DNA of 64,000 bases, from assembly GCF_000970455.1 (NCBI RefSeq), contig NZ_LAJG01000021.1, forward strand, positions 295,645 to 359,644, written 5' to 3'. Each line of letters starts with the position of its first letter. Position 1 is the stretch's first letter. Position numbers and translations under genes: made by a program. Source of the DNA: Devosia soli. Lineage in GTDB: Bacteria; Pseudomonadota; Alphaproteobacteria; Rhizobiales; Devosiaceae. The notes beneath the pieces were generated by a model. That model was given only the letters and a program-made list of their open reading frames with translations. It ran no database searches and was not told the DNA's origin. This document shows, piece by piece, positions 1 to 64,000 of this stretch.

Positions 1-523
1 GCGGCGCGCCATCGATCAGGGCGGAGGCGAAAGCGGCGACGGCATCCTTGCCATAGGCATCCTGCCATTTGGCTTCGAGCGCAGGCGGCAGGAGATATTC
101 GTCTTCAAGAAGACCATAGCGGGCCGAATTGGCCTGTGCGCTGCGCAAGACTGCATTCATCAGGCCGGCGAGATGGCGGGCCTTGTTGTCGCGCTTGACC
201 GCTTCGACCGCGAGGAACAGGGCGCTGTGGGCGCCGAGATCGGGCAGAAACACGAGCTGGGCGAGGGAGAGACGCAGGATCGCTTCAAAGGTCCCGGACT
301 TGGCAGGCATGCCTTTTTCCAGCAGCTCGGCGATGATGGCATCGAGCTGGCCATGGCGGCGAAGGGCCGTGGTGATCAAGCGGTTGGCCAGCGAGCGGTC
401 TCGTCCATCGGGCAGGTCCGCCGCCGAAAGGGGCACAAAATGCTCACCGCCCAGAACGGCGTGCAGCCTCTGGGCGGCAATGAGACGGAGTTTGAGACCG
501 GCAGGGTCAGGCTTCTTGCTCAA
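1..523 (-). CDS. rsmB: 16S rRNA m5C967 methyltransferase RsmB, N-terminal part
   Basis: The visible 174 residues match the NusB-like RNA-binding domain that precedes the SAM methyltransferase domain in RsmB/Fmu (Sun) proteins; the catalytic part lies beyond the window edge. Recognisable segments are the DRSLANRLI and LRLSLAQLVFLP helices and GLMNAVLRS near residues 117-125. RsmB methylates C967 of 16S rRNA. The start is taken as TTG at 523: an in-frame TAG lies at 533-535 and an AGAGGT ribosome site sits about seven bases upstream. It lies 81 bases downstream of htpX on the same strand, so the two are probably co-transcribed. The family call is from motif recognition and is fairly secure. Confidence 0.85.
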   Translation of the reverse strand, partial: MSKKPDPAGLKLRLIAAQRLHAVLGGEHFVPLSAADLPDGRDRSLANRLITTALRRHGQLDAIIAELLEKGMPAKSGTFEAILRLSLAQLVFLPDLGAHSALFLAVEAVKRDNKARHLAGLMNAVLRSAQANSARYGLLEDEYLLPPALEAKWQDAYGKDAVAAFASALIDGAP

Positions 524-604
524 TCGGCACCTCTATGCGCGTCGCCGAACGGAAAACCGGCACCCAATTTTCCCCGCGTCGCGGTTCTGCGCCGCGGACT
601 GGGC

Positions 605-1588
605 TCAACCCCAGGGACCGCGCACGCCGCTATCGTCTTCGCTGCGGCCCGCGGTGGGGACACGCCAGCCGCCACCGCTGTCGCGGCCACTCGAAGCGGG
701 CTGCGGACGGGGGGCGGGCCTGCGGCCCTTATCGTCCACGCGCATCTCGCCTGCAAGCTTTTGCAGCGCCGCAATGCGATTGCCGGTATCGGGGTGGGTC
801 GAGAACAGATTGTCCATGCGCTGGCCCGAGAGGGGGTTGATGATATACATATGCGCCATGGCGGGATTGCGCTCTGCCGCGACATTGACCTGACGGCCGG
901 CCAGGGTCGCGATCTTGTTGAGGGCGGAAGCCAGAGCCATGGGATCGCCGGAAATCTCGGCGCCATCCCGGTCGGCTTCATATTCGCGCGTGCGGCTGAC
1001 GGCCATCTGCACCATCATGGCAGCGACGGGCGCGAGAAAAACCATCAGCAATGCTCCGATGCCGCCAAGTGGGTTTTCGCGATTGTTGCCGCCGCCGAAA
1101 AAGAGGCCGAACTGGGCGAGCGCCGAAATGGCACCGGCGAGGGTCGCCGTAATCGTCATGGTCAGCGTGTCGCGCGAGCGGATGTGGGCCAATTCGTGGG
1201 CAACGACGCCGGCGACTTCACGCGTCTCGAGCTGACGGAGAAGGCCGGCGGACACGGCGACAGCGGCATTGTTGGGGTCGCGGCCGGTGGCGAAGGCGTT
1301 GGGCTGGTCGGACTGAATGAGATAGACGGCCGGGGTCGGGATGCCGGCGCGTTTGGAAAGCGTATCGACCATATCGTAAAGCTCGGGCGCCTGGCTCTGG
1401 GCGACGGGCACCGCATTCTGCATGCGCAGCACGAGCTTATCCGAATTCCAATAGGCAAAGATGTTGGTGGCCGCCGCAAACGCAAAGGCGATCATCATGC
1501 CGGACGTGCCGCCGATGAAATAGCCTACGACCATGAACAAGGCGGTCATGGCCGCGACGAGAACAAAGGTGCGGAAGGCGTTGAACAT
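605..1588 (-). CDS. htpX: Membrane zinc metalloprotease HtpX
   Basis: HtpX is an inner-membrane M48 protease that degrades damaged membrane proteins together with FtsH. The 327-residue protein shows two N-terminal membrane helices (about 5-45), the zinc motif HELAH at 131-135, two further hydrophobic helices (about 143-163 and 176-196), and the third zinc ligand region REYEAD at 201-206. The last 40 residues form a Pro/Gly/Ser/Arg-rich tail that looks disordered and is longer than in E. coli HtpX. The ATG at 1588 starts a typical MFNAFRT N-terminus. It is followed by rsmB on the same strand. Confidence 0.95.
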
Positions 1589-1678
1589 CGAAACCCCTTG
1601 GGTTGGTATCTGCGAAGAATTATGTTGTGCGTTAAAGCGTTCCCTGCAAGCGCATGACCAATTTGTAAGGATTCCGGA

Positions 1679-1891
1679 ATGAGCGACGAAATCGCGTCCG
1701 AAGACCCTGCGCCCCCAGCGCCCAAGACCCTGACGCCGGCCGCGCAGCGAGCGCTCGCGGAAGCCGAAGCCAGACGCACCGCAATCGATGCGGCAACGGC
1801 GATGGCGCCGAAAGAAAAGGGCGGCCGCGGCGGGCTCGAGCCGGGCCGCTATGGCGACTGGGAGATCAAGGGTCTCACCAGCGACTTCTGA
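1679..1891 (+). CDS. DUF1674 / succinate dehydrogenase assembly factor 4 (SdhAF4) family protein
   Basis: This 70-residue protein ends with the DUF1674 signature: [15 protein letters not shown] followed by a terminal DF. In mitochondria the family (Sdh8/SDHAF4) binds flavinylated SdhA and protects it until SdhB joins; alphaproteobacterial members are presumed to act alike. The N-terminal 45 residues are low-complexity, rich in Ala, Pro and Glu. An AAGGA ribosome site precedes the ATG. It is divergent from htpX and stands alone, about 21 kb from the sdhCDAB operon in this window. The family call is firm; the bacterial role is inferred. Confidence 0.85.
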
Positions 1892-1928
1892 AGGCTCCTA
1901 TGGCGCCATAGGAGCCCGGTCTTGCCCT

Positions 1929-2291
1929 TTAGGCAAGGACCAAAGCCAGGATGGCGAGCACTGCGGGCACCGTCTGGATGAACAGAATTTTCCGGCTGGC
2001 GGTGGCAGCACCATAAAGGCCGGCGATGGCGACACAGGCGAGGAAGAAGAGCTTTATCTGCCAGGCAAAGGCCGGGTGGGGATGAACGAGGCCCCAGATG
2101 AGCCCGGCGGCGAGGAAGCCGTTGTAAAGACCCTGATTGCCAGCGAGGACCTTGGTCTCTTGCGCAAATTCCGGGGTGAGGTCGAAGGCCTTCTGGCCGC
2201 GCGGGGTGGTCCACCAGACCATTTCAAGGAATACGATATAGATGTGAATGAGGGCGACGAGCCCGATCAGAATGTTGGCGATCAGTGCCAT
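1929..2291 (-). CDS. DUF1304 family small membrane protein
   Basis: The 120-residue protein has four hydrophobic segments (about 4-25, 49-67, 74-93 and 98-119). The first loop carries the family landmark LEMVWWTTPRGQKAF, followed by an NQGLYNG motif at about 52-58 before the second helix. These match the DUF1304 family, whose function is unknown. It is the last gene of a minus-strand run deoD, HEAT protein, DUF1304, with a 10-base gap to the HEAT gene. I see no signal for substrate or partner. Confidence 0.8.
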   Translation of the reverse strand: MALIANILIGLVALIHIYIVFLEMVWWTTPRGQKAFDLTPEFAQETKVLAGNQGLYNGFLAAGLIWGLVHPHPAFAWQIKLFFLACVAIAGLYGAATASRKILFIQTVPAVLAILALVLA

Positions 2292-2301
2292 TTCTCTCTC
2301 C

Positions 2302-2940
2302 CTAGCCGTTCAGCTTGGCCAATAGCTTTTCCATCCGGTCCCGCTTGGCCTTTTCCACCATGCCCGTCAGACGTTGCCGGACGATGGCGAGGAAGCCGGG
2401 CTTTTGCTCGGGCGTCAGGACGCTCGCAGTTTCCTCGGCATAGGTCGGAAACTGATTTGGGGCGGCGTTCTTGAGCCGTTCGACGAGGATCGGCACGGCC
2501 TTTTCGGCATAGCCCGAGCGCGCCAACTTGACGAGAAGCGAGGTGCACCGATCCTTGGCGATGACCGAACCGCGGTCGGCCGCCGCGATGATCTTTGGCA
2601 ATTCGGCTGCGATCTCGTCAGCGCGCAGTTCGGCGACGGCATCGAGCGCCGTCATGGCGCCCCAGACCTGGCGATTGGTGCTGCTGCCCAGGGCCTCAAT
2701 GAAGGCAGGGCAATAGCCAGCCACGAGATCGGGGCTGCGCGCACCGATTTCATAGAGCGCCTTCATCGCGTCGTTGCGCTGGCGCGGCGTGCCCTCGCGG
2801 ACAAGCGCGACGAGTTCGGCAATGGCGGTGCGATCGGCGGATGCAGCGATCTCTTCGGCGAGGGCGATATTGGGTGCTTCGTCACGCCGGTCGAGGGCGC
2901 CGGCGAGACGATCGGCGACGGAAACGGCTTCGGCCATCAT
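2302..2940 (-). CDS. HEAT-repeat-like helical protein
   Basis: The 212-residue soluble protein is almost entirely amphipathic helix pairs of about 35-40 residues, such as TAIAELVALVREG, NDAMKALYEIG and VWGAMTALDAVAELR. This is the look of HEAT or Armadillo-type scaffold proteins. There are no Cys-rich or catalytic motifs and no signal peptide. Its ATG overlaps the deoD stop codon (ATGA), so it is translationally coupled to purine nucleoside phosphorylase. The sequence does not show its role; it might be a partner of DeoD or a general protein-protein interaction module. The start is either ATG 2940 or the next codon, 2937. Confidence 0.65.
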   Translation of the reverse strand: MMAEAVSVADRLAGALDRRDEAPNIALAEEIAASADRTAIAELVALVREGTPRQRNDAMKALYEIGARSPDLVAGYCPAFIEALGSSTNRQVWGAMTALDAVAELRADEIAAELPKIIAAADRGSVIAKDRCTSLLVKLARSGYAEKAVPILVERLKNAAPNQFPTYAEETASVLTPEQKPGFLAIVRQRLTGMVEKAKRDRMEKLLAKLNG

Positions 2941-3647
2941 GCCTCCACAGCGACATCGAGGGCGAGTTCGACCATGTCGCGAAGCGAAGTCTGGCGCGCC
3001 TCGGCGTCGATTTCCTCATGCGTGATGAGGCAATCGGTCATGGTGCAGATGGTAAGTGCGCGCACGTCGAACCTGGCGGCAAGCGTATAGAGCGCGGCTG
3101 CCTCCATTTCGACCCCGATGACGCCATGCTGGGGCAGCTTGTCGTAACCGGCCATGCCATCGGCATGATAGAAGATGTCGGACGAAAGCATATTGCCCGC
3201 ATGATAACGAAGGCCCCTCGCCTCGGCCTTTTCGGCTGCCTGGCGCAGGAGGCCGAAATCGGCCATGGGAGCGAAGTTGAAGGCACCGAACCTTCCTTTG
3301 ACGATCGCGCTGTCGGTCGAGGCGGCCTGCGCGAGGATGATATCGCGCACCTTGACCTTGGCATTGAGCCCGCCGCAGGTGCCGACGCGGATCAGCGATT
3401 TGACGCCATAGACGTTGATCAGCTCATGCACATAGATCGCGAGAGATGGCTGGCCCATGCCCGAGGCCTGAACTGAAACGGGCTTGCCCTTCCAGAAGCC
3501 CGTATAACCAAGGCAATTGCGCACCGAATTGACGAGTTTCGGCGCCTCGAAAAACGTCTCGGCGATCCACTTGGCGCGCAAGGGGTCGCCGGGCAGCAGC
3601 ACGGCTTGGGCATAATCGCCCGGCTTTGCGTGATTGTGCGGGGTCAA
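2937..3647 (-). CDS. deoD: Purine-nucleoside phosphorylase DeoD
   Basis: DeoD splits purine (deoxy)nucleosides with phosphate to give free base and (deoxy)ribose-1-phosphate in purine salvage. Visible family motifs are LLPGDPLRAKWIAE, VSVQASGMGQPS, IRVGTCGG, and the base/ribose site GVEMEAAALYTLA, followed by the TMTDCLITHEE loop. I choose the TTG at 3647 as start. It follows a clean AAGGAG with a 6-base spacer and gives 236 residues, the usual length for the hexameric bacterial enzyme; an upstream in-frame ATG would add about 27 unrelated residues. The stop codon overlaps the start of the HEAT-like gene. Confidence 0.93.
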   Translation of the reverse strand: MTPHNHAKPGDYAQAVLLPGDPLRAKWIAETFFEAPKLVNSVRNCLGYTGFWKGKPVSVQASGMGQPSLAIYVHELINVYGVKSLIRVGTCGGLNAKVKVRDIILAQAASTDSAIVKGRFGAFNFAPMADFGLLRQAAEKAEARGLRYHAGNMLSSDIFYHADGMAGYDKLPQHGVIGVEMEAAALYTLAARFDVRALTICTMTDCLITHEEIDAEARQTSLRDMVELALDVAVEA

Positions 3648-3769
3648 GGTCTGCTCCTTGTCTGGTGCCGATACCGAGCAATGCCACCGGCGCCAAGAGT
3701 TGACAATCCACCTGGGAACAACGCCCACCTTCCCGGCATTGAGTTTTCCGAGGACTGAAGGAGGCTCTT

Positions 3770-4249
3770 ATGTCGGATAAGATCGAAGCCAAGGTGACGC
3801 ATCGTTTTCGCGCGAGCCCGGAGCGGGTTTACGATGCCTTCGTCGATCCAGACCTGGCCCGGCGCTGGCAGGCGGCCTGGCTGCGGCGCAGCGGGGAAAG
3901 CGGGAATCTGACCGATATGCATATCGAGCCGCGCGTTGGCGGGCGGCTGATGCTCGCCGATGTCGTGAGCGGCACGAGGGCACGGCATTTCGGGGAATTC
4001 CTGGCGCTCGAGCGGCCTAGCAAGATCGCCTTTTCCTGGATGGTCGACGAGAGCGAGGCCGACGATCCGGCAGTGGTCGAGATGATCATCGAGCCCGAGC
4101 CAAATGGTCCGGGCAGCGTCGTCACGCTCTATAATACGCTCGATGCACAGTTCGAGGACTGGCTGGCGCAGACCGAACGCGGCTGGATGGCCATGCTTGG
4201 GGGCATCGAAGATGTCATCGAGCGGCGCGATATCGCCTCGATGCGCTAG
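3770..4249 (+). CDS. SRPBCC (START/Bet v1-like) domain protein, AHSA1 type
   Basis: The 159-residue protein has the hallmarks of the AHSA1-type SRPBCC fold. These are an opening strand with the RASPERVYDAFVDPDLARRW segment, the VGGRLMLADVVSG strand, the central EFLALERPSKIAFSWM segment, and a C-terminal long helix ending with WLAQTERGWMAMLGGIEDVI. Such proteins bind hydrophobic ligands or act as stress-related polyketide-cyclase-like domains, often beside ArsR regulators; none is present here. It is divergent from deoD and is followed by argC 53 bases later. The specific ligand is unknown. Confidence 0.8.
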   Translation: MSDKIEAKVTHRFRASPERVYDAFVDPDLARRWQAAWLRRSGESGNLTDMHIEPRVGGRLMLADVVSGTRARHFGEFLALERPSKIAFSWMVDESEADDPAVVEMIIEPEPNGPGSVVTLYNTLDAQFEDWLAQTERGWMAMLGGIEDVIERRDIASMR

Positions 4250-4302
4250 GCGCTTGACGTCAATGGCCATGCGGCCCATCTAGGGCGCGGAACTTTTGGA
4301 GC

Positions 4303-5262
4303 ATGACGATGGTCGCCAAGATCTTTATCGATGGGGAAGCCGGAACCACGGGTCTGCAGATCCGCGAGCGCCTTGCCGGCCGCCGCGATCTTGAAGTGCT
4401 CTCCATCGCGCCGGAAAAGCGCAAGGACCAGGACGAGCGGAAGCGCCTCCTCAACGCCGCCGATGTCGCTATTCTCTGCCTGCCCGACGAGGCGGCGAAG
4501 GAAAGCGTGCGGCTCATTGAGAACAGCACGACCCGCGTCATCGACGCCTCGACCGCGTTTCGCGTCGATCCCGATTGGGCTTATGGCTTTGCCGAAATGG
4601 ACAAGAGCCAGGGCGAAAAGATCGCCAATGCGCGGTTCGTCGCCAATCCCGGCTGCTGGCCGCAGGGGCTGATCGCGGGCCTTCGCCCGCTGATCGCCGC
4701 CGGTCTCGTTCCGGCCGATTACCCCGTCATCTATCACGGCATTTCCGGCTATACCGGCGGCGGCCGACAGATGATCGAGGATTATGTGGCCGAGGGCGAC
4801 AAATCCAGCCAATACATGCCCTATGGGCTCACCTTCCAGCACAAGCACGTGCCGGAGATGACGCTCTTTACCGGCCTCAAGCGCGCGCCGTTGTTCGAGC
4901 CGGTCGTCGGCAATTTTGCTCAAGGCATGACGACATCCCTGCCGTTGCAGCTCGGCGGGCTCGCCAAGGTGCCGGCCGGGGCGGAGATTCACGCGGCCAT
5001 CGCCGATCATTTCGCCGCTATTCCGGACAGCTTTGTGAAGGTCGCTCCCTATGATCCGTCGCTCGGCAAGACCCCGGCGCTCGATCCGCAAGTGCATAAC
5101 GGCACCAATACGCTGACGCTGCATGTCTTTGCCAATGACGCTCGCGCCCAGGCGGCGGTGGTCGCGGTTTACGATAATCTGGGCAAGGGCGCATCCGGCG
5201 CGGCGGTCCAGAACCTCAACCTGATGCTGGGCGTCGCGGCCGCCGAAAGCCTTGCGGCCTGA
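4303..5262 (+). CDS. argC: N-acetyl-gamma-glutamyl-phosphate reductase (type 2)
   Basis: ArgC reduces N-acetylglutamyl-5-phosphate to the semialdehyde with NADPH, the third step of arginine synthesis. This is the shorter alphaproteobacterial type 2 form at 319 residues. The nucleotide site is DGEAGTTGLQIRERL (10-24); the catalytic cysteine is C118 in ANPGCWPQG; the substrate segment HGISGYTGGGRQM follows at about 148-160; HKHVPEM and HNGTNTLTLHVF are further family blocks. The first ATG (4303) follows a TTTTGGAGC ribosome site. A small GNAT gene starts 16 bases after its stop. Confidence 0.95.
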   Translation: MTMVAKIFIDGEAGTTGLQIRERLAGRRDLEVLSIAPEKRKDQDERKRLLNAADVAILCLPDEAAKESVRLIENSTTRVIDASTAFRVDPDWAYGFAEMDKSQGEKIANARFVANPGCWPQGLIAGLRPLIAAGLVPADYPVIYHGISGYTGGGRQMIEDYVAEGDKSSQYMPYGLTFQHKHVPEMTLFTGLKRAPLFEPVVGNFAQGMTTSLPLQLGGLAKVPAGAEIHAAIADHFAAIPDSFVKVAPYDPSLGKTPALDPQVHNGTNTLTLHVFANDARAQAAVVAVYDNLGKGASGAAVQNLNLMLGVAAAESLAA

Positions 5263-5277
5263 GAAAGGGTTTTTGCG

Positions 5278-5565
5278 ATGACCGAGTACACGATCCGGCG
5301 TGAGGAAGGCCCGACCCGCGGGCGCTACGTCATCGACCTTGCGCCAGGCGCCGAGGCGGAAATGACCTATCGCAAGGAAGACGGGCGGATCATCGTCGAC
5401 CATACCGGCGTGCCGCGCGAATTCGAAGGCCGCGGCATTGCACTGCAGCTGGTCAAGGCCTCCATCGCCGACGCGCGCAGCCAAGGGTTCAAGATCACCC
5501 CGGTCTGCCCCTATGTGGTGGTGCAGTTCGACCGCCATCCGGATTGGGCGGACCTGCGCGCCTAA
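5278..5565 (+). CDS. Small GNAT-type (YjdJ-like) N-acetyltransferase
   Basis: The 95-residue protein is the minimal GNAT fold of the YjdJ/Gtlf3b type. It has an N-terminal beta sheet, the acetyl-CoA loop VPREFEGRGIALQLV (about residues 45-59), then a helix and PVCPYVVVQFDRHPDW at the end, in which the family's conserved cysteine is present. It is probably co-transcribed with argC. The substrate is unknown. Its last bases overlap the end of the convergent PilZ-like gene by four bases. Confidence 0.82.
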   Translation: MTEYTIRREEGPTRGRYVIDLAPGAEAEMTYRKEDGRIIVDHTGVPREFEGRGIALQLVKASIADARSQGFKITPVCPYVVVQFDRHPDWADLRA

Positions 5566-5810
5566 TCTTCGTAGGCAAGGCCGAGAAGGTTTTCCTCGCG
5601 CCAGACGAGCCGGCACAATTCGAGCCGATGCCCGAAAAGCACATAGAAGCGATCGGGCGTCGGCCAGGGCTCCAGAAGTTCGACCTTGGCGCCGAAAGCG
5701 GATGCATTGCGCAAGAGCGCAGGCACGCGCAGGAGGCCGTCGCCCAGCACGATCGTCGCATCCAGGCGCACTTTATCCCGCGGCCGCAGCCGCCGCTCTT
5801 TCCGGTCCAT
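5562..5810 (-). CDS. PilZ-like domain protein
   Basis: The 82-residue protein begins with a basic MDRKERRLRPRDKV segment, which resembles the RxxxR motif of PilZ domains. It continues with a LLRNASAFGAKVEL strand that fits the (D/N)xSxxG part of the c-di-GMP site and ends with RLVWREENLLGLAYED. PilZ domains bind c-di-GMP; a GGDEF protein is encoded about 5 kb away. The Asp/Asn-Ser-Gly motif here reads N-A-S-A-F-G, a good match. The start at 5810 is chosen because it begins the domain; an in-frame start exists at 5861. Moderate certainty. Confidence 0.7.
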   Translation of the reverse strand: MDRKERRLRPRDKVRLDATIVLGDGLLRVPALLRNASAFGAKVELLEPWPTPDRFYVLFGHRLELCRLVWREENLLGLAYED

Positions 5811-5889
5811 ACGCCTACAATAGCGCAGACCCCCGCGGCGATCCCCTTGGGTTTTATTCAAAGGCCATGGAGTTTTGGGAGGGGAGGGT

Positions 5890-5965
<76 letters not shown>

Positions 5966-6037
5966 GCACCGGGCATTGGTATCGCCAAATTCGGCCATGG
6001 GATCAAGAGGGATTTGTCTGGTGCTGGCGGGTGCTGG

Positions 6038-7051
6038 TCAGACAAGACCCTTGGCGATGAGGCTTTTTCCGGTCGTGATGGCGGAAACGGTGCCGCTGAT
6101 CAGCGGGCGGCCGAGGCGATTGCTGCCGCGGTGGCCATCGAGGCGCTTGAGGGTGCCGAGTTCGTGGACATTGCCGGCGATGGTCCGGTCAAAGAGGCCG
6201 GCGAGGCGGACGAGGACATCGGGCAATTCGGCGGTCGGGATGCGCCGGTCCGGGAATGCCTCTTTCATGGCACTAGCGATATCGGTCATCCGATAGATGC
6301 CTTCGGACGCGATGCAGCGCTGGCCGCCGGCGCTTTCGTTGGTCATGGCATCGAGGTGGAGCGCGGCGACGTCTCGGACGTCGACGACTGAAAAGCCCAA
6401 TTTGGGCACGGCGGGAAGCTTGCCATCGAGAAGGCGGGCGACGAGGGCCGCGGAAGTGCCAGGATCGTCATCGAGCAGCGGCCCGAGGATGGCGGCGGGA
6501 TTGATGACCGCCAGATCATCGTGCCGACCGGCTTTGTCCATCAGGTCCCAGGCGGCTTTTTCGGCCAGGGTCTTGGATTTGGCGTAGGCGCCGGTTTTGG
6601 GGCTGTCGACATTGGTCCAGTCGCTTTCGGTCAGGAGGCGCGAATAATCCTTGTGGCCATACTGGATCGCGGCGATGGACGAGGTCAGGACGATGCGCTC
6701 GACTTTGGCGCGCAGCGCGGCCTCGATGGCGCGACGAGTGCCGTCGACGGCGGGCCGGATCAGTTCGTTGGGGTCCTTGGGGATGTCGAGGACGAATGGG
6801 GACGCGGTATGCTGGAGAAAACGCACGCCATCCATGGCCGCGTCCCAACCGGCGTCCCCCAGGAGATCGAGCGCGACGAATTCGAGCCGGCCAACATCGC
6901 CGCCGGCCCGTTGAAGCGTTGTCCGGACTTTTCCGGCTTTGTCGAGCGTCCGGACGCTGCCACGCACCCTGTAGCCAGCATTGAGGAGGGCCATGGCGAC
7001 ATGGCCGCCGAGAAAGCCGGATATGCCGGTGAGAAGGACTAGGTCGGCCAT
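6038..7051 (-). CDS. NAD(P)-dependent aldehyde reductase, dihydroflavonol-4-reductase-like extended SDR
   Basis: The 337-residue protein is an extended short-chain dehydrogenase. It has the Rossmann signature TGISGFLG at 8-15, the substrate-side HTASPFVLDIPKDP segment typical of dihydroflavonol/cinnamoyl-CoA reductase relatives, Ser124-Ser125 in LTSSIAAI, and the catalytic Tyr156-x3-Lys160. FSVVDVRDVAALHLDAM is the usual C-terminal block. It probably reduces a small aldehyde or ketone; the substrate cannot be told from sequence. It is followed upstream (transcription order) by the Gfo/Idh/MocA gene on the same strand, 50 bases away. Confidence 0.85.
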   Translation of the reverse strand: MADLVLLTGISGFLGGHVAMALLNAGYRVRGSVRTLDKAGKVRTTLQRAGGDVGRLEFVALDLLGDAGWDAAMDGVRFLQHTASPFVLDIPKDPNELIRPAVDGTRRAIEAALRAKVERIVLTSSIAAIQYGHKDYSRLLTESDWTNVDSPKTGAYAKSKTLAEKAAWDLMDKAGRHDDLAVINPAAILGPLLDDDPGTSAALVARLLDGKLPAVPKLGFSVVDVRDVAALHLDAMTNESAGGQRCIASEGIYRMTDIASAMKEAFPDRRIPTAELPDVLVRLAGLFDRTIAGNVHELGTLKRLDGHRGSNRLGRPLISGTVSAITTGKSLIAKGLV

Positions 7052-7101
7052 GGTACGATTCCTTGACGGGGGCTCGCCGGGTTAACGGGCGAGATGCCGA
7101 T

Positions 7102-8103
7102 TTAGACCGCTTCCCAGCGTTCGGATTTTTCGCTGCGGAAGATTGCGTCCAGAACCTTCATCGAGGCGATGGCATCCTCGACGCCGTAAGGAAGGGGCGT
7201 TTCACCGAGGACGGCGGCGGCGAAGGCGCGGGCCTGTTCGGTATATTGGTCGCAGGCCGGCAGGATTTCGCGGCGCGCCAACGAACCGTCGATAGGCGCG
7301 CCGGTATCGATGGTGATGGCAGTGCGCTCGTCGGCGGGGGCATTGTAGGGAATGAGGATTTCGAGCTTGCCCCTCGTGCCCTGGACGAGGACGCGCTGAT
7401 GCGGCACGAGTTGGGTCGAGCAGGTAAAGGTCAATCGCCTGCCCTGGTCGAAATCCATGATGGCACTGGCCAGCCGGTCCGTGCCGAAAACGGGGTCGTG
7501 TTCGACAAGGGAAACGACGCGCTGCGGTTCGGATTCGAACAGGAAACGGCCGGTCGTAACCGGGTAGCAGCCGATATCGAGAATGCCGCCGCCGCCGATA
7601 TCGGCCTGGTTGCGCACATTGCCGGCATCGTTGTTGAAATAGGAAAAAGTCGCGGTGATCGCGCGAACATCGCCCAGTTCGCCGGAGCGGATGATCTCGC
7701 GGGCGCGCTGCCACTGCGGATGAAAGCGGATCATGAAGGCTTCCATGACGAGCCGCCCTTCCGGCACCTGGCGCAGCTCTTCAGCTTCCCTTGCGGTGAT
7801 GGCGATCGGCTTTTCGCACAGAACATGTTTGCCAGCGCGTGTTGCGGCGAGGGTCATCGGCACATGGAGATGATTGGGGAGAGGGTTGTAGATCGCGTCG
7901 ATGTCGGGATCGGCAAACAGTTCCTCATAGGAGCCATAGGCCTTGGCGATGCCGAGTTTATCGGCGGCTTCCCGGGCCTTGCCCAGATCGCGCGAGGCGA
8001 TGGCGGCGACCTCGCAATTGTCCGCCTTTTGAATAGCAGGCGTTACCTTGGCCATGCCGATATTGGCGGTCGATAAAATCCCCCAGCGCACTTTTTTGGT
8101 CAC
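7102..8103 (-). CDS. Gfo/Idh/MocA family NAD(P)-dependent oxidoreductase
   Basis: The N-terminal Rossmann domain opens with WGILSTANIGMAKV (7-20). It is followed by YNPLPNHLHVP and the conserved CEKPIA motif (96-101), whose lysine contacts the cofactor and substrate. The C-terminal alpha/beta domain carries GGGILDIGCYPV, the usual catalytic-histidine/aspartate region of the family. The length of 333 residues is standard. The family oxidises or reduces sugars, inositols and related polyols; no adjacent sugar transporter narrows the substrate. It is likely co-transcribed with the downstream SDR gene. Confidence 0.87.
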   Translation of the reverse strand: MTKKVRWGILSTANIGMAKVTPAIQKADNCEVAAIASRDLGKAREAADKLGIAKAYGSYEELFADPDIDAIYNPLPNHLHVPMTLAATRAGKHVLCEKPIAITAREAEELRQVPEGRLVMEAFMIRFHPQWQRAREIIRSGELGDVRAITATFSYFNNDAGNVRNQADIGGGGILDIGCYPVTTGRFLFESEPQRVVSLVEHDPVFGTDRLASAIMDFDQGRRLTFTCSTQLVPHQRVLVQGTRGKLEILIPYNAPADERTAITIDTGAPIDGSLARREILPACDQYTEQARAFAAAVLGETPLPYGVEDAIASMKVLDAIFRSEKSERWEAV

Positions 8104-8276
8104 GTCGCATCTCCTCGCTTTGGCCTAAGGCCTAGCCTTGTGGTGGGTCCGAGGGCAAGGGCCACATTCTATACGCCGGGGTTGCCAGCACACGCTTTTG
8201 TGCCTCCATCTTGCCGGGATGCTCATGTTAACGTTGCGGTAAGAGGGCCCGTGGGGCCCGAGCAGCGGGGACATTC

Positions 8277-9626
8277 ATGCAGCTCAAGCCCAATGCCTTC
8301 CGGCTCAGCGAGACAGTGCGCGGCGTCGAAACAATGACGCGCTTTTCCCTCGCCGTGCTGGCGCTGGCGTCCGGTGTCTATACCTATCTCGGCGTGCGCG
8401 GACTTCTCGATGGCTCGGCCACCTTCGTCTTTTTTGCCGCCATCATCTATTCGGCCGCCGTCTCGGTCGCCATTTATGCCTTCTGGACCTTCATGATGCG
8501 GTTCATTCCGCTCGTGACCTCGGGCGTGCAGCGCGTCGGGCTCTTTCTCACTATGGGCATTGGCTGCCTGATGATCATGGCCATGAGCTCCTGGCTCAAT
8601 GCTGCGGCGCTCGCCGGTTCTGCCGCCACCGAACAGCATATGGCCGTGACGCTCCAGGGCTATGCCGAAGATCTCGATCTCGCCCATGCCAATGCACTCG
8701 CGGCGCAAAGCCTGCTGCCCGACGTGCAGCGCGCCGCAGAGCGGTTTTCGGGCCTTGCGGCCGATGAACGCGAATCCGGCGCTTTGACGGGGACCACCGG
8801 CTCGGGCAGCGTCGTGCAATTGCTCACCCAGATGGGCACGCAGATGAACCAGCTTGCGGCCACCATCACCGGCAGCCGCGATGAAGTGGCGACGCTCTTC
8901 GAGCAGGGTTCGGCCCGTCTCGCCACGATGCGTGAACTCGTCTCCACGCCCGGGGCCATCGAGCCGCGCACCGATAGCTTTCAGAGCGAAGCGGTGCAGC
9001 TTTCAGCCATCATCGCGTCCCTCCAACAGACCGGCGTTGCAGCATCCGTGCGCCGCGCGTCCGATGATCTTTCTGCCGGCTTCATCGCTCCGGTCGCCGA
9101 CGGACAATCGGCTGATCTGATGAACCGCCAGGGCCAGGTGATGGAGACGGTCCGCGCTTCGGTCGCGGCCCAATCCGCAGCGCTCAGCGCCGCTGCCGAC
9201 GAAATCCTTGCAACGCCACCCGTCGAACAGCGCCGTTACACTCCGCTTTCGAGTGCGGAAGCCGTGCTGCGTTATTGGCAGGATTTTATCCCGTCCTGGG
9301 CCGGCGCCATATCCATCGATCTTCTGCCCGTGGTGCTGGTGCTCGTCCTGATGATCGTCAACGATGCCATGCGCCGTGAATCTTCTTCGCTCGAAGAAGC
9401 CGAAAACATCACTGCTGCGGAAATGCTCCGGGCTATGGCGCTCTATCGGCGGATGGAAGCAGCCGGGATCGATGTGACGACGGGTCAACCAAAGCGCGAG
9501 CCCGAGGTTGAGCCCGCTCCCGCCGAACCGAGGCCTGCCGTTGCTGAGACGCCAGTGGAAGATGCCACCGTGACCCCGATCGATACCGCGCAGCGTAAGC
9601 GCACCGATGGGCCGCGCCCCGCATGA
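8277..9626 (+). CDS. Unrecognised multi-pass membrane protein with large extracytoplasmic helical domain
   Basis: I do not recognise this 449-residue protein. It has three hydrophobic helices near the N-terminus (about 22-42, 48-70 and 87-110) and a 230-residue Ala/Ser/Gln-rich, largely helical region (115-335). A fourth helix follows (about 342-362), then a cytoplasmic-looking tail ending in a Pro/Glu-rich stretch. The layout resembles a sensor or scaffold with one big loop outside the cytoplasm, but no catalytic or HAMP motif is visible. Its stop overlaps the start of the ClpP-like gene (ATGA), so the two are translationally coupled and may work together. An AGCGGGG ribosome site precedes the ATG. 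Confidence 0.7.
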   Translation: MQLKPNAFRLSETVRGVETMTRFSLAVLALASGVYTYLGVRGLLDGSATFVFFAAIIYSAAVSVAIYAFWTFMMRFIPLVTSGVQRVGLFLTMGIGCLMIMAMSSWLNAAALAGSAATEQHMAVTLQGYAEDLDLAHANALAAQSLLPDVQRAAERFSGLAADERESGALTGTTGSGSVVQLLTQMGTQMNQLAATITGSRDEVATLFEQGSARLATMRELVSTPGAIEPRTDSFQSEAVQLSAIIASLQQTGVAASVRRASDDLSAGFIAPVADGQSADLMNRQGQVMETVRASVAAQSAALSAAADEILATPPVEQRRYTPLSSAEAVLRYWQDFIPSWAGAISIDLLPVVLVLVLMIVNDAMRRESSSLEEAENITAAEMLRAMALYRRMEAAGIDVTTGQPKREPEVEPAPAEPRPAVAETPVEDATVTPIDTAQRKRTDGPRPA

Positions 9627-10432
9627 AAACGGAGGCCAATGCCCGCTTACGCTCGTCGAGCCCAGGCATTATCGCCCGGCTCGCCGCCATAGAAGATGGC
9701 GCGATCATCCGTGTCGCCTTCTTCGCGCTGCTGATCGGCACGGCGAGCGTGCTCTATGTCGACTTTCGAGAAATGGCCCTCACGACGCCACCCGATGTGC
9801 TGCCGACCCTCGAGCCCATCCTGCCGCCGGCCAACCCCGATGGCGGCGAAACGGGACAGCCTATGCCGTCGATCACCACGGCGCCCGATGTTCTCGAATC
9901 GCCGCTTGCTATCACGCTGGCGCCTGGCGGCGAGCTTTTCCTGACCGGCACGATCGATCCGGGGGCGGCCCAGAGGTTCGCCGATGAGATTGCGGCGCGC
10001 GGCGAATACGTGAAGACTGTGGTTCTCGATTCGCCCGGAGGTTCGGTGATGGACGCGCTGGAGATCGGCGCCCTCATCCAGGAAAAGGCCCTCGCGACCA
10101 AGGTTGTCGCCGGCAATCTCTGCGCTTCGTCCTGCCCCATCATTTTCGCCTCAGGCGCCGAGCGGATCGCCAGCCCCGATGCTGCCATCGGGGTGCATCA
10201 GATTTATGCCGCGAGCCTTGGCGAAGGCGCCGCCGATGCCGTAGCGGTGGCGGGCGTTGCCATGGCCGATGCCCAATCGACGACGGCAAAAATCACGCGG
10301 CACCTGATCAAAAGCGGGATCGATCCGGAGATGTGGCTGCATGCACTCGATACGCCGCCGGACCGGCTTTACTATTTTTCCGAGGAGGAACTGCGCGGTC
10401 TCAAACTTGTGACCCAGTTTCTCGAAAACTAG
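9623..10432 (+). CDS. Membrane-anchored ClpP/crotonase-fold protein (COG3904-like)
   Basis: The 269-residue protein has one N-terminal membrane helix (about 29-46), a Pro-rich linker (55-95), and then a domain with ClpP/SppA-like features. LDSPGGSVMDALEIGALI (135-152) matches the oxyanion-loop segment and AGNLCASSCPIIFASG (163-178) the nucleophile helix, with Ser169 or Ser170 as the candidate nucleophile. VHQIY follows at 191-195 with a histidine in the position where ClpP has its catalytic one. It is therefore a candidate serine protease facing the periplasm, or a non-catalytic relative. It is coupled to the preceding membrane-protein gene by a 4-base overlap. Confidence 0.75.
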   Translation: MKTEANARLRSSSPGIIARLAAIEDGAIIRVAFFALLIGTASVLYVDFREMALTTPPDVLPTLEPILPPANPDGGETGQPMPSITTAPDVLESPLAITLAPGGELFLTGTIDPGAAQRFADEIAARGEYVKTVVLDSPGGSVMDALEIGALIQEKALATKVVAGNLCASSCPIIFASGAERIASPDAAIGVHQIYAASLGEGAADAVAVAGVAMADAQSTTAKITRHLIKSGIDPEMWLHALDTPPDRLYYFSEEELRGLKLVTQFLEN

Positions 10433-10515
10433 GAATTTCGCGGGAACCGGCGGAGGACCGGTTCGTTACGCGGGATAAGGGTGAAAGCGCCCATCTTTGA
10501 GGGGAGGAAGCAGAA

Positions 10516-10794
10516 ATGTCTGAAGCGCATACTTTGACGCGGCACAGCGATATCCAGAATTGGGTGACCGATCGCCAGGGCATTCCAGCGGTTGCGCGGA
10601 TTCGCAACCGATTCGGCGAGGAAAAAGCCAAGCTGCTGCTGCGCTTCGTGCGCAGCCAGGGCGGCACGGTTGATGATGGCATGAGCCCTTGTTCGTGGAC
10701 GGCGTGGTTTGCCGAACTCGACCGGCAGCAGTTGGCGCTCAAGGTTACCCCGGCGGGCGACTGCGAACTGGTTTCGCGCGAGGCGGTGAACTAG
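10516..10794 (+). CDS. Conserved-looking hypothetical protein, 92 aa
   Basis: This short soluble protein follows a strong GGGAGGAAG ribosome site about 80 bases after the ClpP-like gene. It opens with a polar helix, then NWVTDRQGIPAVARIRNRFGEEKAKLLLRF, and has two aromatic residues in SWTAWFAELD. There is no signal peptide or known motif. The charged helical pattern suggests a small adaptor or nucleic-acid-associated protein, but this is a guess. Its stop overlaps the end of the convergent diguanylate cyclase gene by four bases. Confidence 0.6.
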   Translation: MSEAHTLTRHSDIQNWVTDRQGIPAVARIRNRFGEEKAKLLLRFVRSQGGTVDDGMSPCSWTAWFAELDRQQLALKVTPAGDCELVSREAVN

Positions 10795-11981
10795 CCTCTG
10801 GTTCCGATCGACTTTAAGAGCTTATTGGCGGGGTCAGCAACGCAAGTGCGGTCGCGGCCCCGCGCTTTGGCGTCATAAAGCGCCCGATCAGCCCGCCTCA
10901 GCGCGTCTGCAAGACTTTCATCCTTTTCGATGAGAGCGACACCGAAGGAACTGGTGACCGGCCGGTCGATCCCGCGCTCGGTGGCGGGCAAATCGAGCAT
11001 CATGCGGCGGGCGGTTTCGATCGCCCCGCGCGCCAGGGTCAAATTGCCGCCTGGCAGAAGCACGGCGAATTCTTCGCCGCCGAGCCGGCCCACGATGGCA
11101 CGAAGATCAAAGCTTTTCTTCAAGACCCTGCCGAAGCTGGTGATCACCTGATCGCCGGCGGCATGGCCGTAGGAATCGTTGATGAGCTTGAAGTGATCGA
11201 GGTCAGCGATCACGAGCACCGCGGGAACGCCGGCGCGGAGGGCAAGAAGTCTTGCCTTGTCCGCCTGATCCTCAAACCCGCGACGATTGAGAAGACCGGA
11301 CAGCGGATCGGTTTCCGAGCGCCTTTGGAGGTCTGCCATCATGTCGCGCACGATGATCAGGAGGATGAGGAGCCCGTTGGAGATCAGCAAGACGGCAGCG
11401 ACGGACTGGGAAATCGCCGCATAACTGCTGCCGAGATAACCTTGGGGCGACCCGCCGGAGCCGATGAGCATCGCAATAAAGGGCTTTGAGAGGAAATTGA
11501 GCGCCATGAGGACCATGAGCCCGATCAAAGCAAGATCGAGGGCGCGCTTGGATTTTCGCGACGCGATGATGGCGGCGCCATAAAGCTGCAGCACGGCATA
11601 GGGTGCCTGATAGAGCAAGGCGCGGAGAAAGCTGTCGCGCGGCATGTCGAGAATGGCGAGGTTGAGCGCGAGCGAGGCGAGGACGATCGCAACAAGCGCG
11701 CGGCTGGGCGGCTTGATGCCATAGTGGCGAGCAAGGCCGATATTGGAGAGGGCAAGGGCGAAGAGGAAAGCGGCGAAGATCGCGACGCTGACCGGCCGGG
11801 CATCGGTCTGGAAGGGCAGGATGAATTCAAAGATGCCGTTGAAGAGCCCGATGGCATAGGCAAGTGCTAGCCATCGCGCGCCAATGGCCTCGCGATAATA
11901 GGTGGCAACAATGGCAAAGGCACTGGCGAACAACCCGGCAACAAAGAGGTTGATCGCCAGCACGAAGCCTGCGGCGCTCAT
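10791..11981 (-). CDS. Membrane-bound diguanylate cyclase (GGDEF)
   Basis: The 396-residue protein has about six membrane helices in residues 5-212 and a C-terminal GGDEF domain. The domain has DPLSGLLNRRGFE (225-237), the metal-binding ADLDHFKLIND (259-269) and the active-site GGEEF at 301-305, all expected for c-di-GMP synthesis from two GTP. The position of the inhibitory RxxD site, just upstream of GGEEF, reads R-A-I-V, so product inhibition through the I-site is probably absent. The membrane part does not match a sensor domain I can name. A PilZ-like candidate c-di-GMP receptor is encoded at about 5.6-5.8 kb. Confidence 0.9.
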   Translation of the reverse strand: MSAAGFVLAINLFVAGLFASAFAIVATYYREAIGARWLALAYAIGLFNGIFEFILPFQTDARPVSVAIFAAFLFALALSNIGLARHYGIKPPSRALVAIVLASLALNLAILDMPRDSFLRALLYQAPYAVLQLYGAAIIASRKSKRALDLALIGLMVLMALNFLSKPFIAMLIGSGGSPQGYLGSSYAAISQSVAAVLLISNGLLILLIIVRDMMADLQRRSETDPLSGLLNRRGFEDQADKARLLALRAGVPAVLVIADLDHFKLINDSYGHAAGDQVITSFGRVLKKSFDLRAIVGRLGGEEFAVLLPGGNLTLARGAIETARRMMLDLPATERGIDRPVTSSFGVALIEKDESLADALRRADRALYDAKARGRDRTCVADPANKLLKSIGTRG

Positions 11982-12052
11982 GTGTGCTTCCGGCTTGAGA
12001 GACCCTTCCAGACTAGCCGAAGGTCCGGAAAAACTCCGTTAAGTCGATCTCA

Positions 12053-13063
12053 TCAATGGCGCGGCGAAACACCAAGAGCGTGGGCAAGGAGCGCATAGGA
12101 GCGGCGGCGGAGCTCATAAGAGTGGATAGTTGTCGTGATCATTACTTCGTCGGCCTGGGCCTCGCGTGCCTTATTGGTGATGGCTTCGGCCATCTGCTCG
12201 GCGCTGCCGACGAGCCATAGACTCGATTGATGGGCGATGATCTGCTCCTGCTGTGGGGTGAGCTTATGCGCCAGAGCCTCCTCGGGCGGGGTCAGCTGCC
12301 GCTGCTCGCCCGAAAGGAAGCGGGCCCAATTGACCGCCTGCGAACTCGACAAATATCTGGCTTCTTGCTCGGTCGGCGCGGTGATGACGGAAAGGCACAG
12401 GATCGTGCGCGGCTCGGCAAACTGTTCGGACGGCTCAAAGGCTGCGCGATAAGCGGCAAAGGCGGGAGCGGCCGGGGTGTGGGAGAAGTGGGCGGCAAAG
12501 GCATAGCCAAAGCCGATCTGGCCGGCCGCCTCGGCGCTGGCGCCCGACGAACCAAGGAGCCATTTCGGCGGCAGGCGAATGCCGCCCGGCGAAACCGGCA
12601 CGCGTGAAAAGGGATGATCGGGCGGGAAATTGCCTTCGTCGAAGGCCATGAGTTCGGCCAGATACTGAGAAAACTCTTCACCGCCGCCCGAGCGCAACGC
12701 GCGCATGGCATAGCCATCGCCGCCGGGCGCGCGGCCAAGGCCGAGGTCGATGCGGCCGGGATGCAGCGCTTCGAGCGTACGATAGGCCTCCGCGATACGG
12801 AGCGGCGCATGATTGAGCAGCATGACGCCGCCCGAGCCAACGCGTAGATGCTTGGTTGCGGCGGCGGCGCTGCCGATCAGGATTTCGGGTACGGAGGACG
12901 CGATGGAGGGCATGCCATGGTGTTCGGCATACCAGAGGCGCTCGTAGCCGAGCTTGTCCGCCGCTTCTGCCAGCCTGACCGTTTCGCGCATCGCGTCCGA
13001 GGTCGACGTCCCTTGGGCGATTGGTGCAAGGTCCTGAAGCGAGAGGGCGAAGGGAGCGGACAT
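12053..13063 (-). CDS. LLM class flavin-dependent oxidoreductase (bacterial luciferase-like)
   Basis: The 336-residue protein fits the luciferase-like monooxygenase family that works with FMNH2 and oxygen. It has YERLWYAEHHGMPSIASSVPEILIG near 39-63, GSGGVMLLNHAPLRIAE, and LGLGRAPGGDG followed by a helical region. The C-terminal part IITTTIHS-like and LALLAHALG helix match the MsnO8 subgroup. The substrate cannot be deduced. It is flanked by the GGDEF gene on the same strand and the divergent PagL-like genes. Confidence 0.87.
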   Translation of the reverse strand: MSAPFALSLQDLAPIAQGTSTSDAMRETVRLAEAADKLGYERLWYAEHHGMPSIASSVPEILIGSAAAATKHLRVGSGGVMLLNHAPLRIAEAYRTLEALHPGRIDLGLGRAPGGDGYAMRALRSGGGEEFSQYLAELMAFDEGNFPPDHPFSRVPVSPGGIRLPPKWLLGSSGASAEAAGQIGFGYAFAAHFSHTPAAPAFAAYRAAFEPSEQFAEPRTILCLSVITAPTEQEARYLSSSQAVNWARFLSGEQRQLTPPEEALAHKLTPQQEQIIAHQSSLWLVGSAEQMAEAITNKAREAQADEVMITTTIHSYELRRRSYALLAHALGVSPRH

Positions 13064-13252
13064 GAAACGAGCTTTCCGAAAATCAACTTCATCGGTAAAT
13101 CACGATGATAAGCGCCAACGTCAAGGGTTGGGTGGTGAAAAAGCCGTGTTCCCCGGCCTGCCTTAACGGCCAATTAGGGACAATTTTATCGAATTCTTGC
13201 TCGATGCGTCTGCCTCCGGCCCAATGGGGAATCACAGGACGCCGGAGTTCAA

Positions 13253-13807
13253 ATGATCGCTCGCACGCCGTCGCGACTGATGCCGCTGCTGATGCTGGCG
13301 CTTTTGGCCGTGCCGGCGGCTGCGCAGGTCAATATATTGCCCGAGGTGCGCGGGGGCGTCGCGATGCGCGATATCGGCCGCGCCAATGCCCAGCTGTTCG
13401 ATCCGGCGCAGATCCGCGATCTCAATGTCGAGTTGTTGTTCGCCATTCCCGACCTCAATGCCTGGAACCCCATCGGTGAGCTGCGGCCGCATCTTGGGGC
13501 AACGGTCAATCTCGAAGGCAGGGAAAGTCTGGCCTATGGCGGGTTGAGCTGGACGTTTCGTGCGCCCGTGGTGCCGGTGTTCATCGAAGCCGGGCTAGGC
13601 GGCGCGCTCCATAGCGGGAGCTTTCAAGCAACGCCATCGCGATTTGGCTGCGCCGTGCTGGCGGAGGCGCAGGCAAGCGTCGGTGTCGAGATCTTGCCGG
13701 GAACCTCGCTCATGGCCACTCTCCAGCACGCCACCGACTTCGGCCTTTGCGGCAAGGCGGCAGATGGCCTGACGACGGCCGGGCTTCGTCTTGGCGTGCG
13801 CTTTTAG
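13253..13807 (+). CDS. PagL-like acyloxyacyl hydrolase family outer-membrane protein, divergent active site
   Basis: The 184-residue protein has a signal peptide (1-24, ending PAAAQ) and the short beta-strand pattern of an eight-stranded outer-membrane barrel. Conserved blocks shared with the next gene are DLNVELLF, GELRPHLGATVN, and a C-terminal strand ending in Phe (RLGVRF), as barrel proteins need. PagL removes the 3-O acyl chain of lipid A with a His-x-Ser dyad. Here the matching position is His159-Ala-Thr161, so the serine is replaced by threonine and activity is uncertain. It forms a tandem pair with the gene at 13894. Confidence 0.72.
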   Translation: MIARTPSRLMPLLMLALLAVPAAAQVNILPEVRGGVAMRDIGRANAQLFDPAQIRDLNVELLFAIPDLNAWNPIGELRPHLGATVNLEGRESLAYGGLSWTFRAPVVPVFIEAGLGGALHSGSFQATPSRFGCAVLAEAQASVGVEILPGTSLMATLQHATDFGLCGKAADGLTTAGLRLGVRF

Positions 13808-13893
13808 GCCGAGTGTTGCCGGCCTGCATGCAATCGGGCTTGACCGGGGCCCACGTTCACCGTTCTAGATGCTGTTCTCGTTTGGGGGCCACC

Positions 13894-14460
13894 ATGTCGC
13901 ATTTCGTCAAAATCGCATTCGCCATCGGGGCCATGCTGCTGGCTGGACAGGCTGCCACAGCGCAGGATTTTAGGGCTTCCGAAGTCCGCGGTGGCATTTT
14001 TGCCCATAGCGCTGACGAGCCGGGCAATTTCTTCGGCGTCTTCAACACCGAGCGCTTGCAGGACGTAAACGTCGAACTCCTCTTCGATACTCCGGGCCTC
14101 ACCGATTGGGTGACGCTGGGCGAGCTGCGCCCGCATGTGGGGGCAACGCTCAATGCCGGCGGGCTCGAAAGCATGGTTTATGCCGGCGTGAGCTGGACGG
14201 TGCCGGTGTTCGATACGCCCGTCTTCGTCGAAGGCACGTTTGGCGGCGCAGTGCATAACGGCAATACCAATGGCACGGCGATCGCGCCGGCGCGCGATCT
14301 TGGCTGTTCGGTGCTGTTTCGTGAATCGGCCAGCATCGGGGTGCAGATGACCGAGAATGCCTCGATCATGGCCACGATCGAACATGCCTCCAATGCCAAT
14401 CTCTGCAATGGCAATCGTGGCCTGACAAATATGGGTATCCGCCTCGGCTGGAAATTCTAG
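13894..14460 (+). CDS. PagL-like acyloxyacyl hydrolase (lipid A 3-O-deacylase family)
   Basis: The 188-residue protein has a signal peptide (about 1-24, AATAQ) and a small beta-barrel pattern ending in RLGWKF. The likely active-site motif is His164-Ala-Ser166-Asn167 (EHASNANL), which agrees with the His-x-Ser of PagL lipid A deacylases. The shared blocks DVNVELLF, GELRPHVGATLN and GTFGGAVHNG show that it is a tandem duplicate of the preceding gene. ATG 13894 is chosen because it starts the signal peptide and follows a G-rich ribosome site; an upstream start would read into the previous gene. Its end overlaps the convergent flavoprotein gene by four bases. Confidence 0.8.
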   Translation: MSHFVKIAFAIGAMLLAGQAATAQDFRASEVRGGIFAHSADEPGNFFGVFNTERLQDVNVELLFDTPGLTDWVTLGELRPHVGATLNAGGLESMVYAGVSWTVPVFDTPVFVEGTFGGAVHNGNTNGTAIAPARDLGCSVLFRESASIGVQMTENASIMATIEHASNANLCNGNRGLTNMGIRLGWKF

Positions 14461-15647
14461 GCCGCTTGCCCCGCAGCAAAACCCGACGCCCAGGCCCACT
14501 GGAAATTATAGCCGCCAAGCCAGCCGGTGACGTCGACTGCTTCGCCCACGAAGTATAGGCCCGGCACGGTCCGGGCCATCATGGTTTTGGCGTCAAGGCC
14601 GGTGGTGTCGACGCCGCCGAGCGTGACTTCGGCCGTGCGATAACCTTCCGAGCCTACCGGCTTCAGCGTCCAGCGCGAAACCTGGTCGGCGACAGGCTGC
14701 AGTTTCTTGTCGGAAAAATCCCCGATCATGCCCGGCTGGTTGATCATCTCTCCCAGAAGCTGGGCAAGGCGCTTTGGCAGATGTCCGGCCAGCACGGTCT
14801 GGACGTGATTGCGCGGCTGCTCCTTGCGCGCTACCTGCAACATGGCCATGGCATCCTGTTCAGGCAGGAGGTCGACGGCAATGCTGTCGCCTTCGCGCCA
14901 ATAGGAGGAAATCTGGAGAATCGAGGGGCCCGAAAGGCCGCGATGGGTGAAGAGCAATGCTTCCCGGAACCTGGTCTTGCCAACGCTGACGACGGCTTCT
15001 GTCGACACGCCCGCAAGCGGTTTCATCGCCTCGAGCGCCCCTTCTTCGAAGGTCAGCGGCACGAGGGCGGGACGGGTGTCGGTGACGTTGAGGCCGAATT
15101 GCCGCGCCAGGCTATAGGCGAAACCGGTCGCGCCCATCTTGGGGATGGATTTGCCCCCCGTTGCGACGATCAGGCTTTCGCAGGTGACATAGCCATCGCC
15201 GACAAGGACCCGAAAGCCTTCGCCGGTCTTTTCGACCGAGCCCACCGAGCGCCCGGTCCAGATCGCGGCGCCCGCCTGGCGCAGGTCGTCGATCAGCATG
15301 GCTACGATCTGGGTGGCCGGCCCATCGCAGAAAAGCTGCCCCAGCGTCTTTTCGTGAAAGGCGATGCCGCGCTTTTTGACGCGCTCGATGAACATGTCGG
15401 GCGTATAGCGGGAGAGTGCGGAAAGGGCGAAGCGCGGGTTCTGGCTCAAGAACCGCTCGCGCCCCAAAATGTGGGTGGCGTTGACATTGGTGAAATTGCA
15501 GCGTCCGCCCCCAGAAATGCGGATCTTTTCGCCTGGATTTTTGGCGTGATCGACGACGAGCACACGACGCCCGCGACGACCCGCTTCGATCCCAGCCATA
15601 AGGCCCGCCGCACCGGCACCGAGGATGATGATGTCGAAATCGGGCAT
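14457..15647 (-). CDS. NAD(P)/FAD-dependent oxidoreductase, HI0933/BaiN family
   Basis: The 396-residue flavoprotein begins with the FAD-binding IIILGAGAAGLMAGIEA motif (residues 6-22). It has the family signature KIRISGGGRCNFTN (about 41-54) and VATGGKSIPKMGATGFAY near the middle, and ends with the second FAD contact GLYFVGEAVDVTGWLGGYN plus the NFQWAWASGFAAG block. These are diagnostic of the HI0933/YhiN/BaiN group, whose physiological substrate is generally unknown. Its stop overlaps the PagL-like gene. The intergenic repeat element lies just upstream of its start. Confidence 0.92.
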   Translation of the reverse strand: MPDFDIIILGAGAAGLMAGIEAGRRGRRVLVVDHAKNPGEKIRISGGGRCNFTNVNATHILGRERFLSQNPRFALSALSRYTPDMFIERVKKRGIAFHEKTLGQLFCDGPATQIVAMLIDDLRQAGAAIWTGRSVGSVEKTGEGFRVLVGDGYVTCESLIVATGGKSIPKMGATGFAYSLARQFGLNVTDTRPALVPLTFEEGALEAMKPLAGVSTEAVVSVGKTRFREALLFTHRGLSGPSILQISSYWREGDSIAVDLLPEQDAMAMLQVARKEQPRNHVQTVLAGHLPKRLAQLLGEMINQPGMIGDFSDKKLQPVADQVSRWTLKPVGSEGYRTAEVTLGGVDTTGLDAKTMMARTVPGLYFVGEAVDVTGWLGGYNFQWAWASGFAAGQAA

Positions 15648-16105
15648 GGCTGTTTATCCTTCGGCGCTTGTCGCGTCCTCCGTACCCCCCTCCCAGCCTC
15701 CCCCACAAGGGGGGAGGTGCAGCGACAGCGGTTTTGGCGGGATAGTATCAGAGACGCGATGACACACCTCCCTCTCGATGGGGGAGACGGAAGGGGATGG
15801 AGAAACGCCCTCGATCTTGCCGCATGCCCAGCAAGTCAAAGAAGATTGACTCTTTCCTATATGGGAGTATGAGAAGTCCTGCTTTTCCTATGAGAGCAAT
15901 GATTTCATGCGCAGCTTCGGCCAAATCGCCGTCTTGACGTCCGCCCGGCTCACTGCCGGGGGCGCGGCTGCCATGATGAAAACCACCAAAACCGCCTGAC
16001 GCTTTTCCCCGGGTTCCCTCCCGCCGGGGAGAGGCTCAAAGCATTGACCGCGATGCAAGATGCGTCGCGCGGGGGCGGAAAAGGTTAGGGACCGGAGTTC
16101 CAAAA
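15648..16105. other. Gene-free stretch upstream of asd
   Basis: No convincing gene lies in these 458 bases between two oppositely oriented genes. The part next to the flavoprotein gene holds the palindromic repeat described separately. The asd-proximal part (about 15900-16105) has only a weak open frame without a ribosome site. The asd promoter should lie here, but I could not place it with confidence. Confidence 0.6.
15697..15786. repeat. Mosaic palindromic intergenic repeat (CTCCCC/GGGGAG type)
   Basis: Two hairpins stand about 50 bases apart. The first pairs CCTCCCC (15697-15703) with GGGGAGG (15711-15717). The second pairs CTCCC (15768-15772) with GGGAG (15782-15786). The inner arms of the two hairpins (GGGGAGGTG and CACCTCCC) are also complementary, so the whole element can fold as one large structure. 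Elements with this CTCCCC-loop-GGGGAG look are common between genes in Rhizobiales chromosomes. Only one copy was seen in the window. Confidence 0.7.
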
Positions 16106-17149
16106 ATGGGTTATCGCGTCGCTGTCGTCGGGGCCACGGGCAATGTGGGCCGCGAAGTTCTCAATATCCTCGCCGAGCGCAAGTTCCCGGCCGACGAGGT
16201 CTTTGCGCTCGCCTCGTCCAAGTCGATCGGCAAGGAAATTTCCTATGGCGATAAGGTCCTCAAGGCCAAGGACCTGCAGCATTTCGATTTCTCCACCGTC
16301 GACTTTGCCATCATGTCGGCCGGCGGTTCCATTTCCAAGGAATGGGCGCCCAGGATCGCGGCTGCCGGTGCCGTCGTCATCGATAACTCTTCCTACTGGC
16401 GTTACCATTCGGACGTGCCGCTGATTGTGCCGGAAGTGAACGGGCATGTGCTCGACCGCTGGCTCAAGGACGAAAAGCGCAACAACATCATCGCCAACCC
16501 GAACTGCTCGACCGCACAGCTCGTCGTGGCGCTGAAGCCGCTCCACGATGCGGCAACCATCAAGCGCGTGGTCGTTGCGACCTATCAGTCGGTCTCCGGC
16601 GCCGGCAAGGAAGGCGTTGACGAGCTCTGGAACCAGACCAAGGGCATTTTCGTCAACGACAGCCCGACCCCGCAGAAGTTCTCCAAGCAGATCGCCTTCA
16701 ACGTCATCCCCCACATCGATGTGTTCATGGAAGACGGCTACACCAAGGAAGAGTGGAAGGTTCTGGCCGAGACCAAGAAGATCCTCGATCCCAAGATCAA
16801 GGTCACCTGCACAGCCGTGCGCGTGCCGGTCTTCGTTGGGCATTCGGAAGCGGTCAATCTTGAATTCGACAAGCCCATCTCGGCTGACGAAGCGCGCGAT
16901 CTTCTGCGCGAAGCCCCGGGCATTGCCGTCCTCGACAAGCGCGAAGCCGGCGGCTATGCGACCCCGGTCGAAACCGTGGGCGATTATGACACCTATGTCA
17001 GCCGCATCCGCGAAGATGTGACCGTCGAAAATGGCCTCGCCATGTGGGTGGTCTCGGACAACCTGCGCAAGGGCGCCGCGCTCAATGCCATCCAGATCGC
17101 CGAAACCCTGATCGAAAAGGGGTTCAAGGCCCGCGCCCTGGCCGCCTGA
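16106..17149 (+). CDS. asd: Aspartate-semialdehyde dehydrogenase
   Basis: Asd reduces aspartyl-4-phosphate to aspartate semialdehyde with NADPH, the branch point for lysine, diaminopimelate, threonine and methionine. The protein shows the nucleotide site VVGATGNVGREVL (7-19), SAGGSISKEWAP (71-82), the catalytic Cys134 in NPNCSTAQLV, and SVSGAGKEG in the substrate domain. The family's catalytic histidine lies in the VFVGHSEAVN block near 240-250. At 347 residues it is the long proteobacterial form. A terminator-like hairpin follows the stop. Confidence 0.96.
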   Translation: MGYRVAVVGATGNVGREVLNILAERKFPADEVFALASSKSIGKEISYGDKVLKAKDLQHFDFSTVDFAIMSAGGSISKEWAPRIAAAGAVVIDNSSYWRYHSDVPLIVPEVNGHVLDRWLKDEKRNNIIANPNCSTAQLVVALKPLHDAATIKRVVVATYQSVSGAGKEGVDELWNQTKGIFVNDSPTPQKFSKQIAFNVIPHIDVFMEDGYTKEEWKVLAETKKILDPKIKVTCTAVRVPVFVGHSEAVNLEFDKPISADEARDLLREAPGIAVLDKREAGGYATPVETVGDYDTYVSRIREDVTVENGLAMWVVSDNLRKGAALNAIQIAETLIEKGFKARALAA

Positions 17150-17157
17150 TCTTTGTC

Positions 17158-17200
17158 CCCTGCGCCGTCCGGTTCCGCCCCGGCGCAGGGCAGTCATTTT
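17158..17200 (+). terminator. Probable intrinsic terminator of asd
   Basis: CCCTGCGCCG (17158-17167) pairs perfectly with CGGCGCAGGG (17181-17190) around a 13-base loop. The downstream side is CAGTCATTTT, so the T-run is short and offset. It lies 9 bases after the asd stop codon. Confidence 0.6.
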
Positions 17201-17308
17201 CCGAAGTGACTTTCTGCGGGTCGCGTGAAGGTGTAAGCCCCGATCGCGGCCCGATCCACGTCTGGTGGAATGGCTGCGGTCTGCGCCTTCCCGCCACTGG
17301 ACTTTTTC

Positions 17309-18190
17309 ATGCTTTCGCTCCGCGATCTTTGTCTCGCCCTTCTCGTGGTTCTGACCTGGGGGCTGAACTTCGTCATGATCAAGTGGGGCGTCGAAGAGGT
17401 GCCGCCGCTGCTATTGACGGCCATGCGCTATCTTTGCGCGGCACTGCCGATGGTGTTTTTCGTCAAGCGGCCGCAGGTCAGGCTTGGGACGCTGGTGACC
17501 TATGGCCTTGCCATCGGCTTTGCCCAGTTCGGCCTCCTGTTTTCGGCAATCAAGCTCGGACTGCCGGCCGGCCTTGCTTCGCTGATCATTCAGACGCAGG
17601 CTTTCTTTACCTTTGGCCTTGCCATGCTGTTTCTCGGGGAGCGGCTGGGGCGCTGGCAGGTCATCGGGGCGAGCGTTGCCATCATCGGCATCGGCGTCAT
17701 CGCCATTGAACGCTTCGAGCTTACAAGTCTCGTGCCGCTCCTCATGGTTATTGCCGCAGCCTTCTTCTGGGGCCTTGGCAATATCGCCTCCAAACGGGCG
17801 GGGCAGATCGACATGCTTTCCTTCGTCGTCTGGGGCAGTCTCGTGCCGATTTTGCCGCTTCTCGGCCTATCGCTCGTCTTTGAAGGATCCGATGCCATCG
17901 GCGCAGCGCTTGGACATTTGAGCCTTCGAACCGTTGGCGTCGTGGTGTTCAACGGCTATGCGGCGACCCTTCTCGGCTTTGGCCTTTGGAGCTATCTGCT
18001 CAAGCACTATCCGGCAGGCGTGATCGCGCCATTTTCGCTTTTGGTGCCCGTCTTCGGCATCGGCTTTGCGATGCTGCTGACCGGGGAGATCATCACCGAA
18101 CTTGAAATCGTCGGCAGCGCGCTGGTTTTCGCCGGTCTCGTCATCAATGTCTTCGGTCCGCGCTTGCAGCGCCGCAGGGTAGCCGTCTGA
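17309..18190 (+). CDS. EamA/DMT family permease (first of a pair)
   Basis: The 293-residue membrane protein has ten predicted helices arranged as two EamA repeats. Typical elements are VVLTWGLNFVMIKWGVEEVPPLLLTA in the first repeat, LIIQTQAFFTFGLAMLFLGERLGRWQ at its end, and AFFWGLGNIASKRAGQ at the start of the second. The family exports amino acids and other metabolites; the substrate is not predictable. The start ATG 17309 begins the first helix; an upstream in-frame ATG would add an odd hydrophilic leader. Its stop overlaps the start of a second, similar permease gene, so the two may act as a heterodimer or as duplicated exporters. Confidence 0.88.
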   Translation: MLSLRDLCLALLVVLTWGLNFVMIKWGVEEVPPLLLTAMRYLCAALPMVFFVKRPQVRLGTLVTYGLAIGFAQFGLLFSAIKLGLPAGLASLIIQTQAFFTFGLAMLFLGERLGRWQVIGASVAIIGIGVIAIERFELTSLVPLLMVIAAAFFWGLGNIASKRAGQIDMLSFVVWGSLVPILPLLGLSLVFEGSDAIGAALGHLSLRTVGVVVFNGYAATLLGFGLWSYLLKHYPAGVIAPFSLLVPVFGIGFAMLLTGEIITELEIVGSALVFAGLVINVFGPRLQRRRVAV

Positions 18191-19071
18191 TGCCTATCCG
18201 TCATGTCCTGCTCGCCCTGCTGGTGGTCGCCATCTGGGGCTTCAACTTCGTCGTCATCAAACTCAGCGTCGAGGCGCTGCCGCCCATTCTCGCCGCGGCC
18301 TTGCGCTTTTGCGCAGCGGCGTTTCCGGCCCTGCTCTTCGTGCGGCCGCCCAAGGCGCCGTGGTGGATCGTCGTCGCCTTCGGTCTCAGCTTCGGCTTTG
18401 CGCTTTATGCGTTTCTCAACCTATCGATCGCCTGGGGCATGCCGGCGGGCCTGTCCTCGCTGGTTCTGCAGACCCAGGCTTTCTTCACCATGGCCATGGC
18501 CTTCGTGCTGCTTGGGGAACGGCCGAGCCGCTTCCAGATCATCGGGGCAGGCATTGCGTTTTTGGGCATCGCCGTTATCGGCGCCGAGCGTATCGAGGGC
18601 GCGGGGCTCGTGCCGCTGGTCATGGTGCTGCTCGCCGCCATGGCGTGGGGGCTTGCCAATGTGCTGACCAAGAAGGCGGGCAAGGTCAATGCAATTGCCT
18701 TTACCGTCTGGGGATCGCTCGCCGCCCCGCTGCCGCTTCTGGCCCTCTCCTATGTCGTTGAGGGCGGACCGACCATCTGGGCGGCGCTGAGCGGTTTTTC
18801 ATGGTCCGATGCGGCGTTGATCGCGTTTCTTGCTTATCCCGCGACGCTTCTCGGCGGTGGCATCTGGAGCTGGCTCCTCGGGCGGCATCCGGCGTCGGTC
18901 GTCGCGCCGTTTACGCTACTTGTGCCAATCACCGGCATTCTTTCGGGCTATCTCGTTCTGGGCGAAACCATAACCGGTATCGAGATCGCCGGCGGCGTGC
19001 TGGTCATCATCGGGCTGATCGTGACGCTGCGGAAGGCGAGGGCCATCGAACCGGCCATTCGCCTTGATTGA
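18190..19071 (+). CDS. EamA/DMT family permease (second of a pair)
   Basis: The 293-residue protein is clearly paralogous to the preceding permease. It shares WGFNFVVIKLSVEALPPILAA, the LVLQTQAFFTMAMAFVLLGERPSR block and the AWGLANVLTKKAGK segment opening its second repeat. Ten membrane helices are expected. The start codon overlaps the stop of the upstream gene (TGATG). The tandem arrangement suggests a local duplication. Transport direction and substrate are unknown. Confidence 0.88.
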   Translation: MPIRHVLLALLVVAIWGFNFVVIKLSVEALPPILAAALRFCAAAFPALLFVRPPKAPWWIVVAFGLSFGFALYAFLNLSIAWGMPAGLSSLVLQTQAFFTMAMAFVLLGERPSRFQIIGAGIAFLGIAVIGAERIEGAGLVPLVMVLLAAMAWGLANVLTKKAGKVNAIAFTVWGSLAAPLPLLALSYVVEGGPTIWAALSGFSWSDAALIAFLAYPATLLGGGIWSWLLGRHPASVVAPFTLLVPITGILSGYLVLGETITGIEIAGGVLVIIGLIVTLRKARAIEPAIRLD

Positions 19072-19077
19072 GCGATA

Positions 19078-19102
19078 GCGGCCGCCCACGCAGAGCGGCC
19101 GC
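19078..19102. terminator. GC-only hairpin between convergent genes
   Basis: GCGGCCGC (19078-19085) and GCGGCCGC (19095-19102) form a perfect 8-bp stem with a 9-base loop. It sits exactly between the ends of the EamA gene and the convergent EF-hand gene. There is no good T-run on either side, so it may slow polymerase from both directions rather than be a classic terminator. Confidence 0.4.
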
Positions 19103-19111
19103 CAGTTGCAA

Positions 19112-19462
19112 TTATTCGACGAGGGATTCGGGGACGCTGTCGCCGGTTGGGGGCACAGCGCTTTCGCCGGGAAGCGATGGTACGGCGTCCATGGGGGCTG
19201 GAACAGGCGTGGCTTGAGGGGCCGCCGGAGCGGCCGCCGGTTGCAGGACGCTCAATTGTTCGGGCGTCACGCTGCCAGCGCCTTCGATATCGGCATTGGC
19301 GAATTCTTCGGCGGTCAGATCGGGCCAGACCACTTGCAGTTCCTCGTAGCTGAGGCGGCCGTCGCCATCGCTATCAACATCGGCAAAGGTGAGTGCAGTC
19401 TGGGCGAGAGCAGGGGTGGCGATAAAGCCGGCGGCGAGAAGGGCGAGTGCGAGTTTACGCAT
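19112..19462 (-). CDS. Secreted EF-hand protein with Pro/Ala-rich tail
   Basis: The 116-residue protein has a signal peptide (1-20, ending ATPALAQ) and one clear EF-hand loop, DVDSDGDGRLSYEEL (28-42), with all acidic ligands in place. This is followed by WPDLTAEEFANAD and a weaker second loop (DIEGAGSVTPEQL). The last 40 residues are rich in Pro and Ala and may be a periplasmic spacer. Calcium binding is expected for the first loop. It is a paralogue of the adjacent 81-residue protein; both carry the unusual WPDLTAE(E/A)F linker between loops. Confidence 0.82.
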   Translation of the reverse strand: MRKLALALLAAGFIATPALAQTALTFADVDSDGDGRLSYEELQVVWPDLTAEEFANADIEGAGSVTPEQLSVLQPAAAPAAPQATPVPAPMDAVPSLPGESAVPPTGDSVPESLVE

Positions 19463-19546
19463 GGGAGAATCCTGTTGTTGGAGAAGCCAAAGCGATCGGA
19501 TCCGCCGCCCCGAGGGAGGGGCGGAGCGGCGAACACGAAAGATGGC

Positions 19547-19792
19547 TTAGTTGGCGGTCGCTGCGGCGTCGGTCAGAAGGCCATATTCTTCCGGGCTCAA
19601 TTCGCCATTGGCATCGGTGTCGGCCGCGGCGAAGGCTTCGGCGGTCAGATCAGGCCAGCCGACCTGTGCCTCTGCCAGCGAAACCCCGCCGCTCATATCG
19701 GCGTCAAGGGTCGCGAAATCAGTCGTGCCCTGCGCAAAGGCCGCGCCGGTCATGCCGAGCAGGAGGAGGGACGAAAGGACGATCTTCTTCAT
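19547..19792 (-). CDS. Small secreted EF-hand protein
   Basis: The 81-residue protein has a signal peptide (1-21) and two EF-hand-like loops: LDADMSGGVSLAEAQ (29-43) and ADTDANGELSPEEYG (57-71). The second has the canonical ligand spacing; the first has Met-Ser-Gly in place of the usual DG. The WPDLTAEAF linker between the loops is nearly identical to that of the neighbouring 116-residue protein, so the two arose by duplication. They are probably co-transcribed, 84 bases apart. Function beyond calcium binding is unknown. Confidence 0.8.
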   Translation of the reverse strand: MKKIVLSSLLLLGMTGAAFAQGTTDFATLDADMSGGVSLAEAQVGWPDLTAEAFAAADTDANGELSPEEYGLLTDAAATAN

Positions 19793-20100
19793 GGCTTGAG
19801 CTCCATGTCTTGGGAAAGGCGATGAGGGGCCTCATCGACGGGTCGCTCTCCGGCGGCCCGTTCGCAAACGATGAAGAGGCAATGTGTCCCGTCGCAGACC
19901 ACACGAAGGCGTGATCGGACCCAAGTCGGGACCATTTCCGGGCAGGCTGAAAGCGCTGTGCCGGTAAGTCGTTGACGGTTTCAGGATCTTCCTAGCAAAG
20001 CAAAACCGAAGAGTATCCGCGCCACAGCGCCTAGAGGACTGATCACGATTGGGACAGGCCAAGTGCGGCTTGATGGCGAGAGCTGGACAATTGTGCCGTT
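19793..20100. other. Gene-free stretch upstream of the EF-hand genes
   Basis: I see no gene or repeat in these 308 bases. Open frames here are short and lack a ribosome site. The promoter for the EF-hand pair probably lies at the 19800-19900 end. The terminator of the carbonic anhydrase gene begins at 20101. Confidence 0.5.
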
Positions 20101-20129
20101 AAAAATGCAGAGGGCGCCTTGCGGCGCCC
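20101..20129 (-). terminator. Intrinsic terminator of the carbonic anhydrase gene
   Basis: On the minus strand GGGCGCC, a 4-base loop GCAA and GGCGCCC form a perfect 7-bp hairpin, followed by TCTGCATTTTT. It lies 26 bases beyond the carbonic anhydrase stop codon. Confidence 0.75.
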
Positions 20130-20154
20130 CAGGATTGGTCAAAGTCGATATTGG

Positions 20155-20793
20155 TCACAGCTCGGGACGGATAAAGTCGCCGTCGTGATCCATGATCCAG
20201 AGTTCGGCCGTCGAAATATCGAACCAGGCGCCGTGAACCTGCAGTGTCCCCTCGGCTTCGAGTTCGGCCACATAGGGAAAGGTGCGCAGATTGCGGATCG
20301 AATTGCGGATGGAAATCCGCTCCATCGCAGTCTGCCGTTCGGTCGAGGTGAGAAGGCTGTTCTGCCCCAATTGGCTCGGCAATTCGCCCAGCATGCTCAT
20401 CCACTTGCCGATGAAATCGCCATCATCGAGCGACTTGAAGTGGGGATCGAGCGCAGCCTTGATGCCGCCGCAGCGGCCATGGCCCATGACGACGATATTG
20501 CCGATGTTGAGCGCCTTGACCGCAAATTCGATGGCGGCCGAGGTGCCGTGCTGGCCGCCATCGGGCTGATAAGTCGGCACGAGATTGGCGACGTTGCGCA
20601 GAACGAAAAGTTCGCCCGGCCCGGCATCGAAGATCATTTCGGGCGCCGCGCGGCTGTCGCAGCATGCGATGATCATGGTGGTGGGACTTTGTCCCGCCGA
20701 GGCGAGATCGCGGAGGCGTTCCTTCTCGCGCAAGTAACGTCCGGCCAGAAAATTAGCATGGCCGCTGAGCAGTTCTTTTGGAAAGCTGTGCAT
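20155..20793 (-). CDS. Beta-class carbonic anhydrase
   Basis: The 212-residue enzyme interconverts CO2 and bicarbonate with a zinc ion. The zinc ligands are visible: Cys44 in the CCDSR motif (Asp46 and Arg48 form the catalytic dyad), His105 and Cys108 in GHGRCGG. LFVLRNVANLVP is the usual segment between them. There is no signal peptide, so it acts in the cytoplasm and supplies bicarbonate to carboxylases. The start ATG and the length are typical for the plant-type subgroup. A terminator hairpin follows. It is divergent from the DUF1737 gene. Confidence 0.94.
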   Translation of the reverse strand: MHSFPKELLSGHANFLAGRYLREKERLRDLASAGQSPTTMIIACCDSRAAPEMIFDAGPGELFVLRNVANLVPTYQPDGGQHGTSAAIEFAVKALNIGNIVVMGHGRCGGIKAALDPHFKSLDDGDFIGKWMSMLGELPSQLGQNSLLTSTERQTAMERISIRNSIRNLRTFPYVAELEAEGTLQVHGAWFDISTAELWIMDHDGDFIRPEL

Positions 20794-20864
20794 GGTTCTC
20801 GATTAGCGCTAAGAGCCATCAAGATCAATCGCGGCGCTCAATCGGGCCCGCAAAAGAGGTATGC

Positions 20865-21071
20865 ATGCTGATCTATCGTTTCCTCACCGGCGAAGACGAT
20901 TCCGCTTTTTGCCACAAGGTCACCAAGGCGCTGAGCGAGGGCTGGGCGCTGCATGGCAACCCCACCTATGCCTTCGATGCCGAAAGCCGCAAGATGCGCT
21001 GCGGCCAGGCGGTTACCCGCGAGGCCAAGGACCAGCCCTATGATCCGGACAAGAAACTCGTCGATTATTGA
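20865..21071 (+). CDS. DUF1737 family protein
   Basis: This 68-residue protein matches the DUF1737 pattern. It opens with MLIYRFLTGEDDSAFCHKVTK, then has a stretch containing GWALHGNPTYAFD and a short C-terminal segment with KKLVDY. Members are small and of unknown function. The ATG at 20865 follows AAGAGGT closely; an upstream in-frame start would overlap the divergent promoter region. Its end overlaps the convergent NUDIX gene by seven bases. Confidence 0.78.
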   Translation: MLIYRFLTGEDDSAFCHKVTKALSEGWALHGNPTYAFDAESRKMRCGQAVTREAKDQPYDPDKKLVDY

Positions 21072-21649
21072 GCAAGGCCTGCAAGCTTGAGGGCAAGGTG
21101 CTGCAGGAGGATGATGGTCTTGCCATCGGTGATTTCACCGCGGTGGACCATGGCGAGCGCCTCTTCGAGCGGCAGTTCGACGACTTCGAGCTCTTCGCCT
21201 TCTTCGGCGAGCCCCCCACCGGCGGTGCGGTAGGTGTCTGCGCCATAACGGCCCAGGAAGAGGCTGACCTTTTCCTGCACCGAGCCGGGCGACATATAGG
21301 CGTCGCAGACAAATGCGACGTCCTCGGGCGCATGGCCGGTTTCTTCAAGGGCTTCGCGACGCGCGCAGGCGAGCGGATCATCTCCATCGAGGAGGCCGGC
21401 GCAAACCTCGAGCAAGAAGGCCGGGTCGCCATTGGCCTGGACCGGATAACGGTATTGGCGGACGAGGAGGACATGGCGCGTGTCCCCGTTGAAGAGAAGG
21501 AGGGCGGCGGCGTTGCCGTGATCGTAGTTTTCACGCACGAGCCGCTGCACGCTGCCGTCCTCGCGCCGATAGTCAAGGGTCGCGCGTGTCAGCTTGCCCC
21601 ATGAGGCCGAGAGCACCTCGGTCTTAATGAGTGTGATCTTTTCTTCCAT
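21065..21649 (-). CDS. NUDIX hydrolase, NudK/ADP-ribose pyrophosphatase type
   Basis: The 194-residue protein has the NUDIX box G-x5-E-x7-REUxEExGU in AGLLDGDDPLACARREALEETGH (the Glu residues bind magnesium). It also has the NudF/NudK-type N-terminal domain with VRQYRYPV and the AYMSPGSVQEKVSLFLG segment after the box. NudK hydrolyses GDP-mannose and related sugar nucleotides; ADP-ribose is the alternative substrate. ATG 21649 is the best start, after a G-rich ribosome site, and gives the NudK-like length; an upstream start would add 28 unrelated residues. Confidence 0.87.
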   Translation of the reverse strand: MEEKITLIKTEVLSASWGKLTRATLDYRREDGSVQRLVRENYDHGNAAALLLFNGDTRHVLLVRQYRYPVQANGDPAFLLEVCAGLLDGDDPLACARREALEETGHAPEDVAFVCDAYMSPGSVQEKVSLFLGRYGADTYRTAGGGLAEEGEELEVVELPLEEALAMVHRGEITDGKTIILLQHLALKLAGLAQ

Positions 21650-21826
21650 GGCACCGCCCCCTTGGTTGCGGCGGCAAACTGACGGTGTTTGGTGCATTTG
21701 GAAAGCGTCTTGCCGATCGATTTCGGGCGGCAAGGCGCGCGCGGGACGACGTTAACATTTCAGAAACTATTGCGGCGCAGGCTCGTTATTTCCCACAAGG
21801 CAGAATACTGCCGGGAGGAGACGAAG

Positions 21827-21931
21827 ATGGGCAAATTGACCGTGATTACCGGGCTGGCCATCGAGGCCTGGCTATTGGTGGCGATAACCGTCGCGGGCGT
21901 GCAGGCGCTGGCCATGGTGGTTTTGGGCTGA
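21827..21931 (+). CDS. Candidate 34-residue single-pass membrane peptide
   Basis: A 34-codon reading frame starts 6 bases after a GGGAGGAG ribosome site, the strongest in this part of the window. The product is one hydrophobic helix with a short MGKLT N-terminus and no charged residue after the single Glu at position 13. It resembles the small membrane proteins that bind larger transporters or respiratory complexes. It is the first of three such short frames before sdhC. No homology can be claimed. Confidence 0.5.
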   Translation: MGKLTVITGLAIEAWLLVAITVAGVQALAMVVLG

Positions 21932-21940
21932 GCCTTTGGC

Positions 21941-22057
21941 TTAGCGAAGAACGCCAAGAAGATAGAGTAAGCCAGTGGCCGGGAGCATAACGCTCCAGAC
22001 CAGAAGCAGCGCGCCCATCAGCACCATCAAACAAAACGTTTTGAGTTTACTAAGCAT
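21941..22057 (-). CDS. Candidate 38-residue membrane peptide
   Basis: On the minus strand a 38-codon frame reads MLSKLKTF followed by a hydrophobic run with two possible helices, and ends LLGVLR. The basic N-terminus and arginine end fit a membrane-spanning peptide. The ribosome site is weak. It ends ten bases from the end of the convergent 34-residue frame. Support is only the hydrophobic pattern and position. Confidence 0.35.
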   Translation of the reverse strand: MLSKLKTFCLMVLMGALLLVWSVMLPATGLLYLLGVLR

Positions 22058-22216
22058 TTTCGCTTACGGATTTTTACCTACTCTACTCAATGCGCCCAAG
22101 GCTTGCATCGTTCTTCGCGCGGATTGGTTACCGCGCGAAATCGTTAGTGCCGGTCAGACATCCTCACATCGGCGTGCGTGCAACCCTGGCGTCAGCTTGA
22201 GTGATAGACTGGTCGC

Positions 22217-22363
22217 ATGACGAATCGCGCCAAGGGATGGGCATTTGCCCTCCTCCTCACATTGGGTCTATGGTTGCTCGCGCTCAGCCTTGCTTTCGAG
22301 GGTGAGCTCGTGGTGGGCAGCGCGCGGCAACTGGGCGGGCATTTGCTCAAGATGATCGGCTAA
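22217..22363 (+). CDS. Candidate 48-residue membrane peptide upstream of sdhC
   Basis: A 48-codon frame encodes a basic N-terminus (MTNRAKGW), one hydrophobic helix (about 8-27, ALLLTLGLWLLAL-like) and a short polar tail. No strong ribosome site precedes it. It lies about 200 bases upstream of sdhC and on the same strand. It may be a small accessory membrane protein, or the frame may be chance. About 140 bases on either side contain no other gene. Confidence 0.4.
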   Translation: MTNRAKGWAFALLLTLGLWLLALSLAFEGELVVGSARQLGGHLLKMIG

Positions 22364-22563
22364 GTCCCTGCCTCCCGCCGGAAACTCTAATGACAGAGCG
22401 TCACGCGAACATGACGTTCGCTGTGCGAACAAAGTGCGGTATTCGCCATGATTGGCCCGCAAAGCCGCAGAAGGGCTTTGATTTGGTAACCATTGGCGGC
22501 TAGTAATCTCGAACTATTCCAAACTGGATCGCTCGATCCATTCTTAGGCCCCGGAAACGCCCC

Positions 22564-22950
22564 ATGTCCGTCAGAGCCCGCCCCACATCCCCGCATCTGC
22601 AGATCTACCGGTGGACCATTACCATGGCCATGTCGATCCTGCATCGCGCCACCGGCATTGCCAATTACGCCGGCATGGCGCTGCTGGCCGCCTGGCTATT
22701 CGCCGCCGCCTGGGGGCAGGAGCCGCTCAATGCGGTCAACGGAATCTATGGCAGCTGGTTCGGCCAGGTCGTGCTGTTCGGCTTCAGCTGGAGCCTCGTC
22801 CACCATATGTGCGGGGGCCTCCGCCACTGGGTCTGGGATTTTGCCGCGATGATGGAGCCGGGCCAGCGCGAAGCCATGGCCTGGGCAACGATCATCGCTT
22901 CCGTCGTGATCACCTTGCTGATCTGGACCGTCTTTGTGTGGGTTGCCTGA
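22564..22950 (+). CDS. sdhC: Succinate dehydrogenase cytochrome b556 subunit
   Basis: SdhC anchors complex II in the inner membrane and binds haem b and ubiquinone. The 128-residue protein opens with RPTSPHLQIYR (6-16) and SILHRATG (24-31), the quinone-side signature. It has three membrane helices and the haem-ligand motif HHMCGGLRH with His81 as the probable ligand. One base separates its stop from the sdhD start. It begins the operon sdhC-sdhD-sdhA-(two small genes)-sdhB. Confidence 0.95.
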   Translation: MSVRARPTSPHLQIYRWTITMAMSILHRATGIANYAGMALLAAWLFAAAWGQEPLNAVNGIYGSWFGQVVLFGFSWSLVHHMCGGLRHWVWDFAAMMEPGQREAMAWATIIASVVITLLIWTVFVWVA

Positions 22951-22951
22951 C

Positions 22952-23344
22952 ATGCGTGAAACCATCATCACCCGCGACATGGTCGCCAATCCCAAAACCC
23001 ATTACGGCGACGCCAAGGCATCGACGCGCCACTTCGTGACCCAACGTGTCACAGGCCTCGTCAACGTCGTCTTCCTGGGTTTTCTTCTCTTCATCGTCGT
23101 CCGCCTTGCCGGGCAGGATCGCGCAGACATGGTCGCGGTCATCGGCAATCCCATCGTCGGCATCATCTTTTCGGTGCTGATCGCCGTGGTTGCCGTCCAT
23201 ATGCGCAACGGCATGCGCGATACGCTCGAAGATTACTTTTCGGGCCGCATGTACCGCCTGGTCATGCTGCTCAACACGCTCTTTTGCCTGATCGTCGGCT
23301 TCGTCGCGATCGGCTCGGTTCTCAAGATCGTCTTCTGGGGTTGA
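22952..23344 (+). CDS. sdhD: Succinate dehydrogenase hydrophobic membrane anchor subunit
   Basis: The 130-residue protein has three membrane helices (about 36-56, 65-87 and 102-127). It carries the family segment [15 protein letters not shown], where the first histidine aligns with the haem-binding one of SdhD. It pairs with SdhC to hold SdhAB on the membrane. ATG 22952, one base after the sdhC stop, is preferred over an in-frame ATG inside sdhC. sdhA starts 5 bases after its stop. Confidence 0.93.
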
Positions 23345-23349
23345 TCGCC

Positions 23350-25161
23350 ATGGCCAATTACGAATTGATCGACCACGAATTCGACGTGGTGGTGGTCGGC
23401 GCCGGTGGCGCGGGCCTGCGCGCGACCCTTGGCATGGCCGAGCAGGGTTTCAATACCGCCTGCATCACCAAGGTTTTTCCCACGCGTTCTCATACCGTGG
23501 CAGCCCAGGGCGGCATCGCGGCTTCGCTTCAAAACATGGGCCCCGACAGCTGGCAGTGGCACATGTACGATACCGTCAAGGGTTCGGACTGGCTCGGCGA
23601 CAATGACGCCATGGAATATCTGGCGCGCGAGGCTCCGGCGGCGATCTACGAACTCGAGCACTACGGCGTGCCGTTCTCTCGTACCCAAGAGGGAAAAATC
23701 TACCAGCGTCCGTTCGGCGGCCATATGACCGAATTCGGCGACGGTCCGCCGGTGCAGCGCACCTGCGCCGCGGCCGACCGTACCGGCCACGCCATTTTGC
23801 ACACGCTCTATGGCCAGTCGGTCAAGAATGACGCGCAGTTCTTCATCGAGTATTTTGCGCTCGATCTGATTATGGGCGAAAACGGGGAGTGCCAGGGCGT
23901 CATCGCCTGGAAGCTCGACGATGGCACCCTGCATCGTTTCCGCGCCAAAATGGTGGTGCTGGCGACTGGCGGCTATGGCCGCTCCTACTTCTCCGCCACC
24001 TCGGCCCACACCTGTACCGGCGACGGCAATGGCATGGTCGCCCGCGCCGGGCTGCCGCTCCAGGACATGGAATTCGTGCAGTTCCACCCCACCGGCATCT
24101 ACGGCGCCGGCGTGCTCATTACCGAAGGCGCGCGCGGCGAGGGCGGCTATCTTACCAATTCGGAGGGTGAGCGCTTCATGGAGCGCTATGCGCCCAACGC
24201 CAAGGATCTCGCTTCACGCGATGTCGTCTCGCGCTGCATGACGCTCGAAATCCGCGAAGGCCGCGGCGTCGGTCCAAACAAGGACCATATCTACTTGCAC
24301 CTCGACCATCTCGACCCCAAGGTGCTGCATGAGCGCCTGCCAGGCATCACCGAGAGCGCAAAGATTTTTGCCGGCGTCGACCTCACACGCGAGCCAATCC
24401 CGGTGCTGCCAACAGTGCACTACAATATGGGTGGCATCCCCGCGAACTATCATGGCGAGGTGCTGAACCCCACGCCGGACGATCCCAACCGCATCGTGCC
24501 GGGCCTGATGGCCGTGGGCGAAGCGGCTTGCGCATCGGTGCATGGCGCGAACCGGCTCGGTTCGAACTCGCTGACCGACCTCGTGGTTTTCGGGCGTGCC
24601 GCGGCGCTTCGTGCCGGCAAGGTGCTCGACAAATCGGCGCCGGTTCCGGGGATCAACAAAGCCGAGGACGACAAAATCCTCGCGCGCTTCGATCGACTGC
24701 GCCATGCCAATGGCTCCCAACCGACGGCAAAGCTACGCGACGAGATGCAGCGCACCATGCAGGCCGATGCCGCCGTGTTCCGCACCTCGGAATCGCTAAA
24801 GCAGGGCGTGGCGCGGATGAGCGAAATCTATTCGCGCCTGCCCGATGTCAAGGTCACCGACCGCTCGCTGATCTGGAACTCCGATCTCGTCGAGACGCTG
24901 GAACTCGAAAACCTCATGACCTGCGCCATTGCAACGGTCGTTTCGGCAGAAGCCCGCCACGAATCGCGGGGCGCCCATGCGCATGAGGATTTCCCGAACC
25001 GCGACGACGAAAACTGGCGCAAGCACACGCTGGCCCAGGTCGATGTCGACAACGGCGCGGTCGCTCTGTCTTACCGGCCAGTGATCGTTGATCCGCTGAC
25101 CCCTTATGACCAGGGCGGGATCGATCTCAAAAAGATCGCGCCAAAGGCGCGCGTCTACTAA
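23350..25161 (+). CDS. sdhA: Succinate dehydrogenase flavoprotein subunit
   Basis: SdhA oxidises succinate to fumarate with covalently bound FAD in the TCA cycle. The 603-residue protein shows the FAD motif [12 protein letters not shown] (14-25), the flavinylated histidine His48 in [10 protein letters not shown], the active-site block [21 protein letters not shown] (about residue 246 on) and [27 protein letters not shown] and the C-terminal RKHTL-like segment are intact. The start follows sdhD closely. An SdhAF4-family assembly factor, which in mitochondria binds SdhA, is encoded at 1.7 kb. Confidence 0.97.
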
Positions 25162-25171
25162 GGGGCGATCA

Positions 25172-25336
25172 ATGTGCGAACAGTGCCAACCCTTTGACGA
25201 AGAAGAAGATGCCCTGGCGGCGTCTTTTCTCGCCCGCCAGCAAAAGGCCGCGATAAAGCCGGCATCGACGGCGCACGCGCTTATCTACACGCGCGCGCCG
25301 GCCGCTCCGCCGCGCAAGGAAAAGCCAAGTGCGTAA
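25172..25336 (+). CDS. Unrecognised 54-residue protein between sdhA and sdhB
   Basis: The frame starts with MCEQCQPFDEEEDALAAS after an AAGGGGCG ribosome site, 10 bases beyond the sdhA stop. It has a CxxC pair at residues 2-5, an acidic helix (DEEEDALAASFLARQQK), and a basic Pro/Ala tail. I recognise no family. Its position in the sdh operon suggests a link to complex II, for example iron-sulphur or assembly chemistry, but this is inference. The next small gene starts inside it (8-base overlap) with GTG. Confidence 0.6.
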   Translation: MCEQCQPFDEEEDALAASFLARQQKAAIKPASTAHALIYTRAPAAPPRKEKPSA

Positions 25337-25619
25337 ACGGTTTCTGGTTCTGCCCATTCTGATGGCTTCGGCGGGTTCGGCTGTCGCTGCCGCGCCGACG
25401 CAAGCGCAGAAAGACGAATTCTATAAAGTCTGCATGGGTATCGCTCAGGATGCGACGCTGTGCGGCTGCAAGGCGGATGCCGCCATGACGCTGATCGACG
25501 AACGCTTCATGGCCGTCGTCATCGCGTCGATGAAAGGCGGCTCGCCGGCCGCTGCCGACTACGATGCCTACAACACCTATGTCGCCAAATCGAACCAGGT
25601 TTGTAAGCCGAACTATTGA
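25329..25619 (+). CDS. Secreted small protein with four cysteines, between sdhA and sdhB
   Basis: The 96-residue protein begins at GTG 25329, overlapping the end of the 54-residue gene. It has a signal peptide (1-20) and four cysteines: Cys35 in YKVCMG, Cys45 and Cys47 in LCGCK, and Cys92 near the C-terminus. These could form two disulphide bonds in the periplasm. I do not recognise the family. It is on the same strand within the sdh operon, 129 bases before sdhB. Confidence 0.65.
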   Translation: MRKRFLVLPILMASAGSAVAAAPTQAQKDEFYKVCMGIAQDATLCGCKADAAMTLIDERFMAVVIASMKGGSPAAADYDAYNTYVAKSNQVCKPNY

Positions 25620-25748
25620 TCTTGCGGACCCCGGCGAAGGCCTGGGCATCCCGAGATCGCATGTCACTTCTCGGCCCGGGGGCCGGGATGATGCGGAAAC
25701 GAAAGCCTTTCGGACGTCCCACGCGTCCGCCTCTGAAGGAACAGAAGC

Positions 25749-26531
25749 ATGGCCGAACTGACTTTGCGCAAGGCCGACCAGCCACAAAAGGGCAAGACCT
25801 GGCCCAAGCCGCAGGGCGCAACGCGCCTCCGCGAATTCCATATCTACCGCTATGATCCGGATAAGGCCGAAAATCCGCGCATCGATACCTATTTCGTCGA
25901 TCTCGACGATTGCGGCCCGATGATCCTCGATGGCCTGCTCTACATCAAGAACAAGGTCGATCCGACCTTGACGCTGCGCCGCTCCTGCCGCGAAGGCATT
26001 TGCGGTTCGTGCTCGATGAATATCAACGGGCTCAATACCCTGGCCTGCACCAAGGGCATGGACGATTCGACCGGCACCATCAAAATCTATCCGCTGCCGC
26101 ATATGCCGGTGGTCAAGGATCTGGTTCCGGACCTGACGACCTTTTATGCCCAGCACCGCGCCATCGAGCCCTGGCTCAAGACCACGTCGCCGACGCCGGA
26201 AAAGGAATGGACCCAGTCGGTCGAAAATCGCGCCAAGCTTGACGGGCTTTACGAGTGCATTCTTTGCGCCTGTTGCTCGACCTCGTGCCCGAGCTATTGG
26301 TGGAATGGCGAAAAGTATCTTGGCCCCGCCGCACTCCTCCAGGCATATCGCTGGCTGATCGACTCGCGCGACGAAACCACTGCCGAGCGCCTCGATAACC
26401 TTGAGGACCCGTTCAAGCTTTATCGTTGCCACACGATCATGAACTGCGCCAAGGTCTGCCCCAAGGGTCTCAACCCGGCCAAGGCCATCGCCCAGATCAA
26501 GAAGATGATGGTCGAGCGCAAGGCGGCCTGA
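25749..26531 (+). CDS. sdhB: Succinate dehydrogenase iron-sulphur subunit
   Basis: SdhB carries electrons from the flavin to quinone through [2Fe-2S], [4Fe-4S] and [3Fe-4S] clusters. The 260-residue protein has the [2Fe-2S] cysteines in [22 protein letters not shown] (about 78-99). The ferredoxin-like cysteines follow in [16 protein letters not shown] and [17 protein letters not shown]. It is separated from sdhA by two small genes and 129 bases of gene-free DNA, so it may have its own promoter as well as readthrough. A strong terminator follows the stop. Confidence 0.97.
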
Positions 26532-26552
26532 TTTTTTGGATTTTGGATTTTG

Positions 26553-26580
26553 GGCCCGCGGTTTTGCCGCGGGCCTTTTT
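26553..26580 (+). terminator. Strong intrinsic terminator of the sdh operon
   Basis: GGCCCGCGG (26553-26561) pairs perfectly with CCGCGGGCC (26567-26575) around a 5-base loop, followed by five T residues (26576-26580). It lies 21 bases after the sdhB stop and is the clearest rho-independent terminator in the window. Confidence 0.92.
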
Positions 26581-26699
26581 GTTTGTGCGGCGGGGGATTT
26601 TGGGCAGGACATCGCCAAGTGAGCGGCGGCCGAGGCCATAAACAAAACGGCGGAGCTGCTGCTCCGCCGTTCGATGATCTTCAGCGTGAATAGGCAACT

Positions 26700-28208
26700 T
26701 CAGCTTTCCCCGTCGACCAGTACGATGGTGCCGGCCTCATAGGCCGCCTTGCAATCGTCGGCATCGGCCATGCGGTCGCTGTCGAGGAGCGTCGTGGCGC
26801 TGCCCGGGCCCTGGAAACGAGGGTCGTCGCATTCGTCGTCATTGGCGTAGGACGAGGAATTGTCGCCGAAATCGATGCCCGAGCTGTCATAGGGCGCGCC
26901 GGCAGCGTATTCGGGCGTATAGACCTGGCGGATCGAAACCTTGCCCTCGTCGAGCAGGGTCCGGCAGTCCGTCGCATCGCCCATCATGTCTTCGCTGAGG
27001 AGCTTTTTGTCGGTGCCGAGTCCTTCGAAACGGAGGTCGTCGCATTCGCCATCATTGGCCCATTTGGAAAAATCCGAGCCGAAGTCGAAAGCGTTTGCCG
27101 ATTGTTCGCCCTTGAAAGTCGCGGTGCCGGCTTCGACGGCAGCCCGGCAATCGGTCGCGTCCTTCTTGATGTCTTCCGAGAGCGTCGTGCTCGCCACGCC
27201 CGTGCCGGTAAAGCGCGGGTCGTCGCATTCGCCGTCCTTGGCCCATTCGGAAGAATCGTCGCCATAGTCGATATCGGCAACCGGCGTGGTGGAGCCGCCA
27301 TCCTTGAGGGTGACCGTGCCCGCTTCGAAGGCAGCGCGGCAATCGGTGGCGTCCTTCATGCGGTCGGCCTCGACCAATTCTTCAGCCGAGCCGGTGCCGA
27401 TAAACCGGGGATCGTCGCATTCGCCATCCTTGGCCCACTCGGAAGAATCGTCGCCAAAGTCGATATCGGCAATGGTAGCGGTTGCCGCGCTCGAACCGGA
27501 GTCCTTGAGGGTGACCGTTCCGGCCTCGAAGGCGGCGCGGCAATCGGTAGCGTCCTTCATCAGGTCGGCGTCGACCAATTCTGCGGCCGAGCCCGTGCCG
27601 GTGAAACGCGGATCGTCGCATTCGCCGTCCTTGGCCCATTCGGATGAATCATCGCCAAAGTCGATATCGGCAGCGGCCGCGTTTGCGGTGCTCGAACCGG
27701 AATCCTTGAGGGTGACCGTTCCGGCCTCGAAGGCGGCGCGACAATCGGTGGCATCCTTCATCAGGTCGGCATCGACCAACTCCGCGGCCGAGCCCTTGCC
27801 GGTAAAGCGCGGGTCGTCGCACTCGCCATCCTTGGCCCATTCGGACGAGTCGTCACCGAAGTCGATATCGGTTGCAGCAGTAGTCGCGGGAGGCGTTGCC
27901 GGCGGCGTGGTCGATGCCGTGGTGGTTTCGGATTTCAGCGTCGCCGTGCCGGCTTCGACTGCGGCCTTACAGTCGGTGGCGTCCTTCATGCGGTCAGCAT
28001 CCACCACTTCATCGGCAACACCGGTGCCTTCGAAGCGGGGATCGTCGCATTCGCCGTCCTTGGACCATTCGGACGAATCGTCGCCGAAGTCGATCGTTGC
28101 GGCCGGAGCTGTGGTGGAAGTTTTCTGTGCCATGGCTGGCGCGGTAACGCCAGTCATCAGCACCAGTCCAAGCAGAGAGCCTGCCATGAGATGACTGATC
28201 GTGCGCAT
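26700..28208 (-). CDS. Secreted acidic protein with seven two-cysteine FGDDSSEW repeats
   Basis: The 502-residue protein has a signal peptide (1-28, ending APAMAQ) and seven repeats of about 54 residues starting near 39, 115, 182, 249, 313, 374 and 445. Each repeat has the core FGDDSSEWAKDGECDD, then PRF, a variable middle, and a DATDC segment. So each carries two cysteines (GEC and TDC) and many Asp/Glu residues. Short Ala/Thr/Ser linkers join them. The cysteines may bond within each repeat and the acidic clusters may bind calcium. This motif is seen in secreted alphaproteobacterial proteins, but I know of no assigned function. A GGGAGG ribosome site precedes the ATG. Confidence 0.85.
   Translation of the reverse strand: MRTISHLMAGSLLGLVLMTGVTAPAMAQKTSTTAPAATIDFGDDSSEWSKDGECDDPRFEGTGVADEVVDADRMKDATDCKAAVEAGTATLKSETTTASTTPPATPPATTAATDIDFGDDSSEWAKDGECDDPRFTGKGSAAELVDADLMKDATDCRAAFEAGTVTLKDSGSSTANAAAADIDFGDDSSEWAKDGECDDPRFTGTGSAAELVDADLMKDATDCRAAFEAGTVTLKDSGSSAATATIADIDFGDDSSEWAKDGECDDPRFIGTGSAEELVEADRMKDATDCRAAFEAGTVTLKDGGSTTPVADIDYGDDSSEWAKDGECDDPRFTGTGVASTTLSEDIKKDATDCRAAVEAGTATFKGEQSANAFDFGSDFSKWANDGECDDLRFEGLGTDKKLLSEDMMGDATDCRTLLDEGKVSIRQVYTPEYAAGAPYDSSGIDFGDNSSSYANDDECDDPRFQGPGSATTLLDSDRMADADDCKAAYEAGTIVLVDGES
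27300..27866 (-). repeat. Three near-identical tandem repeat units inside the repeat protein gene
   Basis: Units 2, 3 and 4 of the repeat protein (residues 115-169, 182-236 and 249-303) are almost the same at protein level. They are also very similar at DNA level; for example the stretch encoding DGECDDPRF recurs with few synonymous changes. Their period is about 201 bases. Units 1 and 5-7 are more diverged. This indicates recent unit duplication. Confidence 0.75.
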
Positions 28209-28292
28209 CGGTTGTCCCTCCCGGTTGTGCGCCTGCCTTGTGAGGGGAGATTACAGCGGCTTTGCGGCAGCCAAAAGTGTTAATGCCGCCGA

Positions 28293-29237
28293 TTATTTGG
28301 CAATCGTCCGGCTTCGCCGGTCGATGCGGGCGAAGAGCCAGGATCCGAGCAGCACCAGGGCGGTACCAAGGGCATGGACGATGGTAAAGTGCTCACCCAG
28401 AACGAAAACGGCGAGAACGATGGTGACGATCGGGCCGAAGGAGGCGGTCGAGGACGTGGCGCGAGCCCCGATGCGCGCGATACCGCCATTGAGGAGAAAC
28501 GATGGCAGTACCGTGCCGAAGATGCCGAGCATCAGGCCCAGGATCCAGACCCGGGTGGAAAAACCTGCATAGGTCCCGGGCCCGTCGACGAGGAGGCTTT
28601 GGCCGATGGCGAGCACGGCGGCAGTCGACATGCCGATGCAGGTGAAGAGCACCGTGCCGAGGACCAGCATCTGGCGCTTGGCAAGGTGCTGATAGAAGGC
28701 AAAGGTCAGGGCCGAGCCCAAGACCAGCAGGGTTCCGACGATAAGGCCGTCGGGCTCGACGGTGAGGTTCCAGGCAAAGATCACCAAGAGCCCGCCATAG
28801 CTCAAGAGCATTGCCGGCAGGAGACGCCAGTTCATCCGGTCGCCGAAAAACCAGACGCCGAACAGCAGCACGAAGAAGGGATAGGTGAAGAGCACCAGCC
28901 GTTCGTATTGCGCGGAAACGAAGGCGAGGCCGGCAAAATCGAGATAGCTCGAAAGATAATAGCCCAATACGCCGACGCCCATGGCGCCGAGGAGGCGGCC
29001 AGGGGAGAGAAGGGCGCGCAGGTTCGGCGCACGGAGGAGAAGGCTTGCGAGAATGACGAGATAGACCGGCAGGGCCATGAGCATGCGCAAGGCGAGCGCG
29101 GCTTCGATCGAGACGCCTTCGGCAAAGGCGAGCTTGATGAAGATGCCCTTGGTCGAAAAAAGCGCAGCGCCGGAAAAGGCAAGCGCGTAGCCGGCCATAT
29201 CGACATTGGCGGATGTGGTTTGGGTCGTCGAACTCAT
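28293..29237 (-). CDS. DMT/EamA family permease
   Basis: The 314-residue membrane protein has ten predicted helices in two EamA repeats, with AALFSTKGIFIKLAF opening the first and ATSSTASFGPIVTIVLAVFVLGE in the second. The substrate is unknown. The start at 29237 is preferred because it precedes the first helix; the open frame extends upstream with 67 residues of non-membrane, Arg/Pro-rich composition that looks like untranslated leader. It is unrelated in position to the EamA pair at 17-19 kb. Confidence 0.85.
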   Translation of the reverse strand: MSSTTQTTSANVDMAGYALAFSGAALFSTKGIFIKLAFAEGVSIEAALALRMLMALPVYLVILASLLLRAPNLRALLSPGRLLGAMGVGVLGYYLSSYLDFAGLAFVSAQYERLVLFTYPFFVLLFGVWFFGDRMNWRLLPAMLLSYGGLLVIFAWNLTVEPDGLIVGTLLVLGSALTFAFYQHLAKRQMLVLGTVLFTCIGMSTAAVLAIGQSLLVDGPGTYAGFSTRVWILGLMLGIFGTVLPSFLLNGGIARIGARATSSTASFGPIVTIVLAVFVLGEHFTIVHALGTALVLLGSWLFARIDRRSRTIAK

Positions 29238-29459
29238 GGGCACTGCTCTTTCTGGCCGCCCCGAGGTTCCTGCCGGACACCGCAAGGCGGGCCGGGTTGC
29301 CAAATGCTGGATGTCAGCCTTCGGTCCGGGCCCGGATGGGACGGAGAGCCAGAAGAATCGACATCGAAAGCTGCGGGCGTGAAGACATGATCTTGTTATA
29401 GTACCCGCGGGTACGCCCCCGAAAGTCCGGTTTCGCAAAATCCGTCCAGCGCGAAAAGA

Positions 29460-30389
29460 TCAGCCGCGCGGATGGGCCCTGGCGTAGCTTTCGAGAAGAT
29501 GCTCGGTATCGACGGCAGTATAGATCTGGGTGGTGGAAAGGCTCGCGTGACCCAGTAATTCCTGGATGGCACGGAGGTCGCCGCCCTTGCCGAGAAGATG
29601 TGTTGCAAAGGAATGGCGCAGGGCGTGGGGGGTCGCTGACGGTGGCAGGCCGAGGGCGCTGCGCAATTGCTGCATGCGCAACTGGATAAGCCGAGGCGAC
29701 AAGACGCCGCCGCGCACGCCGCGGAACAACGGGTCTTCCGCCCAGAGCTTGAAGGGGCTGAGGGAGAGGTAGGTGTCGATCGCCTGGCGCACCGGGGCAA
29801 TCAGGGGCACCATGCGCACCTTGCCGCCCTTGCCGGTGACGCGCAGCACATCGCTTTCAAGATCGCCCTTGGTCAGCGCCAGCGCTTCGGAAATACGCAG
29901 GCCGGCACCATAGCAGAGGGAAATGACCGCCATGTCGCGGGCGGCGACCCAGGGTCGGTCTTCAAGCTCGTCGGTTGCCTCGATGGTTTGCCTGGCCTCG
30001 ATGACGGTCAGCGCCTTGGGCAGCGAGCGCGGGATTTTCGGAGTACGGATGGCGTTGAGGGCTTCGGTCGTCAAAACGCCTTCGCGCTCGAGAAACGCAA
30101 AGAAACTCTTGAGCGCCGAGAGGACCCGCGCGAGGGAGCGGGAGCCGAGGCTCTCTTCGCGCCGCCTCGCCATGAAGGCGCGGATATCGGCGCCACGGAG
30201 ATCGCGGAGCGATTCGAGCGAGACGGGGCCGCCCAGATGGCCTGCGAGAAAGCTCATGAACTGCGAGAGATCGCGCCCATAGGCCTCGAGCGTCTTGGGC
30301 GCGAGACGCTTGACCGATCCCAGTTCGCGCATCCAGAGCGTAATCTTGGACTGGATAAAGGCATCGGTGGCAAAGGCGCTGTCGGTCAT
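29460..30389 (-). CDS. xerC: Tyrosine recombinase XerC
   Basis: XerC acts with XerD at the dif site to resolve chromosome dimers. The 309-residue protein has the SAM-like N-terminal core-binding domain (about 10-110) and the catalytic domain with Arg165 (GAGLRISEAL), Lys187 (TGKGGK), His255 and Arg258 (HALRHSFATHL), His281 (GHASLSTTQ) and nucleophile Tyr290. All six catalytic residues are present. Its place next to priA and upstream of the atp operon is a familiar Rhizobiales arrangement, so it is the housekeeping enzyme and not an integrase of a mobile element. Confidence 0.92.
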   Translation of the reverse strand: MTDSAFATDAFIQSKITLWMRELGSVKRLAPKTLEAYGRDLSQFMSFLAGHLGGPVSLESLRDLRGADIRAFMARRREESLGSRSLARVLSALKSFFAFLEREGVLTTEALNAIRTPKIPRSLPKALTVIEARQTIEATDELEDRPWVAARDMAVISLCYGAGLRISEALALTKGDLESDVLRVTGKGGKVRMVPLIAPVRQAIDTYLSLSPFKLWAEDPLFRGVRGGVLSPRLIQLRMQQLRSALGLPPSATPHALRHSFATHLLGKGGDLRAIQELLGHASLSTTQIYTAVDTEHLLESYARAHPRG

Positions 30390-30556
30390 GCCGGGCAGTC
30401 TAGCGCGCGAGGGTTACCGATCTCTAGAAATATCGCGCCGGCCAAATCGATATGGATAAGCCCGAATGAGCAGCAAGCCGATCGCTGCCGGAGACGTGCT
30501 CATCATCCGGCTCGATTTTTGCTCACAAGAACATTAAGTGAACGATATAGCGGACC

Positions 30557-32794
30557 ATGTCAGGATGGCCGCTTTGGCGGAATCGCTTGCATTCGGATAT
30601 GGCCGGTGCGAACGGAACGGCGCAGATGCAAGTGCGAATGGACATCGTTGCAGTGATGGTGGGGGTAGCCGTTGAGGGCCCCTATAGCTATCGCGTGCCA
30701 GAAACCATGACGGTCGAGCGCGGCTCGATTGTGGCAGTACCCCTTGGGCCCCGGCTGGTCCTCGGCGTCGTCTGGGGCGCGCCCAAGGATAACATCGCGC
30801 ATAATCGCCTTCGCGATGTCGCCCATGTCTATGACGTGCCCGCGCTTTCCGAAGAGCTTCTGAGACTCGTCGAATGGGTCGCGCGCTATACGCTTGCCGC
30901 GCCAGGCCAGGTGTTGCGCGGGGTATTGCGATCACCAGAAGCGCTCGACGCGCCAAAGCCCGTTATCGCCTATCGCCGCACCGGGCTCGAGCCGGAAAAG
31001 CTGACACCGGCGCGACTGCGCGTCCTCGATGCGCTGATGGACGACATGGCCTGGCCCAAGCCGGCGCTGGTCGGGGCGACGGGGGTATCGACATCGGTGA
31101 TCGATGGGCTCGAACGGGCGGGAGCGGTCGAAAAACTCGAGATCGCGGCGCCGCCCGTGGTGCTGCCGCCCGACCCGGATGCGAGCCCCTCCAAACTCAA
31201 CCCCGAGCAGGAGGCGGCGCTTGCCGATATCCTGTCGCTCGATCCGCACCAGTTTGGTGTCGCCCTTCTCGATGGCGTGACCGGCGGCGGCAAGACCGAG
31301 GTTTTTTTCGAAGCCGTGGCCGACACGCTACGGGCTGGGCGGCAGGCGCTGATCCTTTTGCCCGAAATCGCGCTGACCAATACGTTTATCGATCGCTTTA
31401 CGCGCCGCTTCGGCACGAGGCCTGCTGAATGGCACTCGGACATGACGCCGACGCAGCGGGCCAAGGTCTGGCGCGGCGTGCTCGAGGGGACGGTGCGTGC
31501 CGTGGTGGGTGCGCGTTCGGCCTTGTTCTTGCCGTTCCGGGAACTGGGGCTGCTGGTGCTCGATGAGGAGCATGACGGCGCCTATAAGCAGTCGGAGGGC
31601 TTTACCTACCACGCGCGTGACATGGCGATTGTCCGTGCGCAGTTTTCGCGGGCACGGGTGGTGCTTTCGTCGGCAACGCCCTCGGTTGAATCGCGCAACA
31701 ATGCCAATTCCGGACGCTATGCGCATGTGCGGCTCGAAAGCCGCTTTGCCGAAGCGGCGATGCCCGACATCACCGCTATCGACATGCGCATGGATGGGCC
31801 GGAAAAGGGCAGCTGGATTGCACCATCCTTAGCGCGCGAAGTTTTTGCAGCGCTCGATCGCGGGGAACAGGCGCTGCTGTTTCTCAACCGGCGCGGTTAT
31901 GCGCCGCTGACGCTCTGCAATGCCTGCGGACATCAATATAAGTGCCCCGATTGTTCGGCCTGGATGGTCGAACACCGTTTTCGCGGCGTCCTGATGTGCC
32001 ATCATTGCGGGCACGAGGTGCGCACGCCCAAACATTGCAGCGAATGCGGCCAGGTCGATAGCCTCGTGCCGGTTGGGCCGGGCATCGAGCGGGTCGCCGA
32101 AGAGGCGGCAACGCGCTTTCCCGATGCCCGCCGCGTGCTGCTCTCGACCGACATGGGCAGCCATGCCCAGCTTCGCCAGCGTTTTGCCGAAGTCGAGCGC
32201 GGCGAATATGATCTCATCATCGGCACGCAGCTCGTCTCGAAGGGTCACCACTTCGAAAAGCTTTCGGTGGTTGGCGTGCTCGACGCCGATCTCGGGCTTG
32301 CTCATGGCGATCCGCGGGCGGCTGAACGAACGTTCCAGATCTTAACGCAGGTGGCAGGGCGCGCCGGTCGCGCGTCGCGGCATGGCAAGGCGTTTCTCCA
32401 AACTTATCATCCCGATCATCCGGTGATGAAAGCCATGGTTTCGGGCGATCGCGAGGCCTTTTACGCGCAGGAGCTTTTGGCGCGGGAAGCGGGCGGCATG
32501 CCGCCGTTCGGGCGGCTCGCGGCGCTGATCATTTCGGCCAATGAGCACGACCCGGCGATGAACTTTGCCAAAAGCCTGCTCTCGGCCGCCCCAATGGCCG
32601 AGGGTGTGCGGCTTTTTGGACCCGCCGATGCGCCAGTGGCGATGATCCGGGGGCGGCATCGGGTCAGGCTGCTGGCCCAATCGAACAAGGATTTCGACTT
32701 GTCCGGCTATGTCCGCTTCTGGCTATCGAGCGCGGAAAAACCGAAGGGCGACATCAAGATTCAGATCGATATCGATCCGATGAGCTTCATGTGA
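30557..32794 (+). CDS. priA: Primosomal helicase PriA
   Basis: PriA recognises stalled forks and loads the replicative helicase. The protein (up to 745 residues) shows the N-terminal 3'-DNA-binding domain (PYSYRVPETM, VAVPLGPR), Walker A GVTGGGKTEV, the DEEH box in VLDEEHDGAYKQ, and the zinc-binding Cys cluster (LCNACG, CPDC, CHHCG, CSECG). The helicase C motifs GTQLVSKGHHF and LTQVAGRAGR follow. The start is uncertain: ATG at 30557, 30599, 30626 and 30638 are all in frame without a clear ribosome site, and family proteins usually begin near the last one. It is divergent from xerC. Confidence 0.93.
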   Translation: MSGWPLWRNRLHSDMAGANGTAQMQVRMDIVAVMVGVAVEGPYSYRVPETMTVERGSIVAVPLGPRLVLGVVWGAPKDNIAHNRLRDVAHVYDVPALSEELLRLVEWVARYTLAAPGQVLRGVLRSPEALDAPKPVIAYRRTGLEPEKLTPARLRVLDALMDDMAWPKPALVGATGVSTSVIDGLERAGAVEKLEIAAPPVVLPPDPDASPSKLNPEQEAALADILSLDPHQFGVALLDGVTGGGKTEVFFEAVADTLRAGRQALILLPEIALTNTFIDRFTRRFGTRPAEWHSDMTPTQRAKVWRGVLEGTVRAVVGARSALFLPFRELGLLVLDEEHDGAYKQSEGFTYHARDMAIVRAQFSRARVVLSSATPSVESRNNANSGRYAHVRLESRFAEAAMPDITAIDMRMDGPEKGSWIAPSLAREVFAALDRGEQALLFLNRRGYAPLTLCNACGHQYKCPDCSAWMVEHRFRGVLMCHHCGHEVRTPKHCSECGQVDSLVPVGPGIERVAEEAATRFPDARRVLLSTDMGSHAQLRQRFAEVERGEYDLIIGTQLVSKGHHFEKLSVVGVLDADLGLAHGDPRAAERTFQILTQVAGRAGRASRHGKAFLQTYHPDHPVMKAMVSGDREAFYAQELLAREAGGMPPFGRLAALIISANEHDPAMNFAKSLLSAAPMAEGVRLFGPADAPVAMIRGRHRVRLLAQSNKDFDLSGYVRFWLSSAEKPKGDIKIQIDIDPMSFM

Positions 32795-32937
32795 CCGCGT
32801 CAGGCGCGGCTGCTCGATAGACCATCCGACAGATGTGAACAGCGTATGTGCAGCCGAATCGAGGCTCGCACCATTGCAGGTGGCGCTCACGTGCCGGCTC
32901 CATGGTGGAGCTGGACGCCAGCGCTGAGGAGCACCCC

Positions 32938-33255
32938 ATGCCGGCACGTTTTACGACGCTCAACAACGCGATCGAAAAGGGCCTTAAATCCATGGCCGCA
33001 AAGACCGCCGTCAGCCAGATCGAATATTGGGAAGACCAGCTCAAGGATGTCGAGGTCAGCGGCGTCAAGGGCATCCAGAGCGATCTCCACTCGCTCAAGA
33101 GCAAGCTGACCGCCGACGACATCGATGGCGATGCGGTCAAGAAGCTGCTCGCCTCGCTCGCCGAAAAGACCAAGAATGTCAGCGGCCGTGTCGAAAACGA
33201 AAAGGTTTCCGAGCAGCTGGCCGGTGTGGCCGCAGGGCTAGAAAAAGCGTCCTGA
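32938..33255 (+). CDS. Small helical hypothetical protein between priA and atpH
   Basis: The 105-residue protein is acidic-basic mixed and almost wholly helical: MPARFTTLNNAIEKGLKSM, then QIEYWEDQLKDVEVSGVKGI, and later helices with heptad-like Leu/Ala spacing. There is no signal peptide and no Cys. The ATG at 32938 follows GAGGAG with a 6-base spacer, which is a strong ribosome site; upstream in-frame starts lack one. A terminator follows immediately, so it is a separate transcription unit from atpHAGDC. I do not recognise the family; similar small helical proteins occur in other alphaproteobacteria. Confidence 0.7.
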   Translation: MPARFTTLNNAIEKGLKSMAAKTAVSQIEYWEDQLKDVEVSGVKGIQSDLHSLKSKLTADDIDGDAVKKLLASLAEKTKNVSGRVENEKVSEQLAGVAAGLEKAS

Positions 33256-33267
33256 TCTATTTCCGGC

Positions 33268-33303
33268 GCCCGCCTCGACAAGAAGAGGCGGGCCGTCTTT
33301 TTT
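33268..33303 (+). terminator. Strong intrinsic terminator before the atp operon
   Basis: GCCCGCCTC (33268-33276) pairs perfectly with GAGGCGGGC (33285-33293) around an 8-base loop and is followed by CGTCTTTTTT. It ends the small helical gene and isolates the atp operon. The 267 bases from here to the atpH start contain no gene and should carry the atp promoter. Confidence 0.88.
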
Positions 33304-33570
33304 CCCCGCCTTCTCCTGCTCTCCCGGTCCATGGATGCGCTGCCCGTTTCTGGCCTGAAGCGCCTTGACGGGACTGCGACATTTTCACCGCAATTGAATC
33401 ACGCGACCCAGCCTTGCATGGGCCGCTTGGCTTGTGTTAGAGCGAGCCCGACTTGAAGGGGTCTGGCTAGGGGTAGTCCGACTTGGGCCCCATTTCCGGA
33501 CACGTCCCAAGCGTTGAATAAGCCCTCCCGGTTTCCCCGGGGAGCGGCAACACAAGAGGGTGAAGCGACA

Positions 33571-34131
33571 TTGGCAGCGCAGAATTCAGTGCTTACCCAG
33601 ATCGCGCGGCCATATGCGTCGGCGCTGTTTGATCTCGCCCAGAGCGAGAATCAGCTGGCATCGGTGGAAACCGGCCTTTCCGATATTTCCCGCCTGATCG
33701 GCGAAAGCGACGATTTTTCGCGCTACCTGCGCTCCCCGGTGATCTCGGGTGATACGAAAGCGTCCGCACTAAACGCGATCCTCGAGCGCGCCCAGGTCAA
33801 TCCGCTGGTGGCCAATTTCCTGCGCCTCGTGGCAAAGAACGGTCGCCTCTTCGCGCTCGACGCGATCATTGTCGGTTTCCGCGAGCTGGCCGCCGCCGCC
33901 CGTGGCGAAATGACCGCCGAGGTCACTTCAGCTGCCCCGCTGACGGCCGAACAGGCTTCGGCGCTGAGCGAAACGCTCAAGGGGAAGCTGGGCAAGACCG
34001 TGACGCTCAATCAATTCGTCGATCCCTCGCTGATCGGTGGCCTTCAGGTGAAGGTCGGCAGCCAGATGATCGATTCTTCAATCAAGACAAAGCTCGCTGC
34101 GATGAAAGTCGCCATGAAAGAGGTCGGATAA
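33571..34131 (+). CDS. atpH: F1F0 ATP synthase subunit delta
   Basis: The delta subunit joins F1 to the b-subunit stalk. The protein shows the family start AQNSVLTQIARPYASALFDLA, RSPVISGDTKASAL in the middle, VANFLRLVAKNGR, and the C-terminal DPSLIGGLQVKVG(S)QMIDSS signature. I choose TTG 33571, which gives 186 residues, the usual length in Rhizobiales, and follows AAGAGGG; an upstream ATG (33514) would add 19 residues. It starts atpHAGDC; atpA begins one base after its stop. No F0 genes are nearby, as is usual in alphaproteobacteria. Confidence 0.93.
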   Translation: MAAQNSVLTQIARPYASALFDLAQSENQLASVETGLSDISRLIGESDDFSRYLRSPVISGDTKASALNAILERAQVNPLVANFLRLVAKNGRLFALDAIIVGFRELAAAARGEMTAEVTSAAPLTAEQASALSETLKGKLGKTVTLNQFVDPSLIGGLQVKVGSQMIDSSIKTKLAAMKVAMKEVG

Positions 34132-35667
<1,536 letters not shown>

Positions 35668-35689
35668 GCCCTGAAGGAGACGACAGGCA

Positions 35690-36574
35690 ATGCCGTCGCT
35701 AAAGGATCTTAAGAACCGGATCGACTCGGTCAAATCGACCCAGAAGATCACCAAGGCTATGCAGATGGTCGCGGCGGCAAAACTCCGTCGCGCCCAGGAA
35801 GCAGCCGTTGCTGCCCGCCCCTATGCCGAACGCATGGAACAGGTGCTTTCGAGCCTTGCCGCCGTGTATGACGGCCAGGCCAACGCACCCGTGCTGCTCG
35901 GTGGCAATGGTAAGGACCAGGTGCATCTTCTGATTGTCGCAACCGGCGAGCGTGGCTTGGCTGGCGGCTTCAACTCTTCGATCGCGCGTCTGGCGCGCGA
36001 TCACGCCAACAAGCTATTGGCCGAAGGCAAGACGGTGAAGTTTCTCACCGTCGGGCGCAAGGGTAATGACATCCTCAAGCGCCAGTTTGCCGACAAGATC
36101 ATCGAGACGATCAGCTATCGCGAAGTCAAGAATATCGGCTTTGCGCAGGCCAGCGAAGTCTCCCAGAAGGTCCAGGCCCTATTCGCCGCCGGCGAATTCG
36201 ACGTGGCGACCCTGTTCTTTGCCAAGTTCAACTCGGTGATCAGCCAGGTGCCGCAAGCGGTCCAGATCATTCCGGCAAAGATCGAGAAGACGCAAGGCGA
36301 AGGCTCTGCCAGTGCCGCGGTCGTCTACGAATACGAGCCGAGCGAAGAAGCGATCGTCGAAGACCTCTTGCCGCGCAATATCAGCGTGCAGATCTTCCGC
36401 GCTATGCTGGAAAACAGCGCCTCGTTCTACGGTGCGCAGATGTCCGCCATGGACAATGCGACCCGCAATGCCGGCGAAATGATCGGAAAGCTGCAGCTGA
36501 GCTATAACCGCCAGCGTCAGGCCCAGATCACCAAAGAGCTCATCGAAATCATCTCGGGCGCGGAAGCGCTCTAA
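35690..36574 (+). CDS. atpG: F1F0 ATP synthase subunit gamma
   Basis: Gamma is the rotor shaft inside F1. The 294-residue protein opens with the conserved [20 protein letters not shown] coiled-coil helix and [15 protein letters not shown]. It ends with the matching C-terminal helix [28 protein letters not shown](K)EL, the family signature. Between atpA and atpD with 21-22-base gaps. All expected regions are present. Confidence 0.97.
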
Positions 36575-38035
<1,461 letters not shown>

Positions 38036-38048
38036 TCTTTTGCCACCT

Positions 38049-38104
38049 CTGGGCCCATCGTCCGCGACGGGCCCAGCGCCAGACCCGATCTTTCGGGTTT
38101 TCTC
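38049..38104 (+). terminator. Two hairpins in the atpD-atpC spacer, possible attenuator
   Basis: CTGGGCCC (38049-38056) pairs perfectly with GGGCCCAG (38069-38076). Next, ACCCGA (38083-38088) pairs with TCGGGT (38093-38098) and is followed by TTTC. The second resembles a weak intrinsic terminator. Together they may lower atpC output relative to atpAGD, or protect the message 3' end. Their function is inferred from structure alone. Confidence 0.5.
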
Positions 38105-38155
38105 CGCAAGCGAATTGCACCGTTCTTGAACGATGCAATCGCTCCGAAACTTTAG

Positions 38156-38206
38156 TGGTCGCGCTTTCGAACCGCAAAAGTGCAACCACTTTTGCCGAAA
38201 ACGCTC
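38156..38206 (+). repeat. Dispersed Rhizobiales-type intergenic repeat, copy 1
   Basis: This 51-base element starts TGGTCGCGCTTTCGAACCGC and contains the inverted pair CAAAAGTG / CCACTTTTG. Its first 20 bases are identical to those of the element at 55143-55194; the rest matches with a few changes and one inserted base. It lies just upstream of atpC. Related palindromic elements are common in intergenic DNA of this order. Confidence 0.8.
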
Positions 38207-38221
38207 TAGGGGACCAAGAAA

Positions 38222-38644
38222 ATGGCTGAAGGCCTCAAGATCGAAATCGTGTCGCCCGAGCGCCTCCTGGTTTCGCAGACCGTGCAGTCCGTGACGGTGC
38301 CAGGGACCGAAGGTTACTTCACGGTAATGGCCGACCACGCGCCGTTCATGACGACGCTTCGTCCTGGCTTCATCACAGTGACCGGTGACAATGCAGCCGA
38401 AATTTTCTTCGTGCGCGGCGGCTTTGCGGATGTGTCGCCTGTGGGCCTGACGATCCTCGCCGAAGAATCCGTGCCGTTCAAAGAATTCGATCATACCGAT
38501 CTGCAGGCGCAGATTCGTGCGGCCGAGGAAGAGCTTTCCCGTGCGGAAACGCCAGAAGACAAGTCTTACGCGCAGCAGTTCGTCAGTGCGCTCCTGAACC
38601 TCGCCATCGAAGCGCAGCAGCTTAATGAAGGCCACGTGCACTGA
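38222..38644 (+). CDS. atpC: F1F0 ATP synthase subunit epsilon
   Basis: Epsilon couples gamma rotation to F0 and inhibits ATP hydrolysis. The 140-residue protein has the N-terminal beta-sandwich with IEIVSPERLLVSQTV and the TEGYFTVMADHAPFMTTLRPG signature. A C-terminal helical part (about 85-140) is shorter and less regular than in E. coli. It is the last gene of the operon; a hairpin terminator follows. Confidence 0.95.
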   Translation: MAEGLKIEIVSPERLLVSQTVQSVTVPGTEGYFTVMADHAPFMTTLRPGFITVTGDNAAEIFFVRGGFADVSPVGLTILAEESVPFKEFDHTDLQAQIRAAEEELSRAETPEDKSYAQQFVSALLNLAIEAQQLNEGHVH

Positions 38645-38663
38645 GCCTTTCTGACGTTATTTG

Positions 38664-38697
38664 AAAAGGGCCGTCCGGGAGGGCGGCCCTTTTCCTT
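38664..38697 (+). terminator. Terminator of the atp operon
   Basis: AAAAGGGCCG (38664-38673) pairs perfectly with CGGCCCTTTT (38684-38693) around a 10-base loop and runs into TTTTCCTTT. It lies 20 bases past the atpC stop codon. Confidence 0.88.
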
Positions 38698-38847
38698 TGG
38701 CCCGTCGGTTGAGGGGGTGCTCAAAAAGTGAGCAACCCCTTTAGGCTGCATGATTTTTCTGCCGCCGAAACGCCTGGTTAACGGTTGTGAAGCAGTCTGG
38801 CACCAGCGCCAACCTTCCTGCTTTCGATTGCTATCCAGGAACACGAC

Positions 38848-41001
38848 ATGTTTCGATTGCTCAGCCATGCCCGACTGACCCTCGTTATTGCCGCGATGTC
38901 CATTGCCGGCATTCTGCTTGCCGGGCTCGTGATCCTCGCGGGCCTTTATGTCACGCTCTCGAGTTCGGTGAGCCGCGACGCGGGTGCCGCGATCACCTCA
39001 TCGACCCGCATTGCGGCCCAGATTCTGCAGGTGAACCTGCCCAATCTCGAAGTGACGGTGGACGACGCCGGCAATGTCGAGCGCCTGACGAGCCGCAGCA
39101 TGCCCCGGCTCCGCAGCCACGATATGATCGATGCGATCGCCAACGTTGCTGGACAGCAGGTCGCAATCTACGTGCTTGATCCCGAACAGTCGCCTGATTT
39201 CACAGTCGGGACGACGAGCCTTATCGATTCCAACGGGGAGCGTCTTCTCAACCGGCCGATCGCCCCCGATACGGTGCTCTTCAGAACGCTTGCAGCCAAT
39301 GCGTCGGCGACCGAGACGGCTCTTGTCGACGGAAAAGGCTATTTCGTGCGATACCAGCCGATTGCGCGAGAGGACGGAACCGTCATCGGCGCCTTGATGG
39401 TCGCCGTCGCGCGGGCGCCGATCGAGGCGGTACTCAACCGGTCCATGCTGGTGCTTGGCGGGATCGTTGCCGGGGCCGTTCTGGTTCTAGGGGCTTCTGC
39501 GTTGATGGTCTCTCGGATCATTACACGGCCTATTCCGAGACTTTCTCAGTCTATGAAGGCCATCGCCGAGGGCGATCTCGCCCACGAGATCCCTTATCTG
39601 CAGAACCGCAACGAACTTGGGGACATGGCTCATGCCGTCGAGATTTTCCGGCGCAACGCACAGGAAAAGGCGGCGCTCGATGCCCAGGCCGAGCAGCACT
39701 TGGCGGAAGCTGCCGACCATACCGGGCAATTGCAGGCGATATCCCGGTCGCAGATCGTTGTCGAGTTCGACCTCGACGGCACCGTCAGGAGCGCCAACGA
39801 GAACTTTCTTGAGCTTCTCGGATACCGACTCGCCGATATTGTCGGTCAGCCCAATGCCTTATTTCTTTTCGATGCCGACCCCAAGAGCCAGGTCTATAAG
39901 CAGTTCTGGATCGATCTTTCGGCGGGTGAGTTCAAGAGCGGCGAGTATCGGCGGCGGCGTCGGGATGGCAGCGAGGTTTGGATCCAGAGCACCTTTACGC
40001 CCATCGCTGATGCAGATGGAAAACCCTATAAGATCGTGCAGTTCGCAACCGACGTCACCGCGCGCAAGCAATCTGTGGCAGCGCTCGGCGAGGGGCTCAA
40101 GCGGCTTGCCGAGGGTGACCTGACAGGCGAAATCACGACGCCCTTTGCCAGCGAATTCGAAGACCTGCGCCACGCGCTCAATGGCACCGTCGCGCGCTTT
40201 GCCGACGTGATGCACCAGCTTCAAACCACGGCGCGCTCGCTCCGGGTCGCGAGCGGCGAATTGCTGAGTGGGGCGAATGATCTTTCCGACCGAACCTCGC
40301 GCCAGGCGGCGACGATCGAGCAAACTTCGGCGGCCATGGAAGCGCTCGCCGGCACCGTCGTCGACAATGCCGGCCGTGCTGAAGAGGCTTCGGACAAAAC
40401 CGCGGCCGCGGCTCTCGTCGCCGAGGAGAGCGGGGCGGTGATGACTGCCGCCACCGAAGCCATGCAGCGGATCACGCGCTCCTCGGCGCAGATCGCCAAC
40501 ATCATCGGGCTCATCGACGACATTGCCTTCCAGACCAATCTGCTTGCGCTCAATGCCTCGGTCGAGGCGGCGCGGGCAGGGGAAGCGGGCAAGGGCTTTG
40601 CAGTCGTTGCGGTGGAAGTGCGACGGTTGGCACAATCAACGGCGCAGGCCTCGTCTGAAGTGAAGGAGCTCGTCCAGAAGAGCGGCAATGAAGTGCGGAG
40701 CGGGGAGGAACTGGTGGCGGCTGCCGGCGACAAGCTCCTGCAAATGCTTGCGACCATGCAGAAAAATACCGATCTCGTGCGCTCCATCGCCAAGGCGAGC
40801 CGGGACCAGGCAGCGTCGATTCGCGAAGTGACCGTGGCGATCCATTCGCTCGATGAAGCAACGCAGCACAATGCGGCGCTCGTGGAGGAAACCCATGCCG
40901 CGATCGAACAGACAGAGGCTCAGACGCAAGCGTTGGACCTCATCGTCGATGTCTTCCAGCTCGAGAACAAGGATCGGTCTGGAGTCCGCCGGGCAGCCTA
41001 G
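38848..41001 (+). CDS. Methyl-accepting chemotaxis protein with PAS domain
   Basis: The 717-residue receptor has a membrane helix at about 9-35, an extracytoplasmic domain (36-195) that looks like a single-Cache sensor, and a second helix (about 201-222). A HAMP segment follows (223-275), then a PAS domain (about 300-405) and a second HAMP-like segment (405-460). The signalling hairpin tip lies at 556-595 with [14 protein letters not shown] and [16 protein letters not shown]. It should signal through CheW/CheA. The C-terminus lacks an NWETF-type CheR tether. The ligand is unknown. Its stop overlaps the end of the convergent racemase gene. Confidence 0.92.
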
Positions 41002-41684
41002 GCGAGAGCGGCGGAGACCAGGGCGCGGGCGTGGAGATCGGTCGTGTCATAGACCGGCAGCGGGCTGACGGAATCGTCGATCAGCATGCCGATTTCAGTG
41101 CAGCCGAGAATGACCGCTTCGGCGCCGCGGGCGGCGAGGCGGCCGATCGCATCGACATAAACGCGGCGGGACTCTTCGCGAATGATGCCGCGCACCAGCT
41201 CATCATAGATGATGCCGTTGAGGTTCGTGCGCTCGACTTCGGGGATGAGCGAGACAAGACCGCGGGCTTCGAGACGTTCGCGGTAGAACGGCATTTCCAT
41301 CGTGAACCGCGTGCCCAATAGGCCGACAGTTCGGTACCCGTCGGTTAACAATTCGGATGCCGTTGGGTCGGCGATGTGCACAAACTGGGCATCGACGCCA
41401 TTCATCATGCGATCGGCGACGAGATGCATGGTGTTGGTGGCTAGGCCGATGACCTCTGCGCCGGCCGCTGCGAGGCGTTTGGCCGAACGGTTGAGAAGGT
41501 CGCCCGCTTCGTCCCATTGACCATCGGATTGCATCTGGGCGATGGGCGCGAAATCGACCGAGTCGATGAGCACGGGTGCCGAATGAAGGCCGCCGAGACG
41601 CCGCGCGGTTTCCTGATTAAGGATGCGGTAATAATGAGCGGTCGATTCCCAGCTCATGCCGCCGATGAGGCCAATGGTTTTCAT
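40998..41684 (-). CDS. Aspartate/glutamate racemase family protein, YgeA type
   Basis: The 228-residue protein opens with the [20 protein letters not shown] signature of the family. One catalytic cysteine, Cys195 in LGCTEIG, is present. The position of the other is Thr83 in ATNTMH. The same Thr/Cys pair is known in E. coli YgeA, which racemises L-homoserine and other amino acids, so this is likely a YgeA-type broad-range racemase rather than a dead enzyme. ATG 41684 begins the signature; the open frame upstream adds 20 unrelated residues. It ends 5 bases after rppH begins on the same strand. Confidence 0.87.
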
Positions 41685-41688
41685 GGTG

Positions 41689-42246
41689 TCAAACGTGAGT
41701 GAAGCGTTGCGGAATATCGATAAAGGCCTCGACGACCTTTTCATAGGCCTCGCGCTTGAAAGGGACGATCAGCCCGGGTGTCCGTGACAGGCGCTCCCAC
41801 CGCCAGGCTTCGAACTCGGCGTGGAACTTGCCGCCGCCGGGCGCTTCGACGTCAATTTCGCTGTCATCACCGGTAAAGGCGAAGGCGAACCAGCGCTGGC
41901 GCTGGCCGCGATATTTTCCCTTGAGCGCCTTGCCGAGCATATCCTCTGGCAGATCATAATAGATCCACTCCGGCGCTTCGGCGAGGAGGCTGACGGCGGT
42001 GATATTGGTTTCTTCGTAGAGCTCGCGCAGCGCGGCCCGCAATGGGTCTTCGCCCTTGTCGATGCCGCCTTGAGGCATTTGCCAGGGCGCGTCGAAATCG
42101 GCCGAACGCTCCGGATCGTCCGAACCCTTGCGCCGGCCGATAAAGACATTGCCGTCGCGGTTGAAGACGGCGATGCCGACACAATCGCGATAGGGCAGGG
42201 CGTCACGGTCGGGAATGCTGGACATGTCATTATTCAACGGCTCCAT
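41689..42246 (-). CDS. rppH: RNA pyrophosphohydrolase RppH
   Basis: RppH removes pyrophosphate from 5'-triphosphate RNA and so starts mRNA decay. The 185-residue protein has the NUDIX box GGIDKGEDPLRAALRELYEE (about 66-85), preceded by WQMPQGG, and the RppH-type segment GQRQRWFAFAFTGDDSEID and WRWERLSRTPGLIVPFKREAYEKV at the C-terminus. ATG 42246 follows GAGGG; ATG 42225 is an alternative. It belongs to the minus-strand run from ctpA and YibQ to the racemase, as often in Rhizobiales. Confidence 0.92.
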   Translation of the reverse strand: MEPLNNDMSSIPDRDALPYRDCVGIAVFNRDGNVFIGRRKGSDDPERSADFDAPWQMPQGGIDKGEDPLRAALRELYEETNITAVSLLAEAPEWIYYDLPEDMLGKALKGKYRGQRQRWFAFAFTGDDSEIDVEAPGGGKFHAEFEAWRWERLSRTPGLIVPFKREAYEKVVEAFIDIPQRFTHV

Positions 42247-42331
42247 CGGATCCCTCGGGACGCGGCAGGAGCCCTTGCCTTTGTTGTCGCGTGTCTCGTC
42301 CCTAACCGGCTAGCACGTTCGGGAGACAGGC

Positions 42332-43471
42332 TTATTGCATCAACGCACTGGCAGGCACCAGCGCAATGCCCTTGCCATCGAGTTCGGCCGACCATTCGGA
42401 AATGGTCTGGATGGAGATGGGCAACGCACTGACAATACCAATTGCGCTGCCATGTTCCAGCGCCTCGGCTTCAAGGCTGTCCAGCGCTGAGAGAATGGAT
42501 GCGCGGGCCGGATTGGCATCGATCAACACGCTGGCGCGCGCATAGGGCACCTTATTGGCGCTGGCGAGCTGCTCGGAGACCGAGCGGTTGGATGAACCGT
42601 CGTCGATATAGCCAAGGCCGCGTGCGCCGAGCTCTTCCATGATGGGGCTGAAATCGCCCGAGGAGGCGGTGAAACGCGCGCCCATATTGTTGATGAGGCC
42701 AAAATAACCGCCAAAGCGCGCCATCAGCCAAAAAAGCTTTTCAAGGTTCTGGCGCGGCGCCTCGCCGGTGAGGAGCGTGTGCGGACCAGGATCGTTCTGC
42801 GGATAATCGAACGGCTCGAGGGGTACTTCGAGCATGACTTCATGGCCGCCGCCGCGCGCTGCGGTCACAGTCTGCACCAGAGCCTTGCCATAGGGCGCAA
42901 AGGCCAGGGTCACGAGATCGGGTAATTGGGCGATGGCGTCAAGCGAGCCCTGCTCATTGATGCCGAGGCCGGTGACAATTAGCGCGATCTTTGGACCGGC
43001 GCCGGCGCTGGCCGCGTCGAACTGATATTTATAGGCCGCAAACGGCGTTTCACCGGTGCCCGACATTCGCGGGATGGGGCCGTTGGCAGTCTCTTCGGTC
43101 AAATCGGCAACAAGACCGAATTCGTTGGTGGCGGGCGGAGCTTCGGGCGATGCACCGGTCACGCCGGGGCCGGGAAGCGTCGTGATCGAGCCGCCAGCGG
43201 GAAACTCGCCGGGATCGGCAGTGATGGTGGCCGGGCCCGAGGCGGTATTGTCGGCAACGCTGTTGCCGATCTGGTTGTTGACGATGCCGGCTTCCTGGCT
43301 CGGGCGTCCGCCCATGGGATCGTCCACGAGCACGAGGCGCGCGGCAACGCCGATGGCGCCAAGCGCGATGAGACCGAAGAGGATACGGGCAATGGGAAGA
43401 TGCGGACGGCCAAGCGTGCGCTTGGCCCGCTGCTTGCGACCGGTCAGAGGCGTCGATAGGTCATTGGCCAT
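42332..43471 (-). CDS. Divergent polysaccharide deacetylase family protein (YibQ-like)
   Basis: The 379-residue protein has a basic N-terminus and one membrane helix (about 29-49), a low-complexity linker (55-150) and a C-terminal deacetylase-like domain. The domain contains IALIVTGLGINEQGSLDAI, VTLAFAPYGKALVQ and HEVMLEVPLEPFDYPQNDPGPHTLL, which match the divergent polysaccharide deacetylase (DUF610/YibQ) family. Members lack the usual deacetylase metal motifs and often stand beside the peptidoglycan genes ctpA and envC, as here. The substrate is probably envelope glycan, by context. Confidence 0.88.
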   Translation of the reverse strand: MANDLSTPLTGRKQRAKRTLGRPHLPIARILFGLIALGAIGVAARLVLVDDPMGGRPSQEAGIVNNQIGNSVADNTASGPATITADPGEFPAGGSITTLPGPGVTGASPEAPPATNEFGLVADLTEETANGPIPRMSGTGETPFAAYKYQFDAASAGAGPKIALIVTGLGINEQGSLDAIAQLPDLVTLAFAPYGKALVQTVTAARGGGHEVMLEVPLEPFDYPQNDPGPHTLLTGEAPRQNLEKLFWLMARFGGYFGLINNMGARFTASSGDFSPIMEELGARGLGYIDDGSSNRSVSEQLASANKVPYARASVLIDANPARASILSALDSLEAEALEHGSAIGIVSALPISIQTISEWSAELDGKGIALVPASALMQ

Positions 43472-43561
43472 TGGCAGTCCGGCCTCTTACCCCGGGAAGC
43501 GAGAAAAGTGGGGGTCGCGTGGGCGAATCAGACCCACGCGACCAGTCTAGCACGTCAGGCC

Positions 43562-44953
43562 CTATTCGGCCTTGGGTGGGTAGGCGGGGTTGGCTTCCTC
43601 GCCATTGATCAGCTTGATCGCGAATTGCAGCTGGGCGTCGTCCGCCGGCTCCTGCGGTACATAGACCGACGAGCCGACAGTGCTTTCTTCCTGGCCTTCG
43701 ATCTTGATGTGTCCGGCAAGCCCGGCTTCGCCGACGATCTCGTCACGGCCCTGGAATTCTTCGGGCACCACCTGGCGGATATCGATATCGGGGGTGATGC
43801 CGAGCGCCTGAATCGAGCGATTGTTGGGCGTGTAGTACCGGGCCGTCGTCAGACGCATGGCGCCATCGGGGCCAAGCGAAATGATCGACTGGACCGAACC
43901 CTTGCCGAAGGAACGCGTGCCGACCAAGGTGGCACGCTTGTGATCCTGGAGGGCACCGGCGACGATTTCCGATGCGGAAGCCGAGCCGCCGTTGATCAGC
44001 ACGACCAGGGGCACATCGGCGAGCTGTTCGTCGAGCGGATCGGGCTGCGCATCATAGCGTGCGCTTTCGGTTTCGGTGCGGCCACGGGTGAGAACGACTG
44101 CACCCTGCTTGAGGAAGGCATCGGCAACATAGACGGCCTGATCGACAAGACCGCCAGGATTGTTTCTCAGATCCAGAATGATGCCCTTGGGCGCCTTGCC
44201 GTCGCGTTCGGCATAGATGTCCTTGATGGCATTTTCGATGCCGATATAGGCCTGGGCCGAGAAGCGTGAGAGGCGGAGGACTGCCACGTCGCCATCCATG
44301 TTCCAGCGCACGGCGCGCATGGCGATGGTGGCGCGGGTGAGGGTGAACTTGAGCGGATCGGTGACGCCTTCGCGCACGACCGTGACGGTAATATCGGTCC
44401 CGATCGGGCCACGCATCTTGGCGACAGCTTCATCGAGCGACAGCCCCTGGATCGAGGTGCCGTCAAGCTCGACGATGAAATCGTTGGCCATGATGCCGGC
44501 CTTGGCGGCTGGCGTATCGTCGATGGGGGAGATGACCTTGATGGCCCCTTCTTCCATCGTCACTTCAATGCCGAGCCCGCCGAATTCGCCGGAGGTGTCT
44601 TCGCGCATTTCATCGTAATCGGCCGGCGGCAGGTAGCCCGAATGCGGATCGAGCGAGGACAGCATGCCCTGGATGGCGGCGCGGATCAGCTCCTGTTCAT
44701 CGGGCGGATCGACATACTCGGCGCGGATACGGTCGAAGATTTCGCCGAACAGGTTGAGGTCGGCATAGACCTGAAGCGGATCGCGGGGTTCCTTGGCTAG
44801 CTCTTCAGGTGTCGGCTCGGGCTGTTCGCCAGAGGGATTGGGCGCCTCCACCGGCGCATCAGGAGCCGGAGGCTGATCCTGTGCAAGCAGCCCGGCGGCC
44901 GGCACAAGCAGCGCCACACCGAAGGCGGCGGCGCGAAGGGTGGACAAGCGCAT
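43562..44953 (-). CDS. ctpA: S41 family carboxyl-terminal processing protease CtpA
   Basis: The 463-residue periplasmic protease has a signal peptide (about 1-24). A PDZ domain follows at about 125-200 (FGGLGIEVTMEEGAIKVISPIDDTPAAKAGI). The S41 catalytic core has Ser326 in GGSASASEI and Lys351 in SFGKGSVQ; the spacing of 25 residues matches E. coli Prc. These proteases trim penicillin-binding or cell-wall proteins. It sits 6 bases after the EnvC-like gene, so the two form an operon with roles in cell-wall turnover. Confidence 0.94.
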   Translation of the reverse strand: MRLSTLRAAAFGVALLVPAAGLLAQDQPPAPDAPVEAPNPSGEQPEPTPEELAKEPRDPLQVYADLNLFGEIFDRIRAEYVDPPDEQELIRAAIQGMLSSLDPHSGYLPPADYDEMREDTSGEFGGLGIEVTMEEGAIKVISPIDDTPAAKAGIMANDFIVELDGTSIQGLSLDEAVAKMRGPIGTDITVTVVREGVTDPLKFTLTRATIAMRAVRWNMDGDVAVLRLSRFSAQAYIGIENAIKDIYAERDGKAPKGIILDLRNNPGGLVDQAVYVADAFLKQGAVVLTRGRTETESARYDAQPDPLDEQLADVPLVVLINGGSASASEIVAGALQDHKRATLVGTRSFGKGSVQSIISLGPDGAMRLTTARYYTPNNRSIQALGITPDIDIRQVVPEEFQGRDEIVGEAGLAGHIKIEGQEESTVGSSVYVPQEPADDAQLQFAIKLINGEEANPAYPPKAE

Positions 44954-44959
44954 GAAGTT

Positions 44960-46459
44960 TCATCCCGTCTGTTCGTTTTGAGCCCACCAGCCTTCCGGGT
45001 CGATGGGCTCGTTGTTCTGTCGCAGCTCAATATAAAGGGTCGGTTGGGCGTTGCCAGCGTTGGTCGTCACCGTCCGTCCAATTGTGCGTGATCCCATCTG
45101 GCCGAGCGGTTCGCCCATCTGGACGAACTGCCCGATATCGACCGAAATGGTTTCGAGCCCGGCCAGTAGCGCGGTGTAGCCCTGGCCGGTATTGAGAATG
45201 ATGATCTGGCCATAATTGAGATAGGGGCCCTTGTAGAGCACCCAGCCATCGGCCGGCGCAACCACCTGGGCTTCGGCGCGCGTGACGATCGACTGACCCT
45301 GCGAAATGCCGCCAAATCCATCGCTCGTGCCGAACTGGACGACCGTAACCCCATTGGCGGGCTGATCGAGATAGCCGCGGGCCATGGGGAAGGGCACGGC
45401 CGGCTCGGTGCGCGCGGCATTGGCAAAGGCAACGCGGATCGCTTCGGGCGAAAGCTGCGGCATGTCGGACGCGGCAGGCGCCGGCGTCGACGCCTGGTTG
45501 GCACGGGCCGATAGGGCATCGATGAGTTCGCGAAGCGTACTGGCCCGTTCGGCAAGTTCAAGGGCGGCCTGTTCTTCGGTATCGAGCTGGGCGCCAACCT
45601 GTTGGATGCCCTGCTTACGGGCTGCGATCAGGGTAGCGATGCGCAGCTGTTCTTCTTCAAGCACGGCATAATTGGACTTGAGCGTCTGCTCTTCGGCGAG
45701 GGCCTGCTCCTTGATGGTCATCAGCGCCTTGAGGTCGGTGCTGACGGATTCGGCGCGGGCGCGCAGCTGCGGCACGATCGAGGCGATGAGCATGGCGCCG
45801 CGGGCCGAGCCGAGGGCGTCGCTGGGGTCGACGATCAGCGCCGGCGGCGGATTGAGAGAGATGCGCTCGAGCGCCGCCAGGACATTGGCGATCTCGGCAT
45901 CGGCGCCATCGAGGCGGCCGCGCACTTCGAGCTCCTCAACGATGAGATTGGACAGCCGCTCCTCTACATCGGCGACCTCGATTTCGGCGAGCTTGACGCG
46001 CTGGCCGGCGGCGATGAGGGCGGCGTTCTGCCGAGTGCGATCGCCTTCCATCTCGGCGATCTCGGCCTTGAGTTCATCGATGCGCTCGCGGCTCAATTGC
46101 AGGCTAGCTTCGATTTCCTCGAGATCGGCAGCGCTGTTGGCCGCCGTATCGGCACCATCGGCGGGCGGCGCTACGGCATCGGCAGGTGGCGTTGCTTCTC
46201 CTGAGGGCGGGGTAGCGGTCGGCGATGCCGGTGTCTCTGCGGTCGTCGCCGGGACGGTGGTGGTCGTCGTTTCAGCCGGAGCCGGTGTGGTCGCGGCGGG
46301 CAGCGTGGCGTCAGCCGGCTCGGCTTCTGTCGTTGTTGCGGCAGGGGGGGGTGTCGAGGGTGCTGTCACGGACTGGGCAAGCAGTGGCAGCGCGAGGCTG
46401 CCAGCGAGCACGATGCCGCCGAGCATAGCTCTGACGATATGGTCCGGACCAACCGGCAT
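44960..46459 (-). CDS. EnvC-like murein hydrolase activator with degenerate LytM domain
   Basis: The 499-residue protein has a signal peptide, an Ala/Thr/Pro-rich spacer (about 35-100), a long coiled coil (about 105-310), and a C-terminal M23/LytM-like domain. The domain carries PADGWVLYKGPYLNYGQIIILNTGQGYTALL and LYIELRQNNEPIDPEGW. The histidines that bind zinc in active M23 enzymes are absent: the HxxxD, HxH and loop histidines are replaced, and the last motif reads LYIEL. It therefore resembles EnvC, which activates amidases rather than cutting peptidoglycan. ATG 46459 follows AGGAGT and begins the signal peptide. Confidence 0.88.
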   Translation of the reverse strand: MPVGPDHIVRAMLGGIVLAGSLALPLLAQSVTAPSTPPPAATTTEAEPADATLPAATTPAPAETTTTTVPATTAETPASPTATPPSGEATPPADAVAPPADGADTAANSAADLEEIEASLQLSRERIDELKAEIAEMEGDRTRQNAALIAAGQRVKLAEIEVADVEERLSNLIVEELEVRGRLDGADAEIANVLAALERISLNPPPALIVDPSDALGSARGAMLIASIVPQLRARAESVSTDLKALMTIKEQALAEEQTLKSNYAVLEEEQLRIATLIAARKQGIQQVGAQLDTEEQAALELAERASTLRELIDALSARANQASTPAPAASDMPQLSPEAIRVAFANAARTEPAVPFPMARGYLDQPANGVTVVQFGTSDGFGGISQGQSIVTRAEAQVVAPADGWVLYKGPYLNYGQIIILNTGQGYTALLAGLETISVDIGQFVQMGEPLGQMGSRTIGRTVTTNAGNAQPTLYIELRQNNEPIDPEGWWAQNEQTG

Positions 46460-46614
46460 GGACACTCCTGAACACCCGTTCCGCCGGACGGCATCCCGAA
46501 TCACTGCCGCGACATTAGCAAAGGGCTGGAAAACCACTGGTTAACGGCGCTTAACCATAAATTGCCGCGACGCATCTCGTGCCCTAAGGCGCCTAGACGC
46601 TCAAATTAAGGCAG

Positions 46615-47097
46615 TCAATCGCCGCGATGATAGGGGTGGCCGGCAAGAATGGTGGTGGCGCGATATAGCTGTTCGGCGAGCATGATGCGCACCAGTTGAT
46701 GCGGCCAGACCATGGGCGAGAAGCTGAGGGTCATATCCATGGTACGCACATAATCGGGATCAATGCCATCGGCGCCGCCAATGACGAAGGAGACGGCTGG
46801 CCGGCCCTCGTCGCGCCAGCGCTGGAGCAGGCCCGCGAATGCTTCGGAACTGACCGACTTGCCGCGCTCATCGAGCCCGACGACGATACCTTCGGGCAAG
46901 GCCGCGCGAAGCCCTTTGGCTTCTTCGACCTTTCGGGCAGCGGCGGAGCCGGCGCGGGATTCGTTGAGTTCAAAGACCTCAAAACCCGTCAGCGCCAGCG
47001 GTTTGCCGCTCGCGACGGCCCGATCGAGATAGCGGGACACGAGTTCGCGCTCGGGGCCGGACTTCATCCGGCCCACGGCCGCTATGGCGATGCGCAT
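46615..47097 (-). CDS. rlmH: 23S rRNA pseudouridine-1915 N3-methyltransferase RlmH
   Basis: RlmH is a SPOUT methyltransferase acting on the assembled 70S ribosome. The 160-residue protein has SFVIGGADGID (SAM loop) and LSFSPMVWPHQLVRIMLAEQLYRATTI, and ends with the diagnostic HPYHRGD. The N-terminal MRIAIAAVGRMKSGPE is standard. It is co-directional with rsfS upstream (37 bases apart), a common pair. Confidence 0.95.
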   Translation of the reverse strand: MRIAIAAVGRMKSGPERELVSRYLDRAVASGKPLALTGFEVFELNESRAGSAAARKVEEAKGLRAALPEGIVVGLDERGKSVSSEAFAGLLQRWRDEGRPAVSFVIGGADGIDPDYVRTMDMTLSFSPMVWPHQLVRIMLAEQLYRATTILAGHPYHRGD

Positions 47098-47133
47098 GAA
47101 AATATCCTTACGCCGGCCCGGCCGGCGCCGGGG

Positions 47134-47526
47134 TCAGTGGGCGTCGGCGGCGAAGTCCGCCTGCCACATCTTTTCGATGTTATAAAATTCGCGCACTTCG
47201 GGGCGGAAGATATGGACGATCACATCGCCGGTATCGACCAGAACCCAATCGCAATGCGGCAGGCCTTCGACGCGCGGCTTGCCAAAACCCTTGTCACGCA
47301 GGGCGCTGATGATCTGGTCCGCCACGGCGCCGACATGGCGCTGGGAGCGACCGGAGGTCACGATCATGTGGTCGGCAAGCGAGGATTTTCCGGTGATATC
47401 GACCGAGACCGTTTCTTCAGCCTTGGCGTCATCGAGCGTATTGAGGATCAGCTCGACAAGGGAGATATCGGTCGGAGCGGCCGGGGCCGGAGCGGTCGAA
47501 ACCGTATTGGTGGGCAGCGCAGCCAT
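47134..47526 (-). CDS. rsfS: Ribosome silencing factor RsfS
   Basis: RsfS binds uL14 and blocks subunit joining when nutrients are scarce. The 130-residue protein has VELILNTLDDAKAEETVSVDI, ADHMIVTSGRSQRHVGAVAD, and DWVLVDTGDVIVHIFRPEVREFYNIEKMW, all family blocks. The start ATG 47526 follows an AAGG site; an upstream in-frame ATG at 47547 is possible. An extra Pro/Ala-rich leader of about 18 residues precedes the domain. nadD lies upstream on the same strand. Confidence 0.93.
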   Translation of the reverse strand: MAALPTNTVSTAPAPAAPTDISLVELILNTLDDAKAEETVSVDITGKSSLADHMIVTSGRSQRHVGAVADQIISALRDKGFGKPRVEGLPHCDWVLVDTGDVIVHIFRPEVREFYNIEKMWQADFAADAH

Positions 47527-47703
47527 TAGAAACGGCCTTCTGCCCATGCGCGCGCATGGGTCATGCTTTGGGTCAACATCCTTGGTTGTTGATCGGAATA
47601 TTGCGTCGTCTGGGCAAACGGCAAGCCGTTCTTTCCTGTTCCGAAGACAGCGATCACTTCACCGAATATGCGCTTTCGCGCGGTTTTTCGCAAGATCGGG
47701 AGT

Positions 47704-48345
47704 TTAATTCTCGTTAACCTGGGGTTTTCGCGCCCGGATGGCGGTCGAAGACAGCGAAGACTGGCGTCCGTGGAGATAAACCCAGGCAGGGGCAGGAAGG
47801 CGCGCGAGGATCGAAGCGTCTTCTTGGTCGATCTGCCCATGGGCGAGCGCCAGGGCGGTGCGCGAAGCCAGCGCGCGATGGGATGCGCCGGGGCGGGCAT
47901 AGGCTGCGATCGGCAGGGTGGCGGCAATGTCCTGCCAGCGTTCCCAGCGGTGAAAATCGGCCAGGCTATCGGCGCCCATGATCCAGACGAATTTCCGATC
48001 CGGCAGGGCCTGGGCGAGAAAGCGCACCGTCTGCCAGGTGTAGCGGAACCCTTTTTGAGCCTCGAAGCCGGTGACATGGATGCGGGGATTGGCTATGGCC
48101 TCGCGCGCCGCACGGACGCGTTCGGCGAGCGGACGCAGCTCGTCGTGGTTCTTGAGCGGATTGCCGGGCGTCACCAAAACCCACATGGCATCGAGCTCGA
48201 GACGGCGCAGCGTCTCCTCCATCACCAGCAGGTGCCCGGCATGGATGGGATTAAAGCTGCCACCGAAAAGGCCGATGCGCATGCCGCGCGCCGAGGGCGG
48301 CAGGTCGGTGACGCCGGGAATACGGACGGATGAATAAAGGGTCAC
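47704..48345 (-). CDS. nadD: Nicotinate-nucleotide adenylyltransferase NadD
   Basis: NadD makes deamido-NAD from nicotinate mononucleotide and ATP. The 213-residue protein carries GLFGGSFNPIHAGHL (nucleotidyltransferase HxGH motif at about 28-39) and WVLVTPGNPLK. The C-terminal segment SLSSTAIRAR has the ISSTxIR-type motif. A short N-terminal extension (PGVTDLPPSARG) precedes the domain, as in other Rhizobiales. The start is one base from the proA stop, so it belongs to the same operon. Confidence 0.94.
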   Translation of the reverse strand: MTLYSSVRIPGVTDLPPSARGMRIGLFGGSFNPIHAGHLLVMEETLRRLELDAMWVLVTPGNPLKNHDELRPLAERVRAAREAIANPRIHVTGFEAQKGFRYTWQTVRFLAQALPDRKFVWIMGADSLADFHRWERWQDIAATLPIAAYARPGASHRALASRTALALAHGQIDQEDASILARLPAPAWVYLHGRQSSLSSTAIRARKPQVNEN

Positions 48346-48346
48346 G

Positions 48347-49630
48347 TCAGGGTCGAAGCTGGCCAGAGCCGCGAACGCGGTATTTAAAGGAAGTCAGCTG
48401 CTCGACGCCGACGGGGCCGCGCGCGTGCATCTTGCCGGTCGCGATGCCGATTTCGCCGCCGAAACCGAACTCGCCGCCATCGGCGAACTGGGTGGAGGCA
48501 TTGTGGACGAGAATTGCCGAGTCGATCTCGCTGAAGAATTTTTCGACCGCAGCGGGGTCCTCGGCGATGATCGCTTCGGTGTGGTGGCTCGAATAATGTT
48601 CCACGTGGGCGATGGCGGCTTCGAGGCTGTCGACGATTTTGACCGAGATGATCGCGTCCTCGTATTCGGTCTTCCAATCCTCTTCGGTCGCCGGCTTGGC
48701 TTGGGCGATGAGGGACTGGACGGTGGCGTCGCCGCGGATTTCGCAGCCCTTTGCCACCAGCGCATCGATGATGGGTTTGAGGTGGGTCGAGACGACTTCC
48801 TTGTGGACGAGCAGGGTCTCGGCGGCCCCGCAAATACCGGTGCGGCGCATCTTGGAATTGAGCGTGATGGCGACGGCCTTTTCGAGATCGGCCGAGCGAT
48901 CGATATAGACGTGGACGAGCCCCTCGAGGTGGGCAAAGACCGGCACGCGGGCTTCGGACTGGACGCGGGCGACGAGCGATTTGCCGCCACGCGGGACGAT
49001 GACGTCGATATTGCCGGAAAGTCCCTTGAGCATTTCGCCGACGGCGGCGCGGTCGGTCGTGGGAACGAGCTGGACGCCATCTTCGGGGAGGCCGGCCTGC
49101 TTGAGGCCGAGGCGGAGGCAATCGACGAGCGCGCGGGAGGAATGCGCGCTGTCGCTGCCGCCGCGCAGGATGACGGCATTGCCTGATTTGAGGCAGAGCG
49201 CGCCGGCGTCGGCCGTGACGTTGGGGCGGCTTTCATAGATGACGCCGATGACGCCGAGTGGGGTGCGGACGCGCTCGATATGGAGGCCGTTGGGGCGGTC
49301 CCATTCGGAAATGACGGCGCCGACGGGATCGGGCAGTTCGGCAATGGTGCGCAGCGCATCGACAATGCCGTTGAGGCGCGCTTCGGTTAGGAACAGGCGA
49401 TCCTGGAAGGCGTGGGTCATGCCCTTCTGGCGTGCGTTTTCCATGTCGAGCGCATTGGCGGCGAGGATTTCGGCCTGGTGGTCGCTGACGGCCTGTGCGG
49501 CGCCGACAAGGGCAGCATGCTTGCGCTCGGCACTGGCGGTCGCAAGCTTTGAGGCAGCAGCGCGGGCCTTGCGGCCGATGTCGAGCATCAGGGCGGGAAT
49601 GTCGTTCGAGACCATTTCAACAACGCTCAT
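48347..49630 (-). CDS. proA: Gamma-glutamyl phosphate reductase
   Basis: ProA reduces gamma-glutamyl phosphate to the semialdehyde in proline synthesis. The 427-residue aldehyde-dehydrogenase-fold protein shows [37 protein letters not shown], followed by the conserved VPRGGKSLV and the catalytic cysteine in TGICGAAET. Its start overlaps the proB stop (ATGA). Confidence 0.96.
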
Positions 49631-50766
49631 GAATTCATCTCCTCGACGGCTGCGGTCAGCACCAGGTTGTCGCGGTGGATCAGTTCAGTCCGGCTGCCGA
49701 TCCCCAAAAGCTCGACCACCGTGCTCGAGCGCTTGCCCATGGCAAGGCGTGCGTCCTCGCTGTCGAGACCGACAAGGCCGCGGGCAATTTCGCGGCCGTC
49801 TGGATCAACGATGGCTACGGTGTCGCCACGCTCAAAATCTCCAGACACCTTGGTGACGCCGATGGGCAGGAGTGAGCGGCCCTGCTTGAGGGCGCTGGTC
49901 GCGCCGGCATCGACCTGCAGGGTGCCGGCGACGGTGAGTGTACCCATAATCCAGCGCTTTCGCGCCTGGGCACGGGAGCGGGCAGGGTGGAAAAGCGTGT
50001 GGCGGCCGCCCTCGGTCAGGGTTTTGAGCGGATGCATTTCAGTGCCCTTGGCGATGATCATGGCGGTGCCGGCAAGGGTCGCGATCTTGCCGGCTTCGAC
50101 CTTGGTTGTCATGCCGCCACGCGAGAGATGGCTCGCCGCGCCGCCCGCCATGGCTTCGATGGCGGGGGTTATGGCTTCAACCACCGGGATATGCTGGGCG
50201 TTCGGGTCCTTGGCCGGCGGAGCGGTGTAAAGACCGTCGATATCGGAAAGCAGGACGAGGCAATCGGACTCGATCATCGTCGCAACGCGGGCCGAAAGGC
50301 GATCATTGTCGCCATAGCGGATTTCAGCGGTGGCGACGCTGTCGTTCTCGTTGAAGATCGGGATGGCGCCGAGACCGAGCAGGGTCGTCACCGTGGTGCG
50401 CGCATTGAGATAGTAGCGGCGCTCCTCGGTGATGTTGGGGGTGATAAGGATCTGGCCGGTGACGATGGAATGGCGGCCAAGTGCCTCGGCCCAGGCTTGG
50501 GACAGCGCGATCTGCCCGGCGCTCGCAGCAGCCTGGGATTGTTCGAGGGTCAGCGACACGGCGGAAAGGTCGAGAAGGCCCCGGCCGAGCGCAATCGCGC
50601 CCGAGGAGACGACGACGATGTCGCGGCCCTCGGCCTTGAGCGCGGCGATGTCTTCGGCAAGATCATCGAGCCAGGCTTTGCGCAGCTTGCCGGATTTGTC
50701 GACGAGAAGGGCCGAGCCGATTTTTATGGTGATGCGCCGATAGGGGGCGAGAGCGTCGGCGCTCAT
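49627..50766 (-). CDS. proB: Glutamate 5-kinase
   Basis: ProB phosphorylates glutamate, the first step in proline synthesis. The 379-residue protein has the amino-acid kinase domain (about 1-270) with [28 protein letters not shown] and [19 protein letters not shown]-terminal PUA domain follows (about 285-365), so it is the full-length two-domain form. The start ATG 50766 overlaps the obgE stop by the ATGA arrangement; an in-frame ATG four codons earlier is possible. Confidence 0.95.
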
Positions 50767-51812
50767 CAGGGCGTCCACTTCTCTTCCGTGGTTGCCTTGC
50801 GCTCGACTTCCAATTCCTCGGCGCGGCTTTCGTCGATGATGGCGAGCACATCGTAGAGCACCTGCTCGACGCCTTCGCCGGTGGCGCCGGAAATGGCGCG
50901 GACATCGGCCTTGCTGACTTTCTTGAGGGCCTTCATCTTGGCCTTGAGCTCTTCGGGGGTCAGCGCGTCGACCTTATTGAGCACAACGATTTCGGGCTTT
51001 TCGGCAAGGATGTCGGCATAGGCGGCAAGCTCATAGCGCACAGCCTTATAGACATGGGCCACGTCTTCATTTGTGCCGTCAATGAGGTGGATGAGGACGC
51101 CACAGCGCTCGATATGGCCGAGGAAACGATCGCCGATGCCGATGCCTTCGCTCGCTCCTTCGATGAGGCCGGGAATATCGGCAAGCACGAATTCGCGCTC
51201 ACCGACGCGGACGACGCCAAGATTGGGATGCAGCGTTGTGAACGGGTAATCGGCGATCTTGGGCTTTGCCGCGGAAACGGCTGCGAGAAAGGTCGACTTG
51301 CCGGCATTGGGCTGGCCCACGAGACCGGCATCGGCGATCAGTTTGAGGCGCAGCCAGATGCCTTTTTCGATGCCCGGCTGGCCGGGATTGGCGTGGCGTG
51401 GCGCCTGGTTGGACGACGTCTTGAAATAAGCGTTGCCGAAGCCGCCATTGCCGCCTTTCAACAATACGACGCGCTGGCCGACTTCGGTGAAATCGGCGAC
51501 CAGGGTTTCCTGGTCTTCCTCGAAGATCTGGGTGCCCTTGGGCACGCGCAGGATAATGTCTTCGCCATTGGCGCCGGCGCGGTTCTTGCCCATGCCGTGG
51601 GTGCCGGTCGGCGCGCGAAAGTGCTGAGCATAGCGGAAGTCGATGAGCGTATTGAGTCCATCGGCGCAAACCGCCACGACATCGCCGCCGCGCCCGCCAT
51701 TGCCGCCATCGGGGCCGCCGAATTCGATGAATTTCTCACGGTGAAAACTGACGGCACCACCGCCGCCATCGCCGGACTTGATGTAGATCTTGGCTTGATC
51801 GAGAAATTTCAT
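50766..51812 (-). CDS. obgE: GTPase Obg/CgtA
   Basis: Obg is an essential GTPase in ribosome (50S) assembly and stress control. The 348-residue protein has the glycine-rich Obg domain ([33 protein letters not shown]). The GTPase G1 motif is GQPNAGKST, with [12 protein letters not shown] (G3) and NKVD (G4). The start at 51812 matches the family N-terminus; the open frame extends upstream without homology. It overlaps the neighbouring GNAT gene by four bases. Confidence 0.96.
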
Positions 51813-52348
51813 GTGCGTCGTGCCTTCCAGACGCCGAGCGTCAATTGTGTGTCGATATGCTCCACCTCGACGCCGCGCGCAAGGCAGAGCAGCCAGGAGC
51901 GCCCGGTTTCGGCAAAGCCGAGTCGCCGCTGTATAGCCAGCGAGGCGCCGTTGAAATGAAAGACGCCGGAATAAACGACCGGCGCCCGAGAAACCGCAAA
52001 GAACCAATCAAGGCACGCGATCGCCGCTTCGGTCATGATCCCCCGACCCCAAAAGGGCTTTCCGAGCCAGTAGCCGATCACCGGACCATCCTGGGCTGGA
52101 TGAAAGCCGATATGGCCCACATAGCCTTCGCCTTTCAGCTCGATGCAGAAATTGGCGTCATCGACCATGGTGTCGGGATGACGCGTCCTGAGCCAGGCGC
52201 GGGCATCGGAGAGATGGTATGGAAACGGCACGCGCGCAAGATTGCCGGAGACGGCGAAATCGTTGAGGTAATGTGCGATCGGCTCGGCATCCTGAGCGCG
52301 CGGGGCGCGCAGGATCAGGCGTTCGGTTTCGATGATGGGCAGGATCAT
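51809..52348 (-). CDS. GNAT family N-acetyltransferase 1 (RimJ-like)
   Basis: The 179-residue protein begins [24 protein letters not shown] and has [33 protein letters not shown], the acetyl-CoA loop of RimJ/RimL-like enzymes. The start at 52348 overlaps the next gene's stop (ATGA). It is one of four consecutive, co-directional GNAT genes between rpmA and obgE. They share the TERLILR opening and the LGYWLGxPxWGxG-type motif, so they derive from one ancestor. Likely targets are protein N-termini or small molecules; no substrate can be named. Confidence 0.88.
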
Positions 52349-52869
52349 CGGCGCCACTCCAGAACGAGAAGCGGCTTGCCGCGATGTCGCTCGACGACGC
52401 TTTCGGTGCGTTCTATGACGGCGAAGCCGGTTTTTTCCAGGACGCGCTGCGAGGCGGGATTGGACGCGAGGACGCGGGCGCGGATGATTTCCATGCCAGC
52501 GTCACCGGCTGCGGCGAGCAGGCCCGTGACTGCCTCGGGCGCAAAGCCCTGACCCCATTGGGGTTCGCCTATCCAGTAGCCGAGCTCGGGCGGATTTTCG
52601 GCGCTGAATTTCAGCCCCACGATGCCGATCAGCCGGTCGTCGTCCTGCCGGGCGATGGCATAAGGCCGCTGCTCTGGCTTTCTGGAAAACCGTTCGATGA
52701 ACCCGATGCCGTGCTCGGGCAGATAGGGGAATGGCAGGCTCGCCGTCGGCTCGATCACCTTCCAGTTGTTGACGCCCTCGACGAGGGCATCGAGGTCGCT
52801 CATGACGGGCTGGCGAAGGCGCAAGCGCGACGTGATGATTTCGCTGGGCAACGCATCTCTCAGGCGCAT
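52345..52869 (-). CDS. GNAT family N-acetyltransferase 2
   Basis: The 174-residue protein has SRLRLRQPVMSDLDALV at the start and PPELGYWIGEPQWGQGFAPEA, the acetyl-CoA-binding loop, near residues 95-115. It is the second member of the GNAT cluster. Its end overlaps the start of the first member by four bases. Sequence identity between cluster members appears moderate, so they probably have different substrates. Confidence 0.87.
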   Translation of the reverse strand: MRLRDALPSEIITSRLRLRQPVMSDLDALVEGVNNWKVIEPTASLPFPYLPEHGIGFIERFSRKPEQRPYAIARQDDDRLIGIVGLKFSAENPPELGYWIGEPQWGQGFAPEAVTGLLAAAGDAGMEIIRARVLASNPASQRVLEKTGFAVIERTESVVERHRGKPLLVLEWRR

Positions 52870-53387
52870 AGATCGGTCCTTCTCATGCTCCAGGCGGCGC
52901 GGGTCAATTCGGTCGTGACGTGCTCGACATTGTGCTGCAGCGCCTGGGAAAACCGCATATCTTTTCCCGTCGTCACAAAGCCGAGTCTTGCCTTGAGGCG
53001 CAGCGAAGCCACGTTGTTTCGGTGTGCGCTTGAACGGATCGATGCGTTTTCAGTCTCGCCGAAATGCCAGTCGATCAGGGCGGTGGCCGCCTCGAGCGCG
53101 TAGCCGCGATGCCAATGAGGCCGGGCGATCCAGAAGCCGAGTTCGTTGACGAGGGTGACGCAGCCGATCAGCCCCTTGGTTCGATGCTCGACGATGAAGA
53201 AGGCTTTTTCAGGCGTCGGCACGGGCGCGTTGCGCAGAAAATCGCGCGCCATGGTGAGCGTATAGGGCCAGGGCACCGGCGTCAGCCATTTGGCGACGGC
53301 GAATTCGCTGACGCCAAGGGCGTAGCAGGGGGCATCTTCCGGGCGCGGGGCGCGCAGGATCAGCCGATCGGTCAGGAGTTCGGTCAT
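52860..53387 (-). CDS. GNAT family N-acetyltransferase 3
   Basis: The 175-residue protein starts [25 protein letters not shown]. It has the loop ELGFWIARPHWHRGYALEAATALI, a slightly altered acetyl-CoA motif (HWHRGYALEA). Its end overlaps the second member by 10 bases. It begins with the same TxRLILRAP opening as the others. Confidence 0.87.
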   Translation of the reverse strand: MTELLTDRLILRAPRPEDAPCYALGVSEFAVAKWLTPVPWPYTLTMARDFLRNAPVPTPEKAFFIVEHRTKGLIGCVTLVNELGFWIARPHWHRGYALEAATALIDWHFGETENASIRSSAHRNNVASLRLKARLGFVTTGKDMRFSQALQHNVEHVTTELTRAAWSMRRTDLCA

Positions 53388-53917
53388 CTCTCGCTAAACT
53401 CCAGCCGCATGAGCATCACAGCCTGGCCCTTGAGCGTGCCGTCCTTGTCTTTCGATTCTCCGATCTCGGTAAAACCGAGCTTTTTGAGGACATTGCGCGA
53501 ACCGGAATTGGAGAGGAGCGTGCGTGATCTGAGGGCCGCCGCCCCGGCCGCTCGCGCCGCGTCGACGACGGCTCGGCCCGCTTCGGTGGCGATGCCCTGG
53601 CCCCAATGGGGTTCGCCAAGCCAATAGCCAAGCTCGGGTAGCTCGCCGGGAAGAAGATGCAGCCCCATCGTGCCGACATAGTCGCCGTCGCGCAGGATCG
53701 ACCAGGCAAATTCGGTCTCGCCCCGCGCAATCTCCATTACGAAATGCTCGCCGTCCTTTTTTCCGTAAGGATGGGGCAGGCGCGAGAGCACTTCATGAAT
53801 GCGTTTGTTGTTCGCCAGCTTCGCCATTTGAGGAACATGAGCCATCGCGGGGGTGGCCAAGACCAGGCGCTCGGTGGTCAGCGTCGCGGGCAGGCGGTCC
53901 TTGAGGGCAGTCATCAT
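53384..53917 (-). CDS. GNAT family N-acetyltransferase 4
   Basis: The 177-residue protein has TTERLVLATPAMAHVPQMAK, FAWSILRDGDYVGTMGLHLL and the acetyl-CoA loop LGYWLGEPHWGQGIATEAG. Two ATGs (53917 and 53914) follow a TGGAG site. A larger open frame runs upstream through the terminator of rpmA, which argues against an earlier start. It is the first of the cluster in transcription order. Its end overlaps the third member by four bases. Confidence 0.88.
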   Translation of the reverse strand: MMTALKDRLPATLTTERLVLATPAMAHVPQMAKLANNKRIHEVLSRLPHPYGKKDGEHFVMEIARGETEFAWSILRDGDYVGTMGLHLLPGELPELGYWLGEPHWGQGIATEAGRAVVDAARAAGAAALRSRTLLSNSGSRNVLKKLGFTEIGESKDKDGTLKGQAVMLMRLEFSER

Positions 53918-53931
53918 GTTTCTCCAGAAGC

Positions 53932-53965
53932 GAAAAGGGGAACCGGCTGACCGGTCCCCCTTTGC
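53932..53965 (-). terminator. Terminator after rpmA
   Basis: On the minus strand a 13-bp stem with one mismatch (AAAGGGGGACCGG and CCGGTTCCCCTTT) closes a 4-base loop and is followed by TCGCTTC after TTTT. It lies between rpmA and the first GNAT gene, so rplU-rpmA and the GNAT-obgE run may be separate units with some readthrough. Confidence 0.78.
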
Positions 53966-54032
53966 AGTTCTGGTTTGTCGCCAAACGCCGCCGGGGAACT
54001 GGGTCACCGGCGGGTTGGTCAGGCCTGCCGGG

Positions 54033-54299
54033 TTATTCGGCGGCCTCTGCCGGGAGGACAGACACGTGTACTTTATTGTTCGCGCGGGTGCGGAACGCCA
54101 CGGTGCCATCGACCAGAGCATAGATCGTGTGATCCTTGCCCAGGCCAACACCGGTGCCCACGGCCCAGCGCGTGCCGCGTTGACGGATGATGATGTTGCC
54201 AGCGATGACGGCTTCGCCACCGAACTTCTTCACGCCGAGACGACGGCCAGCGGTATCACGACCGTTGCGGGATGAACCGCCTGCTTTCTTATGTGCCAT
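54033..54299 (-). CDS. rpmA: 50S ribosomal protein bL27
   Basis: The 88-residue protein has [24 protein letters not shown], the conserved bL27 N-terminus, and IIRQRGTRW plus the [14 protein letters not shown] segment. No N-terminal extension is present, so no processing by a Prp-like protease is expected. It lies 14 bases after rplU; the pair is almost universal. The downstream terminator supports an rplU-rpmA unit. Confidence 0.97.
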
Positions 54300-54313
54300 G
54301 GTCTAGCTTCCTC

Positions 54314-54868
54314 TTATTCCTGATCGGCCTTGGGAGCGGCCTTTTTGGCCGGGGCCTTCTTCGGCTTGTCAGCCGTTTCGCCTTCAGCGGCAGCGGCCTT
54401 GGTCTCAGCCTTCTTGGGCGCAGCCTTCTTCGGCGCGGCCTTGGCTTCGGTCGTTTCCGAAGTGGCATCTTCTGCCTTGGGGGCCGACTTCTTGGCCGGG
54501 GCCTTTTCGCTCACGGAATCGGTGGCTTCGCTCTTGGCGGCAGCCTTGATCGTCGGCTGGGCGCCGCCGGTCAGGATTTCCGTGATGCGGACGGTGGTCA
54601 GCAGCTGGCGGTGACCGTTGCGGCGACGCGAATTGTGGCGGCGGCGCTTCTTGAAGATGATGACGGTCTTCTGCTTCTTGGTCTCGACCAGCTCGGCAGC
54701 AACGAGTGCGCCTTCCACCAGCGGAGCACCAATCACGTCGCCAACCATGAGGACTTCGTCGAAAGTGACGATGTCGCCGACGGCAGCGTCGAGCTTTTCG
54801 ATCTTGAGGACGTCATTGGCAGCAACCTTATACTGCTTGCCGCCCGTCTTGATGACTGCAAAAGTCAT
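54314..54868 (-). CDS. rplU: 50S ribosomal protein bL21 with long Lys/Ala/Glu-rich C-terminal extension
   Basis: The first ~103 of 184 residues form bL21 ([37 protein letters not shown], which is the RNA-binding part, and [10 protein letters not shown]). After that come about 80 residues of Ala, Lys, Glu and Pro that resemble disordered histone-tail-like sequence, with repeats of [11 protein letters not shown] and PAKKAAPKA type. Such extensions occur in alphaproteobacterial bL21, but E. coli bL21 is only 103 residues. The ATG at 54868 begins the conserved domain; an in-frame upstream ATG would add 23 residues. Confidence 0.95.
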
Positions 54869-55142
54869 ATGCACAACCGAACGTTTTTTCGCGCCCGGTC
54901 CCTTTTCTGTCGCGCCCTGCGGCACCGCAGCTTTCATGCCAGCTTTTTCGCGGTTTTTACGGATGTAGGTCAGTTATCTGACCGGCAGCCTCGAGCAGCG
55001 TTTTCAAACAAAACCAGCGCACAGGTGGGACCGGTGCGCGTGGGATCGGGGGCTTATCGTGAAAAAGGGGCAAAGAGTCAAGCGCCGTCTCGAGCCGTTC
55101 TGCCCTCTCTCCGATACGGCAAAACGGCTCCAGGTCCTTATT
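54869..55142. other. Leader region upstream of rplU, with an inverted repeat
   Basis: No gene is visible between rplU and the dispersed repeat. GAGCCGTT (55092-55099) and AACGGCTC (55123-55130) form an inverted pair with a 23-base loop. The rplU-rpmA promoter should lie here, but no motif was clear. Confidence 0.5.
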
Positions 55143-55194
55143 TGGTCGCGCTTTCGAACCGCAAGAGTGGTGTCCACTTTTGCTGAGAACGCTC
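55143..55194 (+). repeat. Dispersed Rhizobiales-type intergenic repeat, copy 2
   Basis: This 52-base copy shares its first 20 bases (TGGTCGCGCTTTCGAACCGC) with the atpD-atpC copy, and has the inverted pair around AGAGTG / CCACTTTTGC. It differs by several substitutions and one inserted base. It lies between rplU and the MBL-fold gene. Confidence 0.8.
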
Positions 55195-55219
55195 CGGTAT
55201 TCGACGGCGCTTGCAGGGG

Positions 55220-55999
55220 TCAGCCCTGGCCGTTGGGATACCAGTTGCGCAGGCGCACTTCGGTGTGGTCGCCGACGCCGGTTTCAAGCGGGGAGAGATC
55301 GCTCTCGCCGTAATGGTAGGGATAGACGGTGCCGGGCTTGAAGGTGTTGATGGCTTCGACGGCCTGGTCGGGCGTCATGGTATAGGGCAGGTTCATGGGC
55401 AGGAAGGCGACGTCTATGTCCTTGAGCGCCAGCATTTCCTCGGTCGGCTCGGTGTCGCCGGCGACATAGACCTGCTTGTCGCCGAGGGTGAGAACATAGC
55501 CATTGCCGACGCCGACGGGGTGGTAATTCATGCGGTCGGCGGTGGTGTTGTGGGCGGCGATGGCCTTGAGCTTTACGCCATCGAGTTCACCGTCTTCGCC
55601 GTTGGCAATTGATTTGGCATTGGCCTTGAGGCTTTCGGGAAGTTTGTCGAAGACGTCCTGATTGGTGAGCAGCGGAACAGAGCCGGCGATGGCTTCGAGC
55701 GTCGGCACGTCGAAATGGTCGCCATGGCCGTGGGTGATAAGTATAGCGGTCGGCTTGGGGAGGCTTTCATAAAGCGCGGCGCCGCCGACGGGATCGACAT
55801 AAATGACCTTGCCGCCCCATTCGAGCACGAGGCTCGCATGTTCGACCGGATGGATGACGAGATCGCCTTCGCTGGTGGCGATAGTTTCAGGCATGGCGGC
55901 TTCCTGAGCAGTGGCAGGGGTCGGAACCAGGACTTTGGCGGCGAAGCCGGCTATTGGCAAGCTGGCAAGACCGGCAACCACGGAGCGGCGCGTGAACAT
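55220..55999 (-). CDS. Exported MBL-fold metal-dependent hydrolase (UPF0173-like)
   Basis: The 259-residue protein has a signal peptide of Tat type (TRRSVVAGL at 3-11, then a hydrophobic core to about 32). The metallo-beta-lactamase motif HGHGDHFDVPTLE is at about 89-101, a second histidine sits in AIAAHNTT, and YVAGDTEPTEEM carries the metal-bridging Asp. Late family blocks are MNLPYTMTPDQAVEAI and PYHYGESD. It resembles UPF0173 proteins, hydrolases of uncertain substrate, but with an export signal. The start ATG 55999 follows GGGAGAA. Confidence 0.85.
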   Translation of the reverse strand: MFTRRSVVAGLASLPIAGFAAKVLVPTPATAQEAAMPETIATSEGDLVIHPVEHASLVLEWGGKVIYVDPVGGAALYESLPKPTAILITHGHGDHFDVPTLEAIAGSVPLLTNQDVFDKLPESLKANAKSIANGEDGELDGVKLKAIAAHNTTADRMNYHPVGVGNGYVLTLGDKQVYVAGDTEPTEEMLALKDIDVAFLPMNLPYTMTPDQAVEAINTFKPGTVYPYHYGESDLSPLETGVGDHTEVRLRNWYPNGQG

Positions 56000-56203
56000 G
56001 GAGTTCTCCCTCAAATGTGACAAGCTTTGACGGAACCACAACGCAGGCTCGTCTCGATAAGATCGCGCAGCACGAGATTGTTATCGGCGGGTGCGTTTCT
56101 GCACGGCGGGAGAAGAAGAGGTGTTGCAGCCTTCCGCCCACTATGCCATAAGCCGCCCCGTATCGACCGGCCGGGAGCTTTAGCGCTCCTTTTTCGATCT
56201 CGC

Positions 56204-56293
56204 GGAGAGATGGCAGAGCGGTTGAATGCACCGCACTCGAAATGCGGCATAGGGGCAACTCTATCGGGGGTTCGAATCCCTCTCTCTCCGCCA
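56204..56293 (+). tRNA. tRNA-Ser(CGA)
   Basis: The acceptor stem GGAGAGA pairs with TCTCTCC. The anticodon arm CCGCA-CTCGAAA-TGCGG gives anticodon CGA. A long variable arm follows, as in all tRNA-Ser, then the T arm GGGGG-TTCGAAT-CCCTC with a small mismatch, and an encoded CCA. Length 90 bases. It reads the Ser codon UCG. Confidence 0.95.
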
Positions 56294-56408
56294 GTTTTCC
56301 TTCCAAATCCTTGAAGCCGTAGAAAACCTGGTATTCCCGGGCAAGCAGACGCTAGGCCTTGCTTATTTTGGACTTCTTCCACTGCCATTTCCATCGTTCG
56401 CCGCACCT

Positions 56409-56660
56409 GATCCCATCTCAGCGTCACGCGGACTTGGCGCTCAGATGGCCGTTCTCGAAGATGGCCGATACTGTGGATATGTTTCGGGAGGATGCGTCGA
56501 AGCTGCGGTCGCCTCAGAGGCGATGCGCGCCATCAGCGCCGGACAGGACGAAATTCTCAGATTTGGTACCGGCTCGAAATTCATCGACGTTCAACTGCCG
56601 TGCGGCGGTGGCATTGATGTGCCCAGGACCGCCGATATCGCCTCCCGCAACACTGCATAG
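56409..56660 (+). pseudogene. XdhC family fragment
   Basis: The frame reads SRGLGAQMAVLEDGRYCGYVSGGCVEAAV, then FGTGSKFIDVQLPCGGGIDV, the conserved N-terminal part of XdhC/CoxI proteins, which insert or sulphurate the molybdenum cofactor of xanthine dehydrogenase. The N-terminal about 20-30 residues before the GAQM block do not match the family. After CGGGIDV homology stops and a stop codon follows within 15 residues; the C-terminal two thirds are missing. No xdhA or xdhB gene is nearby. It starts 116 bases after tRNA-Ser, a place often used by mobile DNA, which may explain its arrival. Confidence 0.75.
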
Positions 56661-56714
56661 TCGCGATCGATCCTGACCTGGCGGGTGCGACGCAGAGCGT
56701 TGCCACGGAGGGCA

Positions 56715-57590
56715 CTAAGTTCGTGGAGGACAGGATTCGGGATAAGCCATGGCCCTTTGGGCCAGATCGGCATAGTGCGCCATCTCGGCGGCACACCAAT
56801 GCTCGAATTCGTCAACGACCTCTTCCGTCACCCGGAATTCCTGGGGGCCGCATGCCAGCAGAGCTCGGACCTGCCGCATATGGCCGAGCACGTTACCCAC
56901 ATGCGACTCCGAAACCTGGAAGCGCTCGGCAAGGGCGCCGTGGGTCAGAGATATCCCCTCCTTGCCAGCCGCACGTCGATAGTGGCTGAGCATCAAGGCC
57001 GCCAGCAGTGGATAGCCGCTATCGTAACCGGCCAATCGCAGTACCGTTGGAAACTCGGCAATAACGGTACCTGCCCCTTGCACCCGGGCCGAAGAAAGAA
57101 AGATCATCTCGCCCAAAATGCCGGCATCCTGTTCGAATGGCAGCGCGAGAGCGCTCCCGGCGACGAGGTCGTGGGCCTGAACGAACGCGGCGCAGGACCG
57201 GCCAACCTCGCGGATCAGGCGCTCGGCGGGCCGCAGGACTTTCTGCCGTCTGTCGGCTTGGAGTGTTTCGATGCTGATGAGGTTGCGCGTTTGCAGCATC
57301 CTGCAGAACGAGGCCGTGTGTCGCGGACTTTGGCCGGATATGGCCTGTAACCGCGAGAGATTGGGCACGGCAGCGCCGTGGTTCCGCCAGCCGTAATATT
57401 GCCCGATCAGCATATAGGCCGAGTAGTAGCGCTCAAGTTGATTGAGCAGCTTGCGCAGGGGCCATCCTGCGGGTGCGGGCTCGGCCATCTTCTCGCAATA
57501 TTGCGCCAGGCTTTGGCGAAAGCGAGCATCGGCCACGATTGCCGACGCCTCCATGACGTTTGCCGTGCCCGGTGGAAGCGTTCTCTTCAT
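56715..57590 (-). CDS. Putative two-wHTH transcriptional regulator, divergent from the autotransporter gene
   Basis: I do not recognise the family of this 291-residue protein. Two segments look like winged-helix DNA-binding units: NLSRLQAISGQSPRHTASFCRML (with a following RRQKVLRPAERL wing) and LTHGALAERFQVSESHVGNVLGHM near the C-terminus. A helical linker of about 80 residues separates them. It points away from the autotransporter gene with an intergenic gap of about 105 bases, the usual layout of a regulator and its target. The start is uncertain (57623 GTG, 57590 ATG or 57554 ATG; none has a good ribosome site). Confidence 0.6.
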   Translation of the reverse strand: MKRTLPPGTANVMEASAIVADARFRQSLAQYCEKMAEPAPAGWPLRKLLNQLERYYSAYMLIGQYYGWRNHGAAVPNLSRLQAISGQSPRHTASFCRMLQTRNLISIETLQADRRQKVLRPAERLIREVGRSCAAFVQAHDLVAGSALALPFEQDAGILGEMIFLSSARVQGAGTVIAEFPTVLRLAGYDSGYPLLAALMLSHYRRAAGKEGISLTHGALAERFQVSESHVGNVLGHMRQVRALLACGPQEFRVTEEVVDEFEHWCAAEMAHYADLAQRAMAYPESCPPRT

Positions 57591-57695
57591 CGACAAAATC
57601 GGCAAAGTTTGGGGTGGCAGCACTTTAGCGGGCCGGCCAGAACTATCAACCTTGGCGCAAGGCGTGCCTTCCGACGAAGCTGATAGAGTGATTTC

Positions 57696-60600
57696 ATGAT
57701 CGCACGACTAAGGGGGACCAAAGCGGCTTCGAGATACTGCCTAGCCTCTCAGCCGTCTCGGGATGTGCCATGCCGGGCGAGGGTGAAGCGCATTGGCGGG
57801 GCTGTTCTCGCCCGTCTCATTCCTCTGCTTTTCGCTTGGCTTTTCGTGGTCGCGCCGTCCCTGGCGCAGGTTACCCTGGCACCAGCGAGCCTTCCCAATT
57901 CTACGGCCGGCGCGCCCTATCATCAGGTGTTCTCCGTCCTCGGTGGCACCCCGCCCTACATTGTCTCGCTTGCCGGCCCCCTTCCCGCCGGGATGACATT
58001 CTCCGGCGCGGCTCTGTCGGGGACGCCAACCGAAAGTGGCACATTCAACTTCAGCGTGTTTGCTTCCGACTTCGTCGGAGCGACGGATTCGAACAGCTAT
58101 ACTCTGACTGTCGGAGCACCCACGATCGCCATATCACCGGCCAGCTTGCCCGCAGGAACTGCCGGATCGTCATATTCGCAGAGCCTGTCGGCTTTCGGTG
58201 GCACCGCACCCCATAGTTTCTCTATTTCCGGCGTATTGCCCTCCGGTATCACCTTGACGCCGACCGGATTGCTATCGGGCACCCCGCTTGCCGCTGGATC
58301 CTACACATTTTCCGTCATCGTCACGGATTCCACCACGGGAAACGGCCCGCACACGGCGTCGATTTCTCAGACGCTGGTGATCGCTGCCCCCAGTGTGATC
58401 CTCTCGCCAACATTGCCCGATGCAACCGTCGGTCAACCCTATGCGCAGATGATTTCGGCGTCCGGCGGCTCGGCTCCCTACACCTTCAGCCTCGATTCCG
58501 GCGCACTTCCCGTCGGGCTCGTGCTTGGGCCCGATGGATCGATTTCGGGGACGGCAAAGGAAGATGGCACGTTCAGCTTCACTATCTCCGCCCAGGATTC
58601 GACCGCTAGCACCCCAATCACTGGCTCCCAAACCTATAGCCTCAACGTCGCGCCCCCCACCGTTGCCCTTTCACCCGCAAGTCTGCCGGACGGGCGGGCT
58701 GGCGCTCCCTATTCGGCAGCCGTTGCCGCAAGCGGGGGAACTGCGCCTTACACCTACACCGTCACTGGCACGCTGCCACCAGGCGTCACGTTATCCCCCT
58801 CCGGCCTCCTGTCGGGTACGCCAACCGAGAGCAACCTCTATTCCTTCACCGTCACGGCCACGGATTCAAGCGGTGGAACAGGGCCTCATTCAGGTGCACA
58901 GAGCTACAATATCGTCACCTATTCGCCGAACTTCACCTTGTTGCCCGATGACCTGCCGGTGGCGACGGCGGGTCAGCCCTATTCGCAAACGGTGGTCGCC
59001 GGCGGCGGGACCGCGCCCTATACCTATTCCATATATGCAGGCGCTCTGCCGGCCGGCTTGACCTTCTCGGGCGGAACTATTTCGGGCACCCCGACGGCGA
59101 TAGGCTCGTTCTTCGTGACCATCATTGCCAGAGATTCAACCACCGGCCCAGGCTCGCCCTATGCCGTGGGGCAATACTTCCCGCTGATCGTTGCTGCCCC
59201 CACGATAGCTTTGACCCCCGCGACCCTGCCGGCTGCCAATTCAGGATCCTTCTATTCCCAGACGCTGTCGGCCAGTGGCGGCGCGGCGCCCTACACTTTC
59301 GCGCTCTCTGCGGGCAGCCTGCCGCCCGGGTTGACCCTCTCCACCTCCGGAACCCTGTCCGGGACGCCATCGGCGCCCGGAAGCTTCAACTTTTCCGTCA
59401 CGGCTACGGATGGGTCGATCGGTGTCGGCCCGTTTTCCGCTACGCAGGCCTATAGCCTGAGCGTCGGCGCCACCGGCCGGCTCGTTGTCGCCGTGCGGTC
59501 CAATGTCGACGGCACTTTCGGTTTTAGCTCACCCGAGCCTTTGCTGAACGCGCTCACCGTCGGAACGACAGGCGGCATGGGTCAGAGTGGCGCGATCAAC
59601 CTGCCCGCCGGTTCCTTCCGGATAACCGCAGACGACCTTAGCGGGGCTGGCACAGCACTGACGGCCATCAGCTGTGACGACAATGACAGCAGCGGAGACA
59701 TCACTACAAGCTCCGCAAACATTGCGCTCGATGCTGGCGAAAGCCTGACCTGCACCTTCACGTTCCTCAATTCCCGGGAGGAGACTACGGGGCTCATCGA
59801 AGACTTCTTCGCAACGCGGGCTTCGCTGATCCTTGCAAACCAGCCGCGCTCGGACCGTCGCATCGACCGTCTGAATGGCATTGCGCCACGGGGCGATATC
59901 GGCTCAGCGCTCATGACCTATCTGCCGGCACTTGCCCGTGGAAGCGCGCTGCAGTCGTCCATCAGCCTCAGTGCCATCGAGGGTGCGATTGGCCTCGAAA
60001 ATCCCAATCCGTTCGACATCTGGATGGAAGGGACCTTTGTGCGCCTTGATGCCGCCCGCGACGGCCAGCTCGTGCTGGGCAGCGTGGGAGCGGACTATCT
60101 CGTCACCACCGACCTTCTCGTCGGCGGTTTTGTGCAACTCGATCACGCCGTTCAAGGCCTGGCCGGGTTGCCAGGATTTGCTTCCGGCGCTGGCTGGATG
60201 GCGGGTCCCTATGCGACCATGCGGCTGCACGAAAATCTCTATCTGGACGTGCTGGCCGGCTTTGGACGTTCCAGCAACAGCATCAATCCTCTCGGGTCTT
60301 ACGAGGACCGGTTCGGAGCAACGCGCTGGATTCTCAGCGCCGCCCTCGAAGGACAATGGGTTGCCGGCCCCTGGACCTTCTCCCCGCGCGCCAGCCTTGG
60401 CTATTTCGCGGAGACCAGCGATGCCTATCGTGACGCACTGGACATTGCCATACCCTCCATTGCCATGCATGTCGGCCAGATTGCGATCGGCCCTGCCGTG
60501 TCCTATCGCCTCGTTGCGGGCGAGGTTGTGATGACTTTGGGACTGGGGCTCGAGGGGGCAGCCGAATTCAGCCCAAATCTTGGTTTGGAAAATGGTCAGG

Positions 60601-60737
60601 CGCGCCTCAGGGCCAGCGTCAATGCTACCTCGCCGCGCGGCGCTGATATTGGCCTTACAATCGGTCTTAATGGGATCGGCAATGATGCCGGGACTGTCCT
60701 AAGCGTCTCTGGCCGCCTTGCAGTGCCAATGAAGTAG
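57696..60737 (+). CDS. Autotransporter-like outer-membrane protein with six putative-Ig (He_PIG) repeats
   Basis: The 1013-residue protein has a signal peptide (hydrophobic core about 36-55, SLAQ end), then six repeats of about 85-90 residues near 59, 142, 233, 321, 411 and 502. Each has the LPxxxxGxPYSQxxxAxGGxAPYTF strand pattern and GxLSGTPT turn of putative-Ig (He_PIG) domains. A distinct beta domain follows (594-692) with two Cys, then a C-terminal region of about 290 residues (720-1013) shaped like a type V autotransporter barrel. The last residues are AVPMK rather than the usual aromatic end. ATG 57696 and GTG 57783 are both possible starts; the latter begins the signal peptide directly. 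Likely an adhesin. Confidence 0.82.
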   Translation: MIARLRGTKAASRYCLASQPSRDVPCRARVKRIGGAVLARLIPLLFAWLFVVAPSLAQVTLAPASLPNSTAGAPYHQVFSVLGGTPPYIVSLAGPLPAGMTFSGAALSGTPTESGTFNFSVFASDFVGATDSNSYTLTVGAPTIAISPASLPAGTAGSSYSQSLSAFGGTAPHSFSISGVLPSGITLTPTGLLSGTPLAAGSYTFSVIVTDSTTGNGPHTASISQTLVIAAPSVILSPTLPDATVGQPYAQMISASGGSAPYTFSLDSGALPVGLVLGPDGSISGTAKEDGTFSFTISAQDSTASTPITGSQTYSLNVAPPTVALSPASLPDGRAGAPYSAAVAASGGTAPYTYTVTGTLPPGVTLSPSGLLSGTPTESNLYSFTVTATDSSGGTGPHSGAQSYNIVTYSPNFTLLPDDLPVATAGQPYSQTVVAGGGTAPYTYSIYAGALPAGLTFSGGTISGTPTAIGSFFVTIIARDSTTGPGSPYAVGQYFPLIVAAPTIALTPATLPAANSGSFYSQTLSASGGAAPYTFALSAGSLPPGLTLSTSGTLSGTPSAPGSFNFSVTATDGSIGVGPFSATQAYSLSVGATGRLVVAVRSNVDGTFGFSSPEPLLNALTVGTTGGMGQSGAINLPAGSFRITADDLSGAGTALTAISCDDNDSSGDITTSSANIALDAGESLTCTFTFLNSREETTGLIEDFFATRASLILANQPRSDRRIDRLNGIAPRGDIGSALMTYLPALARGSALQSSISLSAIEGAIGLENPNPFDIWMEGTFVRLDAARDGQLVLGSVGADYLVTTDLLVGGFVQLDHAVQGLAGLPGFASGAGWMAGPYATMRLHENLYLDVLAGFGRSSNSINPLGSYEDRFGATRWILSAALEGQWVAGPWTFSPRASLGYFAETSDAYRDALDIAIPSIAMHVGQIAIGPAVSYRLVAGEVVMTLGLGLEGAAEFSPNLGLENGQARLRASVNATSPRGADIGLTIGLNGIGNDAGTVLSVSGRLAVPMK

Positions 60738-60959
60738 GCTCAGGTGTAGGCGATTGCATAGCGCTGATCGGACTGGAGAATGACGCGAAAAATAGGTGCG
60801 CGGCGAGAGCAGTTGCGCGATGCACGTGCCGCGAGGAGATCGGATCATTCAGCGCCTAAGAAGGAGCCAGCCATGGGCCGCATGACACCCGGTTGCTGGC
60901 CCTCGCGCCACCACGCTCGCAGCAATTCGAGAGCATGGCGTTGCCGCCTTTTTCCTTCT

Positions 60960-61859
60960 TCAATCCTGATGAGCAGGTGGGTACGAAACGAAAGCCAATC
61001 TCCTGCTGTCAGGCGCCCAGGAATTGACGTTGATCGTTCCCTGTCCACCGAAAAAAGCTGCAAGATCAGTCTGTTCGGTGCCGCTGGGGGTCATCAGGCG
61101 AAGCAGGACGTGCTTGTCGGGTGGGTGGCCGATCGTGTCCTCGGGGTAGCTCAGGAAGGCGACATGGCGGCCATCGGGTGAGATGTGAGGGAACCAGTTG
61201 ACGCGGGTGTCGAAGGTCAATTGTTCAATGCCCGTGCCATCCGGCTGCATGCGGAAAATCTGTGCGTGGCCGGGTTTTTTGGCTGATAATTCGGAGTTGA
61301 AATAGATCCAGCGACCGTCGGGGGAATATTCCGGGCCGTCATTGGGCACGGTCACGTCGGTGAGGCGGGTGTCGGGTCCACCGGCTGCGGGAATGGTGAA
61401 AATGTTAACCTTACGTTGCCCTTGAGGCGCTTCAACCGCCACATAGGTTAGGGTTTCGCCATTGGGCGAAATGCCGTGGAGATAATAGTGATGCGGCGTC
61501 GGGTGCGCGTTGGAAACGCGGCGCGGTTCACCGCCATCGAAGGGCACGGCGTAGAGATGACCATCATCGGAACTGACATAGATCGTCGCCCCGTCCGGCG
61601 AGAGGACGTGATCGTTATTGAGATCGTTGAGACCACTTGTTGGGATGTGCTCCGGGCTGCCGCCTTCGGGACTGATCCGGAACAGCTGGCCACCGGCATT
61701 GAAGACCAGCCATTGCCCGTCGGGCGACCAGTTGGGGGCTTCGATGACCTCGTCGGCAGTCAAGACCGTGCGGCGATCGCCGTATAGGTCGATGACTTCG
61801 AGCACGGCCTTCTGGCCGGGAGAAAGCGTGCGGCCGCGGCGGGGGAAGGAATAGCTCAT
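60960..61859 (-). CDS. TolB-like beta-propeller protein
   Basis: The 299-residue protein is made of WD40-like PD40 repeats: APNWSPDGQWLVFNAGGQLFRI, VLSPDGATIYVSSDDGHLYAVPF, GPEYSPDGRWIYFNSE and PHISPDGRHVAFLSYPED. This is the six-bladed propeller seen in TolB and in the N-terminal part of prolyl oligopeptidases. There is no signal peptide and no catalytic domain, so it is not TolB itself. It lies 11 bases after the end of the broken cupin gene on the same strand and is the only intact member of that apparent operon. Confidence 0.85.
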   Translation of the reverse strand: MSYSFPRRGRTLSPGQKAVLEVIDLYGDRRTVLTADEVIEAPNWSPDGQWLVFNAGGQLFRISPEGGSPEHIPTSGLNDLNNDHVLSPDGATIYVSSDDGHLYAVPFDGGEPRRVSNAHPTPHHYYLHGISPNGETLTYVAVEAPQGQRKVNIFTIPAAGGPDTRLTDVTVPNDGPEYSPDGRWIYFNSELSAKKPGHAQIFRMQPDGTGIEQLTFDTRVNWFPHISPDGRHVAFLSYPEDTIGHPPDKHVLLRLMTPSGTEQTDLAAFFGGQGTINVNSWAPDSRRLAFVSYPPAHQD

Positions 61860-61870
61860 GCTCTGGTCTT

Positions 61871-62423
61871 TCAGCTATCGAGATTGTCGCGAAAATCGTT
61901 AAGGCCGGCTTCGACCGATGACGGCGCGTCGATCCACTCCTGCATGGCATTGCCAGTGGCAGGATCGTGGGTGGGAATCGGCAGCATCATGATGCGCTTG
62001 GCCGCGGCGCGGAAGCCGGCATCGTCGAGCCGGGCTTCCTCGATATTGTCCCAGTCACGGCCATCGGGGTAGCCGCCGACCATCATGACGTCGTCCGAAT
62101 GGTCGACCATGATGTGGGAAACGCCAGCGGGAAGGACGATGACGTCACCGGCCTCGACACGGACGCGCACCCCGCCATCATCGAAAAGGACAACATCCAT
62201 CCAGCCGCGGGCGCAGCCGAGGCATTCGTGGGTGGTCGAATGAAAATGGGCATAGGTATAGACGCCGGGATAGCGCCAGTTGTTGAGCCAGCCATTTTGG
62301 CGGAAGCGCGCGATCAGCGTCTTCACTGCCGCCAGGCACGGCGCTGCGGTGCACGAGGAGCGGAAAGCGGGAATTGGGGACGAAGCCATTCGGCTTTGAC
62401 CAAAGGAGTTCGGTTTCCATCAT
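61871..62423 (-). pseudogene. Cupin domain (YjlB-like) gene with a frameshift
   Basis: The correct N-terminus (METELLWSKPNGFVPNSRFP...GGSEDAD, from ATG 62420) is in one frame. The rest (RFRQNGWLNNWRYPGVYTY, AHFHSTTHECLG, VLPAGVSHIMVDHSDD) continues in another frame from about 62305 to the stop at 61871. Both halves match the YjlB-like cupin family, so one frameshift in or near 62299-62318 splits the gene. The cupin metal ligands (HFHSTTHE and H of SHI) lie in the second half. The ATG overlaps the stop of the upstream UPF0303 fragment. Could be a sequencing error rather than a mutation. Confidence 0.78.
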
Positions 62424-62620
62424 TGTGCTCCCCGAGTGGTTCTGATCCGGCGCAAGGCATTGGCGACAAGGCCATGGTCTTCTTTATCGGGCAAGCCGCT
62501 CACCGAAGCCGCACCGACAACGCCGATACCCCTGACTGCAATTGGTACACCGCCCGCGCTTGCTGCGAAATCCTCGCCAATCACCCGGATTGTCGTGCCC
62601 GGTGACGATGTGACCGGCAA
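62420..62620 (-). pseudogene. C-terminal fragment of a UPF0303/heme-degrading-domain protein
   Basis: The minus-strand frame ends with IGEDFAASAGGVPIAVRG, VVGAASVSGLPDKEDHGLV and ANALRRI, which fit the last third of UPF0303 family proteins. The upstream part of the same frame is antisense to the VOC remnant and shows no such homology, so the N-terminal two thirds are lost. Its stop overlaps the start of the cupin pseudogene (ATGA), showing that the two were once an operon. Confidence 0.65.
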
Positions 62621-62649
62621 AGCGCCGGAGTTCGGCGGCAGGATCGGCG

Positions 62650-62896
62650 CCGCGCCGGCGAGCTGGCACACCAAGGGCACGACCCGTAGGTGCTGGACGA
62701 TCGATGATCTCGACGCAACGTGCGAGCGTATCGAAGCGGCAGGGATCACGCTTCTGAGCGAACCAAGGCTGGTTTTGACGATAACCGCCGGGCCTAGCTT
62801 GAAGATCCGGATGGCAACCGCATTCAATTGATGGAAATGCATCCAGATTGCTTGCAATATCAGGCGATACGCCGTCTTCACGCCGAAGGCGTCTAG
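62650..62896 (+). pseudogene. C-terminal fragment of a VOC/glyoxalase-family protein, frameshifted
   Basis: One frame reads IDDLDATCERIEAAGITLLSEP, and shortly after, in another frame, LEDPDGNRIQLMEMHPD leads to a TAG at 62894-62896. Both are standard blocks of the last half of VOC metalloenzymes (DPDGNRIQLME is the typical end). A shift of frame near 62795-62805 separates them. The N-terminal half is missing, cut at the place where the opposite-strand UPF0303 fragment also ends. Confidence 0.65.
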
Positions 62897-62927
62897 TCAC
62901 CAGAGGGTCCGGTTCATTTTACCGCCC

Positions 62928-63077
62928 ATGCATTCGATTGTTTTGCCGGTGCCGTCTCGATCGAGCCATCATATTGCCAACGCTGGTCTGCGGCGGGGCG
63001 ACATGCCGGAGCCGAGGGTTACCATGATCGATCCGGAATTGATCGTGCGCGACAGTACGGCGGGGGGCGGGGTCTGA
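62928..63077 (+). pseudogene. Probable C-terminal remnant of a LacI-family regulator
   Basis: A 49-codon frame ends with RRGDMPEPRVTMIDPELIVRDSTA, which resembles the last residues of LacI/PurR-type repressors (the PxLIVRxSTA ending). Nothing of the DNA-binding or sugar-binding domains remains. It lies 40 bases before the alcohol dehydrogenase frame, where a LacI repressor of a sugar/polyol operon would be expected. The match is short. Confidence 0.5.
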
Positions 63078-63117
63078 CGGCAGGCCAAAACGCCCGGTTT
63101 TTGAGGAGGAGCCGAAA

Positions 63118-64000
63118 ATTCTAAGCGTTGAAATCACCGGCCTGCGCGACGCAAAGCTTGCCGAGCATCCGGACCCACAGGCCAAGGGCGATGTGGTCAA
63201 GGTCGAAATCCTCGTCGCGCCCATGTGCACCGAGTGGCAATCCTGGCGCGCCGGCAAGGAGGGCCATGAGCTGGGGCATGAAGCCGTCGGCAGAGTGATC
63301 GATGCCGCTGCCTCGACCCGCTTCAAGGTGGGCGATCGCGTCATCGCCATGCCGCATTGGGGATGCGGCAAATGCCCGGCCTGTCTTTCGGGCGAGCATA
63401 TCCATTGCACCGATCAGCGAAATATCCTGGCAGAGACTGGATCGAGCTGCGGGCTGGGCGGTTATGCCGATCATCTCATCAAGCCCGATTACCTGCTTTA
63501 CCCGGTTCCGGACGATATCGAAACCGACCACGCCGCCATGGCGCTATGTGCCCTGGGCCCGAGTTTTACGGCGATGGAGCGCATGCGGATTTCGGCGTCG
63601 GACACGCTCGTCGTTTCGGGCTGTGGCGCGGTCGGACTTGGCGCCATCGTCAATGCGCGGACGATCGGCGCGCGTGTCATTGCGCTCGAACTCAACCCGT
63701 TCCGGATCGAACTGGCGAAAGCGCTTGGCGCCGAGCATGTGCTCGACCCGCGGGCGCCCGACATTGTCGAAGAAATCCGCGCCTTGACCGGCAGCTATGG
63801 CGCGGATGCGGCGATCGAGACCAGCAATAATGACGCCGCGCCACCGGTCGTCCTGGAACTGGTGCGGGCCCGCGGGCGGCTGGCCTTCGTCACCTGGAGC
63901 GGCGCCTTGCCGGTCAACCGCATCACCGGAAAAGGCATCGACATTTTTGGCTGCTGGCACTGGAACCACGACCAGGCAGGCGATCGCATGATGGACCGCG
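63118..64000 (+). CDS. Zinc-dependent alcohol dehydrogenase, partial, without a standard start codon
   Basis: The frame from 63118 to the window edge encodes a medium-chain Zn dehydrogenase. The catalytic-zinc Cys is in APMCTEW (about residue 37), HELGHEAVG carries the GHE motif, and WGCGKCPACLSGEHIHC holds the four structural-zinc cysteines. SGCGAVGLGAIVNARTIGA is the NAD(P) site. No ATG, GTG or TTG lies in frame at the expected start: a strong GAGGAGGAG ribosome site is followed 6-7 bases later by ATT CTA AGC GTT, which would be MLSVE if ATT (63118) initiates. The next possible start (a GTG about 25 codons in) would cut the first zinc-domain strands. The gene runs off the window. Confidence 0.8.
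   Translation, partial: MLSVEITGLRDAKLAEHPDPQAKGDVVKVEILVAPMCTEWQSWRAGKEGHELGHEAVGRVIDAAASTRFKVGDRVIAMPHWGCGKCPACLSGEHIHCTDQRNILAETGSSCGLGGYADHLIKPDYLLYPVPDDIETDHAAMALCALGPSFTAMERMRISASDTLVVSGCGAVGLGAIVNARTIGARVIALELNPFRIELAKALGAEHVLDPRAPDIVEEIRALTGSYGADAAIETSNNDAAPPVVLELVRARGRLAFVTWSGALPVNRITGKGIDIFGCWHWNHDQAGDRMMDR

What the first reader, a model, noticed from the sequence alone, without database searches (positions are those of the whole stretch)
61871..63120. A run of decayed genes: UPF0303, cupin, VOC and LacI remnants, next to an ADH without a start codon
Within 1.25 kb four broken genes can be read on both strands. Two minus-strand genes (UPF0303 end and frameshifted cupin) still overlap by ATGA as in a former operon with the intact TolB-like gene. 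Two plus-strand remnants (VOC and LacI-like) lead into the ADH. The cut ends of the UPF0303 and VOC fragments lie within about 30-40 bases of each other, as if one deletion joined two divergent catabolic operons. A LacI regulator, VOC, cupin and ADH are the parts of a sugar/polyol or aromatic catabolic locus being lost.
Basis: partly seen in the sequence, partly recalled or inferred. Interest (0 to 1): 0.72.

Follow-up and report, generated by a model that had tools for sequence, protein, structure and literature searches.

The report
Conserved AUU start beside wrecked locus
The broken genes are the wreck of a spare copy of a metabolic gene cluster that lies with open reading frames elsewhere in the same Devosia genome, and the dehydrogenase beside them is not start-less through decay: it begins with ATT, as 23 of 24 close relatives (itself included) do, and this ATT is likely a weak AUU start codon that gene-finding programs miss.

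Summary
The same genome carries the locus with open frames on another contig (84-86% identical); Devosia sp. Root685 has it too. TolB-like and ADH still look protein-constrained.

Not decay: the "ADH without a start codon". Codon 1 is ATT (63118-63120) in 23 of 24 DNA-checked ADHs of at least 72% identity, from Devosia, Rhizobium and another family. A Shine-Dalgarno motif precedes it in 23 of 23. In 12 of 12 distant homologues that column is ATG or GTG. Codons 2-35 evolve as protein. The isomerase gene downstream starts with ATG in 20 of 20 loci. Public records start this ADH at codon 26 or 36.

Likely mechanism: a conserved weak AUU start, disfavoured by IF3, holding ADH low relative to its operon partner. 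IF3 control, low yield and the ratio role are untested. New member of a known kind (infC, pcnB, cvfC1).

The parts
60815..60981 (-). Remnant of a tyrosine recombinase of the kind that accompanies an IS91-type transposase; abuts the 3' end of the TolB-like gene at the left edge of the locus
   Evidence: Aligned with 6 copies in other Devosia genomes; in one of them the frames are Phage_integrase PF00589 and Zn_Tnp_IS91 PF14319. The remnant itself gives no Pfam hit
60960..61859 (-). TolB-like (PD40 propeller) gene, open, 299 aa; left edge of the locus
   Evidence: dN/dS 0.06-0.08
61871..62423 (-). Cupin gene with a frameshift near 62316
62420..62575 (-). C-terminal remnant of the UPF0303/HbpS-like gene
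   Evidence: family of the Root685 orthologue
62565..62661 (-). Two scraps of the xylose-isomerase-like TIM-barrel gene, with the junction of the 6.7-kb deletion near 62650
   Evidence: family of the other copies
62652..62896 (+). C-terminal remnant of the VOC gene, frameshifted near 62761
62897..63077 (+). VOC-LacI intergenic stretch joined near 63000 to the last 24 codons of LacI
63104..63109 (+). AGGAGG Shine-Dalgarno motif, 8 nt before the ATT
63118..63120 (+). ATT: predicted AUU start codon of the ADH
   Evidence: ATT in 23 of 24 DNA-checked ADHs of at least 72% identity
63118..64000 (+). Zinc-dependent dehydrogenase (MDR superfamily), open for 294 codons up to the contig end
   Evidence: dN/dS 0.07-0.10

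Best explanation
The stretch is the wreck of a second copy of a likely sugar-catabolic locus whose other copy lies with open frames on another contig of the same genome, and the dehydrogenase beside it keeps a conserved ATT that is predicted to act as a weak AUU start codon. Wreck (shown by alignment): deletions and frameshifts hit UPF0303, TIM-barrel, VOC, LacI and cupin genes, removed the ABC transporter, aldo-keto reductase and the stretch between the divergent operons, and left TolB-like and ADH as open edge genes. Start (position shown by comparison; use inferred): the 30S subunit would bind the AGGAGG motif and start at the AUU with initiator tRNA, giving an N-terminal Met. IF3 would disfavour the AUU, so ADH would be made at a low rate that depends on IF3, while the isomerase gene downstream in relatives starts with AUG. 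The weak start would thus set the ADH:isomerase ratio. IF3 dependence, low yield and the ratio role are untested.
For: Second copy with open frames; same locus in Root685. ATT at codon 1 in 23 of 24 ADHs of at least 72% identity; ATG (11) or GTG (1) in that column in 12 of 12 distant homologues. SD 5-8 nt upstream in 23 of 23, before the codon-36 ATG in 0 of 23; no other in-frame ATG/GTG/TTG position before codon 36 is shared by more than 5 of 23; codons 2-35 dN/dS 0.205 over 10 pairs, against 1.95 and 3.07 in the other frames. Isomerase downstream in 19 of 20 ATT loci with downstream DNA; it starts with ATG in those 19 and in Stagnihabitans. Model pLDDT 96.7 with strands at 2-8, 11-16 and 26-35; 50 of 50 listed solved chains align over model residues 1-334. 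Analogy for IF3 control: sigR, PMC5472188 (passages); cvfC1 AUU, PMC13009471 (passages).
Against: One relative of 78% identity, Stagnihabitans tardus, has ATG, and 12 of 79 database proteins of at least 66% identity start with Met at that column, 4 of those tested lying inside the ATT group of the tree; so ATT is not indispensable. Strict codon identity across the 23 is not unique: 4 of 144 invariant-residue columns show it. Codons 2-35 are less constrained than codons 36-290 (dN/dS 0.205 against about 0.09). Pfam does not separate the long from the short start (ADH_N 57.3 against 56.3 bits), and sequence matches to solved chains begin at residue 15 or later. No expression or protein data exist here. 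The window ADH's operon promoter region is deleted, so it may be silent.
Confidence: 0.8

Rival explanations
1. The ADH lost its start codon as part of the decay and is a pseudogene.
For: It lies next to real pseudogenes and its operon's promoter region is deleted.
Against: 22 other ADH genes with open frames, among them those of C7 and Root685, have the same ATT; the frame is open for 294 codons with dN/dS 0.07-0.10.
Confidence: 0.03
2. Translation starts elsewhere: at GTG codon 26, at ATG codon 36 as in public annotation, or at lineage-specific codons upstream, and the ATT is an ordinary Ile codon or leader.
For: Three annotated Rhizobium plasmid records start at codon 36; a Root685 database protein starts at codon 26; the codon-36 ATG is present in 23 of 23.
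Against: No SD before codon 36 in 23 of 23; upstream and other downstream candidates are scattered, at most 5 of 23 for any position; codons 2-35 are under protein constraint; a start at 36 would drop strands 2-8, 11-16 and 26-35; residue 36 is Met or Leu also in the distant homologues that start with ATG at column 1.
Confidence: 0.08
3. AUU is the start but is a frozen accident: no selection keeps it and IF3 plays no role.
For: 4 of 144 invariant-residue columns are as conserved at codon level; some relatives have Met at the column; no conserved RNA structure in 5 of 5 leaders folded.
Against: ATT makes up 70 of 366 Ile codons after codon 1 in these genes, and the five other invariant Ile columns change 3-6 times on the tree; a return to ATG needs one base change yet is absent in 23 DNA-checked genes; the neighbouring isomerase keeps ATG in 20 of 20.
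Confidence: 0.3
4. The broken frames are assembly or sequencing artefacts near a contig end shared by two repeats.
For: Contigs C14 and C7 end in the same ADH codon with 126 shared bases before the last base, and C4 and C6 end in the isomerase with 127 shared bases.
Against: The remnants differ from C7 at about 14-16% of bases, so they are not mis-joined C7 reads; deletions of kilobases are not base errors; Root685, another genome, has a relic of its own with other breakpoints.
Confidence: 0.04

Closest known systems
infC and pcnB of E. coli (AUU starts)
   Same: AUU as chromosomal start codon; for infC, IF3 acts on its own AUU (PMC5472188 passages; PMC1780047 passages; the original papers seen only as references)
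   Different: Here a dehydrogenase of a catabolic operon; IF3 control not tested
cvfC1 (AUU) and ccpN (AUA) of Staphylococcus aureus, PMC13009471 (passages)
   Same: Conserved non-canonical start with a strong SD, found by comparison
   Different: There shown by ribosome profiling and reporters to lower yield, and conserved within staphylococci; here shared by more than one family, by sequence only
sigR of Streptomyces (GTC start), PMC5472188 (passages)
   Same: Weak start under a strong SD in an operon, mis-annotated to a canonical codon nearby
   Different: GTC, a sigma factor, with IF3 repression and partner ratio shown by experiment
Borrelia burgdorferi pncA (AUU start), PMC13398362 (abstract)
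   Same: Metabolic enzyme with an AUU start whose database entry is truncated
   Different: A single-species case there; the dehydrogenase here is unrelated
L-threonine 3-dehydrogenase and other zinc-dependent MDR enzymes
   Different: 131.6 bits against a cut-off of 458.35: not a member of that equivalog

Membership tests
Conserved AUU-start genes (infC/pcnB/cvfC1 kind) | AUU at the position homologous to the start codon | tested here: met
   ATT in 23 of 24 close relatives; ATG/GTG in that column in 12 of 12 distant homologues
Conserved AUU-start genes (infC/pcnB/cvfC1 kind) | Strong SD and no usable canonical start instead | tested here: met
Conserved AUU-start genes (infC/pcnB/cvfC1 kind) | Translation begins at the AUU in the cell | not testable with these tools
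   Needs proteomics or ribosome profiling
IF3-repressed weak starts (infC, sigR) | Yield falls with IF3 and rises with a canonical start | not testable with these tools
   Inferred by analogy
Zinc-dependent MDR dehydrogenases | ADH_N and ADH_zinc_N domains over Pfam cut-offs | tested here: met
   Window fragment 56.0 and 83.0 bits against 23.5 and 31.8
L-threonine 3-dehydrogenase (TIGR00692) | Curated cut-off 458.35 bits | tested here: not met
   131.6 bits, Root685 orthologue
UPF0303/HbpS-like (NF002696) | Curated cut-off 146 bits | tested here: met
   162.6 bits for the Root685 gene; the window has only a remnant
TolB of the Tol-Pal system (TIGR02800) | Curated cut-off 343.15 bits | tested here: not met
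   86.3 bits, Root685 orthologue: TolB-like propeller only

The most novel reading that the evidence does not exclude
A catabolic dehydrogenase has kept an IF3-gated AUU start across genera and families of Hyphomicrobiales, on chromosomes and plasmids: a translational dial that ties ADH output, relative to its AUG-started isomerase partner, to the cell's free IF3, and which annotation has hidden by cutting 25-35 residues off the protein.
Probability: 0.45. Interest if true: 0.75.

Novelty: new member of a known kind. Interest (0 to 1): 0.58.

Why it matters
[quoted passage not shown] In a survey of 61,358 reconstructed AUG starts, 1 had switched to AUU (PMC5622118, passages). An AUU start shared across genera, with an ATG-started neighbour as a built-in control, makes the question whether such starts are selected directly testable in laboratory strains. 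It also shows how a start-less looking gene beside real pseudogenes can be misread as decay, and it points to truncated public entries that lack three strands of the predicted fold.

Tried and rejected
Rejected: (1) ADH decayed at its start: the ATT is shared. (2) Start at codon 26, codon 36 or upstream. (3) A conserved RNA structure at the start: z-scores -1.04 to +1.35 in 5 of 5 leaders folded (5 of the 23). (4) Window copy as a recent duplicate of C7: 84-86% identical, no closer than either is to Root685. (5) Filing the ADH as threonine dehydrogenase or the TolB-like gene as TolB: below cut-offs.

Led nowhere: a model from 13 sequences, pLDDT 39.8, redone with 76; Pfam on the Root685 stretch C4:185938-190410 read in one frame, no family; class-wide search, only the own genome among 385; paper searches pairing this start with Devosia, Hyphomicrobiales or conservation (0 papers; 1 paper, on translational GTPases). 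That I know of no paper on this start rests on the listings, in an open-licence library only.

Full report
Setting. The window is G000:C14:295645-359644 and ends at the end of contig C14.

The wreck. DNA of 61500-63200 matches a second place in the same genome, contig C7. There and in Root685 the locus has open frames (C7's ADH is cut by the contig end). In Root685 one operon runs permease, permease, ATPase, solute-binding protein, second VOC, xylose-isomerase-like TIM barrel, HbpS-like (UPF0303), cupin, TolB-like; divergently, aldo-keto reductase, VOC, LacI, ADH (the cupin reaches only one of two Pfam cut-offs). Against these the window lacks about 361 bp inside UPF0303 (C7 9644 to 9283), about 115 bp inside the TIM barrel, about 6.7 kb from there into VOC (C7 9055 to 2307) and about 1 kb of LacI (960 bp by Root685), and has frameshifts in cupin and VOC. 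The junctions show matches of only a few bases; I claim no deletion mechanism. 'Sugar' rests on the transporter, LacI and isomerase families and is inferred.

Age and constraint. The three copies are about equally distant (window-C7 84-86%, window-Root685 85-89%, C7-Root685 85.6-86.1%), so the window copy is not a fresh duplicate. By ADH protein the window copy groups with Root685, C7 outside (100/100, then 99/90). dN/dS is 0.06-0.08 for TolB-like and 0.07-0.10 for ADH; for the in-frame part of the cupin it is 0.09-0.10 in window pairs against 0.045 for C7-Root685. That fits relaxation of the cupin only, on small counts (5-13 nonsynonymous changes). Root685 has a relic of its own at C1:1102374-1103124: LacI pieces, a UPF0303/cupin piece and, by my reading of the sequence, the first ADH codons fused to the last ones, beside an open isomerase. 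Copies of this locus have thus broken down at least twice.

The ADH start. I collected 36 ADH frames: genus search (13 loci in 12 of 75 genomes), family (the same 12 of 136), order (5 of 397, two of them new), class (only the own genome, of 385), genus and family of G402 (2 of 14, 2 of 28), named genomes (27 loci) and plasmids (4 records). Ten of the 27 named loci repeat genomes already in the set (L050-L057, L060, and L059 = L077) and were counted once. That leaves 24 frames of at least 72% identity and 12 of 41-51%. Codon 1 is ATT in 23 of the 24; Stagnihabitans tardus has ATG. In the 12 distant ones the column is ATG (11) or GTG (1). The 23 are 13 loci of the Devosia genus group, 2 of another family (f15: Mesorhizobium sp. 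BR1-1-16 and G509) and 8 Rhizobium or Rhizobiales/Rhizobiaceae records, four of them plasmids.

Tests of the start. (a) A GGAG-type SD lies 5-8 nt upstream in 23 of 23 and none before the codon-36 ATG in 23 of 23. (b) In-frame ATG/GTG/TTG between the upstream stop and codon 35 are scattered, none in more than 5 of 23. (c) Over 10 chosen pairs codons 2-35 have dN/dS 0.205, against 1.95 and 3.07 in the other two frames; codons 36-70 and 71-290 have 0.093 and 0.088. Codons 2-35 are thus translated, though less constrained. (d) The predicted fold of the Root685 orthologue (76 sequences, pLDDT 96.7) has strands at 2-8, 11-16 and 26-35, and 50 of 50 listed solved dehydrogenases align over model residues 1-334, several from their own residue 1. 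Pfam does not discriminate between long and short starts, and sequence matches to solved chains begin at residue 15 or later. (e) A TIM-barrel isomerase gene follows the ADH within about 100 bp in 19 of the 20 ATT loci with downstream DNA (window, C7 and L064 end too early; Root685 keeps only a scrap), also in Stagnihabitans, and in 0 of 12 distant loci. It starts with ATG in 20 of 20. The ATT is thus a property of the ADH, not of the operon.

Is ATT itself selected? Ile codons after codon 1 in the 23 genes are 281 ATC, 70 ATT, 15 ATA. On a DNA tree the five other invariant Ile columns need 3-6 changes each and codon 1 none; but 4 of 144 invariant-residue columns need none, so this alone is about a 3% event. 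In a protein tree of 59 rows the 23 ATT rows and 9 rows with an internal Ile at column 1 fall in one group of 36 (support 87/84, so not firm), with ATG or Met rows branching before it and 4 Met rows inside (P0007 with P0051, P0030, P0034); P0034 sits next to an ATT gene and may be an annotated ATT start. One gain and a few returns fit best.

Annotation. Three of the four plasmid records have gene tables, and 3 of 3 start this gene at codon 36. Among the 120 best listed of 362 database relatives, 12 of 79 of at least 66% identity start at column 1, 21 at residue 14, 17 at residue 36 and 10 upstream with Ile at column 1; of 41 at 48-59%, 29 start at column 1 and 5 one residue later (recounting).

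Mechanism. IF3 repression of a non-canonical start, and a weak start lowering one operon partner, are shown for sigR (PMC5472188, passages); a conserved AUU with strong SD and reduced yield for cvfC1 (PMC13009471, passages). By analogy I infer that AUU keeps this ADH low and IF3-dependent. The own genome's infC frame offers an ATT after GAAGGA as its likely start, which would link IF3 level and ADH; that is inference from one sequence.

Contig ends. Window and C7 ADHs are 79-84% identical in five blocks of 126 bp, then 94%, then 100% in the last. Contigs C4 and C6 end at isomerase codon about 142 with 127 shared bases, and my two searches did not find the stretch between. Gene conversion between the copies, with collapse of the identical tract in assembly, would explain this; assembly error alone is not excluded.

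Noticed in passing
window 63874-63999; L027 2-127; L100 end; L101 end: Both copies' contigs break inside ADH and both continuing contigs inside the isomerase, with 126-127 shared bases at each side: probable gene conversion tract or assembly collapse. The C6 isomerase copy is frameshifted.
   Followed up: partly
window 60815-60981: Recombinase remnant of an IS91-type element at the left edge of the locus; full-length relatives in other Devosia genomes carry Phage_integrase and Zn_Tnp_IS91 domains.
   Followed up: partly
window 50000-60737: In Root685 the left flank lies on contig C4 in two blocks of opposite orientation, away from the catabolic locus on C1: a rearrangement breakpoint near the locus edge.
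   Followed up: partly
L095 4261-5124 (Root685 C1:1102261-1103124): A second, different relic of the same locus in Root685, beside an open isomerase gene, while its main locus keeps only the start of that isomerase: complementary losses.
   Followed up: partly
L083 (own genome C14:37183-37389 and flanks): infC of this Devosia also offers ATT as its likely start (GAAGGA, 9 nt, ATT).
   Followed up: no
L045, L046, L047, L048, upstream of the ADH: A short inverted repeat of the type CTCAC...GTGAG lies upstream of the SD in this subgroup (by eye); possible operator.
   Followed up: no
L029 886-6058; L079 11482-18671: Iron or siderophore uptake genes lie beyond the ADH side of the locus in Root685 and on the Rhizobium indicum plasmid; may be coincidence.
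   Followed up: no
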